Shown here: positions 1 through 64,000 of the stretch, in pieces
Numbering within the stretch: the first letter of the stretch is position 1
How the letters are laid out: every line of letters starts with the position of its first letter
Assembly (NCBI GenBank): GCA_024711025.1
Contig: JANJTP010000002.1
Location: 62,001-126,000, forward strand
Source of the DNA: Solirubrobacteraceae bacterium
GTDB taxonomy: Bacteria > Actinomycetota > Thermoleophilia > Solirubrobacterales > Solirubrobacteraceae
Direction of reading: 5' to 3'
DNA: 64,000 nt
Notes under the pieces: generated by a model
Databases searched by the model: none
The model's input: the letters and a program-made list of their open reading frames with translations, nothing else
What the model was told of the DNA's origin: nothing
Program-made: the position numbers and the translations under genes

Positions 1-4043
<4,043 letters not shown>

Positions 4044-4046
4044 ACG

Positions 4047-4059
4047 CGGGCTTCGCCCG
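4047..4059. terminator. Short GC hairpin after nrdJ
   Basis: CGGGC-TTC-GCCCG forms a 5-bp stem with a 3-nt loop starting three bases after the nrdJ stop codon, between convergent genes. There is no T-tract, so termination is only a possibility. Confidence 0.35.
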
Positions 4060-4126
4060 GTGACGAGACCCGCGTTCGGGGAGAGCCCCGGGCGCGTATC
4101 TCGGGGGCACGGCCGTGCGGCGTCCG

Positions 4127-5593
4127 TCAGCGAGCGACCACGAGCAGCGTCTGCAGCGTGGGGTCCGAGCAGTAGGCCACTCTGCTGCCGGCGGCGGCCT
4201 CGGCCTGCAGGGCCTCGAGAAGCTCCGCGGTGACGACCTCACCGGGCGCGAGCGCCGGGATCCCGGGCGGATAGGGCGCCGCGGTCTCCGCGGAGATCCG
4301 CCCCGCGGCCGCCGAGACCGCCACTCGCTCGTGCGGCGCGAAGAACGCCTCGCGGGGCAGCATCCCGATCTCCGCGCGCAGCCGCCAGACCGTCGACGCC
4401 GCGGGCTCACGCGGCCGCCGGCGCCGTCGCTCCAACGACTCGCGCAGCGCGGCGGACAGCCGCCCGACCGATGTCTCGTCGTCACCGATCGTCAGGAGCG
4501 GCACGATCGTCTCGCGGTCGGCCATCTCCAGGCGCAGACCCGCCTCCCACAGATCCCGCTCGACCACGAAGCCGTCGGCACCGGTGCCCGCCAGCGAGAG
4601 GACGAGCTTGAGGGGGTCGAGGGCCAGCGCCGTCGGGTGATGCGCGATCGCCTGCTCGTCGAGCACCGACAGGCCCTGGACATCGGCCATCTCGACTCGG
4701 AACCCCCGAGCGAGGTCGAGGGCGCGCGCCAGCAGCTCGCGACCGGCCGGCGCCGCCATGAGCTGCCGGGACCGGTCGATCGAGCCGTAGATCGACGCGC
4801 TCGGGCTGGTCGTGTTGAGCGTCTCGAAGGCGCCGTCGAGACGCGCGCGGTCGAGTCGGCTCCCCTGCGCGAGCAGCAGCGCTCCCTGGGTGAAGGCGGC
4901 GAGCGTCTTGTGCGCCGAGATGACCATGCCGTCGGCGCCCATCTGCATGGCGTTGCGCGGCAGCGCCGGGTGCAGGCCGAGGTGCGAGCCCCAGGCCTGG
5001 TCGACGATCACGGGGACCCCGGCCGAATGCGCCAGCTCGATGATCGCCGGCAGGTCGCTCATCACGCCCAGGTACGAGGGCTCGACGACCAGTACCGCGC
5101 TGACGCCCTCCTTCAGCGCACGCTCGACCTCGCGGAGGCTCAGGCCGACGGCGATCCCGCTTGCCGGGTCGACCTCAGGGTGCATCCACACCGGCTCCAG
5201 CCCGGCCAGGACGAGCCCCGCGAACGTCGACTTGTGAAGCGCGCGCGAGACCGCGACCTTGTCGCCCGGGGCTCCGAGGGCCAGGCAGAACGCCTGGTTG
5301 CAGTGCGTCGACCCGCTCACCGAGAAGCGGCAGAAGTCGGCGCTCCAGAGCTCGGCCGCCAGCGCCTGCGCACGGGCGAGCACGCCCTGCGAGAGCTGGC
5401 TGTCGTCGGCGCCGGTCGCCAGCGGGACGTCTCGCTCCAGCAGCGGATCGCTCAGCCACGCGGCGCGCTTGTGGCCCGGCGTGGTGAACGCCGCGACGCC
5501 CTCGCTAAGGAAGGACTCGACCGCATCGGCGATCGGCGCATCGCCCTGGCCGTCGCCGCCCGCGACGCGCTCGTTGACGGTCGATCCTGGCAC
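4127..5593 (-). CDS. PLP-dependent Orn/Lys/Arg decarboxylase family protein
   Basis: Predicted to decarboxylate a basic amino acid (lysine, ornithine or arginine) to a polyamine or diamine; substrate cannot be told from sequence. The 488-residue protein has the aminotransferase-fold major domain with SGSTHCNQA (about 93-101), VDQAWGSHLG (about 198-207) and the PLP lysine in SAHKT (about Lys229), then a shorter C-terminal part. It lacks the N-terminal wing domain of the large inducible enterobacterial enzymes and is nearer the SpeA/Cad-like short forms. The GTG start is supported by a TACCTT box 8 nt upstream with no ribosome binding site. It is divergent from the zinc-binding protein gene at 5727 and convergent with nrdJ. 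Confidence 0.85.
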   Translation of the reverse strand: MPGSTVNERVAGGDGQGDAPIADAVESFLSEGVAAFTTPGHKRAAWLSDPLLERDVPLATGADDSQLSQGVLARAQALAAELWSADFCRFSVSGSTHCNQAFCLALGAPGDKVAVSRALHKSTFAGLVLAGLEPVWMHPEVDPASGIAVGLSLREVERALKEGVSAVLVVEPSYLGVMSDLPAIIELAHSAGVPVIVDQAWGSHLGLHPALPRNAMQMGADGMVISAHKTLAAFTQGALLLAQGSRLDRARLDGAFETLNTTSPSASIYGSIDRSRQLMAAPAGRELLARALDLARGFRVEMADVQGLSVLDEQAIAHHPTALALDPLKLVLSLAGTGADGFVVERDLWEAGLRLEMADRETIVPLLTIGDDETSVGRLSAALRESLERRRRRPREPAASTVWRLRAEIGMLPREAFFAPHERVAVSAAAGRISAETAAPYPPGIPALAPGEVVTAELLEALQAEAAAGSRVAYCSDPTLQTLLVVAR

Positions 5594-5601
5594 CGCGGCC
5601 C

Positions 5602-5607
5602 AAGGTA
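5602..5607 (-). promoter_or_regulatory. -10 box for decarboxylase gene
   Basis: TACCTT on the minus strand lies 8 nt before the GTG start at 5593, with no Shine-Dalgarno sequence between. It fits a leaderless promoter. Confidence 0.5.
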
Positions 5608-5712
5608 TCCGACGCCGCCGGCGCGCGGGGCTCCGGTCAGCGCCGGGCGCATGCGGGTTTCCTACGGATCCGGCTGTGGTGTTGCGCGGAGAGCAGTCAG
5701 CCGCCCGCTGGC

Positions 5713-5718
5713 TAGCGT
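5713..5718 (+). promoter_or_regulatory. -10 box for zinc-binding protein gene
   Basis: TAGCGT is followed by 8 nt and the ATG at 5727, with no Shine-Dalgarno sequence. It is the plus-strand half of a divergent promoter region (5594-5726). Confidence 0.5.
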
Positions 5719-5726
5719 TCGGGTGG

Positions 5727-6146
5727 ATGCTCGTCTACTCCTGCTCGGGCGCGTCGAACGTCGCCCAGCTCGCGAATCACATCGCCGTTCGGCTGGACCG
5801 GCTCGGGCTGGCCGAGATGTCGTGCATCGTCGGCGTCGGCGGCGACGTGAAGTCGCTCGTGCGCACGGCGAAGAAGGGCCTGCCGATCATCGCGATCGAC
5901 GGCTGCCCGCTCGCCTGCTGCGAGCACGTCCTGGCCGCCAAGGACGTGAGGCCGGAGATCGTGATCCGCCTGCACGAGCGTGGGCTGCGCAAGCGCAAGC
6001 ACACCGACTTCGACGAGGCCGAGCGCGACGAGGTCTTCGCGCAGGTGCTTGCCGAGCTGGCCCCGCGCCTGATCGAGGAGCGTCCCGAGCTGGCGCTCGC
6101 GATCGAGGCGGAGCTCGGGCGGCGGGGGCTCGCGGCCGTCGCCTGA
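5727..6146 (+). CDS. Putative zinc-binding protein, DGC-domain family
   Basis: A 139-residue soluble protein of the family named for its Asp-Gly-Cys motif; the members are thought to bind zinc through conserved cysteines, but no reaction is established. Visible motifs are YSCSGASNVAQ at residues 3-13 and IDGCPLACCEH in the middle, which supply four cysteines. The ATG at 5727 is chosen because the family motif begins immediately after it and a TAGCGT box sits 8 nt upstream; the frame stays open further upstream but reads as Arg-rich shadow sequence. It lies tail to tail with the AhbD-like gene, with a 35-nt gap. A link to metal or tetrapyrrole metabolism is only suggested by position. Confidence 0.75.
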   Translation: MLVYSCSGASNVAQLANHIAVRLDRLGLAEMSCIVGVGGDVKSLVRTAKKGLPIIAIDGCPLACCEHVLAAKDVRPEIVIRLHERGLRKRKHTDFDEAERDEVFAQVLAELAPRLIEERPELALAIEAELGRRGLAAVA

Positions 6147-6181
6147 GCGGGCCGCGTCGTGCGCGGCCGCCGCCCGAGTGC

Positions 6182-7414
6182 TCAGCCCGCGGGCTGGTAG
6201 GGACAGCTCGGGTCCGACGCGAGGACGTCGCCCGTGATCGCCCAGGCCCGGGCGCGGCTACCGCCACAGATCTCGCGGAACTCGCAGCGCCCGCACTTGC
6301 CGGTCAGCGCCTCGGGGTCGCGCAGCGAGCGGAAGAGCGGCGAGTTACGGTAGATGTCGACCGGGTCGCCGGTGCGAACGTCTCCGGCGGAGATCGGCAG
6401 GAAGCCGGATGGCATGACCTCGCCGCGGTGCGAGATGAACATGAATCCGCGACCGTCGTTGACGCCGCGCATCGGGCGGTTCAGCCCGTCCGCGAAGCGG
6501 TAGCCGGCACCGGCGTTAGAGCCCGACCGGTGGGCTGCGATCCGCCGGTACTGCGGCGCAGCGGTCGCCTTGATGTCGAACGGCGCGTCGCGGGAGAGGT
6601 CGTGCAGCCACGTCAGCACGCGCTCGTGCTCCTCGGCGGAGATCATCTTGAGCTGCTCGCCCCGGCCGGTCGGGACGAGGAAGAAGACCGACCACTGCAC
6701 GACGCCCCACTCCTCGAGCACCGGCACCATCCGCTCGAGCGTGTGGACGTTGAGCGCACAGACGGTCGTGTTCACCTGCAGCGGCAGGCCCTCGTCCGCG
6801 GCATTGCGCATGCCCTGCCGAGTCCTCTCGAACGAGCCGCGGAAGCCGCGGAAGCGATCGTGGACCTCCGCGTCGCCGGCGTCGATGCTGAACGCCACAC
6901 GACGGATCCCCGACTCGCGCGCCTGCCGCATCCGCTCGCGTGTGGCGAGCGCCGTGGCCGTCGGCGTGAGGGAGACGCGCAGGCCACGCTCGTCGGCGTG
7001 CCGGGCGAGCTCGAAGACGTCTCGACGCATCAGCGGGTCGCCGCCGGTCAGAACGAGGATCGGCTGCGTGCCGAAGCCGGCGAGCTGGTCGATCAGCCGG
7101 TGGGCCTCATCGGTGTCGAGCTCGCGCGGGTCGCGCTTGGGCTGGGCGTCGGCGCGGCAGTGAAGGCACGCGTAGGCGCACGCCCGCGTGATCTCCCAGG
7201 CGATCGTGAACGGCGAGCGGTCGAAGTCGAGCGCCGCGAGCCAGCTGTTGCGCTCCGCCCGGGCGGCGCCGGCGGGGCCGTCGGGGAGGCGGTCCGGCGT
7301 GCCGGGCGGCTGCGTTGCGGGTCCGGGCCTCCCGGTGGCGGTGGCGCTGTCGGCCGGTATCGCCACCGCCGGCCGCCGTGCCTCGTCGGCCTCGACGCCC
7401 GGCTGCGCGCTCAC
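6182..7414 (-). CDS. Radical SAM/SPASM protein, AhbD-like (Fe-coproporphyrin decarboxylase family)
   Basis: A 410-residue radical SAM enzyme. The cluster motif CAYACLHC is at about residues 79-86, after an ITR strand. LTGGDPLM follows as the SAM-binding GGE-type motif (here GGD). A SPASM-like C-terminus has GKCGRCEFREICGGSRARA and a later SCPY. That C-terminus is the pattern I associate with AhbD/NirJ-type haem enzymes, which oxidatively decarboxylate Fe-coproporphyrin to haem. The GTG start at 7414 overlaps the stop of the upstream ahbC-like gene by 4 nt (GTGA), and GGAG lies 8-9 nt upstream. The open frame extends to 7615, but that part is out-of-frame Arg-rich sequence over the neighbour. 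The first 60 residues are a low-complexity Pro/Ala-rich leader. A different SPASM subfamily is the main alternative. Confidence 0.7.
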   Translation of the reverse strand: MSAQPGVEADEARRPAVAIPADSATATGRPGPATQPPGTPDRLPDGPAGAARAERNSWLAALDFDRSPFTIAWEITRACAYACLHCRADAQPKRDPRELDTDEAHRLIDQLAGFGTQPILVLTGGDPLMRRDVFELARHADERGLRVSLTPTATALATRERMRQARESGIRRVAFSIDAGDAEVHDRFRGFRGSFERTRQGMRNAADEGLPLQVNTTVCALNVHTLERMVPVLEEWGVVQWSVFFLVPTGRGEQLKMISAEEHERVLTWLHDLSRDAPFDIKATAAPQYRRIAAHRSGSNAGAGYRFADGLNRPMRGVNDGRGFMFISHRGEVMPSGFLPISAGDVRTGDPVDIYRNSPLFRSLRDPEALTGKCGRCEFREICGGSRARAWAITGDVLASDPSCPYQPAG

Positions 7415-8604
7415 GCGACGAGCTCCACGGCCGCGATCTCCTCGTCGGTGAGGTAGCAGGCCGGATCGGGCGCGCGCGCGTCGCCGGTCGCGGACTCCGC
7501 GCGCACGCGAAGGCCGCCGTTGCACAGGTCTACGTAGGCGCATGTCGAGCAGCGCCCGTTCAGCTCGCGCGGCCGTACGCGGTAGGGCGCGAGCACGGGG
7601 TTCTCGTCGTTCCAAAGCTCCGAGAAGGGACGCTCGCGGACGTTGCCGGCGCGCACGTGCCAGGAGAACTGGTCCGGATGGACCCAGCCCTGCGGATCGA
7701 TGCTCGCGACCGCGATGCCGGACTGGTTGCCGCCGTTGAAGCGCAGCAGCCGCTCGACCTCGGCCGCGCGATCGGGGTCGCCCTCGCGCATGCGGAGCAT
7801 CAGCAGCACGTTGTCGACCGGGTTGTCGACGGTCAGCACCTCGATGTCCGAGCCGCGACGGCCGAGATCCTCGACGCGATCGAAGATCTCCTCGACCGCC
7901 TCACGCGTCTCGGCGGGCGTCAGGTCGTGCTTCTGGATCTTCTCGCCGCGTCCCGCGTAGGCGAGGTGGTAGATGCACAGCCGGTTGACGCCCAGCTCCT
8001 CGGCAAGCTCGAAGACCGGCCCGAGGTGGTCGCGGTTCATGCCGTGCAGCGTGAACCGCAGCCCGGTCCGGACCCCGACCCGCTGGACGGCGGCGATGCC
8101 CGCGAGCGTCCGCTCGTACGCGCCCTTCTTGCCGCGCAGCTTGTCGTGCTGGGCGCCGATCGCGTCGATCGACACGCCGACGTAGGCGAAGCCGGCGTCG
8201 GCGATCCGGCGTGCCACGTCGTCGTCGATCCGGGTGCCGTTCGTCGACAGCACCGTGCGCATTCCCAGCTCGCTCGTGCGCGCCGCCAGCTCGAAGAGGT
8301 CGTGGCGCATCAGCGGCTCGCCGCCGGAGAAGAGGACCGTCGGGACGCCGAACGCCGCCAGGTCGTCGAGCAGCGCGAAGCCCTCCTCGGTCGTCAGCTC
8401 GCCGGGGTACTCGTGGTCCTTGGAGTCCGAGTAGCAGTGCGCGCAGTGGAGATTGCAGCGCTGGGTCGAGTTCCAGACGACGACCGGCTTCTTCTCGCGT
8501 GCGAAGTGCAGGAGGTGAGGCGGGCAGGAGGCGTCCGCGCGGCCGTAGCGCAGCGCGTCCTGCTCGCCGACTTGACCATTCAGCAGGCGTGTGACGCTGA
8601 GCAT
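7411..8604 (-). CDS. Radical SAM/SPASM protein, AhbC-like (didecarboxysiroheme deacetylase family)
   Basis: A 397-residue radical SAM protein. The N-terminus (LLNGQ...ALRYGR) leads to KKPVVVWNSTQRC and the cluster motif CNLHCAHC at residues 50-57, then FSGGEPLM. The C-terminal SPASM region has GRCSTCAYVDLCNGG and ends with DPACYLTDEEI. These stretches resemble AhbC and NirJ, which remove the acetate side chains of didecarboxysiroheme in the siroheme-dependent haem route. The ATG at 8604 fits the family N-terminus. It is the first gene of a two-gene unit coupled to the AhbD-like gene by a GTGA overlap. Siroheme decarboxylases (AhbA/B) are not in this window, so pathway assignment is inferred from the pair alone. 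Confidence 0.75.
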   Translation of the reverse strand: MLSVTRLLNGQVGEQDALRYGRADASCPPHLLHFAREKKPVVVWNSTQRCNLHCAHCYSDSKDHEYPGELTTEEGFALLDDLAAFGVPTVLFSGGEPLMRHDLFELAARTSELGMRTVLSTNGTRIDDDVARRIADAGFAYVGVSIDAIGAQHDKLRGKKGAYERTLAGIAAVQRVGVRTGLRFTLHGMNRDHLGPVFELAEELGVNRLCIYHLAYAGRGEKIQKHDLTPAETREAVEEIFDRVEDLGRRGSDIEVLTVDNPVDNVLLMLRMREGDPDRAAEVERLLRFNGGNQSGIAVASIDPQGWVHPDQFSWHVRAGNVRERPFSELWNDENPVLAPYRVRPRELNGRCSTCAYVDLCNGGLRVRAESATGDARAPDPACYLTDEEIAAVELVA

Positions 8605-8713
8605 GCAGGCCACGATATGGCCGCCCGGCGGGCCGGACACCGGGCTTGCTACGGATCGCCCGGTGGGGACTACGTAGTTATCCCGGGCGGGTCCGGTCGA
8701 GGGCGGACGATAG

Positions 8714-8755
8714 TTGCGCACGCAATCAGGGACTGCTACGGTTGCGCCAGCAACC
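8714..8755 (+). promoter_or_regulatory. yceI promoter with two inverted repeats
   Basis: TTGCGC (8714-8719) and TACGGT (8737-8742, preceded by TGC) are 17 nt apart and make a good promoter. The perfect repeat TTGCG-CA-CGCAA (8714-8725) covers the -35 box, and GGTTGC-GCCA-GCAACC (8740-8755) covers the start site. Both look like repressor operators. The region lies between divergent ahbC-like and yceI genes. Confidence 0.55.
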
Positions 8756-8812
8756 ACTTTCGGGGGCGCCCGACAGGCGTCGACCGTTCATCCCAAGAGG
8801 AGCAGAAGCGCC

Positions 8813-9370
8813 ATGAGCACCACCACTCCCGTTCTCGTCCCAGCCGGCACCTGGGTCGTCGACACCGCCCACTCGAAGGTCGGCTTCGCCGTGAAGCACA
8901 TGGGCATCGCCACCGTCCGCGGCGAGTTCACCGAGTTCGAGGGCACGCTGCAGATCGGCGAAGGCGGCCTCTCGTCGGCGACGGCGACCGGAGCCGTCAA
9001 GGTCGCCTCGGTCGACACCAACGAGGCCCAGCGCGACGAGCACCTGCGCTCGGCCGACTTCTTCGACGCCGAGCGGCATCCCGAGCTGCGCTTCACGTCG
9101 AAGCGGGTCGAGCCCGTCGGTGCGGAGTCCTTCCGCCTCACCGGGGACCTGACGATCAACGGCGTCACCAACGAGATCCAGCTCGTCGCCGAAGTCCAGG
9201 GCACCGACGTCGATCCGTGGGGCAACGAGCGCGTCGGGCTCGAGATCACGGGGCAGCTCTCGCGCGGCGACTACGGCATGAAGTTCAACCAGGCGCTCGG
9301 CAGTGGCAACATGCTCGTCGCCGACAAGGTCAAGCTCGCGCTCGACGTCTCGGCCGTCAAGCAGGCCTAG
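8813..9370 (+). CDS. YceI family protein (first paralogue)
   Basis: A 185-residue lipocalin-like beta-barrel protein; YceI proteins bind isoprenoid or other amphiphilic lipids. It contains GTWVVDTAHSKVGFAVKHMG near the N-terminus, ATVRGEF, and the late motif DYGMKFNQALGSGN. No signal peptide is visible, so it is probably cytoplasmic. The ATG at 8813 follows an AAGAGGAG ribosome binding site. A close paralogue lies at 39125 with the same opening and closing motifs. A promoter with two inverted repeats precedes it, so regulated expression is likely. A GGCCC-CCGA-GGGCC hairpin follows the stop at 9376-9389. Confidence 0.9.
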   Translation: MSTTTPVLVPAGTWVVDTAHSKVGFAVKHMGIATVRGEFTEFEGTLQIGEGGLSSATATGAVKVASVDTNEAQRDEHLRSADFFDAERHPELRFTSKRVEPVGAESFRLTGDLTINGVTNEIQLVAEVQGTDVDPWGNERVGLEITGQLSRGDYGMKFNQALGSGNMLVADKVKLALDVSAVKQA

Positions 9371-9483
9371 CGAGAGGCCCCCGAGGGCCAGGTCCGGTCG
9401 GTCCCCGCCGGCGCGCGCAAGAGCCGCGACGGCGGGGCTCGTCCGGAAGGGGAGGCGCGGAGCGGAGGCGCAGAGGAGGGACG

Positions 9484-10440
9484 ATGAAGCTGGACGGGAT
9501 CCACCACATCAGCGCGATCACCGGCGATGCGCGGGGCAACGTCGACTTCTACACGCGCGTCCTCGGGCTGCGGCTGATCGCCAAGACGGTCAACCAGGAC
9601 GACCCGGGCGTCTACCACCTGTTCTACGGGGACGAGCTCGCGCGCCCCGGCGCCGAGCTGACCTTCTTCGAGTATCCGGGCGCGGCCGCGGGGCGCGCCG
9701 GCGCCGGCATGGTCCATCGCATCGTCTCGCGCGTCGGCTCCGTCGCCGCGCTCGACTTCTGGGCCGCCCGCCTGACGGCCGAGGGCCTGCCGGTCCAGCG
9801 CGCCGGCGCCGGGCTGCGCTTCGCCGATCCCGAGGGGCTCGGCCACGAGCTGGTCGTCGGCGCCGTGCCGGACGTCCCGTTGACCGCCGAGCACCCGGAC
9901 GTGCCCGTCGACATGGCGCTCCAGGGCTTCGAGGGCGTGCGCGCGTTCAGCGCGCGGCCGGCGGGCAGCGCCGCGATGCTCGAGCGCCTGATGGGCGCCG
10001 CGCGCCCCGGTGACGAGGACCTCTGGGAGCTGCGCGGCGCGAGCCGCGGCGGCTGGATCGCCTTCGACCCGGCGCCGTCTGATCCGGGTCGTCCGAGCGC
10101 GGGGACCGTGCACCACGTCGCCTGGGGCACGACCGATGCGCAGATGCCGGACTGGGTGCGGCGCGTGAGCGACGCCGGCGTCCCCAACAGCGGGATCGTC
10201 GATCGCCACTACTTCCACTCGCTCTACTTCCGCGAGCCCGGCGGGGTCCTCTACGAGCTGGCAACCGACCGCCCGGGGTTCACGGTCGACGGCCCCGTCG
10301 AGGAGCTCGGGCGCCGCCTCATCCTGCCGCCGTTCCTCGAGCCTCGCCGGGCCGAGATCGAGGAGCACCTCACGCCGCTGCCGGATCCGCGGGCCGGCCG
10401 GCCCGGCCCCGGCCGGCCCCGGGCGGCCGGCCAAGGCTGA
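9484..10440 (+). CDS. VOC family ring-cleaving dioxygenase-like protein
   Basis: A 318-residue protein made of two vicinal-oxygen-chelate (glyoxalase-fold) modules. Module one starts LDGIHHISAITGDA and module two contains TVHHVAWGT with a closing VLYELATD; the paired His and Glu are the expected metal ligands. Length and order match the MhqO/YkcA-type ring-cleaving dioxygenases that open hydroquinone or catechol-like rings. The ATG at 9484 follows a GAGGAGG ribosome binding site. The last ~20 residues are a Pro/Gly/Arg-rich tail built from GGCCGG repeats. It follows yceI in the same direction after 113 nt and could be co-transcribed. The true substrate is unknown. Confidence 0.85.
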   Translation: MKLDGIHHISAITGDARGNVDFYTRVLGLRLIAKTVNQDDPGVYHLFYGDELARPGAELTFFEYPGAAAGRAGAGMVHRIVSRVGSVAALDFWAARLTAEGLPVQRAGAGLRFADPEGLGHELVVGAVPDVPLTAEHPDVPVDMALQGFEGVRAFSARPAGSAAMLERLMGAARPGDEDLWELRGASRGGWIAFDPAPSDPGRPSAGTVHHVAWGTTDAQMPDWVRRVSDAGVPNSGIVDRHYFHSLYFREPGGVLYELATDRPGFTVDGPVEELGRRLILPPFLEPRRAEIEEHLTPLPDPRAGRPGPGRPRAAGQG

Positions 10441-10455
10441 GCCCGCGCGGCGCCC

Positions 10456-11313
10456 CTACGCGTACGTGTAGAAGCCGCGCCCCGTCTTGCGTCCCAGCAG
10501 CCCGGCCTCGACCATCCGGCTCAGCAGCGGCGGCGGGGCGTAGAGCTGCTCCTTGAACTCCTCGTACAGCGAGATCGCCACCGCCATCGTCGTGTCCAGG
10601 CCGATGAGGTCGGTCAGCGCGAGCGGCCCCATCGGGTGCGCGGCGCCCTCCTTCATCCCGTCGTCGATGTCCTCAGCCGTCGCGAAGCCGGACTCGAGCA
10701 TCCGGATCGCCGACAGCAGGTAGGGGATCAGCAGCGCGTTCACGATGAACCCGGCGCGGTCGGCAGCGCGGATGATCCGCTTGTCGAGCATGTCGCCGGC
10801 GAACCGCTCGGCGACCGCGATCGTCTCCTCGCTCGTGGTCAGCGTCGGGATCAGCTCGACCAGCCGCAGCACCGGCACCGGGTTGAAGAAGTGCAGCCCG
10901 ATCACCTGCTCCGGACGCCCGGTGCACATCGCGAGCTTCATGATCGGGATCGACGACGTGTTGGACGCCAGCACCGCCGCCGGATCGGTCACGGTCGTAT
11001 CGAGCCGGCGGAAGAGGTCGGTCTTCGGCGCCTCGGCTTCGACGATCGCCTCGATCACGATCTGGCGATCCGCGAGCGCTTCGACGTCGGCGACGACCTG
11101 CAGCCGCCGTGTCGCGCCCGTGGCCTCCTCCTCGGTCAGCTTCCCGCGCGCGGCGGCGCGCTCCAGCGAGCGCTCGATCCGCTCCCGGCCCCGCGCGGCG
11201 GCACCTGCATCCTGCTCGACGACGACGACGTCCGCGCCGGCGCGTGCGCTGACCTCGGCGATGCCCGCGCCCATCAGGCCGCAGCCGACGATTCCGACCC
11301 GTTCGATCTCCAC
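10456..11313 (-). CDS. 3-hydroxyacyl-CoA (3-hydroxybutyryl-CoA) dehydrogenase
   Basis: A 285-residue NAD-dependent enzyme oxidising 3-hydroxyacyl-CoA in fatty acid or butanoate metabolism. The Rossmann motif VGIVGCGLMGAGIAE is at residues 6-20, SNTSSIPI in the middle, and the catalytic HFFNPVPVLRLVEL after it. The C-terminal helical domain contains KEGAAHPMGPLAL and ends with KTGRGFYTY. The length equals that of single-domain Hbd/FadB2 enzymes, so it is not a fused FadB. The GTG start at 11313 has a GAGAGG ribosome binding site about 8 nt upstream. It converges on the dioxygenase gene, leaving 15 nt between them. Confidence 0.93.
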   Translation of the reverse strand: MEIERVGIVGCGLMGAGIAEVSARAGADVVVVEQDAGAAARGRERIERSLERAAARGKLTEEEATGATRRLQVVADVEALADRQIVIEAIVEAEAPKTDLFRRLDTTVTDPAAVLASNTSSIPIMKLAMCTGRPEQVIGLHFFNPVPVLRLVELIPTLTTSEETIAVAERFAGDMLDKRIIRAADRAGFIVNALLIPYLLSAIRMLESGFATAEDIDDGMKEGAAHPMGPLALTDLIGLDTTMAVAISLYEEFKEQLYAPPPLLSRMVEAGLLGRKTGRGFYTYA

Positions 11314-11455
11314 GGTGGGACCTCTCTCGATGATGACGTTCGGCGAACTCCACCACAGACGAGGGCGTGCGCGCCGTGTCGTGGCCCATGAGCCCCGAGG
11401 CGAGGTCCGGTCGAGGGCGCGGCGCGCCCGCCGGCACGAGAGGGGCGGGGAGGCC

Positions 11456-11480
11456 GGGCGGCCGCCGCGAGCGGCCGCCC
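11456..11480 (-). terminator. Strong hairpin after the small membrane protein gene
   Basis: GGGCGGCCGC-CGCGA-GCGGCCGCCC is a perfect 10-bp stem with a 5-nt loop. It begins about 25 nt beyond the stop of the 38-residue minus-strand gene, which supports that gene being a separate transcription unit. No T-tract is present. Confidence 0.5.
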
Positions 11481-11505
11481 ACCTCCTCCCAGTCGCCGTC
11501 CCGGC

Positions 11506-11622
11506 CTAAGCCAGGAGAGTGATGACGATCAGCGCGACGATGATGATCCCGAAGGAGCCGAACGCGAAGCGGAAGTCGCGCGCGGCCCCGGAGTCGCCCT
11601 TCGGCTGCGGTGTGCTCGACAT
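11506..11622 (-). CDS. Small single-span membrane protein, 38 residues
   Basis: This short frame begins MSSTPQPKGDSG and ends with the hydrophobic segment FGIIIVALIVITLLA, a plausible single membrane helix with its C-terminus at the membrane. The hydrophilic part carries RDFRFAFGS before the helix. A GAGGAT ribosome binding site lies upstream of the ATG at 11622, and a strong hairpin follows the stop. It lies upstream of the dehydrogenase gene on the same strand. I do not recognise a family. The combination of ribosome binding site, clean amphipathic layout and terminator makes it more than a chance frame. Confidence 0.6.
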   Translation of the reverse strand: MSSTPQPKGDSGAARDFRFAFGSFGIIIVALIVITLLA

Positions 11623-11707
11623 GCGTCCGATCCTCGCCGTCCGGGCACCGCCGTGTCAACCGCGGCCGACAGCGGGACCTGTCGATTCTCTGTGTCACCA
11701 TCGAGCG

Positions 11708-11914
11708 ATGGCCGCTTCGGACATCGAGCGCTGGTTCGCCGAGGAGCAGCGCCGCCGCGATCGCAGGGTGCAGAGCTGCGAGCGCAAGCGCTGGTTCGAG
11801 AGCGAGGCCGAGGCCCGCGCCGCGGCGCTGCTCGATCGCACCCGATGGGGCGAGCGCCGGCGCCCGTACCGGTGTGAGCTGTGCGGGGGCTGGCACCTGA
11901 CCAGCGAGCGGTAG
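11708..11914 (+). CDS. Small zinc-ribbon-like protein, 68 residues
   Basis: A short basic protein: a charged N-terminal helix with many Arg and Glu residues, then SCERKRWF and a C-terminal YRCELCGGWHLTSE. The CxxC-GGWH ending resembles small phage or chromosomal proteins with a half zinc-knuckle, where the His could complete the metal site with the earlier Cys. The ATG at 11708 is the first that keeps the recognisable part. The function is unknown; nucleic acid binding is only a guess from charge and the metal-binding ending. Confidence 0.65.
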   Translation: MAASDIERWFAEEQRRRDRRVQSCERKRWFESEAEARAAALLDRTRWGERRRPYRCELCGGWHLTSER

Positions 11915-12009
11915 CCGCCCCGACGGGGGTCGCGGTCGGAGGCGTCGGCCCTTCGGGTGCGGGTGATGGGTCGTCGGCCTTGCGGCGTCTGGCACACTTC
12001 CCGCCCCGC

Positions 12010-12612
12010 ATGGCAGACGCAGAGCAGCCCGCTCGAAGCGCCGTCGAGCTCGGCGCGATCATCCGCCGGCGCCGCGAGGCGCTCGGCGTGTCGGTGCGCT
12101 CGCTCGGACGCACCAGCGGAATCTCGGCAGCTCACGTCAGCAAGATCGAGCGCGGCCTGGCGAGCCCGAGCGTGACGACCCTCGCGCGGCTCGTCGCCGA
12201 GCTCGGCATCGACGGCGCGGAGATATTCGGCCGCGGCGCGGCGCCCGTGTCGACGCAGGTGATGGTGAGGCGTGCCGCGGACATGCCGCTGCTCGGGCCG
12301 AGCGACGGCGCGACGGTGCGTCTCGCCGCGCGGATCGAGGGCGCGGCCGTGCTGTACGCCACGGGCGGCCGCAGGCGCTTCGTGAAGCCCGTCGTCGCGT
12401 CGCACGAGACGGTGCTGCTCGTGCTCGACGGCTCGATCGAGGTCGACGCCGGCGGCGAGCGCCACGAGCTGGGCGCCGGCGACGCGGTCGTGATCCCGCC
12501 GAACACCCCGCACGCGGTGCGCGTCGTCGGCGCGCCCGAGGAGACACGGACGATCTACCTGACGAAGTCCGACGCTCGGCTGTTGTTCGACGGCGGGGAG
12601 CCTGCGCGCTAG
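12010..12612 (+). CDS. XRE-family regulator with C-terminal cupin domain
   Basis: A 200-residue transcription factor. The N-terminal helix-turn-helix spans about residues 13-65 (LGAIIRRRREALGVSVRSL, then SAAHVSKIERGLASPS). The C-terminal cupin barrel has HETVLLVLDGSIEV and GAGDAVVIPPNTPHAV. Proteins of this layout sense a small molecule in the cupin and usually regulate amino acid, polyamine or antibiotic-related genes. The ATG at 12010 is chosen because the HTH starts soon after. Its stop codon shares the tetranucleotide CTAG with the stop of the convergent CorC/HlyC gene. Confidence 0.88.
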   Translation: MADAEQPARSAVELGAIIRRRREALGVSVRSLGRTSGISAAHVSKIERGLASPSVTTLARLVAELGIDGAEIFGRGAAPVSTQVMVRRAADMPLLGPSDGATVRLAARIEGAAVLYATGGRRRFVKPVVASHETVLLVLDGSIEVDAGGERHELGAGDAVVIPPNTPHAVRVVGAPEETRTIYLTKSDARLLFDGGEPAR

Positions 12613-13883
12613 TCCGGGCCGATCGACAGCGCGACGAGCAGCGCGCTGACCCGCGGCCCGTCGACTGCTGCGACCTCGAAGGCGACGTCGGCGATCTCGA
12701 CCCTGTCGCCGCGACGTGGCGCGCGGCCCAGCTCCCCGAAGACCAGCCCGCCGAGCGTCCGGTAGCGGTCGGTCGGCAGCGTCGCCCGGAGCTGCTCGTT
12801 GAAGTCGTCGATCGTGAACGAGCCGGAGACCCGCAGGCGCCCGTCGGGCAGTCGCGCGATCGACTCGTCGGGCAGCCCGTACTCCTCCTCGATCTCGCCG
12901 ACGATCTCCTCGACGAGATCCTCGAGGGTCACGATCCCCAGCGTCGATCCGTACTCGTTGACGACCAGCGACATCTGCGCTCCGGCGCTGCGCAGCTCCT
13001 GCAGGAGCGCGCCGACGTCCTTGGTCGCGGGCACGACCAGGAGGTCGCGCGCGAGTGGCTCGATCGTCGGCGAAGCGCCGTCGGCGGCAAGCGTCGCCTC
13101 CACAAGCTCGCGCAGCGTCACGAGCCCGACGACGTCGTCGATCGAGCCGCGCAGCACGGGGAAGCGGGTGTACGGGGTCTCGAGCGCGGCCCGCAGCGCG
13201 GCGCCGGCGTCCAGGTCGGAATCGAGGGTCGCGACGTGAGACCAGGGCACCATCACGTCGCCCGCCTCGTGCGCGGCGAAGTCGAAGACGCGGTAGAGCA
13301 TCTCCTCCTCGGCCTCCTCGATCAGGCCGGTGTCCTCCGCCTCCGCGACGATGGCGCGCAGCTCCTCGACCGTGTGGACGCTCTCGCCGGCCGGCGCGGC
13401 GGGCACCCCGAACAGCCGCAGGACGCCCCGCGCGGAGACCTGCAGGACCCAGACCGCGGGCAGGAGCAGGCGTCCGAAAAGCGCGATCGGGCCGGCGACG
13501 AGCGTCGCGACGCGTGCCGCGCTGTGCAGCGCGATCGCCTTCGGCACCAGCTCGCCGAGCACGACGGTCAGGTAGGTGACCAGCGTCAGCGCCAGCGCGA
13601 CCGACAGCGCCGCCGCCAGCAGCGGGTCGAAGAGCCTGCGCAGGATCGGCTCGCCCAGGGCGCCGAGCAGGATGCCGAGGCCGGTGATCGCGAGCTGGAT
13701 CGTGCCGATGAAGCGAACAGGGTCGTCTCTGAGGGCGAGCGCCGTGCGGGCGCCGCGGCGGCCGTCTCGCTCGAGCACCTGGAGCGCGGCCCGCGGCGCG
13801 GTCACGAGCGCGTACTCGGCGATCACGAAGAAGCCGTTGGCCAGCACGAGCAGCAGGACGGCGGCGAGCCCGAGCCCGGTCAC
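12609..13883 (-). CDS. CNNM/CorC-HlyC family membrane protein with CBS domains
   Basis: A 424-residue protein: N-terminal DUF21 region with about four membrane segments (for example LAAVLLLVLANGFFVIAEYA and the TGLGILLGALGEPILRRLF stretch), a pair of CBS domains (about residues 210-330, including VMVPWSHVATLD and LVVNEYGSTLGIVTLEDL), then the CorC/HlyC C-terminal domain. Relatives influence magnesium or cobalt efflux; the haemolysin label is historical. The GTG at 13883 has a TAGGCT box 7 nt upstream and no ribosome binding site. The gene converges on the XRE-cupin regulator with shared stop bases. Confidence 0.9.
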   Translation of the reverse strand: MTGLGLAAVLLLVLANGFFVIAEYALVTAPRAALQVLERDGRRGARTALALRDDPVRFIGTIQLAITGLGILLGALGEPILRRLFDPLLAAALSVALALTLVTYLTVVLGELVPKAIALHSAARVATLVAGPIALFGRLLLPAVWVLQVSARGVLRLFGVPAAPAGESVHTVEELRAIVAEAEDTGLIEEAEEEMLYRVFDFAAHEAGDVMVPWSHVATLDSDLDAGAALRAALETPYTRFPVLRGSIDDVVGLVTLRELVEATLAADGASPTIEPLARDLLVVPATKDVGALLQELRSAGAQMSLVVNEYGSTLGIVTLEDLVEEIVGEIEEEYGLPDESIARLPDGRLRVSGSFTIDDFNEQLRATLPTDRYRTLGGLVFGELGRAPRRGDRVEIADVAFEVAAVDGPRVSALLVALSIGPD

Positions 13884-13890
13884 GGCGGGC

Positions 13891-13896
13891 AGCCTA
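13891..13896 (-). promoter_or_regulatory. -10 box for CorC/HlyC gene
   Basis: TAGGCT on the minus strand lies 7 nt before the GTG start at 13883 with no ribosome binding site, fitting leaderless transcription. Confidence 0.5.
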
Positions 13897-13904
13897 CCCG
13901 CGCA

Positions 13905-14005
13905 GCACGCTCGTCAGGCCCTTGCACCGGCGACTGCCGTTCGATCGGCCACAGGTCTAGTGGCCTGGGCGCGCGGCACGCTCGTCAGGCCCTTGCACCG
14001 GCGAC
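13905..14005. repeat. 30-bp perfect direct repeat flanking a small hairpin
   Basis: The same 30 bases occur at 13905-13934 and 13976-14005, 71 bp apart. The second copy overlaps the last codons and stop of the TIM44-like gene (stop at 13985). Between them, GGCCAC-7 nt-GTGGCC (13947-13965) forms a hairpin. The extra copy looks like a duplicated gene end. Confidence 0.8.
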
Positions 14006-15283
14006 GCCGACCAGGCGCCACGGCGTCTCACCGGCATCGGCGAGCGCCATCGTCCAGCGCTCGGCGAAGACTCGCTCGACGTCCTTGGCGCCCGACAGCA
14101 CGGCCGCGCTGTCACGGTCCTCGACGTAGCGGCGCCCGCGCACCCGCACCTCGAGCGTCATCGTCGGCGGCTCGCTCTCGGCCTCCAGGCGCTCGATCGT
14201 GATCGCGTCGATCTGCGGGCCGCGCACGACCAGGCGCGTCGCGCGCGCCTCGTCGCCGCCGTAGAGCAGTGCCGCCGCCGCGCCCGGGGCGGCGATCCGC
14301 TCCAGCGCCGCGTCGGGCCCGTCGACGGCCTCGGCCCAGGCCGCGGCCGCGCTCCGCGCCGCCGCCGCGAGCACGTCCGGCGCGAAGCGCGCGTCGACCA
14401 GGCTGAGGTCGAGGGCCTGGGCGCGGGCGTCGGCCGTGAGGTCCACGTCGACGAGCTCCGCCGTCCGGGCCCCGGGCGGCGCCGCGTCGGCGAGCGCGCC
14501 CTCGACCAGCGCCTCGTCGGCGAGGCGCTGGTCGTCCCACGGCGAGGCGACGATCGGCGCGTCGAGGTGATGGGCGCCCTCGGCGTCCTGCTCGATCGAG
14601 AGCAGCGTCCAGCGGCCCTCGCGCTTGGCGAGCGTCCAGTACTCGCTGAGCGTGGTCGTCGTGTCCTCCTCGCCGTGGCGCATGATCCGCCGCCCGCCGC
14701 GGGCTTCCACGTAGTCCTCGAGCCGGGCCTCGACGTGCACCGTCACGCGGTCCTCCTCGTCGCGCTCGCGATTGACCAGCCCGACGTACCGGATCTCGGG
14801 TCCCGCGAGGACCCTCACGCGGTTGTGCCAGCCCTTGCGCGCGAAGTCGGCGAGCCGCCGGCGCCACTCGACCATCAGGTCGGCTCCGACGAGCCGCTCG
14901 AGGGCGCCGACGTCGCGCGCGTCCCACGCGATCTGGATCGCGGCGAACAGCGCGATCGTCTCCCGCTCGACCTCCTGAGCGGCGAACGCGGCGTCGTCGT
15001 GCGCGGCCTCGACCGCCGCCAGCCGCACGCGCGCGTCGCGCTCGGCGCGCCGGGCGCGCATGCGGCGCAGCTTGAAGAACGAGACGACGATCGGGATCAC
15101 GACCGCCACGACGACGAGCAGGATGATCACGAGGCTGACCGGGCCGCCGGCCGTCGTCGCGCCGCCGCCCGAGTACGAGCCGCCGCCGGAGAAGCCTCCG
15201 CCCCCGCCTCCGCCTCCGCCGAAGCCCGACGAGCCGCCGCCGGCGGCGGCGAGCAGCGAGGAGACCAGCAGCGCGAGAGGCAT
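13985..15283 (-). CDS. TIM44-like domain membrane-anchored protein
   Basis: A 432-residue protein. It begins with a secretion-like hydrophobic N-terminus (PLALLVSSLLAAAG), then a very Gly/Ser-rich stretch (residues ~14-45), a membrane helix (VSLVIILLVVVAVVIPIVVSFF), a basic stop-transfer segment, and a soluble TIM44-like domain (from about residue 95, with IQIAWDARDVGALERLV). A second, related-looking alpha/beta part follows to the end. Bacterial proteins with this layout are of unknown function. The ATG at 15283 precedes the hydrophobic stretch. It is divergent from the FAH gene. Confidence 0.75.
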   Translation of the reverse strand: MPLALLVSSLLAAAGGGSSGFGGGGGGGGGFSGGGSYSGGGATTAGGPVSLVIILLVVVAVVIPIVVSFFKLRRMRARRAERDARVRLAAVEAAHDDAAFAAQEVERETIALFAAIQIAWDARDVGALERLVGADLMVEWRRRLADFARKGWHNRVRVLAGPEIRYVGLVNRERDEEDRVTVHVEARLEDYVEARGGRRIMRHGEEDTTTTLSEYWTLAKREGRWTLLSIEQDAEGAHHLDAPIVASPWDDQRLADEALVEGALADAAPPGARTAELVDVDLTADARAQALDLSLVDARFAPDVLAAAARSAAAAWAEAVDGPDAALERIAAPGAAAALLYGGDEARATRLVVRGPQIDAITIERLEAESEPPTMTLEVRVRGRRYVEDRDSAAVLSGAKDVERVFAERWTMALADAGETPWRLVGVAGARA

Positions 15284-15367
15284 CGCCCCATCGTGTCAGC
15301 CCCACCCGGCGCCCGTCGAGTCGCCCGCGCAACCCGTCGAGTCGCCACGCGGGCGCCTGCGCAGCAC

Positions 15368-15373
15368 TACGCT
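15368..15373 (+). promoter_or_regulatory. -10 box for FAH-family gene
   Basis: TACGCT is followed by 9 nt and the ATG at 15383, with no Shine-Dalgarno sequence. Confidence 0.45.
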
Positions 15374-15382
15374 GGCGCCCTC

Positions 15383-16171
15383 ATGAAGCTGTGCACGTTC
15401 CAGATCCCCGGAAACGGCGGCGCGCTTGCAGGCGAGGTGCGCGGAGATCACGTTGTCGCGTTCAACGACGGCTCGACGGTCGTCGAGCGGCTGCGCAGCG
15501 CCGACCGCACGCCGGCCGCCGGCGACGCGTTCGCGCTGGACGAGGTCGAGCTGCTCGCCCCGTACGTGCCGCGCACGATCTTCGGGGTCGGGCTCAACTA
15601 CCGCGAGCACGCCGTCGAGCAGGGTGCCGAGCTGCCCGAGGAGCCGGTCGTCTTCCTCAAGCAGCCCGGCTCCGCGGCGCCGCCCGGCGGCCCGGTGCGC
15701 TGCCCGCAGGTGGTCCGGCGCCTGGACTACGAGGGCGAGCTCGCCGTGGCGATGGGCGCCGACGGCCGGATCGGCGGCTACGCGGTGGCCGACGACGTCA
15801 GCGCACGTGACCTGCAGCGTCGCGAGCAGCACTGGACGCGCGCCAAGGGCGCCGACACGTTCTGCCCCTTCGGCCCGTGGGTGACGACCGCCGACGAGGT
15901 CCCCGACGCCGAGGACCTGGCGCTGCGCACCTGGGTCAACGGCGAGCTGCGCCAGGACGCGCGGACGTCGGACCTGCTGTTCTCGATCGCCGAGCTGATC
16001 GAGTTCATCTCGGCGACGATCAGGCTCGAGCCGGGCGACCTCATCCTCACCGGGACCCCGAGCGGTGTCGGGATGGCGCTCGATCCGCGGCGCTTCCTCG
16101 TGCCGGGGGACATCGTGCGGATCGAGATCGAGCGGCTCGGGGCGATCGAGCATGGCATCGTCGCCGCCTGA
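15383..16171 (+). CDS. Fumarylacetoacetate hydrolase (FAH) family protein
   Basis: A 262-residue metal-dependent hydrolase or isomerase of aromatic catabolism. An N-terminal cap is followed by the FAH core: FGVGLNYREHA (about 74-84), PVVFLKQPGS, DYEGELAVAMG (metal-binding Glu), DVSARDLQ, and GDLILTGTPSGVG near the end. Such proteins cleave acylpyruvates or act on homoprotocatechuate-derived oxo-acids; the precise substrate is open. The ATG at 15383 starts MKLCTF, as in relatives. The M32 carboxypeptidase gene overlaps its end by 20 nt, so the two are translationally coupled. Confidence 0.9.
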   Translation: MKLCTFQIPGNGGALAGEVRGDHVVAFNDGSTVVERLRSADRTPAAGDAFALDEVELLAPYVPRTIFGVGLNYREHAVEQGAELPEEPVVFLKQPGSAAPPGGPVRCPQVVRRLDYEGELAVAMGADGRIGGYAVADDVSARDLQRREQHWTRAKGADTFCPFGPWVTTADEVPDAEDLALRTWVNGELRQDARTSDLLFSIAELIEFISATIRLEPGDLILTGTPSGVGMALDPRRFLVPGDIVRIEIERLGAIEHGIVAA

Positions 16172-17675
16172 GGGCTCGCCCGCGGCCGGGCCCCGGATCG
16201 ACTCGCGGCTGAGCGAGCGCCTCGCCGAGCTCAGCGACCTCGCCGCGGCGACGGCGCTGCTCGGCTGGGACCGCGAGACCCACATGCCGTCGCAGGGCGC
16301 CGGCCCGCGCGGCGAGGTGCTCGCGACGCTCGAGCGCCTGCACCATGAGCGGCTCGCAGACCCGGCGCTCGGCGAGCTGCTCGCGGCAGCCGGGCGGGCG
16401 GCGGCGGGCGAGCCCGAATCCGACGTCGCCGCGATCGCCCGCGTCGTCGGGCGCGACCACGAGCGGGCGACGCGGATCCCGCCGGAGCTGACGGGGCGCA
16501 TCGCTCGGGCCACGGCCGAGGCGCTGCCGGTCTGGCAGCGGGCGCGGGCCGAGTCGGACTTCGCCGCCTTCGCGCCGCACCTCGAGCGCGCGGTGGAGCT
16601 GCGTCGCGAGGTCGCGGCCTGCTTCCCCGACGCCGAGCATCCCTACGACGCCCTGCTCGACGCGTTCGAGCCCGGGATGACGACCGCGCGGGCGCGCGCC
16701 GTCCTCGCCGAGCTGCGCGCCGGCCTCGTGCCGCTCGTCGCGGCGATCGCCGAGCGCCCCGAGCCGGCCGGCCTGCGCGGCCCGTTCGCGGTGGATGCAC
16801 AGCGCGCCGCGGCGCTCGAGATCGCGCGCAGCTTCGGCTACGACGACCGCGCCTGGCGGCTGGACGACGCCGTGCACCCGTTCGCCAGCGCGATCGCTCG
16901 CACCGACGTCCGCGTCACGGGCCGCTGGGACGAGGGCGACCTGTCGGGCCTCTTCGCGGTCATGCACGAGGTCGGCCACGGGCTCTACGAGGCCGGCGTC
17001 GCCCCGGGGCTCGATCGCACGACGCTCGGCACGGGTGTCTCGCTCGGCATCCACGAGTCGCAGAGCCGGCTGTGGGAGAACCAGGTGGGCCGCTCGCGTG
17101 TCTTCTGGAGCCACTGGCAGCCGCGGCTGGCGGGCCGCTTCTCCGAGCTGGAGGAGATCGGCCTCGACGACCTGGTGCGGGCGGTCAACGTCGTGCGCCC
17201 GTCGCTGATCCGGGTCGACGCCGACGAGGTGACCTACGGCCTCCACGTAGTCCTGCGCTTCGAGCTCGAGGTAGCGCTCGTCGAGGGCGCGCTCGCCGCG
17301 CGCGACGTTCCGGGCGCGTGGAACGAGCTGATGCGCGAGCTGCTCGGCGTCGCGGTGCCCGACGACGCGCGCGGCTGCCTTCAGGACATCCACTGGGCGT
17401 TCGGAGAGCTCGGCTACTTCCCGACCTACGCGTTGGGCAACATCGCCGCCGCCCAGCTCTGGGACGCGGCCCGCGGGGACATGCCGGCGCTCGACGATTC
17501 CCTCGCCGCCGGCGACGGAGCTCCGCTGCTCGGCTGGCTGCGCGAGCGCGTGCACTCGCACGGCCGCCGGCTCGACCCGGCGGAGCTGCTCATGCGGGCG
17601 ACCGGCAGCGAGCTCGACCCGGCGCCGCTGATCCGTTACCTGACCGCGAAGTACGCCGAGCTCTACGCCCTCTGA
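16152..17675 (+). CDS. M32 family metallocarboxypeptidase
   Basis: A 507-residue zinc carboxypeptidase that trims C-terminal residues from peptides in the cytoplasm. The zinc motif HEVGH is in FAVMHEVGHGLYEAG, followed by the family signature IHESQSRLWENQVGRS and later YGLHVVLRFELE. Length equals that of the thermostable carboxypeptidase 1 type enzymes. The ATG at 16152 overlaps the FAH gene by 20 nt; conserved sequence (RLSERLAELSDL) begins about 20 residues later. Its stop codon TGA forms the foot of a hairpin shared with the stop of clpP. Confidence 0.93.
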   Translation: MASSPPEGSPAAGPRIDSRLSERLAELSDLAAATALLGWDRETHMPSQGAGPRGEVLATLERLHHERLADPALGELLAAAGRAAAGEPESDVAAIARVVGRDHERATRIPPELTGRIARATAEALPVWQRARAESDFAAFAPHLERAVELRREVAACFPDAEHPYDALLDAFEPGMTTARARAVLAELRAGLVPLVAAIAERPEPAGLRGPFAVDAQRAAALEIARSFGYDDRAWRLDDAVHPFASAIARTDVRVTGRWDEGDLSGLFAVMHEVGHGLYEAGVAPGLDRTTLGTGVSLGIHESQSRLWENQVGRSRVFWSHWQPRLAGRFSELEEIGLDDLVRAVNVVRPSLIRVDADEVTYGLHVVLRFELEVALVEGALAARDVPGAWNELMRELLGVAVPDDARGCLQDIHWAFGELGYFPTYALGNIAAAQLWDAARGDMPALDDSLAAGDGAPLLGWLRERVHSHGRRLDPAELLMRATGSELDPAPLIRYLTAKYAELYAL

Positions 17676-17693
17676 CGCCCCGGCCGGGCGTCA
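17673..17693. terminator. Bidirectional hairpin built from both stop codons
   Basis: TGACGCCC-CGGCC-GGGCGTCA is a perfect 8-bp stem with a 5-nt loop. Its first three bases are the M32 stop and its last three are the clpP stop on the other strand, so one hairpin serves both convergent transcripts. There is no T-tract. Confidence 0.55.
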
Positions 17694-18272
17694 GTGCTTC
17701 TCGAGCACGCGATCGATCAGGCCGTACTCGACGGCCTGCTCGGCGGTGAAGAAGCGATCGCGCTCCATGTCGCTGTGCACCTGCTCGACGCTCCTGCCGG
17801 TGTGGAACGCGTAGATCTCGTCGATCCTCGCGCGCGTCTTGAGGATCTCCGCGGCGTGGATCTCGATGTCGGTCGACTGGCCCTCGAAGCCGGCCGACGG
17901 CTGGTGGATCAGGATCCGGCTGTTGGGCAGCGCGAAGCGCTTGCCCTTCGCGCCGGCGGTCAGCAGCAGCGAGCCCATGCTCATCGCGATCCCGCAGCAG
18001 ATCGTCTGCACGTCCGGCTTGATGAACTGCATCGTGTCGTAGATCGCCATCCCGGCGTAGATCGAGCCCCCCGGCGTGTTGATGTAGATCGAGATGTCCT
18101 TCTCGGGGTCCTCGGACTCGAGATGCAGGAGCTGCGCGACGACGAGGTTCGCGATCGTGTCGTCGACCGGCATCCCGAGGAAGATGATCCGCTCGTTGAG
18201 CATCCGCGAGTAGATGTCGTACTCGCGCTCGCCGCGCGCCGTGGTCTCGATGACCGTTGGGATGAGGGGCAT
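17691..18272 (-). CDS. clpP: ATP-dependent Clp protease proteolytic subunit
   Basis: A 193-residue serine peptidase that forms the barrel of the Clp protease with a AAA+ partner. The catalytic Ser is in [12 protein letters not shown], the His in ILIHQPSAG, and the Asp in ERDRFFTA. Its start is MPLIPTVIE. The ATG at 18272 is preferred to a GTG two codons earlier because relatives start close to it. The serine region reads [10 protein letters not shown] where most ClpPs read GQAASMG, which places it among the divergent ClpP paralogues. A single clpP stands here without clpX or a second clpP beside it. Confidence 0.92.
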
Positions 18273-18375
18273 GGGCACACCCTAGAGGTGGACCGGCGGC
18301 GGCCCCGGGGCGCCGCGCCCCGCAAGAGCGGTTCCCCTGACGACGCCGCACGGCGCGGATAGCGTGCGATCTGCC

Positions 18376-19479
18376 GTGCTCGTCCTGATCGCCAGCAACC
18401 TCGCCCGGCGCAAGGCGCGCGCCGTGGCGACGGCCGTCGGCATCGCGCTGGGCGTCGCGACGATCGTCGCGCTGCTCTCCGTGGGGGCCGGGCTCAAGCG
18501 CACGGCCGGCGAGCTGGTCCATCTCGGACAGGCCGACCTGGGGATCTTCCAGGCCGGCGTCGAGGACCCGACGGCCTCGGTGCTGCCGGTCTCGCTCGCG
18601 CGACGGCTCGAGCGTCGCCCGGACGTCGCGCAGGCGACGCCCCTGCTGCTCGTCGTCGAGGGGGTCCGGCGCGACCCCGCCGCGATCGTCTTCGGCGCCG
18701 AGCCTGCGGGGTTCTTCGCCGCGCGGCTGGTCATGACCGCCGGGCGGCGGGACCTGGGCGCGGGCAGCGTGCTGGTCGGCGACCGCCTCGCCGCGGCGCT
18801 GAGGCTGCGGCCGGGCTCGGAGCTGACGGTCGGGCGCCGGCGGCTCACCGTCGCCGGCATCTACCACAGCGGCGTCTTCTTCGAGGACTCCGGCGCGGTC
18901 ATCGACCTGGCGGCCGCGCAGCGCATGGCGGGTCGCGGCGACGACGCGACGACGATCGCGGTCCAGCTCGCCGCCGACGCGCGGCACTCCGCGGCCGAGA
19001 AGGCGATCCGTCGCGCCGTGCCGGGCATCGTCGTCATCGGCTCGCCCGACGACGCGAGCCGGATCGGAGCGAGCGGCGAGCTCGTCGGCAAGACCGTGAC
19101 GATCATCGCGGCGCTGGCGCTGATCGCCGGTGGCCTGGTCGTCGCGAACACGATGGCGATGGCCGTGCTGGAGCGCGAGCGCGAGTTGGCGCTGCTCAGC
19201 GCCGTCGGCTGGGGAAGGATCCGCATTGCGTCGCTCGTCCTCGCGGAGGGCGTCGCGACGAGCGTTCTCGGAGCGGGGATCGGCCTCGTCCTGGGGATCC
19301 TCGGCGCCGGCGCGCTGAGCCGCGCGCTCGGCGTCGCGTCCGTCGTCTCGCCGCACGTCACCGTGTGGACGATCGGCCAGGCCCTGCTCATCGGGCTGGC
19401 GATCGGCGTGCTCGGCGGGCTCTACCCGGCCTGGCGCGGCACCAGCGTCTCCCCGGCGCGACTGCTGGGCGGGCCGTAG
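18376..19479 (+). CDS. ABC transporter permease, FtsX/MacB type
   Basis: A 367-residue permease of the lipoprotein/macrolide export superfamily. It has an N-terminal membrane helix (ARAVATAVGIALGVATIVALL), a periplasmic-type domain of about 220 residues, and three C-terminal helices ending in LAIGVLGGLYPAWRGTSVSPARLL. A TAGCGT box at 18360-18365 lies 10 nt before this GTG; an in-frame GTG at 18364 would overlap the box, so the shorter start is preferred, without certainty. Its 3' end overlaps, in antisense, the end of a LolD/MacB-type ATPase gene by 58 nt. The two are the natural partners but face each other. Confidence 0.85.
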   Translation: MLVLIASNLARRKARAVATAVGIALGVATIVALLSVGAGLKRTAGELVHLGQADLGIFQAGVEDPTASVLPVSLARRLERRPDVAQATPLLLVVEGVRRDPAAIVFGAEPAGFFAARLVMTAGRRDLGAGSVLVGDRLAAALRLRPGSELTVGRRRLTVAGIYHSGVFFEDSGAVIDLAAAQRMAGRGDDATTIAVQLAADARHSAAEKAIRRAVPGIVVIGSPDDASRIGASGELVGKTVTIIAALALIAGGLVVANTMAMAVLERERELALLSAVGWGRIRIASLVLAEGVATSVLGAGIGLVLGILGAGALSRALGVASVVSPHVTVWTIGQALLIGLAIGVLGGLYPAWRGTSVSPARLLGGP

Positions 19480-20174
19480 GGCGCCAGCCGCCCGTCGCGC
19501 AGGTGCAGCACGCGGTCGGCGCGCCGGCCGATCTCGGCGTCGTGGCTGACGACGACGAGCGTCATGCCGCGACGGGCGCGCGACTCCTCGAGGAGCTCGA
19601 GCACGCGGCGCGCGCCCTCGCTGTCCAGTGCGCCGGTCGGCTCGTCGGCGAGCAGCAGCCGGGGGGCGTTGGCGAGCGCCCGGGCGACGGCGACGCGCTG
19701 GCGCTCGCCGCCCGAGAGGTGCGCGGCGAGCGCGTCGCCGCGGTGGCGAAGGCCGACCTCCTCGAGCAGCGTCTCGGCGGCCGCGCGCCGCTGCGCACGA
19801 CCGATGCCCGCGCCGACGAGCGGGATCTCGATGTTGACCCGCGCGGGTAGATGGCCGAGCAGGTGATGGTGCTGGAAGACGAAGCCGACGACCTCGCGGT
19901 GGAAGCGATCGTCGCGATGCCCGCCGATACGGACGCCGTCGACCTCGACGTGGCCCGACGTCGGTCGGTCGAGGTCGCCGATCAGCGAGAGGAGCGACGT
20001 CTTGCCGGAGCCGGAGGGGCCGGTGAGCACGACGAACTCGCCGGGCTCGATCGTCAGCGAGATCTCCTCGACGGCCACGACCGGTCCGGGGTGCACCCGC
20101 CGGACCCGTTCGACCGCGACGCTCGCGCCGCCGCCTGCCCCGGCTCGCGTCCACTCCGACTCAGCGACGGACAC
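19422..20174 (-). CDS. ABC transporter ATP-binding protein, LolD/MacB type
   Basis: A 250-residue ATPase. Walker A GPSGSGKT, Q-loop FVFQHHHLLG, signature LSGGERQRVAVARAL, Walker B LLLADEPTGALD and switch VSHD are all intact, so it should hydrolyse ATP. The family pairs with FtsX-type permeases such as the one encoded opposite it. The last ~18 residues run antisense to the permease 3' end and look like a tail beyond the usual end (DGRLA). Its ATG lies inside the end of the upstream secreted-protein gene (14-nt overlap), so the two form an operon. Confidence 0.9.
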   Translation of the reverse strand: MSVAESEWTRAGAGGGASVAVERVRRVHPGPVVAVEEISLTIEPGEFVVLTGPSGSGKTSLLSLIGDLDRPTSGHVEVDGVRIGGHRDDRFHREVVGFVFQHHHLLGHLPARVNIEIPLVGAGIGRAQRRAAAETLLEEVGLRHRGDALAAHLSGGERQRVAVARALANAPRLLLADEPTGALDSEGARRVLELLEESRARRGMTLVVVSHDAEIGRRADRVLHLRDGRLAPYGPPSSRAGETLVPRQAG

Positions 20175-20631
20175 GGACCTGGTAGTCGAGGTTCACGTAG
20201 CCCTTGTTCCTGACGCTCACCACGACGCGGAAGGTGAGCGCAATGCCGATCGACCGTGCCGGCCAGACGATCCGGTCGCGGTAGCTGCCGCGAAACGGCC
20301 ACGGGGAATGGCGGTCGGGGCCGCGCGGGCTGGGGTACTGCGTCGAGACGACCTGGCCCCGATAGAGGAACCGGTAGAAGGCGCTGGCGCGCAGCGCGCG
20401 CCCTGAGCGGGTCCGGGCGGTCACGGTGATCGTCCAGCCGCGGTTGGCCCTCGGGCGATGGGTGGGCGCTCTCAGGGTCGCGACGAAACGCGCTCTGGAG
20501 TCGTGGGCGGGCGCGCCCTGACCGGCGGCGTGCGCCGGCGGGTGAGCCGCGCGACCAGCGGCGAGGGCGGGCGCCGCCCACGCCGGCAGCAGGGCCGTCG
20601 CGCAGATCGCGGTCAGGAGTCCAAGGCGCAT
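20161..20631 (-). CDS. Secreted protein of unknown function
   Basis: A 156-residue protein with a clear signal peptide: MRLGLLTAICATALLPAWAA then PALAAG. A His/Pro/Ala-rich linker follows, then a small beta-rich domain with WTITVTARTRSGRALRASAFYRF and a closing VVVSVRNKGYVNLDYQV, which suggests an immunoglobulin-like fold. A GAGGAGG ribosome binding site precedes the ATG at 20631. A TATCGT box at 20658-20663 could be its -10. It overlaps the ABC ATPase gene and could be the cargo or a periplasmic partner of that transporter; this is inference. Confidence 0.75.
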   Translation of the reverse strand: MRLGLLTAICATALLPAWAAPALAAGRAAHPPAHAAGQGAPAHDSRARFVATLRAPTHRPRANRGWTITVTARTRSGRALRASAFYRFLYRGQVVSTQYPSPRGPDRHSPWPFRGSYRDRIVWPARSIGIALTFRVVVSVRNKGYVNLDYQVRVRR

Positions 20632-20704
20632 GAGAGCCTCCTCTTCGCTCGCTGCCAACGATAGGACCTGCGGAGAGCCCGTGCCGGGCGTCCCCAGAGG
20701 AGCG

Positions 20705-20730
20705 GTTGCGCGCGCAACGGGCGCTAGGCT
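20705..20730 (+). promoter_or_regulatory. Palindromic operator and -10 box of the ABC-2 operon
   Basis: GTTGCGCGCGCAAC (20705-20718) is a perfect 14-bp palindrome. It sits 6 nt before a TAGGCT -10 box (20725-20730), and the GTG start at 20741 follows after 10 nt. The TTGCGnnCGCAA core matches the repeat over the yceI -35 box. Confidence 0.55.
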
Positions 20731-20740
20731 CGCTCGTGCC

Positions 20741-21550
20741 GTGTCGCACGCGCCGACGACCACGCCCGCTCTCGAGATCCGCCGCCTGACGAAGCGGTAC
20801 GACGCCGAGCGGGGGCTGCTGCGCCGCCTGCGCGGCGCTCGCCGCGGCGGGTCGGGATTCCTCGCCGTCGACCGTCTCGACCTCGAGATCCCCGACGGCT
20901 CGTTCTTCGGCCTGCTCGGGCCGAACGGCGCCGGCAAGACGACCCTGATCAGCGCGGTCTGCAACCTGATCCGCGTGACGGCCGGCGAGATCGAGATCTT
21001 CGGCTCGCCGCACGATCGGCCGCAGGCGCGGCGGATGCTGGGCCTCGCCGAGCAGGACGTGAACCTCGACCGCTTCCTCGACGTCGAGGAGACGCTGCTC
21101 TACCACGGCGGCTACTACGGCATGGAGCGCGCCCGTGCGCGCCGTCGGGCCAAGGAGATGATGGACGTCTTCGACCTGTCGGCGAAGGCCGGCGTCCGCG
21201 CGCCGGCGCTGTCCGGCGGCATGCGCCGGCGGCTGCTGCTCGCCCGCGCGCTGATGCACGAGCCGCGGCTCGTGATCCTCGACGAGCCGACCGCCGGCGT
21301 CGACTTCGAGCTGCGCCTCGACCTCTGGAGCTACATACGGCGCCTCCACGAGGGTGGAACGACGATCCTCCTGACGACGCACTACCTGGAGGAGGCCGAG
21401 GAGCTCTGCCAGGAGATCGCGCTGATCCGCGGCGGGCGGCTGCTCGCGCGCGACACGGCCGAGGGCCTGCGCCGCGCGTACCAGGCCGACTCGCTGGCTG
21501 ACGTGTACGTCAAGGCGATGGGCGGAGCGACCGCGGGAGCGTCGACGTGA
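20741..21550 (+). CDS. ABC-2 type exporter, ATP-binding subunit
   Basis: A 269-residue ATPase. It has Walker A GPNGAGKTTL, a Q-loop region GLAEQDVNLDRF, signature ALSGGMRRRLLLARAL, Walker B LVILDEPTAGVD and switch TTHYLEEAE. The overall pattern is of the drug/polysaccharide (DrrA-like) exporter ATPases. GTG at 20741 follows a TAGGCT box after 10 nt. The permease starts at 21547 with a GTGA overlap, and the EamA gene follows with another, so the three genes are one operon. The palindrome over the -35 region suggests repression by a TetR-like regulator not present here. Confidence 0.92.
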   Translation: MSHAPTTTPALEIRRLTKRYDAERGLLRRLRGARRGGSGFLAVDRLDLEIPDGSFFGLLGPNGAGKTTLISAVCNLIRVTAGEIEIFGSPHDRPQARRMLGLAEQDVNLDRFLDVEETLLYHGGYYGMERARARRRAKEMMDVFDLSAKAGVRAPALSGGMRRRLLLARALMHEPRLVILDEPTAGVDFELRLDLWSYIRRLHEGGTTILLTTHYLEEAEELCQEIALIRGGRLLARDTAEGLRRAYQADSLADVYVKAMGGATAGAST

Positions 21551-22347
21551 GCACCGCCGCGGTCGCGCCCCCGAGCACGCTCGCCGCGCGCCGGCGCGGC
21601 CTCATCGCGCTCGCCGCTCGTGAGACGCACCGCGTGCTGAAGCTGTGGTCGCAGACGATCGCCGCGCCGGTGCTCAGCTCGTTCCTCTTCATCCTCGTCT
21701 TCGGGCTCTCGCTCGGCGGGCGGATCCGCTCGATCGACGGCGTGCCGTACGAGACGTTCATCGTGCCCGGCCTCGTGACGATGGCGATGGTCCAGGCGGC
21801 ATTCTCGAACAACTCGAGCTCGGTCTTCCAGGCGCGCTTCGACCGCTACATCAACGACGTCCTCGCCTCGCCGATGAAGCCCTGGGAGGTCAACCTCGGC
21901 CTGGCGCTGGGCGGGGTCGTGCGCGCGCTGCTGATCGGCGCGGCACTGCTCGCGGCGACCGCGCTCGTCGTCGACGTCCACGTGCGAGAGCCGCTCGCGC
22001 TGGCCGTCGCGGTGGCACTCGCGCTGGCGCTCTTCGGCGCGCTCGGCGTCGTCGTCGGCGTGTACGCCCAGAGCTGGGATCACCCGGCTTTCGTCCAGAA
22101 CATCCTGATCCTGCCGCTGACCTTCCTGGGCGGCGTCTTCTACTCCGTCCAGACCCTGCCCTCGCCGTGGCAGGAGGTCAGCCACGCCAACCCGATGTTC
22201 TTCCTCGTCAGCGCCATCCGCTACGGGTTCCTCGGATCGTCCGACGTGAGCGTCGCCCTTGCGCTGGGCGTGACCGCGGCGCTCACGGCGCTGGTCGTGG
22301 GATGGAGCGCATGGCTGTTCCGAACCGGGCACCGGCTGAAGCCGTGA
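21547..22347 (+). CDS. ABC-2 type exporter, permease subunit
   Basis: A 266-residue membrane protein with about six helices, for example PVLSSFLFILVFGLSLGG, a GVVRALLIGAALLAATALVV stretch, and FVQNILILPLTFLGGVFYS. The motif SPMKPWEV before the second half and the LPLTFLGGVFYSVQTLP run are typical of ABC2_membrane permeases. It partners the ATPase directly upstream. Both ends use GTGA overlaps, so translation of the three genes is coupled. Substrate unknown. Confidence 0.92.
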   Translation: MSTAAVAPPSTLAARRRGLIALAARETHRVLKLWSQTIAAPVLSSFLFILVFGLSLGGRIRSIDGVPYETFIVPGLVTMAMVQAAFSNNSSSVFQARFDRYINDVLASPMKPWEVNLGLALGGVVRALLIGAALLAATALVVDVHVREPLALAVAVALALALFGALGVVVGVYAQSWDHPAFVQNILILPLTFLGGVFYSVQTLPSPWQEVSHANPMFFLVSAIRYGFLGSSDVSVALALGVTAALTALVVGWSAWLFRTGHRLKP

Positions 22348-23252
22348 ACGACGGATCTGTCGCCCAGGCGCGCGGGATCGGCGCGCTCCAGCAGATCCCG
22401 GCGCCCGCCCTCGTAGTCGCCGGAACCCTCTCCATCCAGTTCGGCGCGGCGCTCGCGGCGACGATCTTCGACGAGGCCGGGGCGGCCGGGACGACGCTCC
22501 TGCGGCTGCTCCTCGGCTCCCTGATCGTGATGATCTTCTGGAAGCCGCGGATCCGCTCGCGGCCCGCCGCGCATCTGCGCCTGACGGTGCTCTTCGGCGT
22601 GACCCTCGCGGCGATGAACCTCTGCGTGTACGAGGCGATCGACCGGATCCCGCTCGGGATCGTCGTCACGGTCGAGTTCATCGGGCCGATCTCCGTCGCC
22701 GCCGCGCTCTCGCGCCGCCGCGCCGACTTCGTCTGGATCGTGCTCGCGGTCGCCGGGATCCTGCTGCTGACCAGGCCCTGGGGCCAGGACACCGGGCTCG
22801 ACACGATCGGGCTCGTCCTCGCCGTCGTGGCCGCCGCGGCCTGGGCCGGCTACATCCTCCTCGCCCAGCGCGTCGGGCGGTTCTTCGACGGCGGCGAAGG
22901 CCTGATCCTCGCGATGATCGTCGCGTCGGCCGTCACGTTCATCCCCGGCGTCATCGACGGCGGCAGCGCTCTCGTGCGGCCGGAGGTGCTCGCGGTCGGC
23001 GTCGGCATCGCGCTGCTCAGCAGCGCGATCCCCTTCTCGCTCGAGACCGAGGCCCTGCGACGGATGTCCGCGCGCGTCTTCGGGGTCCTGATGTCGGTCG
23101 AGCCGGCGTTCGCCGCGCTGGCCGGGTTCCTCGTCCTCTCGCAGAAGCTCGACGCCGGCGACATCGGCGCGATCGCGCTCGTCGTCATCGCCAGCGTGGG
23201 GGTCACACGCAGCGCTCCCGCGCCCAGGTCCGAGGCGGCGATCGAGGCCTGA
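22344..23252 (+). CDS. EamA/DMT family transporter, RhtA-like
   Basis: A 302-residue transporter with about ten helices in two repeated halves. Motifs include LRLLLGSLIVM, PLGIVVTVEFIGPISVA and FGVLMSVEPAFAALAGFLVL, which fit the RhtA-like branch that exports threonine or homoserine. The GTG at 22344 overlaps the permease stop (GTGA); an ATG at 22311 with GGAG in front is the alternative start. It is the last gene of the ABC-2 operon. Confidence 0.88.
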   Translation: MNDGSVAQARGIGALQQIPAPALVVAGTLSIQFGAALAATIFDEAGAAGTTLLRLLLGSLIVMIFWKPRIRSRPAAHLRLTVLFGVTLAAMNLCVYEAIDRIPLGIVVTVEFIGPISVAAALSRRRADFVWIVLAVAGILLLTRPWGQDTGLDTIGLVLAVVAAAAWAGYILLAQRVGRFFDGGEGLILAMIVASAVTFIPGVIDGGSALVRPEVLAVGVGIALLSSAIPFSLETEALRRMSARVFGVLMSVEPAFAALAGFLVLSQKLDAGDIGAIALVVIASVGVTRSAPAPRSEAAIEA

Positions 23253-23313
23253 GAGCCGCTGACCGCGCCCGCGCGAGGCCTCGTGCGGGCACGGGCGCGA
23301 TACTGACCTGCTC

Positions 23314-23892
23314 GTGTTCACGCTGAACGTCCCCAATCTGCTGACCGTCCTGCGGATCCTGCTCGTCCCGGTGCTCGTGGTCGCGCTGCTCGCCGGGGCC
23401 GAGGGCGAGGCCGGCAACGTGCTTGCGGCGTCGGTCTTCGCGATCGCCTCGACGACCGACGCGATCGACGGCTGGCTGGCGCGCTCGCGCGAGCAGATCA
23501 CGACGTTCGGCAAGCTGATGGACCCCGTGGCGGACAAGCTGCTGATCATCGCCGCGCTGCTGTCGCTCGTCTCGCTCGGGCGGCTCCCCGCATGGGTCGC
23601 GATGGTCATCGTCGCGCGCGAGTTCGCCGTCACCGTCGCCCGGATGCACGCCCGCTCGGAGGGCGTCGTGATCGCCGCGAGCTGGTGGGGGAAGGTCAAG
23701 ACGGCCGTCCAGGTGCTGACGATCTTCCTGCTGATCCTCATCAGCCCGGCCCCCGGCTGGGTCGACGCTCTCGTCTACGCGATGGTGCTGATCACCCTCG
23801 CCAGCGGCATCGACTACTTCTTCGGGATGCGCCGGCTGCTCCGCGAGGCCGAGGTCCGCCGGCTCGCCGCACGCGGGGAGCAGGCCGGATGA
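23314..23892 (+). CDS. pgsA: CDP-diacylglycerol-glycerol-3-phosphate 3-phosphatidyltransferase
   Basis: A 192-residue membrane enzyme making phosphatidylglycerol phosphate, the committed step to PG and cardiolipin. The CDP-alcohol phosphatidyltransferase motif is complete: DG-x2-AR-x8-G-x3-D-x3-D in DGWLARSREQITTFGKLMD followed by PVAD. The start VPNLLTVLRILLVPVLV is family-typical. GTG at 23314 is used. The next gene overlaps its stop as ATGA. Specificity for glycerol phosphate over inositol phosphate is inferred from the N-terminal signature. Confidence 0.92.
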   Translation: MFTLNVPNLLTVLRILLVPVLVVALLAGAEGEAGNVLAASVFAIASTTDAIDGWLARSREQITTFGKLMDPVADKLLIIAALLSLVSLGRLPAWVAMVIVAREFAVTVARMHARSEGVVIAASWWGKVKTAVQVLTIFLLILISPAPGWVDALVYAMVLITLASGIDYFFGMRRLLREAEVRRLAARGEQAG

Positions 23893-24302
23893 AGTGGCTC
23901 ACCGCGCTCGTCGTCGTCCTCGGCGTCGCCTCGCTGGGAACCGCGATCTACGTCGTGCTCGCCAACCGCGACCCCGCGCCCGCCGACATGCGCGCCTGCC
24001 TGCGCGAGCAGCGCATCGACCTGGCCCGCTCCAGCGAGAGCCTCACCGCCGTGCGCGCCGACGCGAGCGTCGGCGCCCTGCGCGTCGTGCGGCGCTGGGA
24101 CTGGGGCCGCACCAGCGGCGTGCTCCTGGCCGGCCCGCGACGCGACGCGACGCTGCTCGCCCTGTGGAACGAGAACACCCCGTCGCTGGCCGGCGCCGAC
24201 GCCGGCCGGCGGATCTACGAGACCCCCGGGCGATTCCCCGTCGTCGCCGTCCAGGCCGGAGGCGGGGCGCGGCTGCTGGGCTGCGCTGAGCAGATCGGCT
24301 GA
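23889..24302 (+). CDS. Membrane-anchored protein of unknown function
   Basis: A 137-residue protein with an N-terminal membrane helix (WLTALVVVLGVASLGTAIYVVLA) and an external domain of about 110 residues. It has two cysteines far apart (MRACLREQ and LLGCAEQ), which could form a disulfide. No family is recognised. The ATG overlaps the pgsA stop by 4 nt, so it is co-translated with pgsA. A role linked to membrane lipids would be speculation. Confidence 0.7.
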   Translation: MKWLTALVVVLGVASLGTAIYVVLANRDPAPADMRACLREQRIDLARSSESLTAVRADASVGALRVVRRWDWGRTSGVLLAGPRRDATLLALWNENTPSLAGADAGRRIYETPGRFPVVAVQAGGGARLLGCAEQIG

Positions 24303-24330
24303 CCCCGGAGCCGCGCGGCGGCCGCGGGCC

Positions 24331-24469
24331 GTCGCCGGGCACGGTCATCGGCCGGGTTCGTGCGGAGCACTGTCCCCGGCCTGCTTCCCGCGCCGGGCTC
24401 GGCCCGGGGCCGCCGGGAGCGTTGGCGGGTCGTCGCCGGGCGCGGTCATCGGCCGGGTCCGTGCGGAGC
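24331..24469. repeat. Imperfect 38-bp direct repeat
   Basis: Two copies (24331-24368 and 24432-24469) differ at two bases and share GGTCATCGGCCGGG in the middle. They lie in the 190-bp gap between the pgsA-linked gene and the convergent mptA gene. Confidence 0.75.
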
Positions 24470-24492
24470 GCGGCGCCTGGGCCCGACGCCCG

Positions 24493-25488
24493 TCAGCCGG
24501 TGGCCGCGTTGAGCCACTCGCGGCGCGATACGTGGCGCCCGGCGGGACCGCCGACGACCTCGGCGCGCAGGTCGCCGAGCAGCCCGAAGCGTTCGGCGAC
24601 GACGTTGTGCTGGTGGATCGTCTCGAGGTTCTCCTGGCGGGCGAGCACGAACGTCCCGCCGCTCAGCCCGCCGTAGCCGTCGACGACGCCCTGCACCATC
24701 TCGCGCACGCAGTCCTCGACGAACCGCGGGCGGCGGTGAGCCTTCTCGACGACGGCGCCCTCGTCGCTGCGCTTCATCAGCTCGTAGATCTCGCTGGACA
24801 TCGAGCCTTCGACGATGTCGAGCAGGTCGCGCGCCTCGATCTCGGCGGCCTCGCGCTCGACGCAGCCGACGTACAGCGTGCCGAGACCGCGCTGGTTGTG
24901 CGTGGCCACGGGCACCGCCTCGAGGATCTGCTCGATCTGCTCGGCCGTGAACCCCTGGACGGCGAGCCGCTCGCGGGCGCCGGCGGCGACCAGCTCCTGC
25001 GCGCACGGGCAGGCGGTCATGCCCTGCGCGGCGACGCCGATGAGCCGGCGCGTGCCGCGCTCGGTCGCGACCGCGACGCCGTGCATCGTATACATCTCCT
25101 GGGTGTCGATCCCGGACACCGGCGCCGGCTTGTGCTCGGGGTAGCGGGCCTCGACGGTCACCTCGGCGCGCAGGGCGTCCTGGCGCTCGCGCACGTCCTC
25201 CGCGATCCGCTGGGCGAGATCCTCGACCTTGAACGCCGTGCCGCCGACGACCGCCTCGCGGATCGCCTCGTTCACGACCTCCTCGAAGCGCGACATGTGT
25301 GCGCCCTTCTGGTCCTGTCCGAGGTCGACGAAGCACTCCAGGCGCGCGTGGTAGAGCTGCTCGCCTCCCGGCACGCCGATTCGGATCGCCTTCTCGACGT
25401 TCGTGACGCCTACGCGCGAGAGTCCGAGGCTGATTGCGGGCGCCCGGTTCTGTACGTCGGGCGATGACTGGAGCAAGGAAGGTTCCAT
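24493..25488 (-). CDS. mptA: GTP cyclohydrolase, MptA (FolE2/GTP cyclohydrolase IV) family
   Basis: A 331-residue enzyme opening GTP for folate- or pterin-type cofactors, distinct from zinc-dependent FolE. The sequence follows MptA more closely than bacterial FolE2. It has [10 protein letters not shown] (about 26-35), [29 protein letters not shown] with the catalytic Cys, [29 protein letters not shown] and [20 protein letters not shown]. The ATG at 25488 starts before conserved sequence. The gene is divergent from the sigma factor. The MptA label is from motif memory; FolE2 is the alternative and the chemistry differs only in the product form. Confidence 0.82.
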
Positions 25489-25563
25489 GACGGGTGCTCA
25501 GCGGTCGCGGGGATTGACGACGAGGAAGACGACGAGGTTATCCGAGCGGCCACCCGGCCTTGT

Positions 25564-25571
25564 GCTATCAA
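25564..25571 (+). promoter_or_regulatory. Extended -10 promoter of the sigma factor gene
   Basis: GC-TATCAA preceded by TGT gives an extended -10 (TGTGCTATCAA). The same TGTGCTATC string precedes rpoB. There is no good -35 at the right distance. It lies about 50 nt before the ATG at 25619. Confidence 0.5.
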
Positions 25572-25618
25572 TCACGCACTCGGCTGGAAGCCCCTCCATT
25601 CACGGACAGGGGGATCAC

Positions 25619-26890
25619 ATGGCTCAGCCCCACGCGGTGGACGCCGCAGCGGCAGGATCGACAATCGCAGAGCTTCGGAGGGGGGCCGCCGGCAGGGGGG
25701 CCCCGGGGTCGGGCGACAACGGAGGCGGGGCATTGAGCACGACGAAGACCGACGCGTTGCTGGTGGGAGACGAGGCGCAGGTCTGGGAGGTGGAGGAGCT
25801 GCGCCAGCTCGTTCAGGAGGGGCAGGAGCGCGGCTACCTCACGATCGAGCAGGTAACGGCGTGCCTCGAGGAGGTCGAGATCACGAGGGACCAGGTGCGC
25901 GAGCTGCACGCGCACCTCGAGGAGCTCGGCGTCGAGCTCATCAGCGAGGCGGGTGCCGGGCTCGGCTCGCCCGAGCCGCCGATCACGGAGGGGCCCCCGG
26001 AGGGGGAGGCGATCGGCGCCGGGAAGAGCGGCCAGCGCAAGAAGCCGGAGGTCGACCTGACGGTCGAGCCGAGCCTCGACTCGCTGAGGCTCTACCTGCG
26101 CTCGATCGGCAAGGTGTCGCTGCTGACTGCGGGGCAGGAGGTCGAGCTGGCCAAGCGGATCGAGCGCGGCGACATGGAGGCCAAGCGCCAGATGGTCGAG
26201 GCGAACCTGCGCCTCGTCGTCTCGATCGCCAAGGGCTACCTCGGCCGCGGCCTGACGTTCCTCGACCTGATCCAGGAGGGCTCGCTTGGCCTGATCCGCG
26301 CGGTCGAGAAGTTCGACTATCGCCGCGGCTACAAGTTCTCGACGTATGCGACCTGGTGGATCCGCCAGGCCGTGACTCGCGCCATCGCCGACAAGGGCCG
26401 CACGATCCGCATCCCCGTGCACATGGTCGAGAAGCTCAACAAGGTCGTGCACGTCGAGCGCCAGCTCGTCCAGCAGCTTGGCCGCGAGCCCAGTCCGGAG
26501 GAGATCGCGGCGCAGCTCGAGTGCAGCTCGCGCGAGGTCCGCGACATCCTGCGCATGAGCCAGCAGCCGATCTCGCTCGAGAAGCCGATCGGCGAGGAGG
26601 AGAGCGAGCTAGGCGACTTCGTCGAGGACCAGACCGCCGAGTCCCCGTTCGAGATCGCCTCCGAGAGCCTGCGCAAGGACAACGTCCACCGGGCCCTGGC
26701 GGCGCTGCCGGCACGCGAGCGCGAGGTCATCGAGATGCGCTTCGGGCTGACGGGGCAGCGCCCGCGCACGCTCGAGGAGGTCGGGCGGGCGTTCAACGTG
26801 ACGCGCGAGCGGATCCGCCAGATCGAGAACCACACGCTGAAGAAGCTCGAGTCGCTGCCCGAGGCGCAGCGGCTGCGCGACGCCTGTTGA
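25619..26890 (+). CDS. rpoD: RNA polymerase primary-type sigma factor (RpoD/SigA)
   Basis: A sigma-70 factor of about 423 residues. A variable N-terminus with SigA-like region 1 ([19 protein letters not shown]) is followed by region 1.2 ([21 protein letters not shown]), region 2 with [19 protein letters not shown], region 3, and region 4 with [20 protein letters not shown]. The complete regions and the length match a housekeeping sigma. The ATG at 25619 has AGGGGG in front; a TTG at 25733 with GGAGG 7 nt upstream is a serious alternative that would remove 38 residues. A GC hairpin at 26937-26960 follows. Confidence 0.93.
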
Positions 26891-26936
26891 CGGCGCGCAA
26901 CGACGTCTCAGGGAGACGCAGGAGAGGGGTGGTCGC

Positions 26937-26960
26937 GGGGTCGGCCTGGGGGCCGGCCCC
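26937..26960 (+). terminator. Hairpin after the sigma factor gene
   Basis: GGGGTCGGCC-TGGG-GGCCGGCCCC forms a 10-bp stem with one G-U pair, 46 nt after the stop codon. No T-tract follows. Confidence 0.45.
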
Positions 26961-27023
26961 GCTCCGCGCTCCGGGAGCCGTGTCGAGCCGCGCGGCTCGC
27001 TACTCTCGCCGGTTCCCGTCGGC

Positions 27024-28133
27024 GTGAGACCAGTCCCCGCTCGCACACAGACCCCCGTGCCCGACCACATCTTCACGCCCACCTGGCTCTGTCCGACCGC
27101 GCCCGACCGCGCGCGCGTCATCGACATGGAGCGCCGTCTGCGCGCCGTGGGCACCGGCGTGCTCGCGCTGGTCGCGGTCGCGGTCATGCTGCTCACCGCA
27201 AGGTCGCAGATCGGCTGGTGGCCGCTCGTCCCATTCGCCGTCGCGCTCGGGGGCTTCGTCGTCCTCGGCAGGCGTCTCGACCGCTCGGCCCGGCCCGAGT
27301 ACCGAGTTGCCGCGGCCTGGCTGCTGTCGGTCGTCGCGCTGGCCGTGAGCATCGCCCTCACCGGCGGCGTCCTGAGCCCCGTACTCACCTGGATGGCGAT
27401 TCCCGCCGTGGCTCTGCCGGCGTGCTTCCGGATGCGCGGCGTGTGGGTCGGCGGGACGGTGACCGTCGCCCTGCTGACCGCTGCGGTCGCCACCGGAGAC
27501 TCCGGCGCGCCGCGCGACGACGTGCTCACATTCGGCGGTGCGATCGTCACCGTGGTCGCGGTCGTCGCGATGTCGGTCGCCCTGATGCGCTCCGACCTCC
27601 ATCACCGGACCGAGGCGCTCATCGACCCGCTGACCGGGCTGCTGAACCGTGCTGCGCTCGGCCGGCGCATCGCGGAGCTGGAGGGGCAGGCGAGCGCGAG
27701 GTCGCAGCCGCTGGCGTTGATCGTCGCCGACGTCGACGACTTCAAGGCGATCAACGACGAGCGCGGCCACGTGGCCGGTGACGCTGTGCTGCGGGAGATC
27801 GCCGACCGCTTCGGATCCGAGCTTCGCGCCTACGACGCCGTCTACCGGACCGGAGGCGACGAGATGGTCGTGCTGCTGCCCGGCGCGACGCGGGCGAGCG
27901 CGCTGGAGCTCGCCGACTCGCTGCGGCGAGCGATCGAGCTGGACCCGTTCGGGGAAGACGCGATCGACGTGACGATGTCGTTCGGCGTCGATGCCTGCAG
28001 CAGCGAAAGGTTCGTCTACGACGAGCTGTTCGCGAGCGCCGATCGCGCGCTCTACGAGGCGAAGGCGGCCGGCGGGGGCACCGTTCGCCCGCTGCCCGAG
28101 CCCGATCAGGCCGGAGTCGAGCGGGTCGCCTGA
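27024..28133 (+). CDS. Membrane-bound diguanylate cyclase (GGDEF)
   Basis: A 369-residue protein: about five to six membrane helices in residues 40-185, then a GGDEF domain (from about 195, DPLTGLLNRAALGRRIAEL). The active site reads RTGGDEMVVLLP, so cyclic-di-GMP synthesis should be possible. An RxxD product-inhibition site (RAYD) lies five residues before it. The C-terminus has ASADRALYEAKAAGG. The membrane part resembles no known sensor. GTG at 27024 is used with a TACTCT box at 27001-27006; a GTG at 27057 is possible. Confidence 0.9.
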   Translation: MRPVPARTQTPVPDHIFTPTWLCPTAPDRARVIDMERRLRAVGTGVLALVAVAVMLLTARSQIGWWPLVPFAVALGGFVVLGRRLDRSARPEYRVAAAWLLSVVALAVSIALTGGVLSPVLTWMAIPAVALPACFRMRGVWVGGTVTVALLTAAVATGDSGAPRDDVLTFGGAIVTVVAVVAMSVALMRSDLHHRTEALIDPLTGLLNRAALGRRIAELEGQASARSQPLALIVADVDDFKAINDERGHVAGDAVLREIADRFGSELRAYDAVYRTGGDEMVVLLPGATRASALELADSLRRAIELDPFGEDAIDVTMSFGVDACSSERFVYDELFASADRALYEAKAAGGGTVRPLPEPDQAGVERVA

Positions 28134-28231
28134 CGGCGGTCGCCGGGACGACGAGCACCCCTGTCTGCCGCTCCCCGGTCGCTTCTGCGACCGATGGTCG
28201 CGAAACTGCGGGCCCGGCCACGTGTTTGCCG

Positions 28232-28237
28232 TAGGGT
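28232..28237 (+). promoter_or_regulatory. -10 box for the large secreted protein gene
   Basis: TAGGGT is followed by 7 nt and the GTG at 28245, again without a ribosome binding site. A GCGACC-GAT-GGTCGC hairpin just upstream (28187-28201) may end the GGDEF transcript. Confidence 0.5.
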
Positions 28238-28244
28238 GCCCGCC

Positions 28245-30293
28245 GTGTCCGCTCCTCGCCGAGGGACCCTCGGCGTCGTCGCCGTCGTGCTGCTCGCCGT
28301 CCTGGCTCCGGGAGCGACGGCGGCGCCGCCGCCGCTCGTCCCCGCGCCCGCGCGTCAGGCCGCGCCCGCGCCGCCCCGGGCGAGCCCGGCCGTGCAGCAG
28401 GAGCTCTCCAAGCTGTGGGCGTTCGTCGACCGGCGCATCGACGAGGTCGACACGGGCTGGCGCGAGAGCATCGGCGGCTACGTCTCGCCGGACGGCTCGA
28501 TGGACACGCGGATGAACGCGAACCTGCTGACGATGCACGCGATGGCAGCGCTCGCCGGTCACATCGGGCTCTCGCGTCGCGACGAGCGGATCGGGCCGCT
28601 CGTGCGCCTGCTGACCCACCCGCCCGCATTCCACGAGACGACGCAGGGCCTGCGCCCGGACAGCCAGCTCCACGCGCCGGGCTGGACGTCGCGCGCGCGG
28701 GGGGTCTCCGGCGGCGACCAGCACGTCTCGATCGACCCGCAGGTGGCCGACGGGCTCGAGGCGGCGTGGCGCGCCCGCGACGTCGTCGGGCTGCCGAAGG
28801 CGGACGTCGAGCGCATCCAGCAGGTGATCGGCCTGGTCGCCTGGTCGCGCTTCTTCCGCTTCCCGCACATGCAGCTCAACCAGTTCAACTGGGCGGCCTC
28901 GCTGTTCGAGTCCGACGCGGTCGTCAACCGCCGCACGAGCCTGCTGACGTCCGACTACCGCCACTTCCTCGCGCAGTTCCTCGACCGCGCCCGGCGGGCC
29001 GCGCTCCCGGGCGGCTCGCCGAACCTCAACGCCGGGCTCGGCTTCAACTACCTGCCGCACTTCGCGCCGACGGCGACCGGCAACAGCGTCCCCACCTCCG
29101 AGTACGCGAACATCGTCTTCGCGGGCCTTGCGCCCTACGAGCTCGCCCAGCGCAGCGGGATGACGCCGCTCGGCTCGCGCAGGACGAGCCTGCTGCGCGA
29201 GTGGGCGCGGCGACTGCTCGCCGGCGATTGGACGCACGCCGGCTACCTGAGCTGGGACACCGGCCTGGGCTACGAGCGCTGGCACCTCACGCGCTACTGG
29301 GTGTTCGCCCTCCAGGGCCTGGAGACGCTCGGCGAGGCCCCGGTGCTCAGCACGACCGAGCGACGCTGGGCGCGCTGGACCTTCTCGCGGGCGATCGAGC
29401 TCTACGAGCGCGTGCTCGACGACGAGAAGAAGGACGGGGAGATCCCCTCGACGCTGTTCGGCGTCTACTCCAGCGCGTCGCATCCGAGCAGCGACAAGCG
29501 CTTCGTGCCGGCGCGGATCGGCGCGCTCGTGGCGCAGGCGGCCTACGAGCGCGCTGACGAGCTGCCTCAGGAGCAGCCGCCGTCGTTGTTCGCGTACGAC
29601 CCCGACATCCGCAGGCTCGCGGTGCGAACCCGCCGCTACAGCGCGGCGATCGTCGACGCCACCTTCCGCGGCGGCTACGGAGGCGCCGACCTGACCCGCC
29701 TGTACGACGCCGACGGGCGCCCGCTCGGCGCGATCGGCAGTCGCGGATCGTGGGGCTTCGGGCTGCGCGTCAGCAACCGCGGCGGGACGGCGCTGCTGGA
29801 CAGCGACCCGGGCCGGCGCAGCGCGGCGTCGGCGCGGCTGCGCGGCGTCGGGCGACTCCGTGGCAGCTTCGGCACGGTCGGCCTGGACATGACCGTGCGC
29901 GGGCGCGGCGGCACCTCGCTGAAGATCGCCCACCGGTTCACCTCCGACCAGATCAAGCGGACCTACTCGGTGCGCGGGCCGCGTTTCGGCTGGGCGCGGG
30001 TCAGCATCCCGGTCTGGCAGCGCTCCGGCACGCCGGCGGCGCCACCGGTCGAGCGCGGCGCGGGCAGCGTGACGGTGCGCGTCGCGCAGCCGCTCGGCGG
30101 CTACACCGCGGTCGTGCGCGCGGCCGGCGACATGCGGACCCGGTGGCGGGTGCTGCCCGGCCGGCTGAAGCAGACGCCGCGCACCCGCGCCGCCATGGAG
30201 GTCCTCGTGCCGCTCGGCGCCGCCGGCGCGCGGACCGTGACCGTCACGATCACGCCGGCGCTGCCCTCGGCATCCTCGCCGCCCGCGGGCTGA
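28245..30293 (+). CDS. Large secreted protein of unknown function (possible toroid-like fold)
   Basis: A 682-residue protein with a signal peptide (GTLGVVAVVLLAVLAPGATA) and then a Pro/Ala-rich linker. Residues about 50-440 are helical and rich in Trp, Tyr and Arg with repeated H..L..N patterns (NLLTMHAMAALAGH, FPHMQLNQFNWAASLFES, EYANIVFAGLAPYELAQ). The final 200 residues are beta-rich (GLRVSNRGGTALLDSDPG). A helical toroid followed by a beta-sandwich is the layout of several polysaccharide lyases, but I see no catalytic motif that would prove this. The GTG start is set by the signal peptide and the TAGGGT box. Confidence 0.7.
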   Translation: MSAPRRGTLGVVAVVLLAVLAPGATAAPPPLVPAPARQAAPAPPRASPAVQQELSKLWAFVDRRIDEVDTGWRESIGGYVSPDGSMDTRMNANLLTMHAMAALAGHIGLSRRDERIGPLVRLLTHPPAFHETTQGLRPDSQLHAPGWTSRARGVSGGDQHVSIDPQVADGLEAAWRARDVVGLPKADVERIQQVIGLVAWSRFFRFPHMQLNQFNWAASLFESDAVVNRRTSLLTSDYRHFLAQFLDRARRAALPGGSPNLNAGLGFNYLPHFAPTATGNSVPTSEYANIVFAGLAPYELAQRSGMTPLGSRRTSLLREWARRLLAGDWTHAGYLSWDTGLGYERWHLTRYWVFALQGLETLGEAPVLSTTERRWARWTFSRAIELYERVLDDEKKDGEIPSTLFGVYSSASHPSSDKRFVPARIGALVAQAAYERADELPQEQPPSLFAYDPDIRRLAVRTRRYSAAIVDATFRGGYGGADLTRLYDADGRPLGAIGSRGSWGFGLRVSNRGGTALLDSDPGRRSAASARLRGVGRLRGSFGTVGLDMTVRGRGGTSLKIAHRFTSDQIKRTYSVRGPRFGWARVSIPVWQRSGTPAAPPVERGAGSVTVRVAQPLGGYTAVVRAAGDMRTRWRVLPGRLKQTPRTRAAMEVLVPLGAAGARTVTVTITPALPSASSPPAG

Positions 30294-30349
30294 CCGACGA
30301 CGGGCGCCCGGGCCTTGCGCTCTCCGGCGCGCTACCATCGCCGTCCCTG

Positions 30350-30370
30350 CCGGAGCGCGCTGCGCTCCGG
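30350..30370 (+). promoter_or_regulatory. Hairpin in the tRNA-Tyr leader
   Basis: CCGGAGCGC-GCT-GCGCTCCGG is a perfect 9-bp stem between a TACCAT box (30333-30338) and the tRNA 5' end at 30379. It may terminate the upstream gene or lie in the pre-tRNA leader. Confidence 0.45.
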
Positions 30371-30378
30371 TCGCCTCC

Positions 30379-30460
30379 GGGGGGATGCCCGAGTGGTTAA
30401 AGGGGACGGGCTGTAAACCCGTTGGCTCTGCCTACGCAGGTTCGAATCCTGCTCCCCCCA
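30379..30460 (+). tRNA. tRNA-Tyr (anticodon GTA)
   Basis: An 82-nt type II tRNA. The acceptor stem is GGGGGGA paired with TCCCCCC, the discriminator base is A, and CCA is not encoded. The anticodon stem ACGGG/CCCGT encloses CTGTAAA, giving anticodon GTA. A 13-nt variable arm and the T-arm GCAGG-TTCGAAT-CCTGC follow, as expected for bacterial tRNA-Tyr. Confidence 0.97.
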
Positions 30461-30465
30461 TCGGC

Positions 30466-30554
30466 CGGATATTCGCGGCCAAGCCCGGACATCGCCGGCC
30501 CACACCGACAATGTCGGCGCTTCGGAGGCGGATACAGCCGGCCAAGCTCGGACA
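30466..30554. repeat. Two 26-bp repeats flanking a palindrome, downstream of tRNA-Tyr
   Basis: Copies at 30466-30491 and 30529-30554 share CGGATA, four variable bases, and CGGCCAAGC(C/T)CGGACA. Midway lies CCGACA-A-TGTCGG (30505-30517). The array fills the space between the tRNA and the toxin-antitoxin genes. It could be an operator or a recombination site. Confidence 0.7.
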
Positions 30555-30652
30555 GGCATCTGCAGGGAGTTACCCGCGTGCGGCGGACGGGGCAGGGGAG
30601 GATCCGGCGGAGCGCGTTGCTGTCGGCTTGCAGGCATCGGTGGAGGCGCTGG

Positions 30653-30658
30653 TAGCCT
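30653..30658 (+). promoter_or_regulatory. -10 box for the antitoxin gene
   Basis: TAGCCT is followed by 7 nt and the ATG at 30666 without a ribosome binding site. TTGCAG at 30628-30633 could be a -35 with a long 19-nt spacer. Confidence 0.5.
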
Positions 30659-30665
30659 TTGGCAC

Positions 30666-30902
30666 ATGGCTTCCCGCTCCGTCGAGGTCGACGCCGAGCT
30701 GCTCGCGAAGGCGCGCGTCGCGATGACTCCTGCTGCTTCGGTCGAAGACGCCGAGGTCGTGGAGCGGGCGCTGCGTCTCTACGTCGGTCGCCGAGCGCTC
30801 GAGACGGCGCAGTCGATGAGCGAGCTGACCGAGGACGAGGCGATGCGCATCGCGTACGACGAGCTGCACGCGATGCGTCGCGAGCGCCGTAGCGCTGCGT
30901 GA
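30666..30902 (+). CDS. Antitoxin-like protein of a PIN toxin-antitoxin pair
   Basis: A 78-residue protein with an N-terminal strand (SRSVEVDAELLAKARVAM) that looks like a ribbon-helix-helix start, then an acidic, helical C-terminus (MSELTEDEAMRIAYDELHAMRRER) of the kind that covers a toxin. The toxin gene starts at 30899 with a GTGA overlap. Autoregulation through the palindrome or repeats at 30466-30554 is plausible but not shown. The start is set by a TAGCCT box 7 nt upstream. Confidence 0.78.
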   Translation: MASRSVEVDAELLAKARVAMTPAASVEDAEVVERALRLYVGRRALETAQSMSELTEDEAMRIAYDELHAMRRERRSAA

Positions 30903-31324
30903 TCCGGGTCGTCATCGACCCAGGCGTCTACGTCTCGGCCTTCATCTCTCCGCGTCGCGCTGCACCGGGCCTCGTGGTCGAAGCGCTGCTCGACGGCGAC
31001 ATCGAAGCGCTCGTGTCGCCGCTGCTGATCGCGGAGCTGGCGCGGGTGCTCGGACGGGAGAAGTTCGACAGGGTCGCGTCTGATGGTTGCGCTGCGGCAT
31101 TCGTAGAGCTGATCGCGGAGCGCGGCGTCCGCGTCGAGGACCCAGCGCCGACCCCAGGCGCGACCGACGATCCAGACGATGACTACCTCGTCGACCTCGC
31201 CCGTGTACACGCCGCCGAAGCGATCGTCTCCGGCGACCGGCACCTGCTTTCGGTTGCATCCGATGTGTTGCCCGTGTGGACGCCGCGCGCTCTGGCCGAT
31301 CGCCTCGAACTGCCAGCGACCTGA
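30899..31324 (+). CDS. PIN-domain toxin-like protein
   Basis: A 141-residue putative RNase of the PIN fold. It reads VVIDPGVYVSAFISP at the N-terminus (first acidic residue Asp; relatives usually have DTN, here DPG), LIAELARVLGREKF with the Glu, and DPDDDYLVDLARVHAAEAIVSGDRHLL with the last acidic residues. The catalytic acids appear complete. Relatives are the toxin component of putative PIN-family modules. It is translationally coupled to the antitoxin. Confidence 0.85.
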   Translation: MIRVVIDPGVYVSAFISPRRAAPGLVVEALLDGDIEALVSPLLIAELARVLGREKFDRVASDGCAAAFVELIAERGVRVEDPAPTPGATDDPDDDYLVDLARVHAAEAIVSGDRHLLSVASDVLPVWTPRALADRLELPAT

Positions 31325-31446
31325 CTCGCGCACGGACGCCACGGTCCAACGAGTGGTCGGCGACTAGCACTTGAAGTTTGTGCCGTCACGGGGTGCGCCG
31401 GACGGGCCTCGCGGCACTCCCGTGGCGCGTGCCGTCGCCGGCTCCT

Positions 31447-31454
31447 GCTATCAA
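31447..31454 (+). promoter_or_regulatory. Extended -10 box for the FKBP gene
   Basis: TGCTATCAA ends 9 nt before the ATG at 31464, with no ribosome binding site. The same TGCTATC core occurs before rpoD and rpoB. Confidence 0.5.
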
Positions 31455-31463
31455 CTGCGCCGC

Positions 31464-32063
31464 ATGAACGCGCCGATCCGCCTCGCCCAGCTCCTCGTCG
31501 TCCTGCTCGCCGTCGCGCTGCCGCTCGCAGGCTGCGGCGGCGACGGCGGGGAGAGCTCCGCCGACAAGGCGGCCCGGCTGGCCGCCGAGCAGCGCAAGAA
31601 CCCGCCCACGGTCAGCGACGTCACGACGCCGCCGGTGAGAGCCGAGAAGGTCGCACCGGGACCCGGCGAGGGCGACATCGCCGGCAAGCCGCGGATCCCC
31701 GCCCAGAGCGGAGAGCCGCCGAGCGACCTCGTCGCGCAGGACGTCATCGTCGGCGACGGCGCGGAGGCCAAGGAAGGCGACACGGTCAGCGTGCGCTACG
31801 TGGGCGTCCTGTTCGACGGCGGCAAGGAGTTCGACAGCTCGTGGAGCCGCGGCAAGAATGAGCTGTTCGACTTCGAGATCGGCGGCGGCCAGGTCATCCA
31901 GGGCTGGGACGAGGGCATCGCGGGCATGCGCGAGGGCGGGCGCCGGCGACTGATCATCCCCTCCGACCTCGCCTACGGCGCCCAGGGCTCGCCGCCGACG
32001 ATCCCGGCCAACGCGGCGCTCGTGTTCGACGTCGACCTCGTGAAGGTCAAGAGCGCGGGGTAG
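31464..32063 (+). CDS. FKBP-type peptidyl-prolyl isomerase, lipoprotein
   Basis: A 199-residue protein. The signal sequence LLVVLLAVALPLAGC is a lipobox, so the Cys is lipidated and the protein sits on the outer face of the membrane. A charged linker is followed by an FKBP domain (about 95-199): VSVRYVGVLFDGGKEFDSSW, GGGQVIQGWDEGIAGMREGG, RRRLIIPSDLAYG and a final LVFDVDLVKVK. The active-site aromatic residues are present. It should assist folding of exported proteins. Confidence 0.93.
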   Translation: MNAPIRLAQLLVVLLAVALPLAGCGGDGGESSADKAARLAAEQRKNPPTVSDVTTPPVRAEKVAPGPGEGDIAGKPRIPAQSGEPPSDLVAQDVIVGDGAEAKEGDTVSVRYVGVLFDGGKEFDSSWSRGKNELFDFEIGGGQVIQGWDEGIAGMREGGRRRLIIPSDLAYGAQGSPPTIPANAALVFDVDLVKVKSAG

Positions 32064-32089
32064 CGGCTCGGCGCGCCCGGTTCCCCTTC

Positions 32090-33472
32090 GTGCCGGCACC
32101 GCTCACTCGAACGACCCGGCTTGCGTCCCTCGTCGCATGCGCCGCGCTGGTCGCGTCGGCCGCTGCTCCGACGGCGGCGCTCGCCGACTCGCACGGGGAC
32201 GGCGCCCACGAGCTCGCCTCGGACGGCTCGCCGCTCGACCTGAAGTCGGTCGCGCTCGGCCAGGTCGACCGTGAGCTCGTGCTCATCGTCGGGCTTCGAC
32301 GGACGCTGGACCGCGCCGAGCTGGCGGCCGGCAAGGGCCGCATGTGTGCGAGCTTCGCGCAGGGCGACGCCCGGCGCTCGCTGTGCGTCGAGCGCGAGGG
32401 CCACCGCTGGCGGCTTCGCTCCGGCTCGCGCGAGATCGCCGGGGACGTGAGCCAGCCGTCCGGCGACGAGCTCGTCGTCCGGGTGCGACCCGCCGACGCG
32501 CACCTGCGGGTCGGCGTGCTGGACTGGTCCGTCACGGCGACGCCCGCGTCCTGCGCCGAGGACGGGGCGGGAGGCCCATCGCCCGACGAGGGGGGCGCGT
32601 CCGCAGGCGGCGGAGGCGGCCTCGCGCCGCCGTCCGACACGGCGACCATGCCCGAGGCCACGACGACGCCGCCGGAGACGGCGCCGCCGTGTCGCTCGCG
32701 TGCGCCGCGCGAGGCGGGTACGCGCTATCCCGGCCGTGTCTGGCGGGTCGTCGTCACCGGCTGCGTCGCGAGCGGGCCCGCACAGGTGAGGCGCGGCCCG
32801 CACGTCAAGCGGGTCGCCCTCACCTACGACGACGGGCCCTCGTCGTACACCGCGCCGCTGCTGCGCACGCTCAAGCGCCTCGATGCGCCGGCGACGTTCT
32901 TCATGCTCGGCGAGCAGGTTGGCCGCTACCGGGGGCTGGTGCGCAGCATGCTCGCCGACGGCTTCGAGCTTGCCAACCATTCGTGGAATCACGCGAACCT
33001 CGGCGGCGGCGGGCCGGGCGCAAGCTCGCAGCTCTCCAGGACCAATGCCGCGATCCGCCGCGCGACCGGCTTCACGCCCTGCCTGTTCCGCCCGCCGTAC
33101 GGCTCGACCGGCTCGGACCTCGTGCGCCGCACCCGCGCGCTGGGCATGACGTCGGTGCTGTGGAGCGCCGATCCGCTCGACTGGCGCACCCCGGGAACGG
33201 ACGCGATCGTCGCGCGCGCCCTCGGGTGGAGCGCGCGAGGCGGGCTCGCCTCACGCCTGCCCGGGCATGGCGATCCCGGCGCCGGCGTCGCCCGCGTGCT
33301 GGCGCAGACCGGCCCGGGCGCGATCATCCTCAGCCATGACGGCGGCGGGGTGCGCTCGCAGACGCTGGCCGCAGCACCGCGGATCATCCGCGCGCTGCGC
33401 TCGCGCGGCTACCGCTTCGTCACGGTCAGCGAGCTGCTCGGCTACCGCGAGCGGATCGCGCTGCGGCGCTAG
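32090..33472 (+). CDS. Secreted polysaccharide deacetylase (NodB homology, CE4)
   Basis: A 460-residue exported protein. The signal peptide ends near TAALADS. Residues to about 200 are a separate N-terminal region ending in a Gly/Ala/Pro-rich linker. The NodB domain (from about 245) has LTYDDGPSSYTAPLL (first Asp pair), ANHSWNH (zinc His pair), FRPPYGSTG, LWSADPLDWRTPG and ILSHDGGG. The metal-binding Asp-His-His set is complete. It should remove acetyl groups from peptidoglycan or another glycan. GTG at 32090 is used; the gene follows FKBP by 26 nt. Confidence 0.9.
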   Translation: MPAPLTRTTRLASLVACAALVASAAAPTAALADSHGDGAHELASDGSPLDLKSVALGQVDRELVLIVGLRRTLDRAELAAGKGRMCASFAQGDARRSLCVEREGHRWRLRSGSREIAGDVSQPSGDELVVRVRPADAHLRVGVLDWSVTATPASCAEDGAGGPSPDEGGASAGGGGGLAPPSDTATMPEATTTPPETAPPCRSRAPREAGTRYPGRVWRVVVTGCVASGPAQVRRGPHVKRVALTYDDGPSSYTAPLLRTLKRLDAPATFFMLGEQVGRYRGLVRSMLADGFELANHSWNHANLGGGGPGASSQLSRTNAAIRRATGFTPCLFRPPYGSTGSDLVRRTRALGMTSVLWSADPLDWRTPGTDAIVARALGWSARGGLASRLPGHGDPGAGVARVLAQTGPGAIILSHDGGGVRSQTLAAAPRIIRALRSRGYRFVTVSELLGYRERIALRR

Positions 33473-34353
33473 CCGGCGCGCACGCCGCCGGTCCGCGGCT
33501 GCGCGCTCGCCGTGTAGTCGCCGCCGGCTGTCGAGCCGCCGCGGCTGAGCGTCGCGGGCGGCACGGGCAGCCGTCCGGCGGAGCTGCGCGCCGCCTTGAG
33601 GTATGCGCTGATGCGCCGCTTGGGCACGACGAAGATCCGCTGGCCGGTCAGGTACTGACCGCTCTCGGTCGAGCTGTCGGGGGCGCGACGGTAGACGTCG
33701 AGATGCCGGCCCCTGATCGCACCGCCGGTGTCGTCGGCGCGGAACCAGCCGTCACCGTTCAGCGACTCGTAGGCGGCGGCGTAGACGAGGCTGCCGAGCG
33801 GGATCAGCTTCGGATCGACCGCGACGCTGCGGTAGTAGCGCAGCGGCCGCGAGGAACCCTCGGCGAAGGTGATGTCCTTCGGGCGAATGAAGCGCTTGCC
33901 GCGCCCGGCGTACCAGCCGCCGCTCTGCAGCGGGAAGGTCACGGCGCCCCTGCTGTTCTTCCAGTAGCCGGTACCGCGCCAGAACGGCGCGAAGACTCCA
34001 CCGACCCCGAAGCGCGCGCGCTTGCCGCGTGCGGTGATCCAGCCGCTCGAGCCGACCGAGGCGATGTGGTACTTCTGCCCGTCCATCCCGATGCCGTCGC
34101 CCTCCATCGAGACGCCGCGCGCGGAGTAGAGCCAGTCGACCTTGCTCGCGCGACTCAGGCCGGGCGTCGAGATCGCCTTGCCGACGAACCACCACTCGGG
34201 CACCGGGAAGTACTCGGTGATCGTGGTCTTCGAGAGCCACGTCTCCTTCTTCAGCACGCGGGCGGACGCGGGCGTGACGGCGACCGTGAGGGCCGTCAGG
34301 ACCAGGGTGGCCACCAGCGCCGCTCTCTTCGTGCTCGTCAGGGGTACGCGCAT
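33469..34353 (-). CDS. Secreted 3D-domain protein
   Basis: A 294-residue exported protein with a signal peptide (ALVATLVLTALTVAVTPASA). The C-terminal half carries the 3D domain named for three aspartates: VAVDPKLIPLGSLVYAA, ADDTGGAIRGRHLDVYRR. This domain occurs in MltA-like and Rpf-related cell-wall enzymes. The N-terminal region (VPEWWFVGKAIS, RFGVGGVFAPFW) is unfamiliar. The ATG at 34353 has GGAG 7 nt upstream and a TACCGT box at 34367-34372. It converges on the deacetylase gene with the stop codons sharing CTAG. Confidence 0.82.
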   Translation of the reverse strand: MRVPLTSTKRAALVATLVLTALTVAVTPASARVLKKETWLSKTTITEYFPVPEWWFVGKAISTPGLSRASKVDWLYSARGVSMEGDGIGMDGQKYHIASVGSSGWITARGKRARFGVGGVFAPFWRGTGYWKNSRGAVTFPLQSGGWYAGRGKRFIRPKDITFAEGSSRPLRYYRSVAVDPKLIPLGSLVYAAAYESLNGDGWFRADDTGGAIRGRHLDVYRRAPDSSTESGQYLTGQRIFVVPKRRISAYLKAARSSAGRLPVPPATLSRGGSTAGGDYTASAQPRTGGVRAG

Positions 34354-34439
34354 GAAGGCTCCGGGGACGGTATCGGATGGGCTGGCGGAGCGCCGAAGGT
34401 GCGGGCGAGCGCTTGCGATCCGGCGCTGCCCCGGCTGGC

Positions 34440-34889
34440 TCAGTCGAGCGGCACGATCGTGTCGCCGGTCGCGATCTCGCCGTCCGTGAGGATCTCGGCG
34501 TTCAGCCCCGCTCGGTGCGCCAGCGCGCGCATGATGCCCGGGCGTCCGGTGAGCTTCTCGAGGTGGCTGCAGGGCTCGCACAGCTCGACCCCGCGGCACT
34601 CGACGGCGCCGATGCGAAAGCGCCGTCCGACGAGCGAATCGAGGCGCACGCCGCTCGTGGTCAGCTGCCGACGCGACTCCCCGGGCCCAAGGCGCATGCC
34701 GTGCTCGTCGGCCAGGCGCTCGAGCTCCTCGCTCTCGATCAGCGTGATCTGGCGCGCCGGCGCCGCGCCGGCGGCGAAGTGCCGGTCCCCTCTCAGGCCG
34801 GCGCCCGCGACCGCGTCCACGCGTTCGACAGGCGCCGTCGGCGCCCCCTCGTCCGGCGCGAGATGGATCGCTTCGACGGTTCCCGCCAT
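34440..34889 (-). CDS. MOSC domain protein
   Basis: A 149-residue small MOSC protein, the fold that handles sulfur from molybdenum cofactor sulfurase or binds Moco. It contains GDRHFAAG, ITLIESEELERL, RRQLTTSGVRLD and the conserved Cys in RGVELCEPCSHLEKLTG. The whole protein is the MOSC domain alone, like YiiM-type stand-alone proteins. The ATG at 34889 is preferred to a GTG at 34910. The next plus-strand feature is tRNA-Thr. Confidence 0.9.
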   Translation of the reverse strand: MAGTVEAIHLAPDEGAPTAPVERVDAVAGAGLRGDRHFAAGAAPARQITLIESEELERLADEHGMRLGPGESRRQLTTSGVRLDSLVGRRFRIGAVECRGVELCEPCSHLEKLTGRPGIMRALAHRAGLNAEILTDGEIATGDTIVPLD

Positions 34890-34989
34890 CGCGCGCAAGG
34901 TAGCGGCCACCGTCGTCGTCAGCGGTCGGCTCGCGCCATCGTCCAGGTCGCCGCCGCGCCAAGCCCCGGTCGGCTACCCTGCGATGCCC

Positions 34990-35062
<73 letters not shown>

Positions 35063-35067
35063 TGTGC

Positions 35068-35091
35068 GAAGTCCTGCATCGCGGGGACTTC
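35068..35091 (+). terminator. Terminator of tRNA-Thr
   Basis: GAAGTCC-10 nt-GGACTTC is a perfect 7-bp stem six bases after the tRNA, followed by TCTCGTTTC. It is the most T-containing tail in the region. Confidence 0.6.
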
Positions 35092-35126
35092 TCTCGTTTC
35101 GGGGGAGGTTGCGCGGCCCGTTCACT

Positions 35127-35181
35127 GGGTCCGCAGTGGGTCCGAAACGGGTCCGGAGCGGACCCCGCGGGTCCGCTCCGG
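35127..35181. repeat. Phased GGGTCCG repeats ending in a 13-bp hairpin
   Basis: GGGTCCG starts at 35127, 35138, 35149 and 35169, spaced 11, 11 and 20 nt. The last copy is part of a perfect inverted repeat CCGGAGCGGACCC-CGC-GGGTCCGCTCCGG (35153-35181). The array lies between tRNA-Thr and the fic gene. Confidence 0.75.
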
Positions 35182-35311
35182 TGCACTGGGGAGGGGGGCG
35201 GCCGTGTGGGCGACTGAGCTCGAAGGTCTCGCAGCCGATCAGGGTCCGTTCGCGCGGTCTTGCGCTCATAGCCGGCAATCAACGTGCAGAGGTCCGCGAG
35301 CGTGGGGAGGC

Positions 35312-36478
35312 TCATCGGGCCGTCGCCAGTTCGTCAGTGGTCACCACATCCAGTAGGTCGCGCGCGACATACCGTCGCTGACCCCGCGGGCCTTGCGCAG
35401 CCTCGTCGAGCAGGCCGGCGGCCGCGAGCTGGCGCAGTAGTCGCAGCGCGGTCGGGCGGGCGACGCCGAGTCGGCCTTCGACGAGGCGGCTGGTCACGAT
35501 CGGGTTCTCGCACATGAGGTCGACGACCTGCAGTGCGTTGACGCTGCCGAGCTCCGTGGCGGTAGCCCGGTACCGCTCGCGCAACTCGACGATTCGCTCG
35601 GCCCGAGCCACGGCGTCGAGGGACTGCGAGCGGACGACGTCCAGGAACAGCTCGATCCACGGCAGCGCGTCGCCGTCGGTTCGAGTTGCGCTGAGCGCCG
35701 CGTAGTAGCGGTCGCGTTCGCGCTCGATGCCGGCGCTGAGATACAGCAGCGGCGCCGTCAACCTCCCGCGCACGATGAGGAACAGGACCAGCAGCAGACG
35801 GCCAAGGCGGCCGTTGCCGTCGAGGAACGGGTGGATCGTCTCGAACTGGACGTGCAGCAGCGCGTCCTGGACCAGGAGCGGCATGTCCGGCTCCTCGTTG
35901 GCGAAGCACTCCCAGTCGGTAAGTGCCGCCGCGAGCTCGTCGGGCGGTGGAGGGACGAAGCTCGCGGTCTCGAGCGTCGAGCCGGGGCGGCCGATCCAGT
36001 TCTGCGTCGTCCGCAGCTCGCCCGGGCTCCGGTCCGCGCCGCGGACACCGCTGAGCAGCCGGCGATGGCTCTCGAGCAGCATGCGTGCGCTGATCGGGAG
36101 TCGCGGCGCTGCGGTGACCGCCCATTCCATGGCGTCGACGTAGGCGAGGACCTCCTCGACGTCGGCGCTCGGCTGGTCGCCGGCGGCGCCCAGCTCGAAG
36201 ATCTCGGCAAGGGACGCCTGCGTGCCCTCGATCATCGTCGACGCGACGGCCTCGCGCAGCAGGTAGGGGCGGATGAGCAGGTGCGGGTTGGGCAGGAGCT
36301 GCCCGACGCCGGCCAGTCGGCCGAGCGCGGCCTCGGCGTCGGCGAGCTTCGACACCAGGCGTGCAGGCAGCTCGAACGCCCGAGGGAGCGGCGCCGGGAA
36401 GTACGCGACGTATCCGTGCGGGCCGGCGGTGCGCCGCGCCCTACCGAACGCGGTGCGTGGGAAGTCGCCGGCGTTCAT
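35312..36478 (-). CDS. Fic family protein
   Basis: A 388-residue protein likely to AMPylate or otherwise nucleotidylate a target. The Fic motif HPFLDGNGRLGR is complete. An N-terminal inhibitory-type helix ASTMIEGT (about 78-85) precedes it and should block ATP until released, as in class II Fic proteins. A C-terminal winged-helix (SRLVEGRLGVARPTALRLLRQL) may bind DNA and could regulate its own gene. The ATG at 36478 is 8 nt after a good -10 box. Its position behind tRNA-Thr is typical of acquired genes. Confidence 0.92.
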   Translation of the reverse strand: MNAGDFPRTAFGRARRTAGPHGYVAYFPAPLPRAFELPARLVSKLADAEAALGRLAGVGQLLPNPHLLIRPYLLREAVASTMIEGTQASLAEIFELGAAGDQPSADVEEVLAYVDAMEWAVTAAPRLPISARMLLESHRRLLSGVRGADRSPGELRTTQNWIGRPGSTLETASFVPPPPDELAAALTDWECFANEEPDMPLLVQDALLHVQFETIHPFLDGNGRLGRLLLVLFLIVRGRLTAPLLYLSAGIERERDRYYAALSATRTDGDALPWIELFLDVVRSQSLDAVARAERIVELRERYRATATELGSVNALQVVDLMCENPIVTSRLVEGRLGVARPTALRLLRQLAAAGLLDEAAQGPRGQRRYVARDLLDVVTTDELATAR

Positions 36479-36486
36479 CGATCGAC

Positions 36487-36527
36487 AACCTATGCGACCC
36501 TAACGCTAGACGCAAGTGACGTTAGGG
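36487..36527 (-). promoter_or_regulatory. fic promoter and operator
   Basis: On the minus strand TTGCGT (36510-36515) and TAGGTT (36487-36492) are 17 nt apart, 8 nt before the ATG. A perfect 8-bp inverted repeat, CCCTAACG (36498-36505) and CGTTAGGG (36520-36527), has one arm in the spacer and the other upstream of -35. It looks like an autoregulatory operator. Confidence 0.6.
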
Positions 36528-36695
36528 ACGATGCGCCACTCGAACGCGCGTGTGCGGGTGAGCGGTGAGGTAGGTCACCGCGCGGCTCGGTATTCCGCGG
36601 GCCCGACCTTGCGCCTCGCCGAGGCCTTCGCCTCGATCGCCTCGACTGAGGGCCAGCGAACCCTGCGCCCGCTCCGCGAGCCGGCGCGACCGATC

Positions 36696-36716
36696 GCCCC
36701 GGCTCCGGGCCGGGGC
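36696..36716 (-). terminator. Hairpin at the end of the DUF1876 gene
   Basis: GCCCCGG-7 nt-CCGGGGC forms a 7-bp stem directly adjoining the stop codon of the minus-strand gene. No T-tract is present. A second inverted repeat, GCGGTGA-GGTAGG-TCACCGC, lies at 36562-36581. Confidence 0.45.
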
Positions 36717-36980
36717 TCAGCCGTGCAGCTCGATCGAGTGGCCCTCGTACGCCTCGATTCGCTCGGCGGCTGCGTGCAGCAGCTGGTGCGCGACGTCGGA
36801 CAGCGCGCGCGCCGCGGCGAGGTCCTGGCCGATGACCGGGACGCTCGGGTCCTCGGGTGCGCGCTTGGCCTGGCCGAAGCCGTGGTAGCGCTGGTTCGCC
36901 AGCTCGAGCACGGCGTCGGCGCGAGTCCGGTCGCCCTCCTCGGTGAACGCCACGTTCACGCGCCAGATCTGGTCGGGCAT
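36717..36980 (-). CDS. DUF1876 (dsRBD-like) protein
   Basis: An 87-residue protein starting MPDQIWRVNVAFTEEGDRT and containing LELANQRYHGFGQAKRAPED and VAHQLLHAAAERIE. This fits DUF1876, actinobacterial small proteins predicted to resemble double-stranded RNA binding domains. The ATG at 36980 has a GGAGGTG ribosome binding site. The frame stays open upstream but reads as Arg-rich sequence. Function is not known. Confidence 0.82.
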   Translation of the reverse strand: MPDQIWRVNVAFTEEGDRTRADAVLELANQRYHGFGQAKRAPEDPSVPVIGQDLAAARALSDVAHQLLHAAAERIEAYEGHSIELHG

Positions 36981-37130
36981 GGAACACCTCCGTGCGGCAG
37001 TTGATCGTGGACGTATCGTCCCGCGTTCGAGCCCGCGATGGAAGAGGCGCCTCGCCTGGCGCGAGGCGTCGTGCGGCCGCAGAGCAAGGCGCAGCGAAGC
37101 CAAGCCCGCCCTGTGTAGTAACGACGCGCG

Positions 37131-37213
37131 CACCCCAGCGCCGGCCTCGTCACAGCGCCGGCACCCCAGCGCCGGCGCTACAAGCACCGGCGTCACGGCG
37201 CCGGCGTCACAGC
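37131..37213. repeat. GCCGGC-centred microrepeats
   Basis: CACCCCAGCGCCGGC occurs at 37131-37145 and 37162-37176. Two 14-bp near-copies with GGCGTCAC follow at 37186-37213 and run into the nitroreductase stop. The stretch between the DUF1876 start and the nitroreductase gene holds nothing else that I see. Confidence 0.5.
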
Positions 37214-37719
37214 ACCTCCACGACGTCCTCGAACGGCAGGCGGTTCGCTCGGTCGATCCACTCCTGGGGCGTGCGGCGCTCGGGCGAGCTCGGACGGAGC
37301 GGGTGGCCGAAAGAGAGCACGATCGCGACGTGCTCCTCCGGGCCGAGGCTCAGGGCGCGCTCGATCCGCGCGGCGTCGGCGATCCCGTTCGGCGAGCCGC
37401 CGATCCCCTCGCCCCACGCGGTGAGCAGCATGTTCTGAGCGGCGCGTCCCGCGTCGAAGGCGAGCGGCCCCTTGCCGGCGGTGACCACCGCGACGATCAG
37501 CGCGGCGCCGAGCAGGTTGGTCGGCTCGAACACGGCCCGCGCCGCCTCGGCGACCCGTGCGGGGTCGCGGAGAACCACGAACCGGCGGGCCTGGCGGTTC
37601 TGGGCGCTGCCCGCCAGCCGGCCCGCCTCGAGGATCCGGCGCTCGGCGTCCTCGGAGATCGGTTGCCGGTCGTACTTGCGCACCTCGCGCCGGCTGACGA
37701 CGGTGAGGAATGTGTCCAT
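37207..37719 (-). CDS. Nitroreductase family protein
   Basis: A 170-residue flavin protein of the nitroreductase fold. It starts TVVSRREVRKYDRQPIS, then LEAGRLAGSAQNRQARRFVVL for FMN binding, and GRAAQNMLLTAWGEGIGG, which is a typical FMN/dimer segment. It is shorter than NfsA/NfsB and lacks a clear specificity loop, so the electron acceptor is unknown. The ATG at 37719 follows a TACGCT box after 6 nt with no ribosome binding site. The ogt gene starts on the same strand upstream. Confidence 0.85.
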   Translation of the reverse strand: MDTFLTVVSRREVRKYDRQPISEDAERRILEAGRLAGSAQNRQARRFVVLRDPARVAEAARAVFEPTNLLGAALIVAVVTAGKGPLAFDAGRAAQNMLLTAWGEGIGGSPNGIADAARIERALSLGPEEHVAIVLSFGHPLRPSSPERRTPQEWIDRANRLPFEDVVEVL

Positions 37720-37725
37720 GGCGAC

Positions 37726-37731
37726 AGCGTA
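37726..37731 (-). promoter_or_regulatory. -10 box for the nitroreductase gene
   Basis: TACGCT on the minus strand is 6 nt before the ATG at 37719 with no ribosome binding site. Confidence 0.45.
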
Positions 37732-37790
37732 GGTCGATCGCGTGACCACCGCAGCATCTTCCGGCGGCTGGAGCTCGCCGCCCGCCGTGG

Positions 37791-38441
37791 TCAGCCCGTC
37801 CCACCCTCCAGGCTGAGCAGTCGAGCCTTGGCCTGCGTGCCGCCGCGATAGTCGCCCAGCGCGCCGCCCGTGCGCAGCACGCGATGGCAGGGCACGAGGA
37901 TCGGCAGCGGATTGGTGGCGAGAGCCGTCCCGGCCGCGCGGGCCGCCTTGGGCCTGCCCGCCCGGGTCGCGACCTGCGCGTAGGAGGCCGTCCGCCCGTA
38001 GGGGATCTGCGCCGTCGCGCGCAGCACCTCGCGGCGGAACCCGGTCGTCAGACGCCAGTCGAGCGCCACGTCGAACTCTCGGCGCCCGCCGTCGAAGTAC
38101 TCGTCGAGCTGGCGGCGTGCGCGGGTCAGTGATTCGCGGGGGGTTAGCAGCACCCTCGCCGAGATCCGACGAGCAAGCTCGTCCAGGATCTCGTCCTCGT
38201 CCTCGCTCGGCAGCCCGAGCCGGACGAGCCCGTCCGTCGTCGCGGCGATCAGGAGCGGCCCCAGCGGCGAGTCGTGGCGCTCGAAGGCGACGTCGACCAG
38301 GCCCTGCGCGGTGGCTCGCGTCGTCAGCTCGTGCCGGATCCGCTCCCACTCCGCCGGGGCGGGGTCGGCGGCGCCGCGCAGGGACGCCGTCAGCTGCTCG
38401 AGGTCATGCTCGCGGTCTCGCTCTTCGCGCTTGTCGGTCAT
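37791..38441 (-). CDS. ogt: Methylated-DNA-protein-cysteine methyltransferase
   Basis: A 216-residue suicide repair protein that takes methyl groups from O6-methylguanine. The acceptor Cys is in ILVPCHRVL, preceded by IPYGRTASYAQVA and the recognition stretch RAAGTALATNPLPI. The N-terminal domain is longer than in Ogt of E. coli and begins with a charged leader. The ATG at 38441 is chosen; it lies 35 nt after the ECF sigma stop, so both probably form one transcript. Confidence 0.92.
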   Translation of the reverse strand: MTDKREERDREHDLEQLTASLRGAADPAPAEWERIRHELTTRATAQGLVDVAFERHDSPLGPLLIAATTDGLVRLGLPSEDEDEILDELARRISARVLLTPRESLTRARRQLDEYFDGGRREFDVALDWRLTTGFRREVLRATAQIPYGRTASYAQVATRAGRPKAARAAGTALATNPLPILVPCHRVLRTGGALGDYRGGTQAKARLLSLEGGTG

Positions 38442-38476
38442 GTCCGTTGGACGGTGCCCCGGCACGGAATGTGAGA

Positions 38477-39019
38477 TCAACGCGCGTCGTCCTCGGCGAC
38501 GAGCGCCCTCAGCCTGCTGACGCCCTCGAAGACGTTGCGTCGCGCCGCGGCCTCGGAGATCTGCATCGCCTCGGCGATCTCGCGATGGGTCAGCTCGCCC
38601 GCGAAGCGCAGCGCGACGGCTTCGCGCTGCTTGGCGGGCAGCTCGCGCACGCTCGCCCAGAGCGCCGCGCCCGCGAGCCGGCGATCGGGTGCGGCGTCGT
38701 GGCTCGGGGCGTCCAGGATCGCGGGGTCGCCGACGGGCTCGGGCGCGCCTGCCCGGGCGCGATGGGCGTCGATCGCCTTGCGGGCGGCGATCGAGAGCAG
38801 CCAGGAGCGGGTCGCGCCGGCGTCGCGCAGCGTGTCGTAGGCCCGCAGCGCGGACAGCATCGTTTCCTGGAAGCAGTCCTCGGCTCGGTCGGCCCCGACC
38901 CGTGCCGCGCAGAACCGCAACACGGTCGGCCCGTGGCGTTCGACCACGCGTTCGAACGGCGGCAGCCGCGTCGCCGCGGGCTCTTCGCCGGTCCGGCTCG
39001 CTGGGCGATCCCGTGCCAT
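38477..39019 (-). CDS. ECF-type RNA polymerase sigma factor
   Basis: A 180-residue sigma with region 2 (ERHGPTVLRFCAARVGADRAEDCFQETMLSALR) and region 4 (LPAKQREAVALRFAGELTHREIAEAMQISEAAARRN). The two are joined by an acidic linker, without region 3. No anti-sigma gene is adjacent: downstream comes ogt, and divergently upstream a yceI gene. It may control DNA alkylation or envelope stress genes, inferred from ogt in the same unit. The ATG at 39019 is the only good start near region 2. Confidence 0.9.
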   Translation of the reverse strand: MARDRPASRTGEEPAATRLPPFERVVERHGPTVLRFCAARVGADRAEDCFQETMLSALRAYDTLRDAGATRSWLLSIAARKAIDAHRARAGAPEPVGDPAILDAPSHDAAPDRRLAGAALWASVRELPAKQREAVALRFAGELTHREIAEAMQISEAAARRNVFEGVSRLRALVAEDDAR

Positions 39020-39124
39020 GTGTGATCGTGTCTCGCCTCGCCTGGGCGACGGGGAATTGGGCCCGCGCGGGGTACCTGCGGAGTACGATAGGCCCACGGA
39101 GAGAGACGACGCCGGGAGGTTCGC

Positions 39125-39679
39125 ATGGTCACTCGCACCACCCCACTCGTTCCCGTCGGCACCTGGGTCGTAGACCCCACGCACTCGAGCGTCGACTTCG
39201 CCGTGAAGCACATGGGGATCGCCACGGTCCGAGGGTCGTTCGGCGACTTCGAGGGCAGCCTCGGGGTCGGCGAGGATCTCGCGAGGTCTGAGGTCCACGG
39301 CAGCGTCAAGGTGGCGTCGATCGACACCAACGAGGAGCAGCGGGACGCCCACCTGCGCTCCGCGGACTTCTTCGACGCGGACGAGTTTCCGGAGATCACG
39401 TTCAGGTCGACGCGCATCGAGCCGATCGACGACGAGTCCTCGCGCGTCTTCGGCGACCTGACGATGCACGGCATCACGCGCGAGGTGAGGCTGGACGTCG
39501 TCTTCCAGGGCACCGACGTCGATCCCTGGGGCAACCAGCGCGTCGGGCTCGAGGTCGTCGGCGTACTCAGGCGCAGCGACTTCGACATGAAGTTCAACCA
39601 GGCGCTCGGCAGCGGCAACGTGCTGGTCGGCGACAAGGTCAACGTGTCGCTCGACATCTCCGCCGTCAAGCAGGGCTGA
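39125..39679 (+). CDS. YceI family protein (second paralogue)
   Basis: A 184-residue lipocalin-like protein close to the one at 8813. Both start with a P-x-GTWVVD run then HS-x-V-x-FAVKHMGIATVRG, and both end KFNQALGSGN, then DKV and SAVKQ. The GGGAGG ribosome binding site precedes the ATG, and TACGAT at 39084-39089 could be the -10. No signal peptide is visible. It is divergent from the ECF sigma gene and upstream of hemerythrin. Confidence 0.9.
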   Translation: MVTRTTPLVPVGTWVVDPTHSSVDFAVKHMGIATVRGSFGDFEGSLGVGEDLARSEVHGSVKVASIDTNEEQRDAHLRSADFFDADEFPEITFRSTRIEPIDDESSRVFGDLTMHGITREVRLDVVFQGTDVDPWGNQRVGLEVVGVLRRSDFDMKFNQALGSGNVLVGDKVNVSLDISAVKQG

Positions 39680-39706
39680 CGGCAAACGACGGCAAGCCCT
39701 CATAAC

Positions 39707-39724
39707 TGAGACGCCTTTGTCTCA
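39707..39724 (+). promoter_or_regulatory. Inverted repeat upstream of the hemerythrin gene
   Basis: TGAGAC-GCCTTT-GTCTCA is a perfect 6-bp repeat with a 6-nt centre in the 96-nt gap between yceI and hemerythrin. A TAGGAT box (39734-39739) follows, so the repeat lies in the promoter region. Confidence 0.5.
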
Positions 39725-39775
39725 CCCCAATGCTAGGATGATGCTCACGAGCCCAGCCCGAGCGAGGGAGTCGTC

Positions 39776-40234
39776 ATGAGCAGCACCCAGGCCTTCCGCA
39801 ACGAGCATGCCGCGCTGCTCGAACACGTCGAGCACCTGCGCGTCGCCGCTGCGCAGATCCCCGAGATGACGCCCGACGAGCGCGGGCAGACGACGCAGCG
39901 CATCCTCGCGTTCCTGAAGGGCACGCTGGTCCCGCACGCCGAGGCCGAGGAGCGCGTCCTCTATCCCGCCGTCGCGGACGTCCTGGGCAATGCCGAGGCG
40001 ACGGCGACGATGATCAGCGACCATCGCGCGATCGTCGCCCGCATCGACGCCCTGGCGGCGACCGACGCCGGCGACGTGGCGCGCCTCCAGGAGCTTCTTT
40101 ACGGGATCTATGCCCTGTTGATCGTCCACTTCCACAAGGAGGAGGACGACTATCTACCGCTGCTGGAGCGCAGGCCGCCCGCGGAGGTCGCGGCGATCTT
40201 CGAGCGCATGGGCGGTCACGACCACGTCCACTGA
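39776..40234 (+). CDS. Hemerythrin domain protein
   Basis: A 152-residue four-helix protein with the diiron ligand pattern: NEHAALLEHVEH, HAEAEERVLYP (His..Glu), SDHRAIV, and HFHKEEDDYLPLL. Such proteins bind oxygen or NO or respond to redox stress. The ATG at 39776 starts just before the first helix. It may be co-expressed with the yceI gene upstream or from its own promoter under the inverted repeat. Confidence 0.9.
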   Translation: MSSTQAFRNEHAALLEHVEHLRVAAAQIPEMTPDERGQTTQRILAFLKGTLVPHAEAEERVLYPAVADVLGNAEATATMISDHRAIVARIDALAATDAGDVARLQELLYGIYALLIVHFHKEEDDYLPLLERRPPAEVAAIFERMGGHDHVH

Positions 40235-40377
40235 TCGGATCCGGGACTCGCCCGCGACCGAGCCGAGTGTCGGATCGGCTCGCGGGAGGGCGTGCCGGCC
40301 AGGCCGGACCGAGGGGTCGCCGCCGGGCGTCGAGCCGGCGGTGCGGCGCGGGTCGGTGGTCGCAAAAGATCGTTCGC

Positions 40378-40383
40378 TAGGCT
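40378..40383 (+). promoter_or_regulatory. -10 box for the marR gene
   Basis: TAGGCT lies 7 nt before the GTG at 40391, with no ribosome binding site. Confidence 0.5.
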
Positions 40384-40390
40384 AAGCATC

Positions 40391-40831
40391 GTGCTGGCCA
40401 GCTCGATCGAAGCCGACGCCGCACGTCTGCGGATGGTGCTCGCGCGCGTCGCCCGCCGGCTGCGCCGGGAGGCCGGGGGGGACCTCAGCCCGACGCTGGG
40501 GGCCGCCCTCTCGACGATCGAGGCGCACCAGCCGATCACCCCCGGGGAGCTCGCCGAGCGGGAGCTCGTCCGACCGCCGACGGTCACGCGGATCGTCGCG
40601 CAGCTCGAAGCGCGGGGGCTGATCGCGAGGGTGACCGACGCCGCCGACCGCCGTTCGAGCCTGATCTCGCTGACACCCGCCGGTGCGGCGGCGCTCGCCG
40701 AGCTTCGCTCTCGCGGCGCGGTCTTCCTCGCCGGCCAGCTTCGCGCCCTGAGCGCCGAGGAGCTCGCGGCGCTGCGCGTCGCCGCGGACGTGCTCGAGCG
40801 GATCGTCGCGCCCACCGAGGCGGGGCGATGA
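40391..40831 (+). CDS. MarR family transcriptional regulator
   Basis: A 146-residue winged-helix dimer. Residues 35-105 hold the DNA-binding part: ITPGELAERELVRPPTVTRIVAQLEARGLIARV then the wing DAADRRSSLISLTPAG. The GTG at 40391 is set by a TAGGCT box 7 nt upstream; the frame is open further upstream but Arg-rich. The AbrB-family gene follows with an ATGA overlap, and is therefore the likely target along with its own promoter. Confidence 0.9.
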   Translation: MLASSIEADAARLRMVLARVARRLRREAGGDLSPTLGAALSTIEAHQPITPGELAERELVRPPTVTRIVAQLEARGLIARVTDAADRRSSLISLTPAGAAALAELRSRGAVFLAGQLRALSAEELAALRVAADVLERIVAPTEAGR

Positions 40832-41982
40832 TCGCCCGCCGGCTCGCCGCCCTGCGCGCCGGCTCGTGGCTCGTGGTCGCCGCCGGCACGCTCGGCGCGT
40901 ACCTCGTGCTCGCCGCGCTGGGCGTTCCCGCGGCGATGATCTTCGCGGCGCTGGCCGCCGGCATCGCGTTCGCATTCGCGCGACCGGACAGGCTGCTCGT
41001 CGGCCGGCGCTCGTCGGGGGTCGCCCAGGCGCTCATCGGCGTCAGCCTCGGCGCGTTCGTGAATGCCTCCGCGCTGGGCGCGGTCGGCTCGGAGTGGCTG
41101 GCGGTCCTGCTCGTGACGTTCGGGGCTCTCGTCGTGAGCCTGGCGATCGGCGTGCTGCTGCAGCGCGCGACGAGCATGAACGCCGCCACGGCCACCCTGG
41201 GTGCCGTGCCGGGCGGGGCCGTGGGGATCGTCGCGATGGCCCGCGAGCTCGGCGGCGACGACCGCCTCGTCGCGTTCAGCCAGTACCTGCGGGTCCTCGT
41301 CATCCTGCTGATCACGCCGGCGGCCGCGGCGCTGGCCTTCCCCGCGACGCATGACGCGAGCCGCGCGGTCGTCGCGGCCACGCCGGGGCTGAGCGCCTGG
41401 GCGCTCACGATCGCGCTCGCCGCCGCCGGCTGGCTCGCCGGGCGCGCGATCCGGCTTCCGGCGGCTTCGCTGCTCGGACCGCTGGCGCTCACCTCGATCG
41501 CGAGCCTGCTCGCGCCGGGCGCCGGAATCGCGGTGCCGCCGGTGCTGCTCGAGCTGGCCTTCGCGCTCGTCGGGCTCGACGTCGGCCTTCGCTTCACCCG
41601 CCAGACCGTGCTCGAGGCCCGCGCCCTGCTGACCGCCCTGCTCGTCGCGCTCGCTGCACTGCTGCTGTCCTCGTTCGCGCTCGCCCTGGCGCTCGCGGCG
41701 GCGACGCCGATGTCGCTGCTCGACTCGTACCTCGCGACGACACCGGGCGGCTTCACCGTCGTCGCCGCCGCTGCCTCCGACACCGGCGCGGACACCGCTC
41801 TGGTGGTCGGCGTGCAGTCGATCCGGATGCTGGTGATGGTCGCGCTGGCGCCGCTCGCGGTCCGCATGACCGTGGGCCTGCTCGAGCGGGAGCAGGCGCG
41901 CGCCCGGTGCCGCGTCTCGGCCCCCGTCGCCGGCATCGCCGGCGCGACCCGGCAGGACGCCGGGACCCGCTGGGGCGGCTGA
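40828..41982 (+). CDS. AbrB family membrane protein (AmoA-like domain duplication)
   Basis: A 384-residue integral membrane protein with ten or more helices in two repeated halves. Motifs include VAQALIGVSLGAF and TLGAVPGGAVGIVAMARELGGDDR in the first half, and LDSYLATTPGGFTVVAAAASDTGADTALV in the second. This repeat is the AbrB (ammonia monooxygenase-annotated) family. No catalysis is shown for it and a transport role is more likely. It is coupled to marR by ATGA. The C-terminus is an Ala/Arg-rich tail. Confidence 0.87.
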   Translation: MIARRLAALRAGSWLVVAAGTLGAYLVLAALGVPAAMIFAALAAGIAFAFARPDRLLVGRRSSGVAQALIGVSLGAFVNASALGAVGSEWLAVLLVTFGALVVSLAIGVLLQRATSMNAATATLGAVPGGAVGIVAMARELGGDDRLVAFSQYLRVLVILLITPAAAALAFPATHDASRAVVAATPGLSAWALTIALAAAGWLAGRAIRLPAASLLGPLALTSIASLLAPGAGIAVPPVLLELAFALVGLDVGLRFTRQTVLEARALLTALLVALAALLLSSFALALALAAATPMSLLDSYLATTPGGFTVVAAAASDTGADTALVVGVQSIRMLVMVALAPLAVRMTVGLLEREQARARCRVSAPVAGIAGATRQDAGTRWGG

Positions 41983-42015
41983 GCCCGCGGCCGGCTCGAC
42001 CCCGCTCGGGCTCGT

Positions 42016-42780
42016 TCAGGACCGCCGCGCCGGGGCGACCGCATGCCGCGGCTCGAGCTCGGCGGCGAGCGCGCGGGTCGTGTCGTCGAGCCCGGCCAAC
42101 GCCGGCGCCCCTGCCTCATCGGCGGGCGCAAGCGCGGCGATGACCGCTCGCTCGGCATCGTCGATCGTCGCGCCGGGCAGCTCGTCCTCGAGCGCGCCGA
42201 GCGACCGCGGGTCCCAGTCCAGCTCGAGCGCCGCGTACACGTCGGCGAGCACCGCCCGCAGGCGCGCGGCGCCGCCGAACGTAAGGAAGCCGCCGAGCAG
42301 GGCGGCGCCGCGGATGCGCCGCTGGGCGGTGCCGATGAGCTTCACTTGTCCGCGAGCGCCGACGCTGTAGTCGCCGCGGCAGTACTCGCCCGGCACGGCA
42401 CCGACGCGCGCGTCGACGCCGAGCGCGCCGAGCTCGCGGGCGAGTGAGGCGGAGGTCTCGCGGAACAGCTCCTGCAAGCCGACGAGCGCGCTCGGGGCCG
42501 GCGTCACGAGGTCGAAGACGAGCGTGCGCTCGTCGTACGCCGCGCCGTGTCCACCGGGCCCGCGCAGCACCGGCGTGAAGCCGTGGCGCCGCGCGGCCTG
42601 CGCCGCGGCGACGTAGCCCTCGCGCAGGGCGTCGAGACGCCCGAAGGCGACGGTGGGGGCAGGGCGGTAGAGGCGCAGCGTCGCGGGCAGCTCGCCGCGC
42701 GCGGCGCGCAACAGGAGCGCGTGCGCGATCGCGGCGTCGAGTGTCGGGCCGCCGGTCGATCGCTCGAGCACCACGTCCAT
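42016..42780 (-). CDS. Lipoate-protein ligase A / octanoyltransferase-like protein
   Basis: A 254-residue member of the biotin/lipoate A/B ligase fold. It has RPAPTVAFGRLDALREGY near residues 44-61, RGPGGHGAAYDERTLVFDL for the lipoyl loop, and the lysine motif VKLIGTAQRR. The RRxxGG loop is changed to RGPGGHG, so specificity may differ from LplA or LipM. The ATG at 42780 starts at the conserved N-terminus. It lies 14 nt from the deleted methyltransferase gene. Confidence 0.82.
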   Translation of the reverse strand: MDVVLERSTGGPTLDAAIAHALLLRAARGELPATLRLYRPAPTVAFGRLDALREGYVAAAQAARRHGFTPVLRGPGGHGAAYDERTLVFDLVTPAPSALVGLQELFRETSASLARELGALGVDARVGAVPGEYCRGDYSVGARGQVKLIGTAQRRIRGAALLGGFLTFGGAARLRAVLADVYAALELDWDPRSLGALEDELPGATIDDAERAVIAALAPADEAGAPALAGLDDTTRALAAELEPRHAVAPARRS

Positions 42781-42794
42781 GGGACCGGAGCGGC

Positions 42795-43265
42795 TCAGGG
42801 CTCGCAGGGCACGGCGCCGATCGCCGCAGCCTCGTCCTTGGCCGTCAGATAGAAGACGTTCGTCGTCTGCCGGCCGGCGAGCGGCTCGAGTCGGTCATCG
42901 CCCTCGAGGTAGGCGAACGGCCTGTATCCGAGCGGCGCGAGGAGCTCCTCGACCTCGGACTCGCCCGAGCGCTCGACCAGCAGGATCGGTCGGTGCGCGG
43001 CAAGGGTCCCGGTCAGCCCGCGCAGCGACATCGCCGACTGGCCGATGTTGGCGCCGACGTCGAGGAACAGGCCCTCGCGCTCGGAGAAGCGGGCGAACGT
43101 CCGGAAGTCCGGGTCGTGGGGGACCCGCAGCAGATAGCGGCCGACGGCCCATGCCTGGTGAGCCCGGTGATACGCGCGAGGCCTGCGGGCGAGCGCCAGC
43201 CGGGCGCGGGACTGGAGTCGCTGCGCGCGCGGATGGTCCAGCAGGTCGCGGGGGTCCGGGGCCAA
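42795..43265 (-). pseudogene. FkbM-type methyltransferase with internal deletion
   Basis: The 156-residue frame joins the first SAM-binding motif (LFLDVGANIGQSAMS, residues 67-80) directly to what is normally the C-terminal half (LRGLTGTLAAHRPILLVE, then LGYRPFAYLEGDD and TNVFYLTA). The usual ~80-100 residues between, with the acidic ribose-binding loop and the later SAM motifs, are absent. The joint is in frame near base 43025. The start would be a TTG at 43265, and the family N-terminus is short. I read it as a decayed gene, though an assembly collapse is possible. Confidence 0.7.
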
Positions 43266-43298
43266 GGCCGGGCGCAGGGTATCCGCACGGGGCGGCGG

Positions 43299-44675
43299 CT
43301 ACTTGACCTTGACCTTCGCCTTCGCCCCGGCGTACCCGGTCTTGCCGGCCTTCGCGGTGAAGCTCCCGGCCTGCTTCAGCTTCAGCGTCAGCGTCCCCTT
43401 GGCGCCGGTCTTCCCGCTCTTGCCGGCGATCGAGACCTTCGCTCCCGGCACCGCGTCGCCCGCGTCGGTGACTGTGAGGAGGACCTTGTGGCCGCTCTTG
43501 GCCTTCGCCGCGAGGGTCAGCCCGGGCAGCACGCGCTGCTGCCAGTGGCCCAGGTCGCTGCTGGAGCGCTCGATCAGCGCGAGCACGTCGAGCGGCCCGG
43601 TGGAGCCCTCGCCGGCGACGCGGTGGATCGTGTCGGTCCCCTTCGGCGGCTTGATCGTGCGCGTCGCGCCGAATCGAGTCGCGGCCGCGTTGCTGCGGCG
43701 GGCGACGACGCTGCCGTCCCTGTGCCAGAAGACCCACAGCCGTCCGCCCGGAGCCGGCGCGATCCCGATCGAGCGGGCGCCGCGGGAGGAGGAGAGCAGC
43801 AGCGGCTTGTCCGCGCCGACCCGCCACAGGGCGGGGCGAGAGAGGAACTGGTTGTCGCCCCGCTGGTAGGCCAGGTAGATGCCGGGTATGCCGCCGAGCC
43901 GCCCGGTGATGGCGGTCCGCGTGCCCGTGTCGGCAGCCGCCCCGCCCGGCGGCGAGACGCGCCCGCCGGTCGGCGCGAGCGAGCGGACCGCCGTGCCGCT
44001 GGCGCTTTCGATGAACTTCCAGGCGATGACCGCCTGGCCGCTGGCGGCGTCGACGCCGACGCTTGGGTCGTAAGCGCAGCAACCGGAGGTGAACGGCACG
44101 TCGGGCGCCGCCGGGCTCAGACCGACGTGGTAGCCGGACGCGCCCGGCGCGGAGTCGCCCCAGGCGGCGATCGGGGTCCCGTCGGCGCGCAGCGCGCCGC
44201 CGATGCCGGCGGCGACGTAGACGTTCGAAAGGCCCGCGGGCGTGCTGTTGGAGGCGAGCGTCGGCTGCACCGCCCAGCCACCGCCGGCCCAGGTGGCGGT
44301 CGCGAGCCCCTCGTCGAGCGCGCTGCCCGCCGAGAGGCCGCTGAAGAAGGCGCGCAGGCCACCGCCCGGGCCGCGGAGCAGGAGCGCGCTCTTGTTCACC
44401 CCGCCCGGGTAGTGGAAGACCGACGCCGGCCCATCGACCGACTTCGCGTCGGCCGCGACACGGCTGTGCAGCACGTCGCCGCCGAGCCCCGCCCCGCGCG
44501 TCCACAGCACGTGCAGCACGCCGTCGCCGGTCCGCGCGAGCCCGACCTCACTGATGTTGAGATCGGGCTGACCGACACCGGTCACCTTCGTCCACGAGCC
44601 CGGCGGCCCCGCCTGGGCACTCGCGGCGGGGGCGAGCAGGGCGAGGGCGGTCAGTGCGATGACGTGACGCGTCAT
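43299..44675 (-). CDS. Secreted protein, propeller-like with C-terminal Ig-like domain
   Basis: A 458-residue exported protein with a signal peptide (HVIALTALALLAPAASA). Residues about 30-370 are repeats of short beta-strands with LAxxxGG-type turns (VLHVLWTRGAGLGGD, IAAWGDSAPGASGYHVG, GRLWVFWHRDGSVVA), which suggests a beta-propeller. The end is a ~75-residue Lys/Ala/Gly-rich domain (VLLTVTDAGDAVPGAKVSIAGKSGK), as in carboxypeptidase-regulatory-like folds. Function unknown. The ATG at 44675 fits the signal peptide. Confidence 0.75.
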   Translation of the reverse strand: MTRHVIALTALALLAPAASAQAGPPGSWTKVTGVGQPDLNISEVGLARTGDGVLHVLWTRGAGLGGDVLHSRVAADAKSVDGPASVFHYPGGVNKSALLLRGPGGGLRAFFSGLSAGSALDEGLATATWAGGGWAVQPTLASNSTPAGLSNVYVAAGIGGALRADGTPIAAWGDSAPGASGYHVGLSPAAPDVPFTSGCCAYDPSVGVDAASGQAVIAWKFIESASGTAVRSLAPTGGRVSPPGGAAADTGTRTAITGRLGGIPGIYLAYQRGDNQFLSRPALWRVGADKPLLLSSSRGARSIGIAPAPGGRLWVFWHRDGSVVARRSNAAATRFGATRTIKPPKGTDTIHRVAGEGSTGPLDVLALIERSSSDLGHWQQRVLPGLTLAAKAKSGHKVLLTVTDAGDAVPGAKVSIAGKSGKTGAKGTLTLKLKQAGSFTAKAGKTGYAGAKAKVKVK

Positions 44676-44783
44676 GGGGACTCGTCTCCCGTTCTCACCG
44701 GCAGTGGACAAGGGTGGGCGCCTGTTGGGTGACGGTATTGGGAAGGGGGCCTGCCTGAAATCGGTGGTAATTACGGGTCATAA

Positions 44784-44799
44784 GGGCATCACGATGCCC
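44784..44799 (-). terminator. Hairpin after the ABM-domain gene
   Basis: GGGCAT-4 nt-ATGCCC is a 6-bp stem 12 nt after the stop codon, followed on the minus strand by TTAT. An AT-rich island with GTAATTAC (about 44767-44774) lies just beyond. Confidence 0.45.
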
Positions 44800-44810
44800 A
44801 TGCTCGGCGG

Positions 44811-45110
44811 CTACCCCCGCCGGTCCTCGATCGCCTCGTACCAGGTCGTCTGCGCCGGCCCGGTCTGCAGGCCCTCGAGGCGCTCGGCGGTCTCGCGGAA
44901 CGGGTCCTGCTCGCGCCAGCTCTCCCAGGCGGCGCGGCTATCCCAGGTGCCGACGATGACGCGGGCGCGCTCGTCGTCGAGCGGCTTGAGCAGCTGGCCG
45001 CCGACCCATCCGGGCTGGCCCTTGGCCGCGGCGAGGCGGTCGTGCATCGCGGCGTCCCATTCCGCCGACTCGCCGTCCTTCAACGCGACATGTGTGATCA
45101 CGGTCACCAT
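44811..45110 (-). CDS. Antibiotic biosynthesis monooxygenase (ABM) domain protein
   Basis: A 99-residue ferredoxin-like protein. The ATG at 45110 follows an AGGAGGT site 8-9 nt upstream and gives VTVITHVALKDGESAEWDAA, the ABM opening. LKPLDDERARVIVGTWDSRAAWESW is the core, and the Trp/His pattern matches quinol monooxygenases and IsdG-like folds. A 5' extension from an ATG at 45179 is possible but less typical. The natural substrate is unknown. Confidence 0.85.
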   Translation of the reverse strand: MVTVITHVALKDGESAEWDAAMHDRLAAAKGQPGWVGGQLLKPLDDERARVIVGTWDSRAAWESWREQDPFRETAERLEGLQTGPAQTTWYEAIEDRRG

Positions 45111-45211
45111 CACGCGGACCTCCTGGTGGGTTTCGGCCGATCGCTCGCGACCGACGAGCACGCGGAAGCGCTCGAGCATCACGCGGGCCCCCGATCGCGA
45201 TCCGGTCGATC

Positions 45212-46225
45212 CTACCCCGGAGACGGCGGCCGCTGACGGAGCAGCCCCCGCGCCGGGCCACGCGGGCCGAACGCGAGCGCGACGACCGCGATCAGCGTGC
45301 CGGCGGCGATAGCGCCGAGCGCGATGTCCGCGAGCAGGCCCGTCTTGATCTCCCACGCGGCGCGCACCGCGGCCTGCGCTGCGGACGTGGTGGCAAGGTC
45401 GTCGGCGGCGAGGTCGCCGAGCAGCGGGCGAAGCGCGAGCACGACGGCGCCGGCGCAGGCGAGCCCGGCCCCGACCGCGACGACGGCGCGCCTGCGGGCC
45501 GAGCGCGCCCGCCACACGGCTGCGGCGTAGAGGACCGCCGACAGGACGACGAGCGCGATCGCCAGCGAGCGCAGCAGGCGCGCCGCGGTGCGCGCCCGGT
45601 CGAGGTCCGCGGCGTCCATGACGCGCAGGCGCCCGACGCCGGGAGGGATCAGGCTCGGGAGCGCGGCCGGTAGTCGGGCGCCGGCCGCGGCGTCGTCGAG
45701 CAGCGGGTGCAGGTCGAGGTAGACGGAGCGCCCCTCGCGCGTGAGCAGCGGGCTCCCATGATCGACCGCCGAGACGAACTGCTCGTGCGCGAGGCGGTTC
45801 GCGCGCTCCCACGCCGCTCGCGCGCCGGGCCTTCCCAGGGCGTCGCTCGTCGCCCGCTCGAGCGGGGCCCGTGCGGCGCCGGCCACGAGGCCGGCGAGAG
45901 GCCGAAGCTGCTCGGGCAGTCGCTCGGCATAGGTGTCGGCGGCGACGAGCAGCTGGCCCGTCAGGTAGCCGGCGACCGCGTCGCGGATCGGCGGGCTCTC
46001 GAGCAGCTCGGTGCTGGACGCGGTCCAGGTCGCCGTGTCGAGGATCTCGTGCTTCGCCCACACCGCGAACATCGCTCCCACGGCGACCACGCTCGCGACC
46101 GCGATCAGCGCCAGAGCCGGCGCCGGCCGGCCCGGCCCGCTCCCGGTCTTCCGCCGGGTCGTTCTCGCTTCCCGGGTCGCGCCCGTCTCCTGCCCGGCCG
46201 TCCCCGTCTCCCCGCCGCCCTCCAT
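45212..46225 (-). CDS. Integral membrane protein of unknown function
   Basis: A 337-residue protein: Thr/Gly/Arg-rich cytoplasmic N-terminus (about 30 residues), a first membrane helix (PALALIAVASVVAVGAMFAVWA), an external domain of about 150 residues with several Leu-Ala-rich helices, then three helices (LLRSLAIALVVLSAVLYAAAV and two further) and a basic tail. The layout recurs in actinobacteria without a named role. The ATG at 46225 has a TAGCGT box 9 nt upstream, on the minus strand. It shares a 77-bp divergent promoter region with the acyltransferase gene. Confidence 0.75.
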   Translation of the reverse strand: MEGGGETGTAGQETGATREARTTRRKTGSGPGRPAPALALIAVASVVAVGAMFAVWAKHEILDTATWTASSTELLESPPIRDAVAGYLTGQLLVAADTYAERLPEQLRPLAGLVAGAARAPLERATSDALGRPGARAAWERANRLAHEQFVSAVDHGSPLLTREGRSVYLDLHPLLDDAAAGARLPAALPSLIPPGVGRLRVMDAADLDRARTAARLLRSLAIALVVLSAVLYAAAVWRARSARRRAVVAVGAGLACAGAVVLALRPLLGDLAADDLATTSAAQAAVRAAWEIKTGLLADIALGAIAAGTLIAVVALAFGPRGPARGLLRQRPPSPG

Positions 46226-46234
46226 CGCAGGCAG

Positions 46235-46240
46235 ACGCTA
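46235..46240 (-). promoter_or_regulatory. -10 box for the membrane protein gene
   Basis: TAGCGT on the minus strand is 9 nt before the ATG at 46225. Confidence 0.45.
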
Positions 46241-46289
46241 CCGGGGCTCGACGCGGCCGCCGAAACCGGCGCCCGCATCGGGGCGCCGG

Positions 46290-46295
46290 TACCCT
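46290..46295 (+). promoter_or_regulatory. -10 box for the acyltransferase gene
   Basis: TACCCT is followed by 7 nt and the GTG at 46303 with no ribosome binding site. Confidence 0.5.
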
Positions 46296-46302
46296 CGGGC
46301 GG

Positions 46303-47568
46303 GTGCCCCGGTCCGGTCCCAGCGACGCGGCACGCCGCAACGCGGCGCTCGACGGGTTGCGCGGGATCGCCGCGCTCAGCGTCTTCGCGTTCCACGCCTG
46401 GCTCTACACGCTCGATCGCGTGCGTGTCGCCTCCGCTCGCGACGACTCGCTCGGCGCGCACTTCGCGGCCGAGCTGCGGATCGGCCTGGTGCTGTTCTTC
46501 GTCCTGTCGGGCTTCCTGCTCTTCCGTCCGTGGCCCCGGGCGGCGCTCGCGGTGCAGCCTTGGCGCGCGCCGCGCCCGATGACGTACGCCGTCCACCGGA
46601 TCGGGCGGATCGTCCCCGCCTACTGGCTGGCGATCGTCGGCTCGGCGCTGCTGCTTTGGCCGCTCGCCGGCGAGCCCGGCGTGCGCCTGCCGCCGCTCGA
46701 GCAGCTTCCGCTGTTCTTCCTCTTCGCGCAGAACCTCGGCCCACGGACGTTGATGACGCTCGACCCGCCGATGTGGACGCTGGCCGTCGAGGCGAGCTTC
46801 TACCTCGTGCTGCCGCTGATCGGCCGGCTGGCGCTGCGCGCCCGTCCGACGCGGCTCAGCCAGGCGGCTGCGCCGCTCGCGCTGCTGGCGCTCGGCGTCG
46901 CCTTCAACTGGTGGCTCGCCGGGCGCGAGGCCGCGCCGCTGGCGCTCTCGAAGAGCCTCGCCGCGATGCTTCCGTACTTCGCGCTGGGGATGCTCGCGGC
47001 GGTGCTCGTCGCCGGACGGCGTCCCTCACGCGGCGCGGCGGCGGCGCTGCTCGCCGGCGGCGCCGCGCTGGTGCTGCTCGACGGCTGGCTCCATGCGAGC
47101 GCGGTCGCGGGCAGCGAGCTCTCGCAGGCGCTGCGTGTCTGGCGCGACCTCCCCGCGGCGATCGGCTTCGCAGCGATCGTGGCCGTCTGCGCGGAGCGGC
47201 CGCCGCGAGCGCTCGCCGCGCGCCCGCTGGCCCGGAGCGGCGAGCTCTCCTACGGCCTCTACCTCTGGCATGTGCCGGTGCTGCTCTGGCTGCGCGCCAA
47301 GGGCCTGCTCCCGGGCGGCGTCGTCGGCGCCGTGCTCGTCGGCCTGCCGGCGTCGCTGGCACTCGCCTGGCTGAGCTGGCGGCTGGTCGAGCGCCCGGCG
47401 GTTCGCTGGAGCCGGCGCACGGGGCTGCTCGGCGCCAATGCCGAGCGCCCGGCGGTCAGCGAAGCCGGACGGCGAAGCGCCGGAAGAGCTCGCTCCCGTA
47501 CGCGTTCCAGCCGGGCAGGTGCTCTGCCAGCCCGGAGCGGATCGCGGCCTCATCGCGTTCCCGGGTGA
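46303..47568 (+). CDS. Acyltransferase 3 family membrane protein
   Basis: A 421-residue integral protein with about ten helices that adds acyl groups to surface glycans. It starts RNAALDGLRGIAALSVFAFHAW (with the catalytic His), then LVLFFVLSGFLLFRPW, RIGRIVPAYWLAI and PPMWTLAVEASFYLVLPLI. The last ~38 residues (from about base 47455) are Arg/Ser-rich and run antisense to the glutamine amidotransferase gene. They look like a run-on tail after loss of the original stop. GTG at 46303 is set by a TACCCT box. Confidence 0.88.
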   Translation: MPRSGPSDAARRNAALDGLRGIAALSVFAFHAWLYTLDRVRVASARDDSLGAHFAAELRIGLVLFFVLSGFLLFRPWPRAALAVQPWRAPRPMTYAVHRIGRIVPAYWLAIVGSALLLWPLAGEPGVRLPPLEQLPLFFLFAQNLGPRTLMTLDPPMWTLAVEASFYLVLPLIGRLALRARPTRLSQAAAPLALLALGVAFNWWLAGREAAPLALSKSLAAMLPYFALGMLAAVLVAGRRPSRGAAAALLAGGAALVLLDGWLHASAVAGSELSQALRVWRDLPAAIGFAAIVAVCAERPPRALAARPLARSGELSYGLYLWHVPVLLWLRAKGLLPGGVVGAVLVGLPASLALAWLSWRLVERPAVRWSRRTGLLGANAERPAVSEAGRRSAGRARSRTRSSRAGALPARSGSRPHRVPG

Positions 47569-48160
47569 GTGGGTCGCCGTCGCCGTCATGCGTGTCGGCG
47601 AACCACCCCTCGAGGATCTCGCCGGTCACCTCGGGGTGGTACTGGAGGCCCCATGCCTCGCCGAGTCGAAACGCCTGCACGCAGACGGGGCTGCGCGCCA
47701 GCACCTGGGCGCCCGGCGGCGGCTCGACGGCGTACGTGTGCCATTGCAGGCTCGCGAAGCGCGGCTCGCCGAAGCCGATCACCGGGTCCGCGCGCCCCGC
47801 GTCGGTCAGCTCGACGTCCGGCCAGCCGACCTCGCGCTCGCTTGCGCGTACCACGCTGCCGCCGGTCGCCTCGGCGATGAGCTGGGCACCGAGACAGATG
47901 CCCAGCACCGGGCGTCCTGTGCCCAGCCAGCTCCGCAGCAGCGCGATCTCGCCGGTCAGGTAGGGGTAGCGGTCCTGCTCGCAGACGTTCTGGTCGCCGC
48001 CCAGCACCAGCAGCGCTGCGTAGCCGCCGAGCGGGCGCGGCGGCTCGGGGGCCAGCGCCGGGCACCACTCCTCGATCTCGTGGCCGGCGGCGGTCGCGCC
48101 GTCCTGCAGCACGCCGCTCGTCCCGCCGTCGGGATGCATGATCGAGAGGATCCGGCTCAT
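47456..48160 (-). CDS. Type 1 glutamine amidotransferase
   Basis: A 234-residue class I amidotransferase domain alone. The nucleophile is in LGICLGAQLIAEA and the His-Glu pair in LQYHPEVTG. Without an adjoining synthase domain the acceptor is unknown; GMP-synthase-like stand-alone proteins are the closest pattern. Its ATG overlaps the stop of the MFS gene by 4 nt (ATGA), so the two are one operon. Its 3' end overlaps the acyltransferase gene by 113 nt in antisense. Confidence 0.9.
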   Translation of the reverse strand: MSRILSIMHPDGGTSGVLQDGATAAGHEIEEWCPALAPEPPRPLGGYAALLVLGGDQNVCEQDRYPYLTGEIALLRSWLGTGRPVLGICLGAQLIAEATGGSVVRASEREVGWPDVELTDAGRADPVIGFGEPRFASLQWHTYAVEPPPGAQVLARSPVCVQAFRLGEAWGLQYHPEVTGEILEGWFADTHDGDGDPLTRERDEAAIRSGLAEHLPGWNAYGSELFRRFAVRLR

Positions 48161-49524
48161 CGTGCCGCCGATCCTGTCAGCGCGGGCGCTCCGGCGGTGG
48201 CCAGCCCGCGCGTGCCGAGCCAGCCGACGAGCGCCCCGGCCAGGCAGGTGAGCGCTCCGAACCAGAAGGCGCCCGGATAGCCGGCGAACGACGCGACGAC
48301 GCCGGCGATCGGGGCCCCGAGGCCGAAGCCGAGGTCGAAGAACGCGCTGAAGGCGCCCATCGCGACGCCGCGGCGGCGCTCGTCGGCCTCGCGCGCGACG
48401 ATCAGCGCGAGCGAGGGGAACAGCAGCGAGGCCCCCATGCCGAACACGATCGCCCCGGCGAGGGCGACGGTGAGGACGTGCGCGGCGGCGATCACCGCCA
48501 TCCCGGCGGCCATCGCCAGCCCGGCCAGCGTCGAGGCACGGCGCGGGCCGATCCGGTCGGGCAGGTCGCCGACGAAGAGGCGCGTTACCACCAGCGCGAT
48601 CGCGTAGACCGAGAACACGGACGCGCCGTGACCGATGCCGCGCTCGTCGAGCAGCAGCACGACGAACGCGGCGAGCGCGGCGTAGCCGACGTTGGACAGC
48701 GCGAGCGCGACTCCCGGCTTGATCGTCGCCGCCGGCAGCCAGCGCTCCATCCGCCACCCGTCGGCGGGCTCCGCGGCGGGGACGGTGGCGGGGGCGTCAC
48801 CGGCACGCGTCGCGTGGGTGTCGTGCGCGTCGGCCGCGCGGGCGCCGGGCGCTGAGCCGCTCCCGTGCCGCAGGCCGGCCTCCGCCTCGACGAACGCCTC
48901 GGCGATCGGCAGGGGCCGCGGGGCGCCGGACGGGATCGCGCGGGCGATCAGCAGCCCGACCAGCGGGGCGAGCGCCGCGAGCGCCCAGACGGCGCGGAAC
49001 CCGCCGACGTCGTAGGTGATCTCGCCGACCATCGAGCCGAGCCCCAGGCCGCCCCAGATCGCAAGGCCGAAGATCCCGATCGCCCGGCCGCGACGCTCTC
49101 CCGTGGAGAGGTCGACGACCCACGCCAGGCCGGCCGCGAAGACCATCCCCTCGCCGAACCCGACCACCAGCCGGGCGAACAGCAGGCCTACGATCCCCAG
49201 CGGCGCCGACAGCAGCAGCCCCGCGACGCTCACGATCGCGATGCCGGTCGAGTGGACCGCCTTGCGCCCGTGGAGGTCCGCGAGGCGCCCGCCGATCGGC
49301 CGGCTGATCAGCGCCGTCAGGGTGAACGCGCCGATCACCACGCCGACCGCGACGTCGCCGCCGCCGAGCGGGCCGGTGACGTACCGCGGCAGGATCGGCA
49401 GTACCGCCCCGATCGCCAGGACGCAGAGCAGCGTCGAGGCGAAGACGCCGAGGAAGGAGCGCAGCGCGCGGCCCCGCGCCACCTCGCGACGCGGGTCGTC
49501 GAGCCCCGTCGCGCCGGCGTCCAC
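48157..49524 (-). CDS. MFS transporter
   Basis: A 455-residue twelve-helix transporter. The loop 2-3 motif reads [15 protein letters not shown] and helix 5 has [20 protein letters not shown] longer hydrophilic loop (about residues 200-265, with a His/Asp/Thr-rich run) divides the halves. The second half has [14 protein letters not shown]. The drug:H+ antiporter-like pattern suggests efflux. The GTG at 49524 has a TAGCCT box 8 nt upstream. The gatase gene is coupled downstream. Confidence 0.88.
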
Positions 49525-49532
49525 GTCGGTCG

Positions 49533-49538
49533 AGGCTA
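49533..49538 (-). promoter_or_regulatory. -10 box for the MFS gene
   Basis: TAGCCT on the minus strand is 8 nt before the GTG at 49524, in the 157-bp region shared with rpmG. Confidence 0.5.
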
Positions 49539-49594
49539 GTGGCAGCGCGCGCGAGCGCCCGTGCGCTCGGCTGCCCCGGGTGGATCGTCCGCGC

Positions 49595-49657
49595 TACACT
49601 GCCGATCTCGACTCGCCCGGGGCGGGTCGTTTCTCTGTCCCGGCGCGATCGGGACAG
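49595..49657 (+). promoter_or_regulatory. rpmG promoter and leader hairpin
   Basis: TACACT (49595-49600) is a -10 box. The leader contains CTGTCCCG-GCGCGAT-CGGGACAG (49635-49657), a perfect 8-bp stem with a 7-nt loop, ending 13 nt before the GGAG ribosome binding site. It could attenuate or regulate rpmG-secE-nusG. Confidence 0.5.
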
Positions 49658-49681
49658 GATCCTCTCGACCGGAGTCGCACC

Positions 49682-49846
49682 ATGGCCCGCGGAGACGTGC
49701 GCATCGCTGTCACCCTCGCGTGCGAGGACTGCAAGCGGCGCAACTACCAGACGAACAAGAGCAAGCGAAACACGCCCGATCGCATCACCCTGCGCAAGTA
49801 CTGCCGGTGGTGCCGGACGCACACGAGCCACAAGGAGACCCGCTAG
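49682..49846 (+). CDS. rpmG: 50S ribosomal protein L33 (zinc form)
   Basis: A 54-residue protein with [19 protein letters not shown] and a second pair in [15 protein letters not shown]. Both CxxC pairs are present, so this is the zinc-binding C+ form. The ATG at 49682 follows GGAG. It starts the usual rpmG-secE-nusG cluster. Confidence 0.96.
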
Positions 49847-49859
49847 CCGGGATGCCGCC

Positions 49860-50429
49860 GTGGCCCGTGACCGCAAGCGAGCCAAGCAGCGTCGGGCGCG
49901 CCGTGAGCAGCACGGTGGCCGGCCGACGCCTGCTCGGCCTCGGGCCGAGGAGCCGCTCGACCACGCCTCGGGCGAGGTCGACGAGTTCGAGGCCAGGCTG
50001 GCCGCCGGCTCGGCGGACGAGCCCGCGCCCGGCGGCGATCCGAGCGAGCTGAGCACCGACGGCCCCGGCGACGTCGATTCTCTGAGCGACGAGGACTTCG
50101 ACGCGCTCGAGGACGACGTCGACGAGGTCGAGCAGGCCATCGAGGTCGGCGACGGCCGGTCGATCGAGCGCGCCGAGCGCGCGGCCGGCGCCGGCGTCGA
50201 GCGCCGCCGGCGAGGCGCCGCCTCCGCGGGGGGGGCGACGCACCGCGGGCCCGGCCGCTTCGTGGGCTTCCTGCGCGCCTCATGGGCCGAGCTTCAGCGC
50301 GTTCAGTGGCCGGATCGCCGTCAGGTCGCCCAGGCGACCGCCGTCGTCCTCGGCTTCGTCGTCGTCGCCGGGCTGTACCTGGGACTGGCCGACAAGGTCT
50401 CCCAGGAGATCGTCAACCTCATCGTCTGA
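49860..50429 (+). CDS. secE: Preprotein translocase subunit SecE, long N-terminal extension
   Basis: Part of the SecYEG channel. The C-terminal 65 residues hold the conserved FLRASWAELQRVQWPDRRQV amphipathic helix and one membrane span (ATAVVLGFVVVAGLYLGL). Before it lies a ~125-residue basic then acidic extension, rich in Asp/Glu, not found in short SecE proteins. The GTG at 49860 gives a basic start (RDRKRAKQRRARREQ). The true start could be later, but the frame is uninterrupted and codon use is normal. No ribosome binding site is evident. Confidence 0.88.
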   Translation: MARDRKRAKQRRARREQHGGRPTPARPRAEEPLDHASGEVDEFEARLAAGSADEPAPGGDPSELSTDGPGDVDSLSDEDFDALEDDVDEVEQAIEVGDGRSIERAERAAGAGVERRRRGAASAGGATHRGPGRFVGFLRASWAELQRVQWPDRRQVAQATAVVLGFVVVAGLYLGLADKVSQEIVNLIV

Positions 50430-50471
50430 GGCCGAGCCCTCCCAACACCCTCACATCGGACCACAGAATCC

Positions 50472-50993
50472 ATGTATCGCTGGTACGTCGTCAACACCAA
50501 GTCAGGGCACGAGAAGAAGGTCAAGCAGAACCTCGAGCACCGGCTCGTGTCGCTCGGCCAGTCGCGCGCCGTGCGCCAGATCGTCGTCCCGACCGAGACG
50601 GTCTCCGAGCTCAAGGAGGGCCAGAAGGTCTCCGTCGAGAAGCGCACGATGCCCGGCTACGTGCTCGTCAACATGGACCTCACCGACGACTCGTGGATCC
50701 TCGTCAAGGACACTCCGGGCGTCACCGGGTTCGTCGGTGCGTCCAACGAGCCGGTGCCGCTGACCCAGTCCGAAGTCGACCGTCTGCTGCACCGCGAGGT
50801 CGCGCAGAAGGTCGCGACCAAGGCCCAGTTCGCGGTCGGCGAGTCCGTCAAGGTGATCTCCGGCCCGCTCTCGGACTTCTCCGGCGAGATCTCCGAGGTC
50901 AACCAGGAGCAGAGCAAGCTCAAGGTGCTCGTGTCGATCTTCGGCCGCGAGACGCCGGTCGAGGTCGGCTTCGACCAGGTCAAGAAGATCTGA
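50472..50993 (+). CDS. nusG: Transcription termination/antitermination protein NusG
   Basis: A 173-residue factor. The NGN domain opens [20 protein letters not shown] and has MPGYVLVNM, and the KOW domain reads [19 protein letters not shown] then [11 protein letters not shown]. It binds RNA polymerase and S10. The ATG at 50472 matches the family start; there is no clear ribosome binding site. It precedes rplK by 31 nt. Confidence 0.96.
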
Positions 50994-51007
50994 CCCGCCC
51001 GTCCCTC

Positions 51008-51013
51008 TACCCT
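51008..51013 (+). promoter_or_regulatory. Possible promoter of rplK
   Basis: TACCCT lies 11 nt before the rplK ATG, which has no ribosome binding site. It would allow separate transcription of rplKA. Confidence 0.35.
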
Positions 51014-51024
51014 CCCTCACGCAC

Positions 51025-51447
51025 ATGGCGAAAAAGGTCTTAACCCAGATCAAGCTGCAGGCCCCCGGCGGGCAGGCCACCCCGGCGCCGCCGGTCGGCC
51101 CCGCGCTCGGCCAGCACGGGATCAACATCATGGAGTTCTGCAAGGCGTTCAACGCCCAGACGCAGGACGCCCAGGGCGTGATCACGCCGGTCGTCATCAC
51201 CGTCTACGAGGACCGCTCGTTCACGTTCGTGACGAAGACGCCCCCGGCCGCGGTGCTGATCAAGCAGGCGATCTCGCTCGACAAGGGCTCCGGCGAGCCG
51301 AATCGCACCAAGGTCGGCAAGATCACGGAGGCCCAGGTGCGGGAGATCGCCGAGAAGAAGCTGAACGACTTGAGCGCAAACGACGTCGACGCGGCCGCGC
51401 GGATCATCGCGGGCACGGCCCGGTCGATGGGCGTGGAGGTGGTGTGA
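51025..51447 (+). CDS. rplK: 50S ribosomal protein L11
   Basis: A 140-residue protein with [32 protein letters not shown] at the N-terminus (binds 23S rRNA GTPase centre), [11 protein letters not shown], and the C-terminal [12 protein letters not shown]. The ATG at 51025 lacks a Shine-Dalgarno sequence. The rplA gene follows with overlapping stop and start. Confidence 0.97.
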
Positions 51448-51449
51448 GC

Positions 51450-52178
51450 ATGTCGGCGAATCACGGCAAGAGCTACGTCGAGGCTCGCGCGAAGGTCGAT
51501 CGCGAGCACGAGTACGAGCCGGCGGAGGCCGTCGCGCTCGTCAAGGAGTGCCGTCGCGCGTCGTTCGACGAGTCGGTCGAGGTGCACGTGCGCACCGGGC
51601 TGAACGTCCGACACGCCGACGAGCAGCTGCGCGGGACGATCGCGCTGCCCAACGGCCTCGGCAAGTCGGTCTCGGTCGTCGTCTTCGCACAGGGCGACAA
51701 GGCCCGCGAGGCGCAGGAGGCGGGCGCCGACGTCGTCGGCGCCGAGGACCTCGCCAAGCGCGTCGAGGAGGGCTTCACCGACTTCGACGTGGCGATCGCC
51801 ACGCCCGACCTGATGCCGGTGGTCGGCCGCCTGGGCCGGATCCTCGGCCCCTCGGGCAAGATGCCCAACCCGAAGGTCGGCACCGTCACGATGGACGTCG
51901 GCAAGGCCGTCGAGGAGGCGAAGGCCGGCAAGGTCGAGTACCGCACCGACCGCAACGCCATCGTCCACCTGGTGATCGGCAAGGCGAGCTTCGACGACAG
52001 GGCGCTGCTGGAGAACTACGCCGCCGTCGTCGAGGAGCTCGTGCGCGCCAGGCCGTCCGCGGCGAAGGGCCGCTACATCCGGTCGATCACGCTCGCCTCG
52101 ACGCAGGGCCCGGGCGTGAAGGTCGACCCCACCAAGCTCCGCGACATCCTCCAGGAGGCGACGCCGGCCGCGGCGTAG
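51450..52178 (+). CDS. rplA: 50S ribosomal protein L1
   Basis: A 242-residue protein with [19 protein letters not shown] at the start, [15 protein letters not shown], and the L1 signature [24 protein letters not shown] at 51450 is preferred to a GTG at 51444 that overlaps the L11 stop, because GGAGGTG is better spaced from the ATG. L1 usually also represses its own operon translation. Confidence 0.96.
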
Positions 52179-52203
52179 CCCAAGGACACTCGCGCCCCGA
52201 AGA

Positions 52204-52247
52204 CCTCCGGCAGGCCGCGACGGCGGCTGGAAGCCCGGACGAGGAGG
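52204..52247 (+). promoter_or_regulatory. L10 leader with possible Shine-Dalgarno masking
   Basis: CCTCC at 52204-52208 can pair with GGAGG at 52243-52247, the ribosome binding site four bases before the rplJ ATG. It lies in the 72-nt leader, where L10-L12 would be expected to act as a translational repressor. The fold is inferred. Confidence 0.4.
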
Positions 52248-52250
52248 CAC

Positions 52251-52934
52251 ATGAACAGAGACCACAAAGCAGCGGCGGTCGCCGAGATCGCCGAGCAGAT
52301 TCGCGAGTCCGAGGCGATCTTCGCCATCGACTTCCGCGGGCTGACCGTCACCCAGGCGGCGGAGGTCCGCAGCAGGCTGCGCGAGTCCGGCGCCACGCTG
52401 CGCGTCGTCAAGAACTCGCTGACCGAGCGCGCGGCCGACGAGGCCGGCGTCGAGGCGCTGAAGGCGATGCTCACCGGGCCGACCGCGCTGACGTTCGTGC
52501 GCGGCGACGCGGCGGGCGCGGCGAAGGCGATCTCGACCTTCAACCGCCAGACCTCCCTGCTGGAGTTCAAGGGCGGGATCATGGAGGGCGAGACGCTCGA
52601 GGCGGCGCAGCTCCAGGAGATCGCCAAGCTGCCCTCCCGCGAGGTGCTCTACGCCCAGCTCGTCGGCGTCGTCGCGGCGCCGCTCACGGGCCTGGCCCGA
52701 GGGCTCGGCGGGCTGCTCGGCGGCCTTGCCATCGCGCTCGGCGAGCTGCGCGGCAAGAAGGAGTCCGGCGAAGTGCCGGCCGGTGAGCCGCAGGCCGCCG
52801 CAGCCGCGCCGCAGGCCGGAGAGCCCGCTCCCGCGGAGGAGCCGGCGGCCGAGGAGCAGAGCGACGAGCCGGCCGCCGAGGCCCAGCAGGACACCGATCC
52901 CGATACCGACAACGAGGCGGACGCCTCGGCGTAG
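52251..52934 (+). CDS. rplJ: 50S ribosomal protein L10, with acidic C-terminal extension
   Basis: A 227-residue protein. The ~170-residue L10 core starts [16 protein letters not shown] and has [22 protein letters not shown] and [19 protein letters not shown]. The last ~55 residues are an Ala/Pro/Glu/Asp-rich tail ([16 protein letters not shown]) that resembles a second L7/L12-like acidic stalk. The ATG is preceded by GAGGAGG. Confidence 0.94.
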
Positions 52935-52969
52935 GCCGAGCACGCCGAAGCGACACAGGAGAACATCAC

Positions 52970-53350
52970 ATGGCCACGACCCAGGAGTGGATCGAGGAGC
53001 TGAAGGGCATCTCGGTGCTCGAGCTCGCCGAGCGCATCAAGGCTCTCGAGGAGGAGTTCGGCGTGTCGGCGACCGCCGTCGCCGCAGCGGCGCCGGCCGC
53101 CGCCGGGGCCGGCGACGGAGCCGCCGAGGAGGAGGTCTCCTCGACCGTCGACGTCATCCTCACCGGTGCCGGTGACAAGAAGATCCAGGTCATCAAGGTC
53201 GTCCGCGCGGCGACCGGCCTCGGGCTCAAGGAGGCCAAGGCCGTCGTCGACGAGGCGCCCGGCCCGGTCAAGGAGGGCATCGATCGCGACGAGGCCGAGA
53301 AGCTCAAGGCGGAGCTCGAGGAGGCCGGCGCGAGCGTCGAGCTCAAGTAG
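52970..53350 (+). CDS. rplL: 50S ribosomal protein L7/L12
   Basis: A 126-residue stalk protein with a start of [21 protein letters not shown] (dimerisation and L10 binding), Ala-rich hinge, and C-terminal domain [20 protein letters not shown] with GPVKEG. An AGGAGAAC site precedes the ATG. Two terminators follow, so the rplJL transcript appears to end here. Confidence 0.97.
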
Positions 53351-53353
53351 CCC

Positions 53354-53384
53354 CTCGCGCGCGGCGTCCCGCGCCGCACGCGAG
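53354..53384 (+). terminator. First hairpin after rplL
   Basis: CTCGCG-C-GCGGCG / CGCCGC-A-CGCGAG makes a 12-bp stem with one mismatch and a 5-nt loop, four bases beyond the stop. No T-tract. Confidence 0.55.
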
Positions 53385-53390
53385 CGCAGT

Positions 53391-53421
53391 GCGACGGGCG
53401 TCCCCACGGGGCGCCCGTCGC
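53391..53421 (+). terminator. Second, stronger terminator after rplL
   Basis: GCGACGGGCG and CGCCCGTCGC pair around CCCC-AC-GGGG with one bulged base, giving a ~14-bp stem, followed by GCTTTCC. Together with the preceding hairpin it should end rplJL transcription. Confidence 0.7.
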
Positions 53422-53468
53422 GCTTTCCGCATGCCTTCTCGTCCGGCGGCGCTGGTCGAATCACGCAC

Positions 53469-54176
53469 GTGACGATCCGCCGGCGTGTGCGAAGGCTCGA
53501 GGCGAGCCACAGCTACGGCTACGTGCTGGCCCTCGTCGTGCTCGTCATCGGACTGACGATCGGCGCGCCCGACACGGAGCTGGGCCGCATCGTGATCGTC
53601 ACCGTCCAGGCGGCGACGCTGCTCGTCGCCGTGTGGACGGCGCGGGCCCCGACGCGCACCGTCCACGTCGTGTCGATCCTCGCCGGCTTCGCGCTGCTGT
53701 TCGCGCTGATCGCGACGTTCGCGCCCGGCGACGCTCGCGCGCTGACCCGGATCGTCAACGGGCTGCTGGTCGCCGTCGTCCCGGTCGTCATCACGCGCGG
53801 GATCGGCCGGGTGATCCGCGAGCAGGGCGTGACGCTCAACGCCGCGTCCGGCGTGCTGACGCTCTACCTGCTGCTCGGCCTCTTCTTCGGCACGCTCTAC
53901 GCGGCGCTCGCCGAGCTGCTGAGCACCCCCTACTTCATCGGTCCGCAGTCCGACTCGCTGTCGATCTCCGTCTACTTCTCGTTCGTCACGCAGACGACGG
54001 TCGGCTACGGAGACGTGGTTCCCGCACTGGCTTTCGGGCGCGCGCTCGCAGTAGTGCAGGCGGTGCTCGGCCAGCTCTATCTCGTCTCCGTCGTGGGGCT
54101 GGTGGTGGGCCACATCGGGCGCCGCGGGCCGCTGCGCGGCGAGTCCGGGTCGCCCGACGGCGGCCCGTCGGAATGA
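53469..54176 (+). CDS. Potassium channel-like membrane protein
   Basis: A 235-residue protein with a variable number of N-terminal helices (for example YVLALVVLVIGLTIGAP, VVSILAGFALLFALIATF, LLVAVVPVVITRGIG) and a C-terminal pore region. The selectivity filter is TTVGYGDV, preceded by a pore helix (SVYFSFVTQ) and followed by an inner helix. It is an Ion_trans_2 pore. The N-terminal part resembles no voltage sensor. GTG at 53469 is used. It lies between rplL and rpoB, where most actinobacteria have nothing or other genes. Confidence 0.85.
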   Translation: MTIRRRVRRLEASHSYGYVLALVVLVIGLTIGAPDTELGRIVIVTVQAATLLVAVWTARAPTRTVHVVSILAGFALLFALIATFAPGDARALTRIVNGLLVAVVPVVITRGIGRVIREQGVTLNAASGVLTLYLLLGLFFGTLYAALAELLSTPYFIGPQSDSLSISVYFSFVTQTTVGYGDVVPALAFGRALAVVQAVLGQLYLVSVVGLVVGHIGRRGPLRGESGSPDGGPSE

Positions 54177-54302
54177 CCGGCTCGCGCCGCTGCGCTACCC
54201 TCTCGCTCGTCGGCCGATAGTCGCAGCCGTCCCATGATCGTCACCCGCGCCACATACGCGGGGGCGGGGGCGGGGTCCGTGAGCGCCGGCACGCCCGAGT
54301 GG

Positions 54303-54330
54303 CAGGGACCCGCGTTCCCTGTGCTATCTT
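54303..54330 (+). promoter_or_regulatory. rpoB promoter with inverted repeat
   Basis: TATCTT (54325-54330) preceded by TGTGC is an extended -10. CAGGGA-CCCGCGT-TCCCTG (54303-54321), a perfect 6-bp inverted repeat, covers the -35 and spacer. The leader to the GTG at 54407 is about 70 nt. Confidence 0.5.
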
Positions 54331-54406
54331 GGACGGTCGCGCCCGCGTGGGCGCGATCCTCGCCGTGACCCCGTCCGCCTCCGACCCTCACGAGGAGTCG
54401 CCCGTC

Positions 54407-58087
<3,681 letters not shown>

Positions 58088-58130
58088 GCCGCTCGGCCGC
58101 GCCCACGCAGCAAGAGGAAACGGAGCCACC

Positions 58131-62387
<4,257 letters not shown>

Positions 62388-63175
62388 CGCCCCGGCGGCG
62401 TCTGCGGACGCCTGACGTCCCCGACGGCGACCCACCGTGCTTAGTAGGCACTATCGGGTCGCCGGCGTGGACGTCATCCATCCCGCAGCCGCGCGCCGGG
62501 CTGGCGGCGTCTGCGGGCGCCTCGCGCCACCCGTGGCCGGCCACCGTGCTAGCGCACTATCGGCCGGCCACGGTCGTCGCGATTGCATCCCGCGGCCGCT
62601 CGCCAGGGTTCTGGCGGTGTCTGCGGGCGCCTGACGCCTCCGACGGCGACCCACCGTGCTTAGCGCACTATCGGCCGGCCACGGTCGTCGCGATTGCATC
62701 CCGCAGCCGCTCGCCGGGCTGGCGGCGTCTGCGGGCGCCTGACGCCCCTGGGCCCGCGGCCGGCGCCTCGTCCGGCCGGGAAGGGGCTTGGCGGTCCGGG
62801 CCGAAGCTAGTCGAGCGTGTTGACCGACGCTCGCCATCGACCGGTCGAACGCTCGAGCGGAGTGGGCTCGAGCGGCCGGATCGCACGATCGCAGCCCTCG
62901 GCCGACGGGTCGCCGCCGCCGCTCATCGCGCCCACGCGACCACCCGCCGCATCCTCGCTGCCACTGCCCGTAGAACGCTTTCCGCAGCCGGCGAGCCGGG
63001 GGCTCGTCGCGGATATCGGCACGGGCCGGGAACGCGCGCGGCGCGGTGCGGCGAGGCGCTCGGACGGCTACCCTGCGTGGGACGCATCGTGCTCGAACCG
63101 GGCTTCGTCCGCTTCGATCGCGAGATTGCCGAACGCCAGGCCGGGGGCCCGCCGCCCCGTGCGTCGCCCCCCCAA
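62388..63175. other. 788-bp intergenic region after rpoC
   Basis: No convincing gene is visible. The first 360 bases are the tandem repeat array. The remainder (62747-63175) holds short Arg/Pro-rich frames on both strands without ribosome binding sites or recognisable motifs. A TACCCT box at 63069-63074 may be the promoter of the next gene. Confidence 0.6.
62394..62746. repeat. Tandem ~109-bp repeat array with nested hairpin, 3.2 units
   Basis: Units start at 62394, 62503 and 62613 with a partial fourth at 62721, each opening GGCGGCGTCTGCGGGCG or close. Each full unit contains ACC-GTGC-4 to 7 nt-GCAC-TATC. In unit 1 it is enclosed by CGGCGACCC/GGGTCGCCG. In unit 2 it is enclosed by CCGTGGCCGGCC/GGCCGGCCACGG. 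Unit 3 has the left arm of unit 1 and the right arm of unit 2. It begins 7 bases after the rpoC stop. Confidence 0.85.
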
Positions 63176-64000
63176 ATGAGCCTCAATCTCGGCATCCTCC
63201 TCGCGCTCATCAGCGCGCTCGCGGGCAACGCGGCCTTCTTCCTGAAGCATCGCGGTGCCGTGGCAGCCGCGCCGGTGGACATCCGCCATCCGCTGCGCAG
63301 CGCGATCGGGCTCTGGCGCTCGCGGTGGTTCGCCGCGGGCATGGCCGTCGGGCTCGTCGGATGGCTGCTCCACGTCGCCGCGCTGACGCTCGCGCCCCTG
63401 TCCGTCGTGCAGGCGGTCATCGCGGGCGGCGTGGCGCTGATCGCCGTCATGGCCGACCGCCTCTTCGGCCTGCGAGTCGAGCGCCGACAGTGGTGGGGCG
63501 TCGGGCTGACGGCGGTCGGGCTGATGCTGCTCGCCGTGACGATGCCGCGCGTGACCGGTGCGAGCGCCTCGTACTCGCTCGCCGCGCTCATCTCCTTCGA
63601 GGCCGGCCTGCTGGGCGTCGGGGCCCTCCTGATCATCGGCCCGCGGGCCGCCGGCGCTCGCGCCGAGCACCACGGGATCGCACTGGCGGCGGCGTCGGGC
63701 ATCCTGTTCGGCGTCTGCAGCGTCTCCATCAAGGCGCTCTCGGGGCTGGTCGGGATGCAGGGCGCGATCGCGCTGCTCAGCCCTTGGACCGCGGTGGCGC
63801 TGCTCGCCTCGGCCAGCGCGTTCTACGCCTCGGCGCGCAGCCTCCAGGTCGGCGGCGCTGTCGAGGTGATCGCGATCACCGGCAGCGCGGCGACGATCTG
63901 CACCATCGCGGGCGGCGTCCTGGTCTTCAGCGATCCGATGCCCGGCGATCCGCTCGGGATCACGCTCCAGGCGATCGCCTTCCTCCTCGTCATCGGCGCG
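63176..64000 (+). CDS. Multi-pass membrane protein, DMT/NIPA-like, 3'-partial
   Basis: The frame runs off the right edge with 275 residues visible. It has at least eight membrane helices, for example LGILLALISALAGNAAFFL, AAGMAVGLVGWLLHVAALT, QAVIAGGVALIAVMADRLFG and ALAAASGILFGVCSVSIKAL. The pattern of EamA/NIPA-type transporters is likely: two paired halves with a short R-x-W loop. ATG at 63176 has no ribosome binding site. An in-frame GTG at 63089, 15 nt after a TACCCT box, would add 29 residues and is an equal candidate. Confidence 0.78.
   Translation, partial: MSLNLGILLALISALAGNAAFFLKHRGAVAAAPVDIRHPLRSAIGLWRSRWFAAGMAVGLVGWLLHVAALTLAPLSVVQAVIAGGVALIAVMADRLFGLRVERRQWWGVGLTAVGLMLLAVTMPRVTGASASYSLAALISFEAGLLGVGALLIIGPRAAGARAEHHGIALAAASGILFGVCSVSIKALSGLVGMQGAIALLSPWTAVALLASASAFYASARSLQVGGAVEVIAITGSAATICTIAGGVLVFSDPMPGDPLGITLQAIAFLLVIGA

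Follow-up and report, generated by a model that had tools for sequence, protein, structure and literature searches.

Directly behind the TGA stop codon of rpoC (62385-62387), the window, i.e. the whole 64,000-nt stretch of Solirubrobacteraceae DNA analysed here, carries an array of hairpin units that share a conserved core but are closed by different arms. This locus raises the question of whether such hairpins are kept for their fold, and by what route they came to stand behind the gene.

The hairpin array behind rpoC and its family

The array comprises three head-to-tail units followed by a truncated fourth, with a unit spacing of 108-110 nt (Table 1). A sequence-only reading of this DNA had described units 1 and 2 as closed by different, perfectly complementary arms, which is confirmed here with 9/9 paired positions in unit 1 and 12/12 in unit 2. 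The arms described there are the tips only, as the helix of unit 1 reaches outward to about 62391-62499. That reading covered units 1 and 2 and omitted unit 3, whose arms do not pair. The inner helix of unit 3 is broken (6/11 arm pairs are standard) while its outer helix is intact, and its makeup is as expected from recombination between tandem copies.

Table 1. Features of the rpoC array (positions are those of the window)
Feature	Position	Strand	Basis
rpoC (RNA polymerase beta')	58131..62387	+	NCBIfam TIGR02386 and NF011498, E 0
Unit 1, full imperfect palindrome, A-type arms	62391..62499	+	covariance-model match 62386-62499, 104 bits (own-genome search)
Unit 1 left arm CGGCGACCC	62425..62433	+	sequence
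Unit 1 right arm GGGTCGCCG	62456..62464	+	sequence
Unit 2, full imperfect palindrome, B-type arms	62500..62608	+	covariance-model match 62495-62606, 109.8 bits (own-genome search)
Unit 2 left arm CCGTGGCCGGCC	62531..62542	+	sequence
Unit 2 right arm GGCCGGCCACGG	62562..62573	+	sequence
Unit 3, chimera: A-type left half and B-type right half	62610..62718	+	covariance-model match 62605-62717, 87 bits (own-genome search)
Unit 3 left arm CGGCGACCC, as unit 1	62644..62652	+	sequence
Unit 3 right arm GGCCGGCCACGG, as unit 2	62673..62684	+	sequence
Truncated left part, fourth unit	62719..62750	+	direct-repeat families D1 and D2

A second array in the same genome stands behind secG (L010, G000:C58), begins at the stop codon and shows the same A-B order. 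The A-type and B-type unit pair is common to both arrays with 207/220 columns identical, demonstrating that arrays spread as blocks. Units 1 and 2 of rpoC are thus not derived from each other in place, and therefore these two units alone prove little. A more diverged copy of the family lies on the same contig about 1.06 kb before the window start (G000:C27:60832-60944, 58 bits). The window also contains two tRNA genes (30379-30460 and 34990-35062, Rfam RF00005).

The core CCGTGCT-N-GCACTATCGG has 17 exact occurrences in the 3.1-Mb genome, compared to 0 for the reversed control. Using a covariance model we found about 24 copies in this genome, a count that leaves out weaker opposite-strand matches to the same copies, and many of these are arrayed at ~107-110 nt spacing. 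The start of contig C47 and the end of contig C48 carry copies, and therefore the repeats probably broke the assembly there; the fragmentation of the genome conceals the flanks of some copies. We then aligned 19 copies by sequence alone (alignment A1). The A1 consensus is a ~109-nt imperfect palindrome comprising, from the outside inward, an outer helix, a conserved CGCC / ATCCATC internal loop, a TGACG/CGTCA-type helix and the variable arms, inside which follow an ACC / TATC loop and a GTGC/GCAC tip. Among 88 copies the least variable columns include internal-loop positions (5' CGCC and 3' CAT) and the G of the tip CCG, and across genera several of the unpaired loop positions hardly vary.

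Comparison of the hairpin units with the Rfam families gave no match at the curated score, and the literature search for an already described family returned analogues only. The hairpin family is apparently undescribed so far. Two sets of candidates were set aside. An exact-pattern scan of GTDB contigs returned at least 114 stretches, of which those inspected are single unrelated sites at chance level, and it was not used. Matches with a longer loop in genomes G096 and G102 (L019, L020) look coding and are considered non-members.

Folding and compensatory change

The tips of units 1 and 2 fold considerably better than dinucleotide shuffles (z -5.2 and z -6.8, respectively; 0/200 shuffles as good). 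This is further supported by the folds of the whole units, with -72.1 kcal/mol (z -7.1) for unit 1 and -75.3 kcal/mol (z -5.8) for unit 2. Unit 3 folds no better than shuffles, be it the tip (z +0.5) or the whole unit (z -0.85).

In A1, 93.9% of the cells are paired and double changes occur in 17/32 pairs. The covariation score is 0.457, compared to 0.176 with shuffled partners as a control for column composition, and falls to 0.02-0.09 when the partners are slid by 1-3 columns. As the copies are related, we also used a tree-aware null, based on a phylogeny of 88 copies that come from several genera, in which the inferred substitutions are redistributed over columns branch by branch and all column pairs are scored. 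At E<0.05 this yields 16 pairs, of which 14 belong to the predicted structure and the remaining 2 nest on its diagonal; E-values below about 0.02 are not resolved because the null is our own implementation with 60 null alignments. Covariation in the 88 copies hence exceeds that expected from phylogeny. Consistently, arms pair to 88% with their own partner and to 61% when arms are swapped between copies. Since covariation holds under both the composition and the relatedness controls, pairing is maintained.

These data bear on the further claim of the sequence-only reading that both arms changed with pairing kept, as selection for a hairpin would leave. The compensatory change across aligned copies is statistically real with both controls, and unpaired arms are far from being as frequent as paired ones: at least 9/11 standard arm pairs are found in 18/19 copies, the exception being unit 3. 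Covariation as such, however, does not demonstrate the footprint of selection. Both arms of a quasi-palindrome can also be altered at once by template switching (PMC8794818), and because this process, too, creates covariation, selection for structure is not proven by these pairs. We consider selection for the hairpin structure likely; the case for constraint rests on the persistent conserved internal loops, the number of arm types and the sense-strand, stop-adjacent placement.

Mobile copies in related genera and placement behind stop codons

A model built from 35 copies (R2) matches 63/232 genomes of the order, in 26/54 genera. In an even sample of the phylum (296 genomes) the R2 matches are confined to genomes of the own family, and no match is found outside the order. 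The phylum is presumably the Actinomycetota, given that a congener encodes integration host factor of the actinobacterial type (NF041260).

Near-identical, sharp-ended copies are present at unrelated places in three genomes of related genera (G125, G228 and G207). These copies are non-coding, multi-copy, smaller than 200 bp and precise at their ends, as expected for miniature inverted-repeat elements (MITEs), and the four measured copies of G125 have 164 bp each. The window copies (~109 nt) have edges that are less sharp than those of the mobile form. In G125, G228 and G207 the hairpin extends to self-complementary ends with CTAR on both sides. In relatives of G125 the corresponding genes end without an element, and a single CTAA, CTAG or CTGA occupies the site. 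We refer to the mobile form as type II and to that of the window as type I. CTAR is found at the left end of 34/61, the right end of 36/61 and both ends of 25/61 type II copies, compared to 0/70, 4/70 and 0/70 for type I, a contrast that is partly circular because the types were split by genus after viewing the gene context. The TA target (C-TA-R) occurs at type II ends only and is absent from the window's own type; type II ends are self-complementary, and a target duplication, if present, would be of 2 bp (TA) or 4 bp. One end of the type II copies lies at a stop codon, and both orientations occur (26 sense, 20 antisense); relative to the modelled core the stop codon is mostly at a fixed distance, -21/-22 or +29. 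The copies of genome G138 (L326-L333) have ends that differ between copies, each largely self-complementary, which is unusual for a terminal repeat recognised by a transposase.

In the window's own genus 32/36 copies, from six genomes, begin within ~15 nt of the in-frame stop of a sense ORF. Their orientation is sense only in 28, antisense only in 2 and both in 4 of these 36 copies, a count that is free of the circularity noted for types I and II. The upstream genes identified with Pfam or NCBIfam comprise a threonine dehydratase-like gene (ilvA-like), guaA, secG, sepF, ftsZ, a flavin reductase, divIC, sufB, purH, the actinobacterial-type integration host factor (mIHF; NF041260, in a congener) and ribonucleotide reductase (RNR), with H+-PPase also among those identified across genera, and the other gene calls beside copies are simple ORF calls. 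At the 3' end of ftsZ (L142, G000:C62) the last residues and the stop apparently derive from the inserted element, with the TGA inside GCGCCTGACGCC.

Copies are present in both the window's genome and the genome G095 behind four genes, namely guaA, secG, ftsZ and an unnamed one, where the overlap expected by chance is very small with about 13 loci each. Copies behind sepF, H+-PPase, sufB and rpmB recur in other genome pairs. Most congeners have no copy on the 3' side of guaA, and in sequence the copies are closer to others of their own genome than to the same-gene copy elsewhere. Both observations are as compatible with recurrent gain and loss of insertions as with conserved function.

Taken together, we favour, with a probability of roughly 55%, a mobile palindrome that is retained as a hairpin of the 3' UTR, i.e. 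an order-specific family of non-autonomous elements whose fold is under selection and which acts on the level of RNA. In this reading the units are copies of small palindromic elements. Their mobile form, found in related genera, is a foldback of ~140-170 bp whose ends are self-complementary; it enters C-TA-R sites, predominantly at stop codons, and does so in both orientations. The window's genus may have lost these ends, which would leave a ~109-nt hairpin with conserved internal loops. This hairpin has spread and been duplicated in tandem, and it is retained almost exclusively on the sense strand, immediately after the stops of housekeeping genes. It is most likely transcribed as part of the mRNA 3'-UTR and may act as a transcript-end, anti-exonuclease or processing element, with the fold presumably maintained by selection and template-switch repair from arm to arm contributing. 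That it acts in RNA is suggested by the strand bias together with the conserved loops. The persistence of the broken unit 3 counts against this explanation, as do the missing U-tract, the closer resemblance of copies within a genome and the lack of a copy behind guaA in most congeners.

A purely selfish palindrome is a less probable reading, which we hold to be somewhat unlikely. Here, covariation would result from template-switch correction together with a few spreading arm subtypes, and the placement at stop codons would reflect tolerated or targeted insertion. Template switching has indeed been proposed, from reconstructed histories of RNA genes, to create and maintain stems (PMC8794818). 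Arm types travel as blocks, as the A-B pair is common to the rpoC and secG arrays and unit 3 is recombinant, and the presence of type II at stop codons in either orientation is also consistent with selfish spread. However, arm-to-arm correction would tend to erase the mispaired loops, which are conserved in nearly all copies, and the sense bias of 28 to 2 in the own genus is unexpected at a symmetric target unless there is selection or oriented insertion.

Possible mobilisers and comparison with known systems

An origin as a RUP- or Correia-like MITE, moved by an IS630/Tc1-mariner transposase, concerns the mobiliser and is otherwise compatible with the mobile palindrome kept as a 3'-UTR hairpin; we regard this origin as unlikely. 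IS630 reportedly prefers CTAG (Tenzen and Ohtsubo 1991, as cited in PMC2170065). In type II, TA stands at both ends within C-TA-R, which agrees with the insertion of IS630-family elements at TA with duplication of TA (PMC2170065), and RUP, with 107 bp, is TA-targeted as well (PMC2229807). Yet a search for DDE_3 (PF13358, IS630) in 12 element-bearing genomes gave no match in the window's own genome and seven others (G000, G095, G101, G207, G057, G138, G174 and G072), and no autonomous element sharing the G125 ends was found by end sequence. Ends shared with a resident IS630, by which an IS630-derived MITE would be recognised, were therefore not found. In addition, the ends in G138 vary between copies while staying self-complementary.

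Because arms and ends vary between copies yet remain self-complementary, we also consider a more speculative reading, to which we give little weight: a mobile element recognised by complementarity, not by end sequence, would insert at stop codons and in one lineage would have turned into a sense-strand 3'-UTR RNA element of core housekeeping genes.

A 3'-UTR RNA motif or transcription terminator inherited vertically and never mobile is improbable. It would account for the sense bias and for copies at the same gene across genomes and genera (guaA, secG, sepF, H+-PPase, sufB, rpmB and ftsZ), but is at odds with the near-identical bounded copies at unrelated loci, the uninterrupted sites in relatives, the identity between the rpoC and secG arrays and the lack of a copy behind guaA in most congeners. 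Prediction of intrinsic terminators with a U-tract gave 0 sites in 62300-63200; as no U-tract follows the hairpin, a plain intrinsic terminator is not supported. A REP/BIME element moved by a RAYT (Y1) transposase would likewise form arrayed extragenic palindromes near gene ends, but is highly improbable, as Y1_Tnp (PF01797, RAYT) has 0 matches in the own genome (of which ~3% is missing) while 5/14 control genomes match, and as the unit has ~109 nt with one orientation throughout each array.

With its many copies, arm types, conserved loops and an occasional broken recombinant, the family provides a natural data set to test selection for hairpins versus template-switch repair. It also links a mobile palindrome that targets stop codons to 3'-UTR elements, possibly domesticated, that follow rpoC, ftsZ, guaA and further core genes. 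If domesticated, such an element offers a route for a whole set of mRNA ends to acquire a common structure.

Among known systems, an intrinsic terminator resembles the units as a G+C-rich hairpin just behind the stop codon, but here no U-tract is found, extra conserved loops are present and the unit extends over ~109 nt. REP/BIME elements are also extragenic palindromes 3' of genes with several units per array; the present family differs from these and their RAYT in that no Y1 transposase is found and in its ~109-nt unit, conserved internal loops and head-to-tail arrays. RUP and Correia/NEMIS share the small size (about 107 and 155 bp), the dispersed non-coding repeats, the inverted ends and the terminal TA, and NEMIS RNA has been proposed to form stem-loops cut by RNase III (PMC2229807). 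In contrast to these, the copies described here are concentrated at stop codons, and their arms, and even their ends, vary but stay complementary; the window copies lack TA-ended inverted repeats, and no IS630 is found in the own genome. Structured cis-RNA motifs of the Rfam type have in common with the family a long, conserved and covarying hairpin on a fixed strand relative to the gene, the latter as seen in the own genus. Unlike such motifs, the present hairpin has no Rfam match, stands behind many unrelated genes rather than upstream of one pathway, and has mobile relatives.
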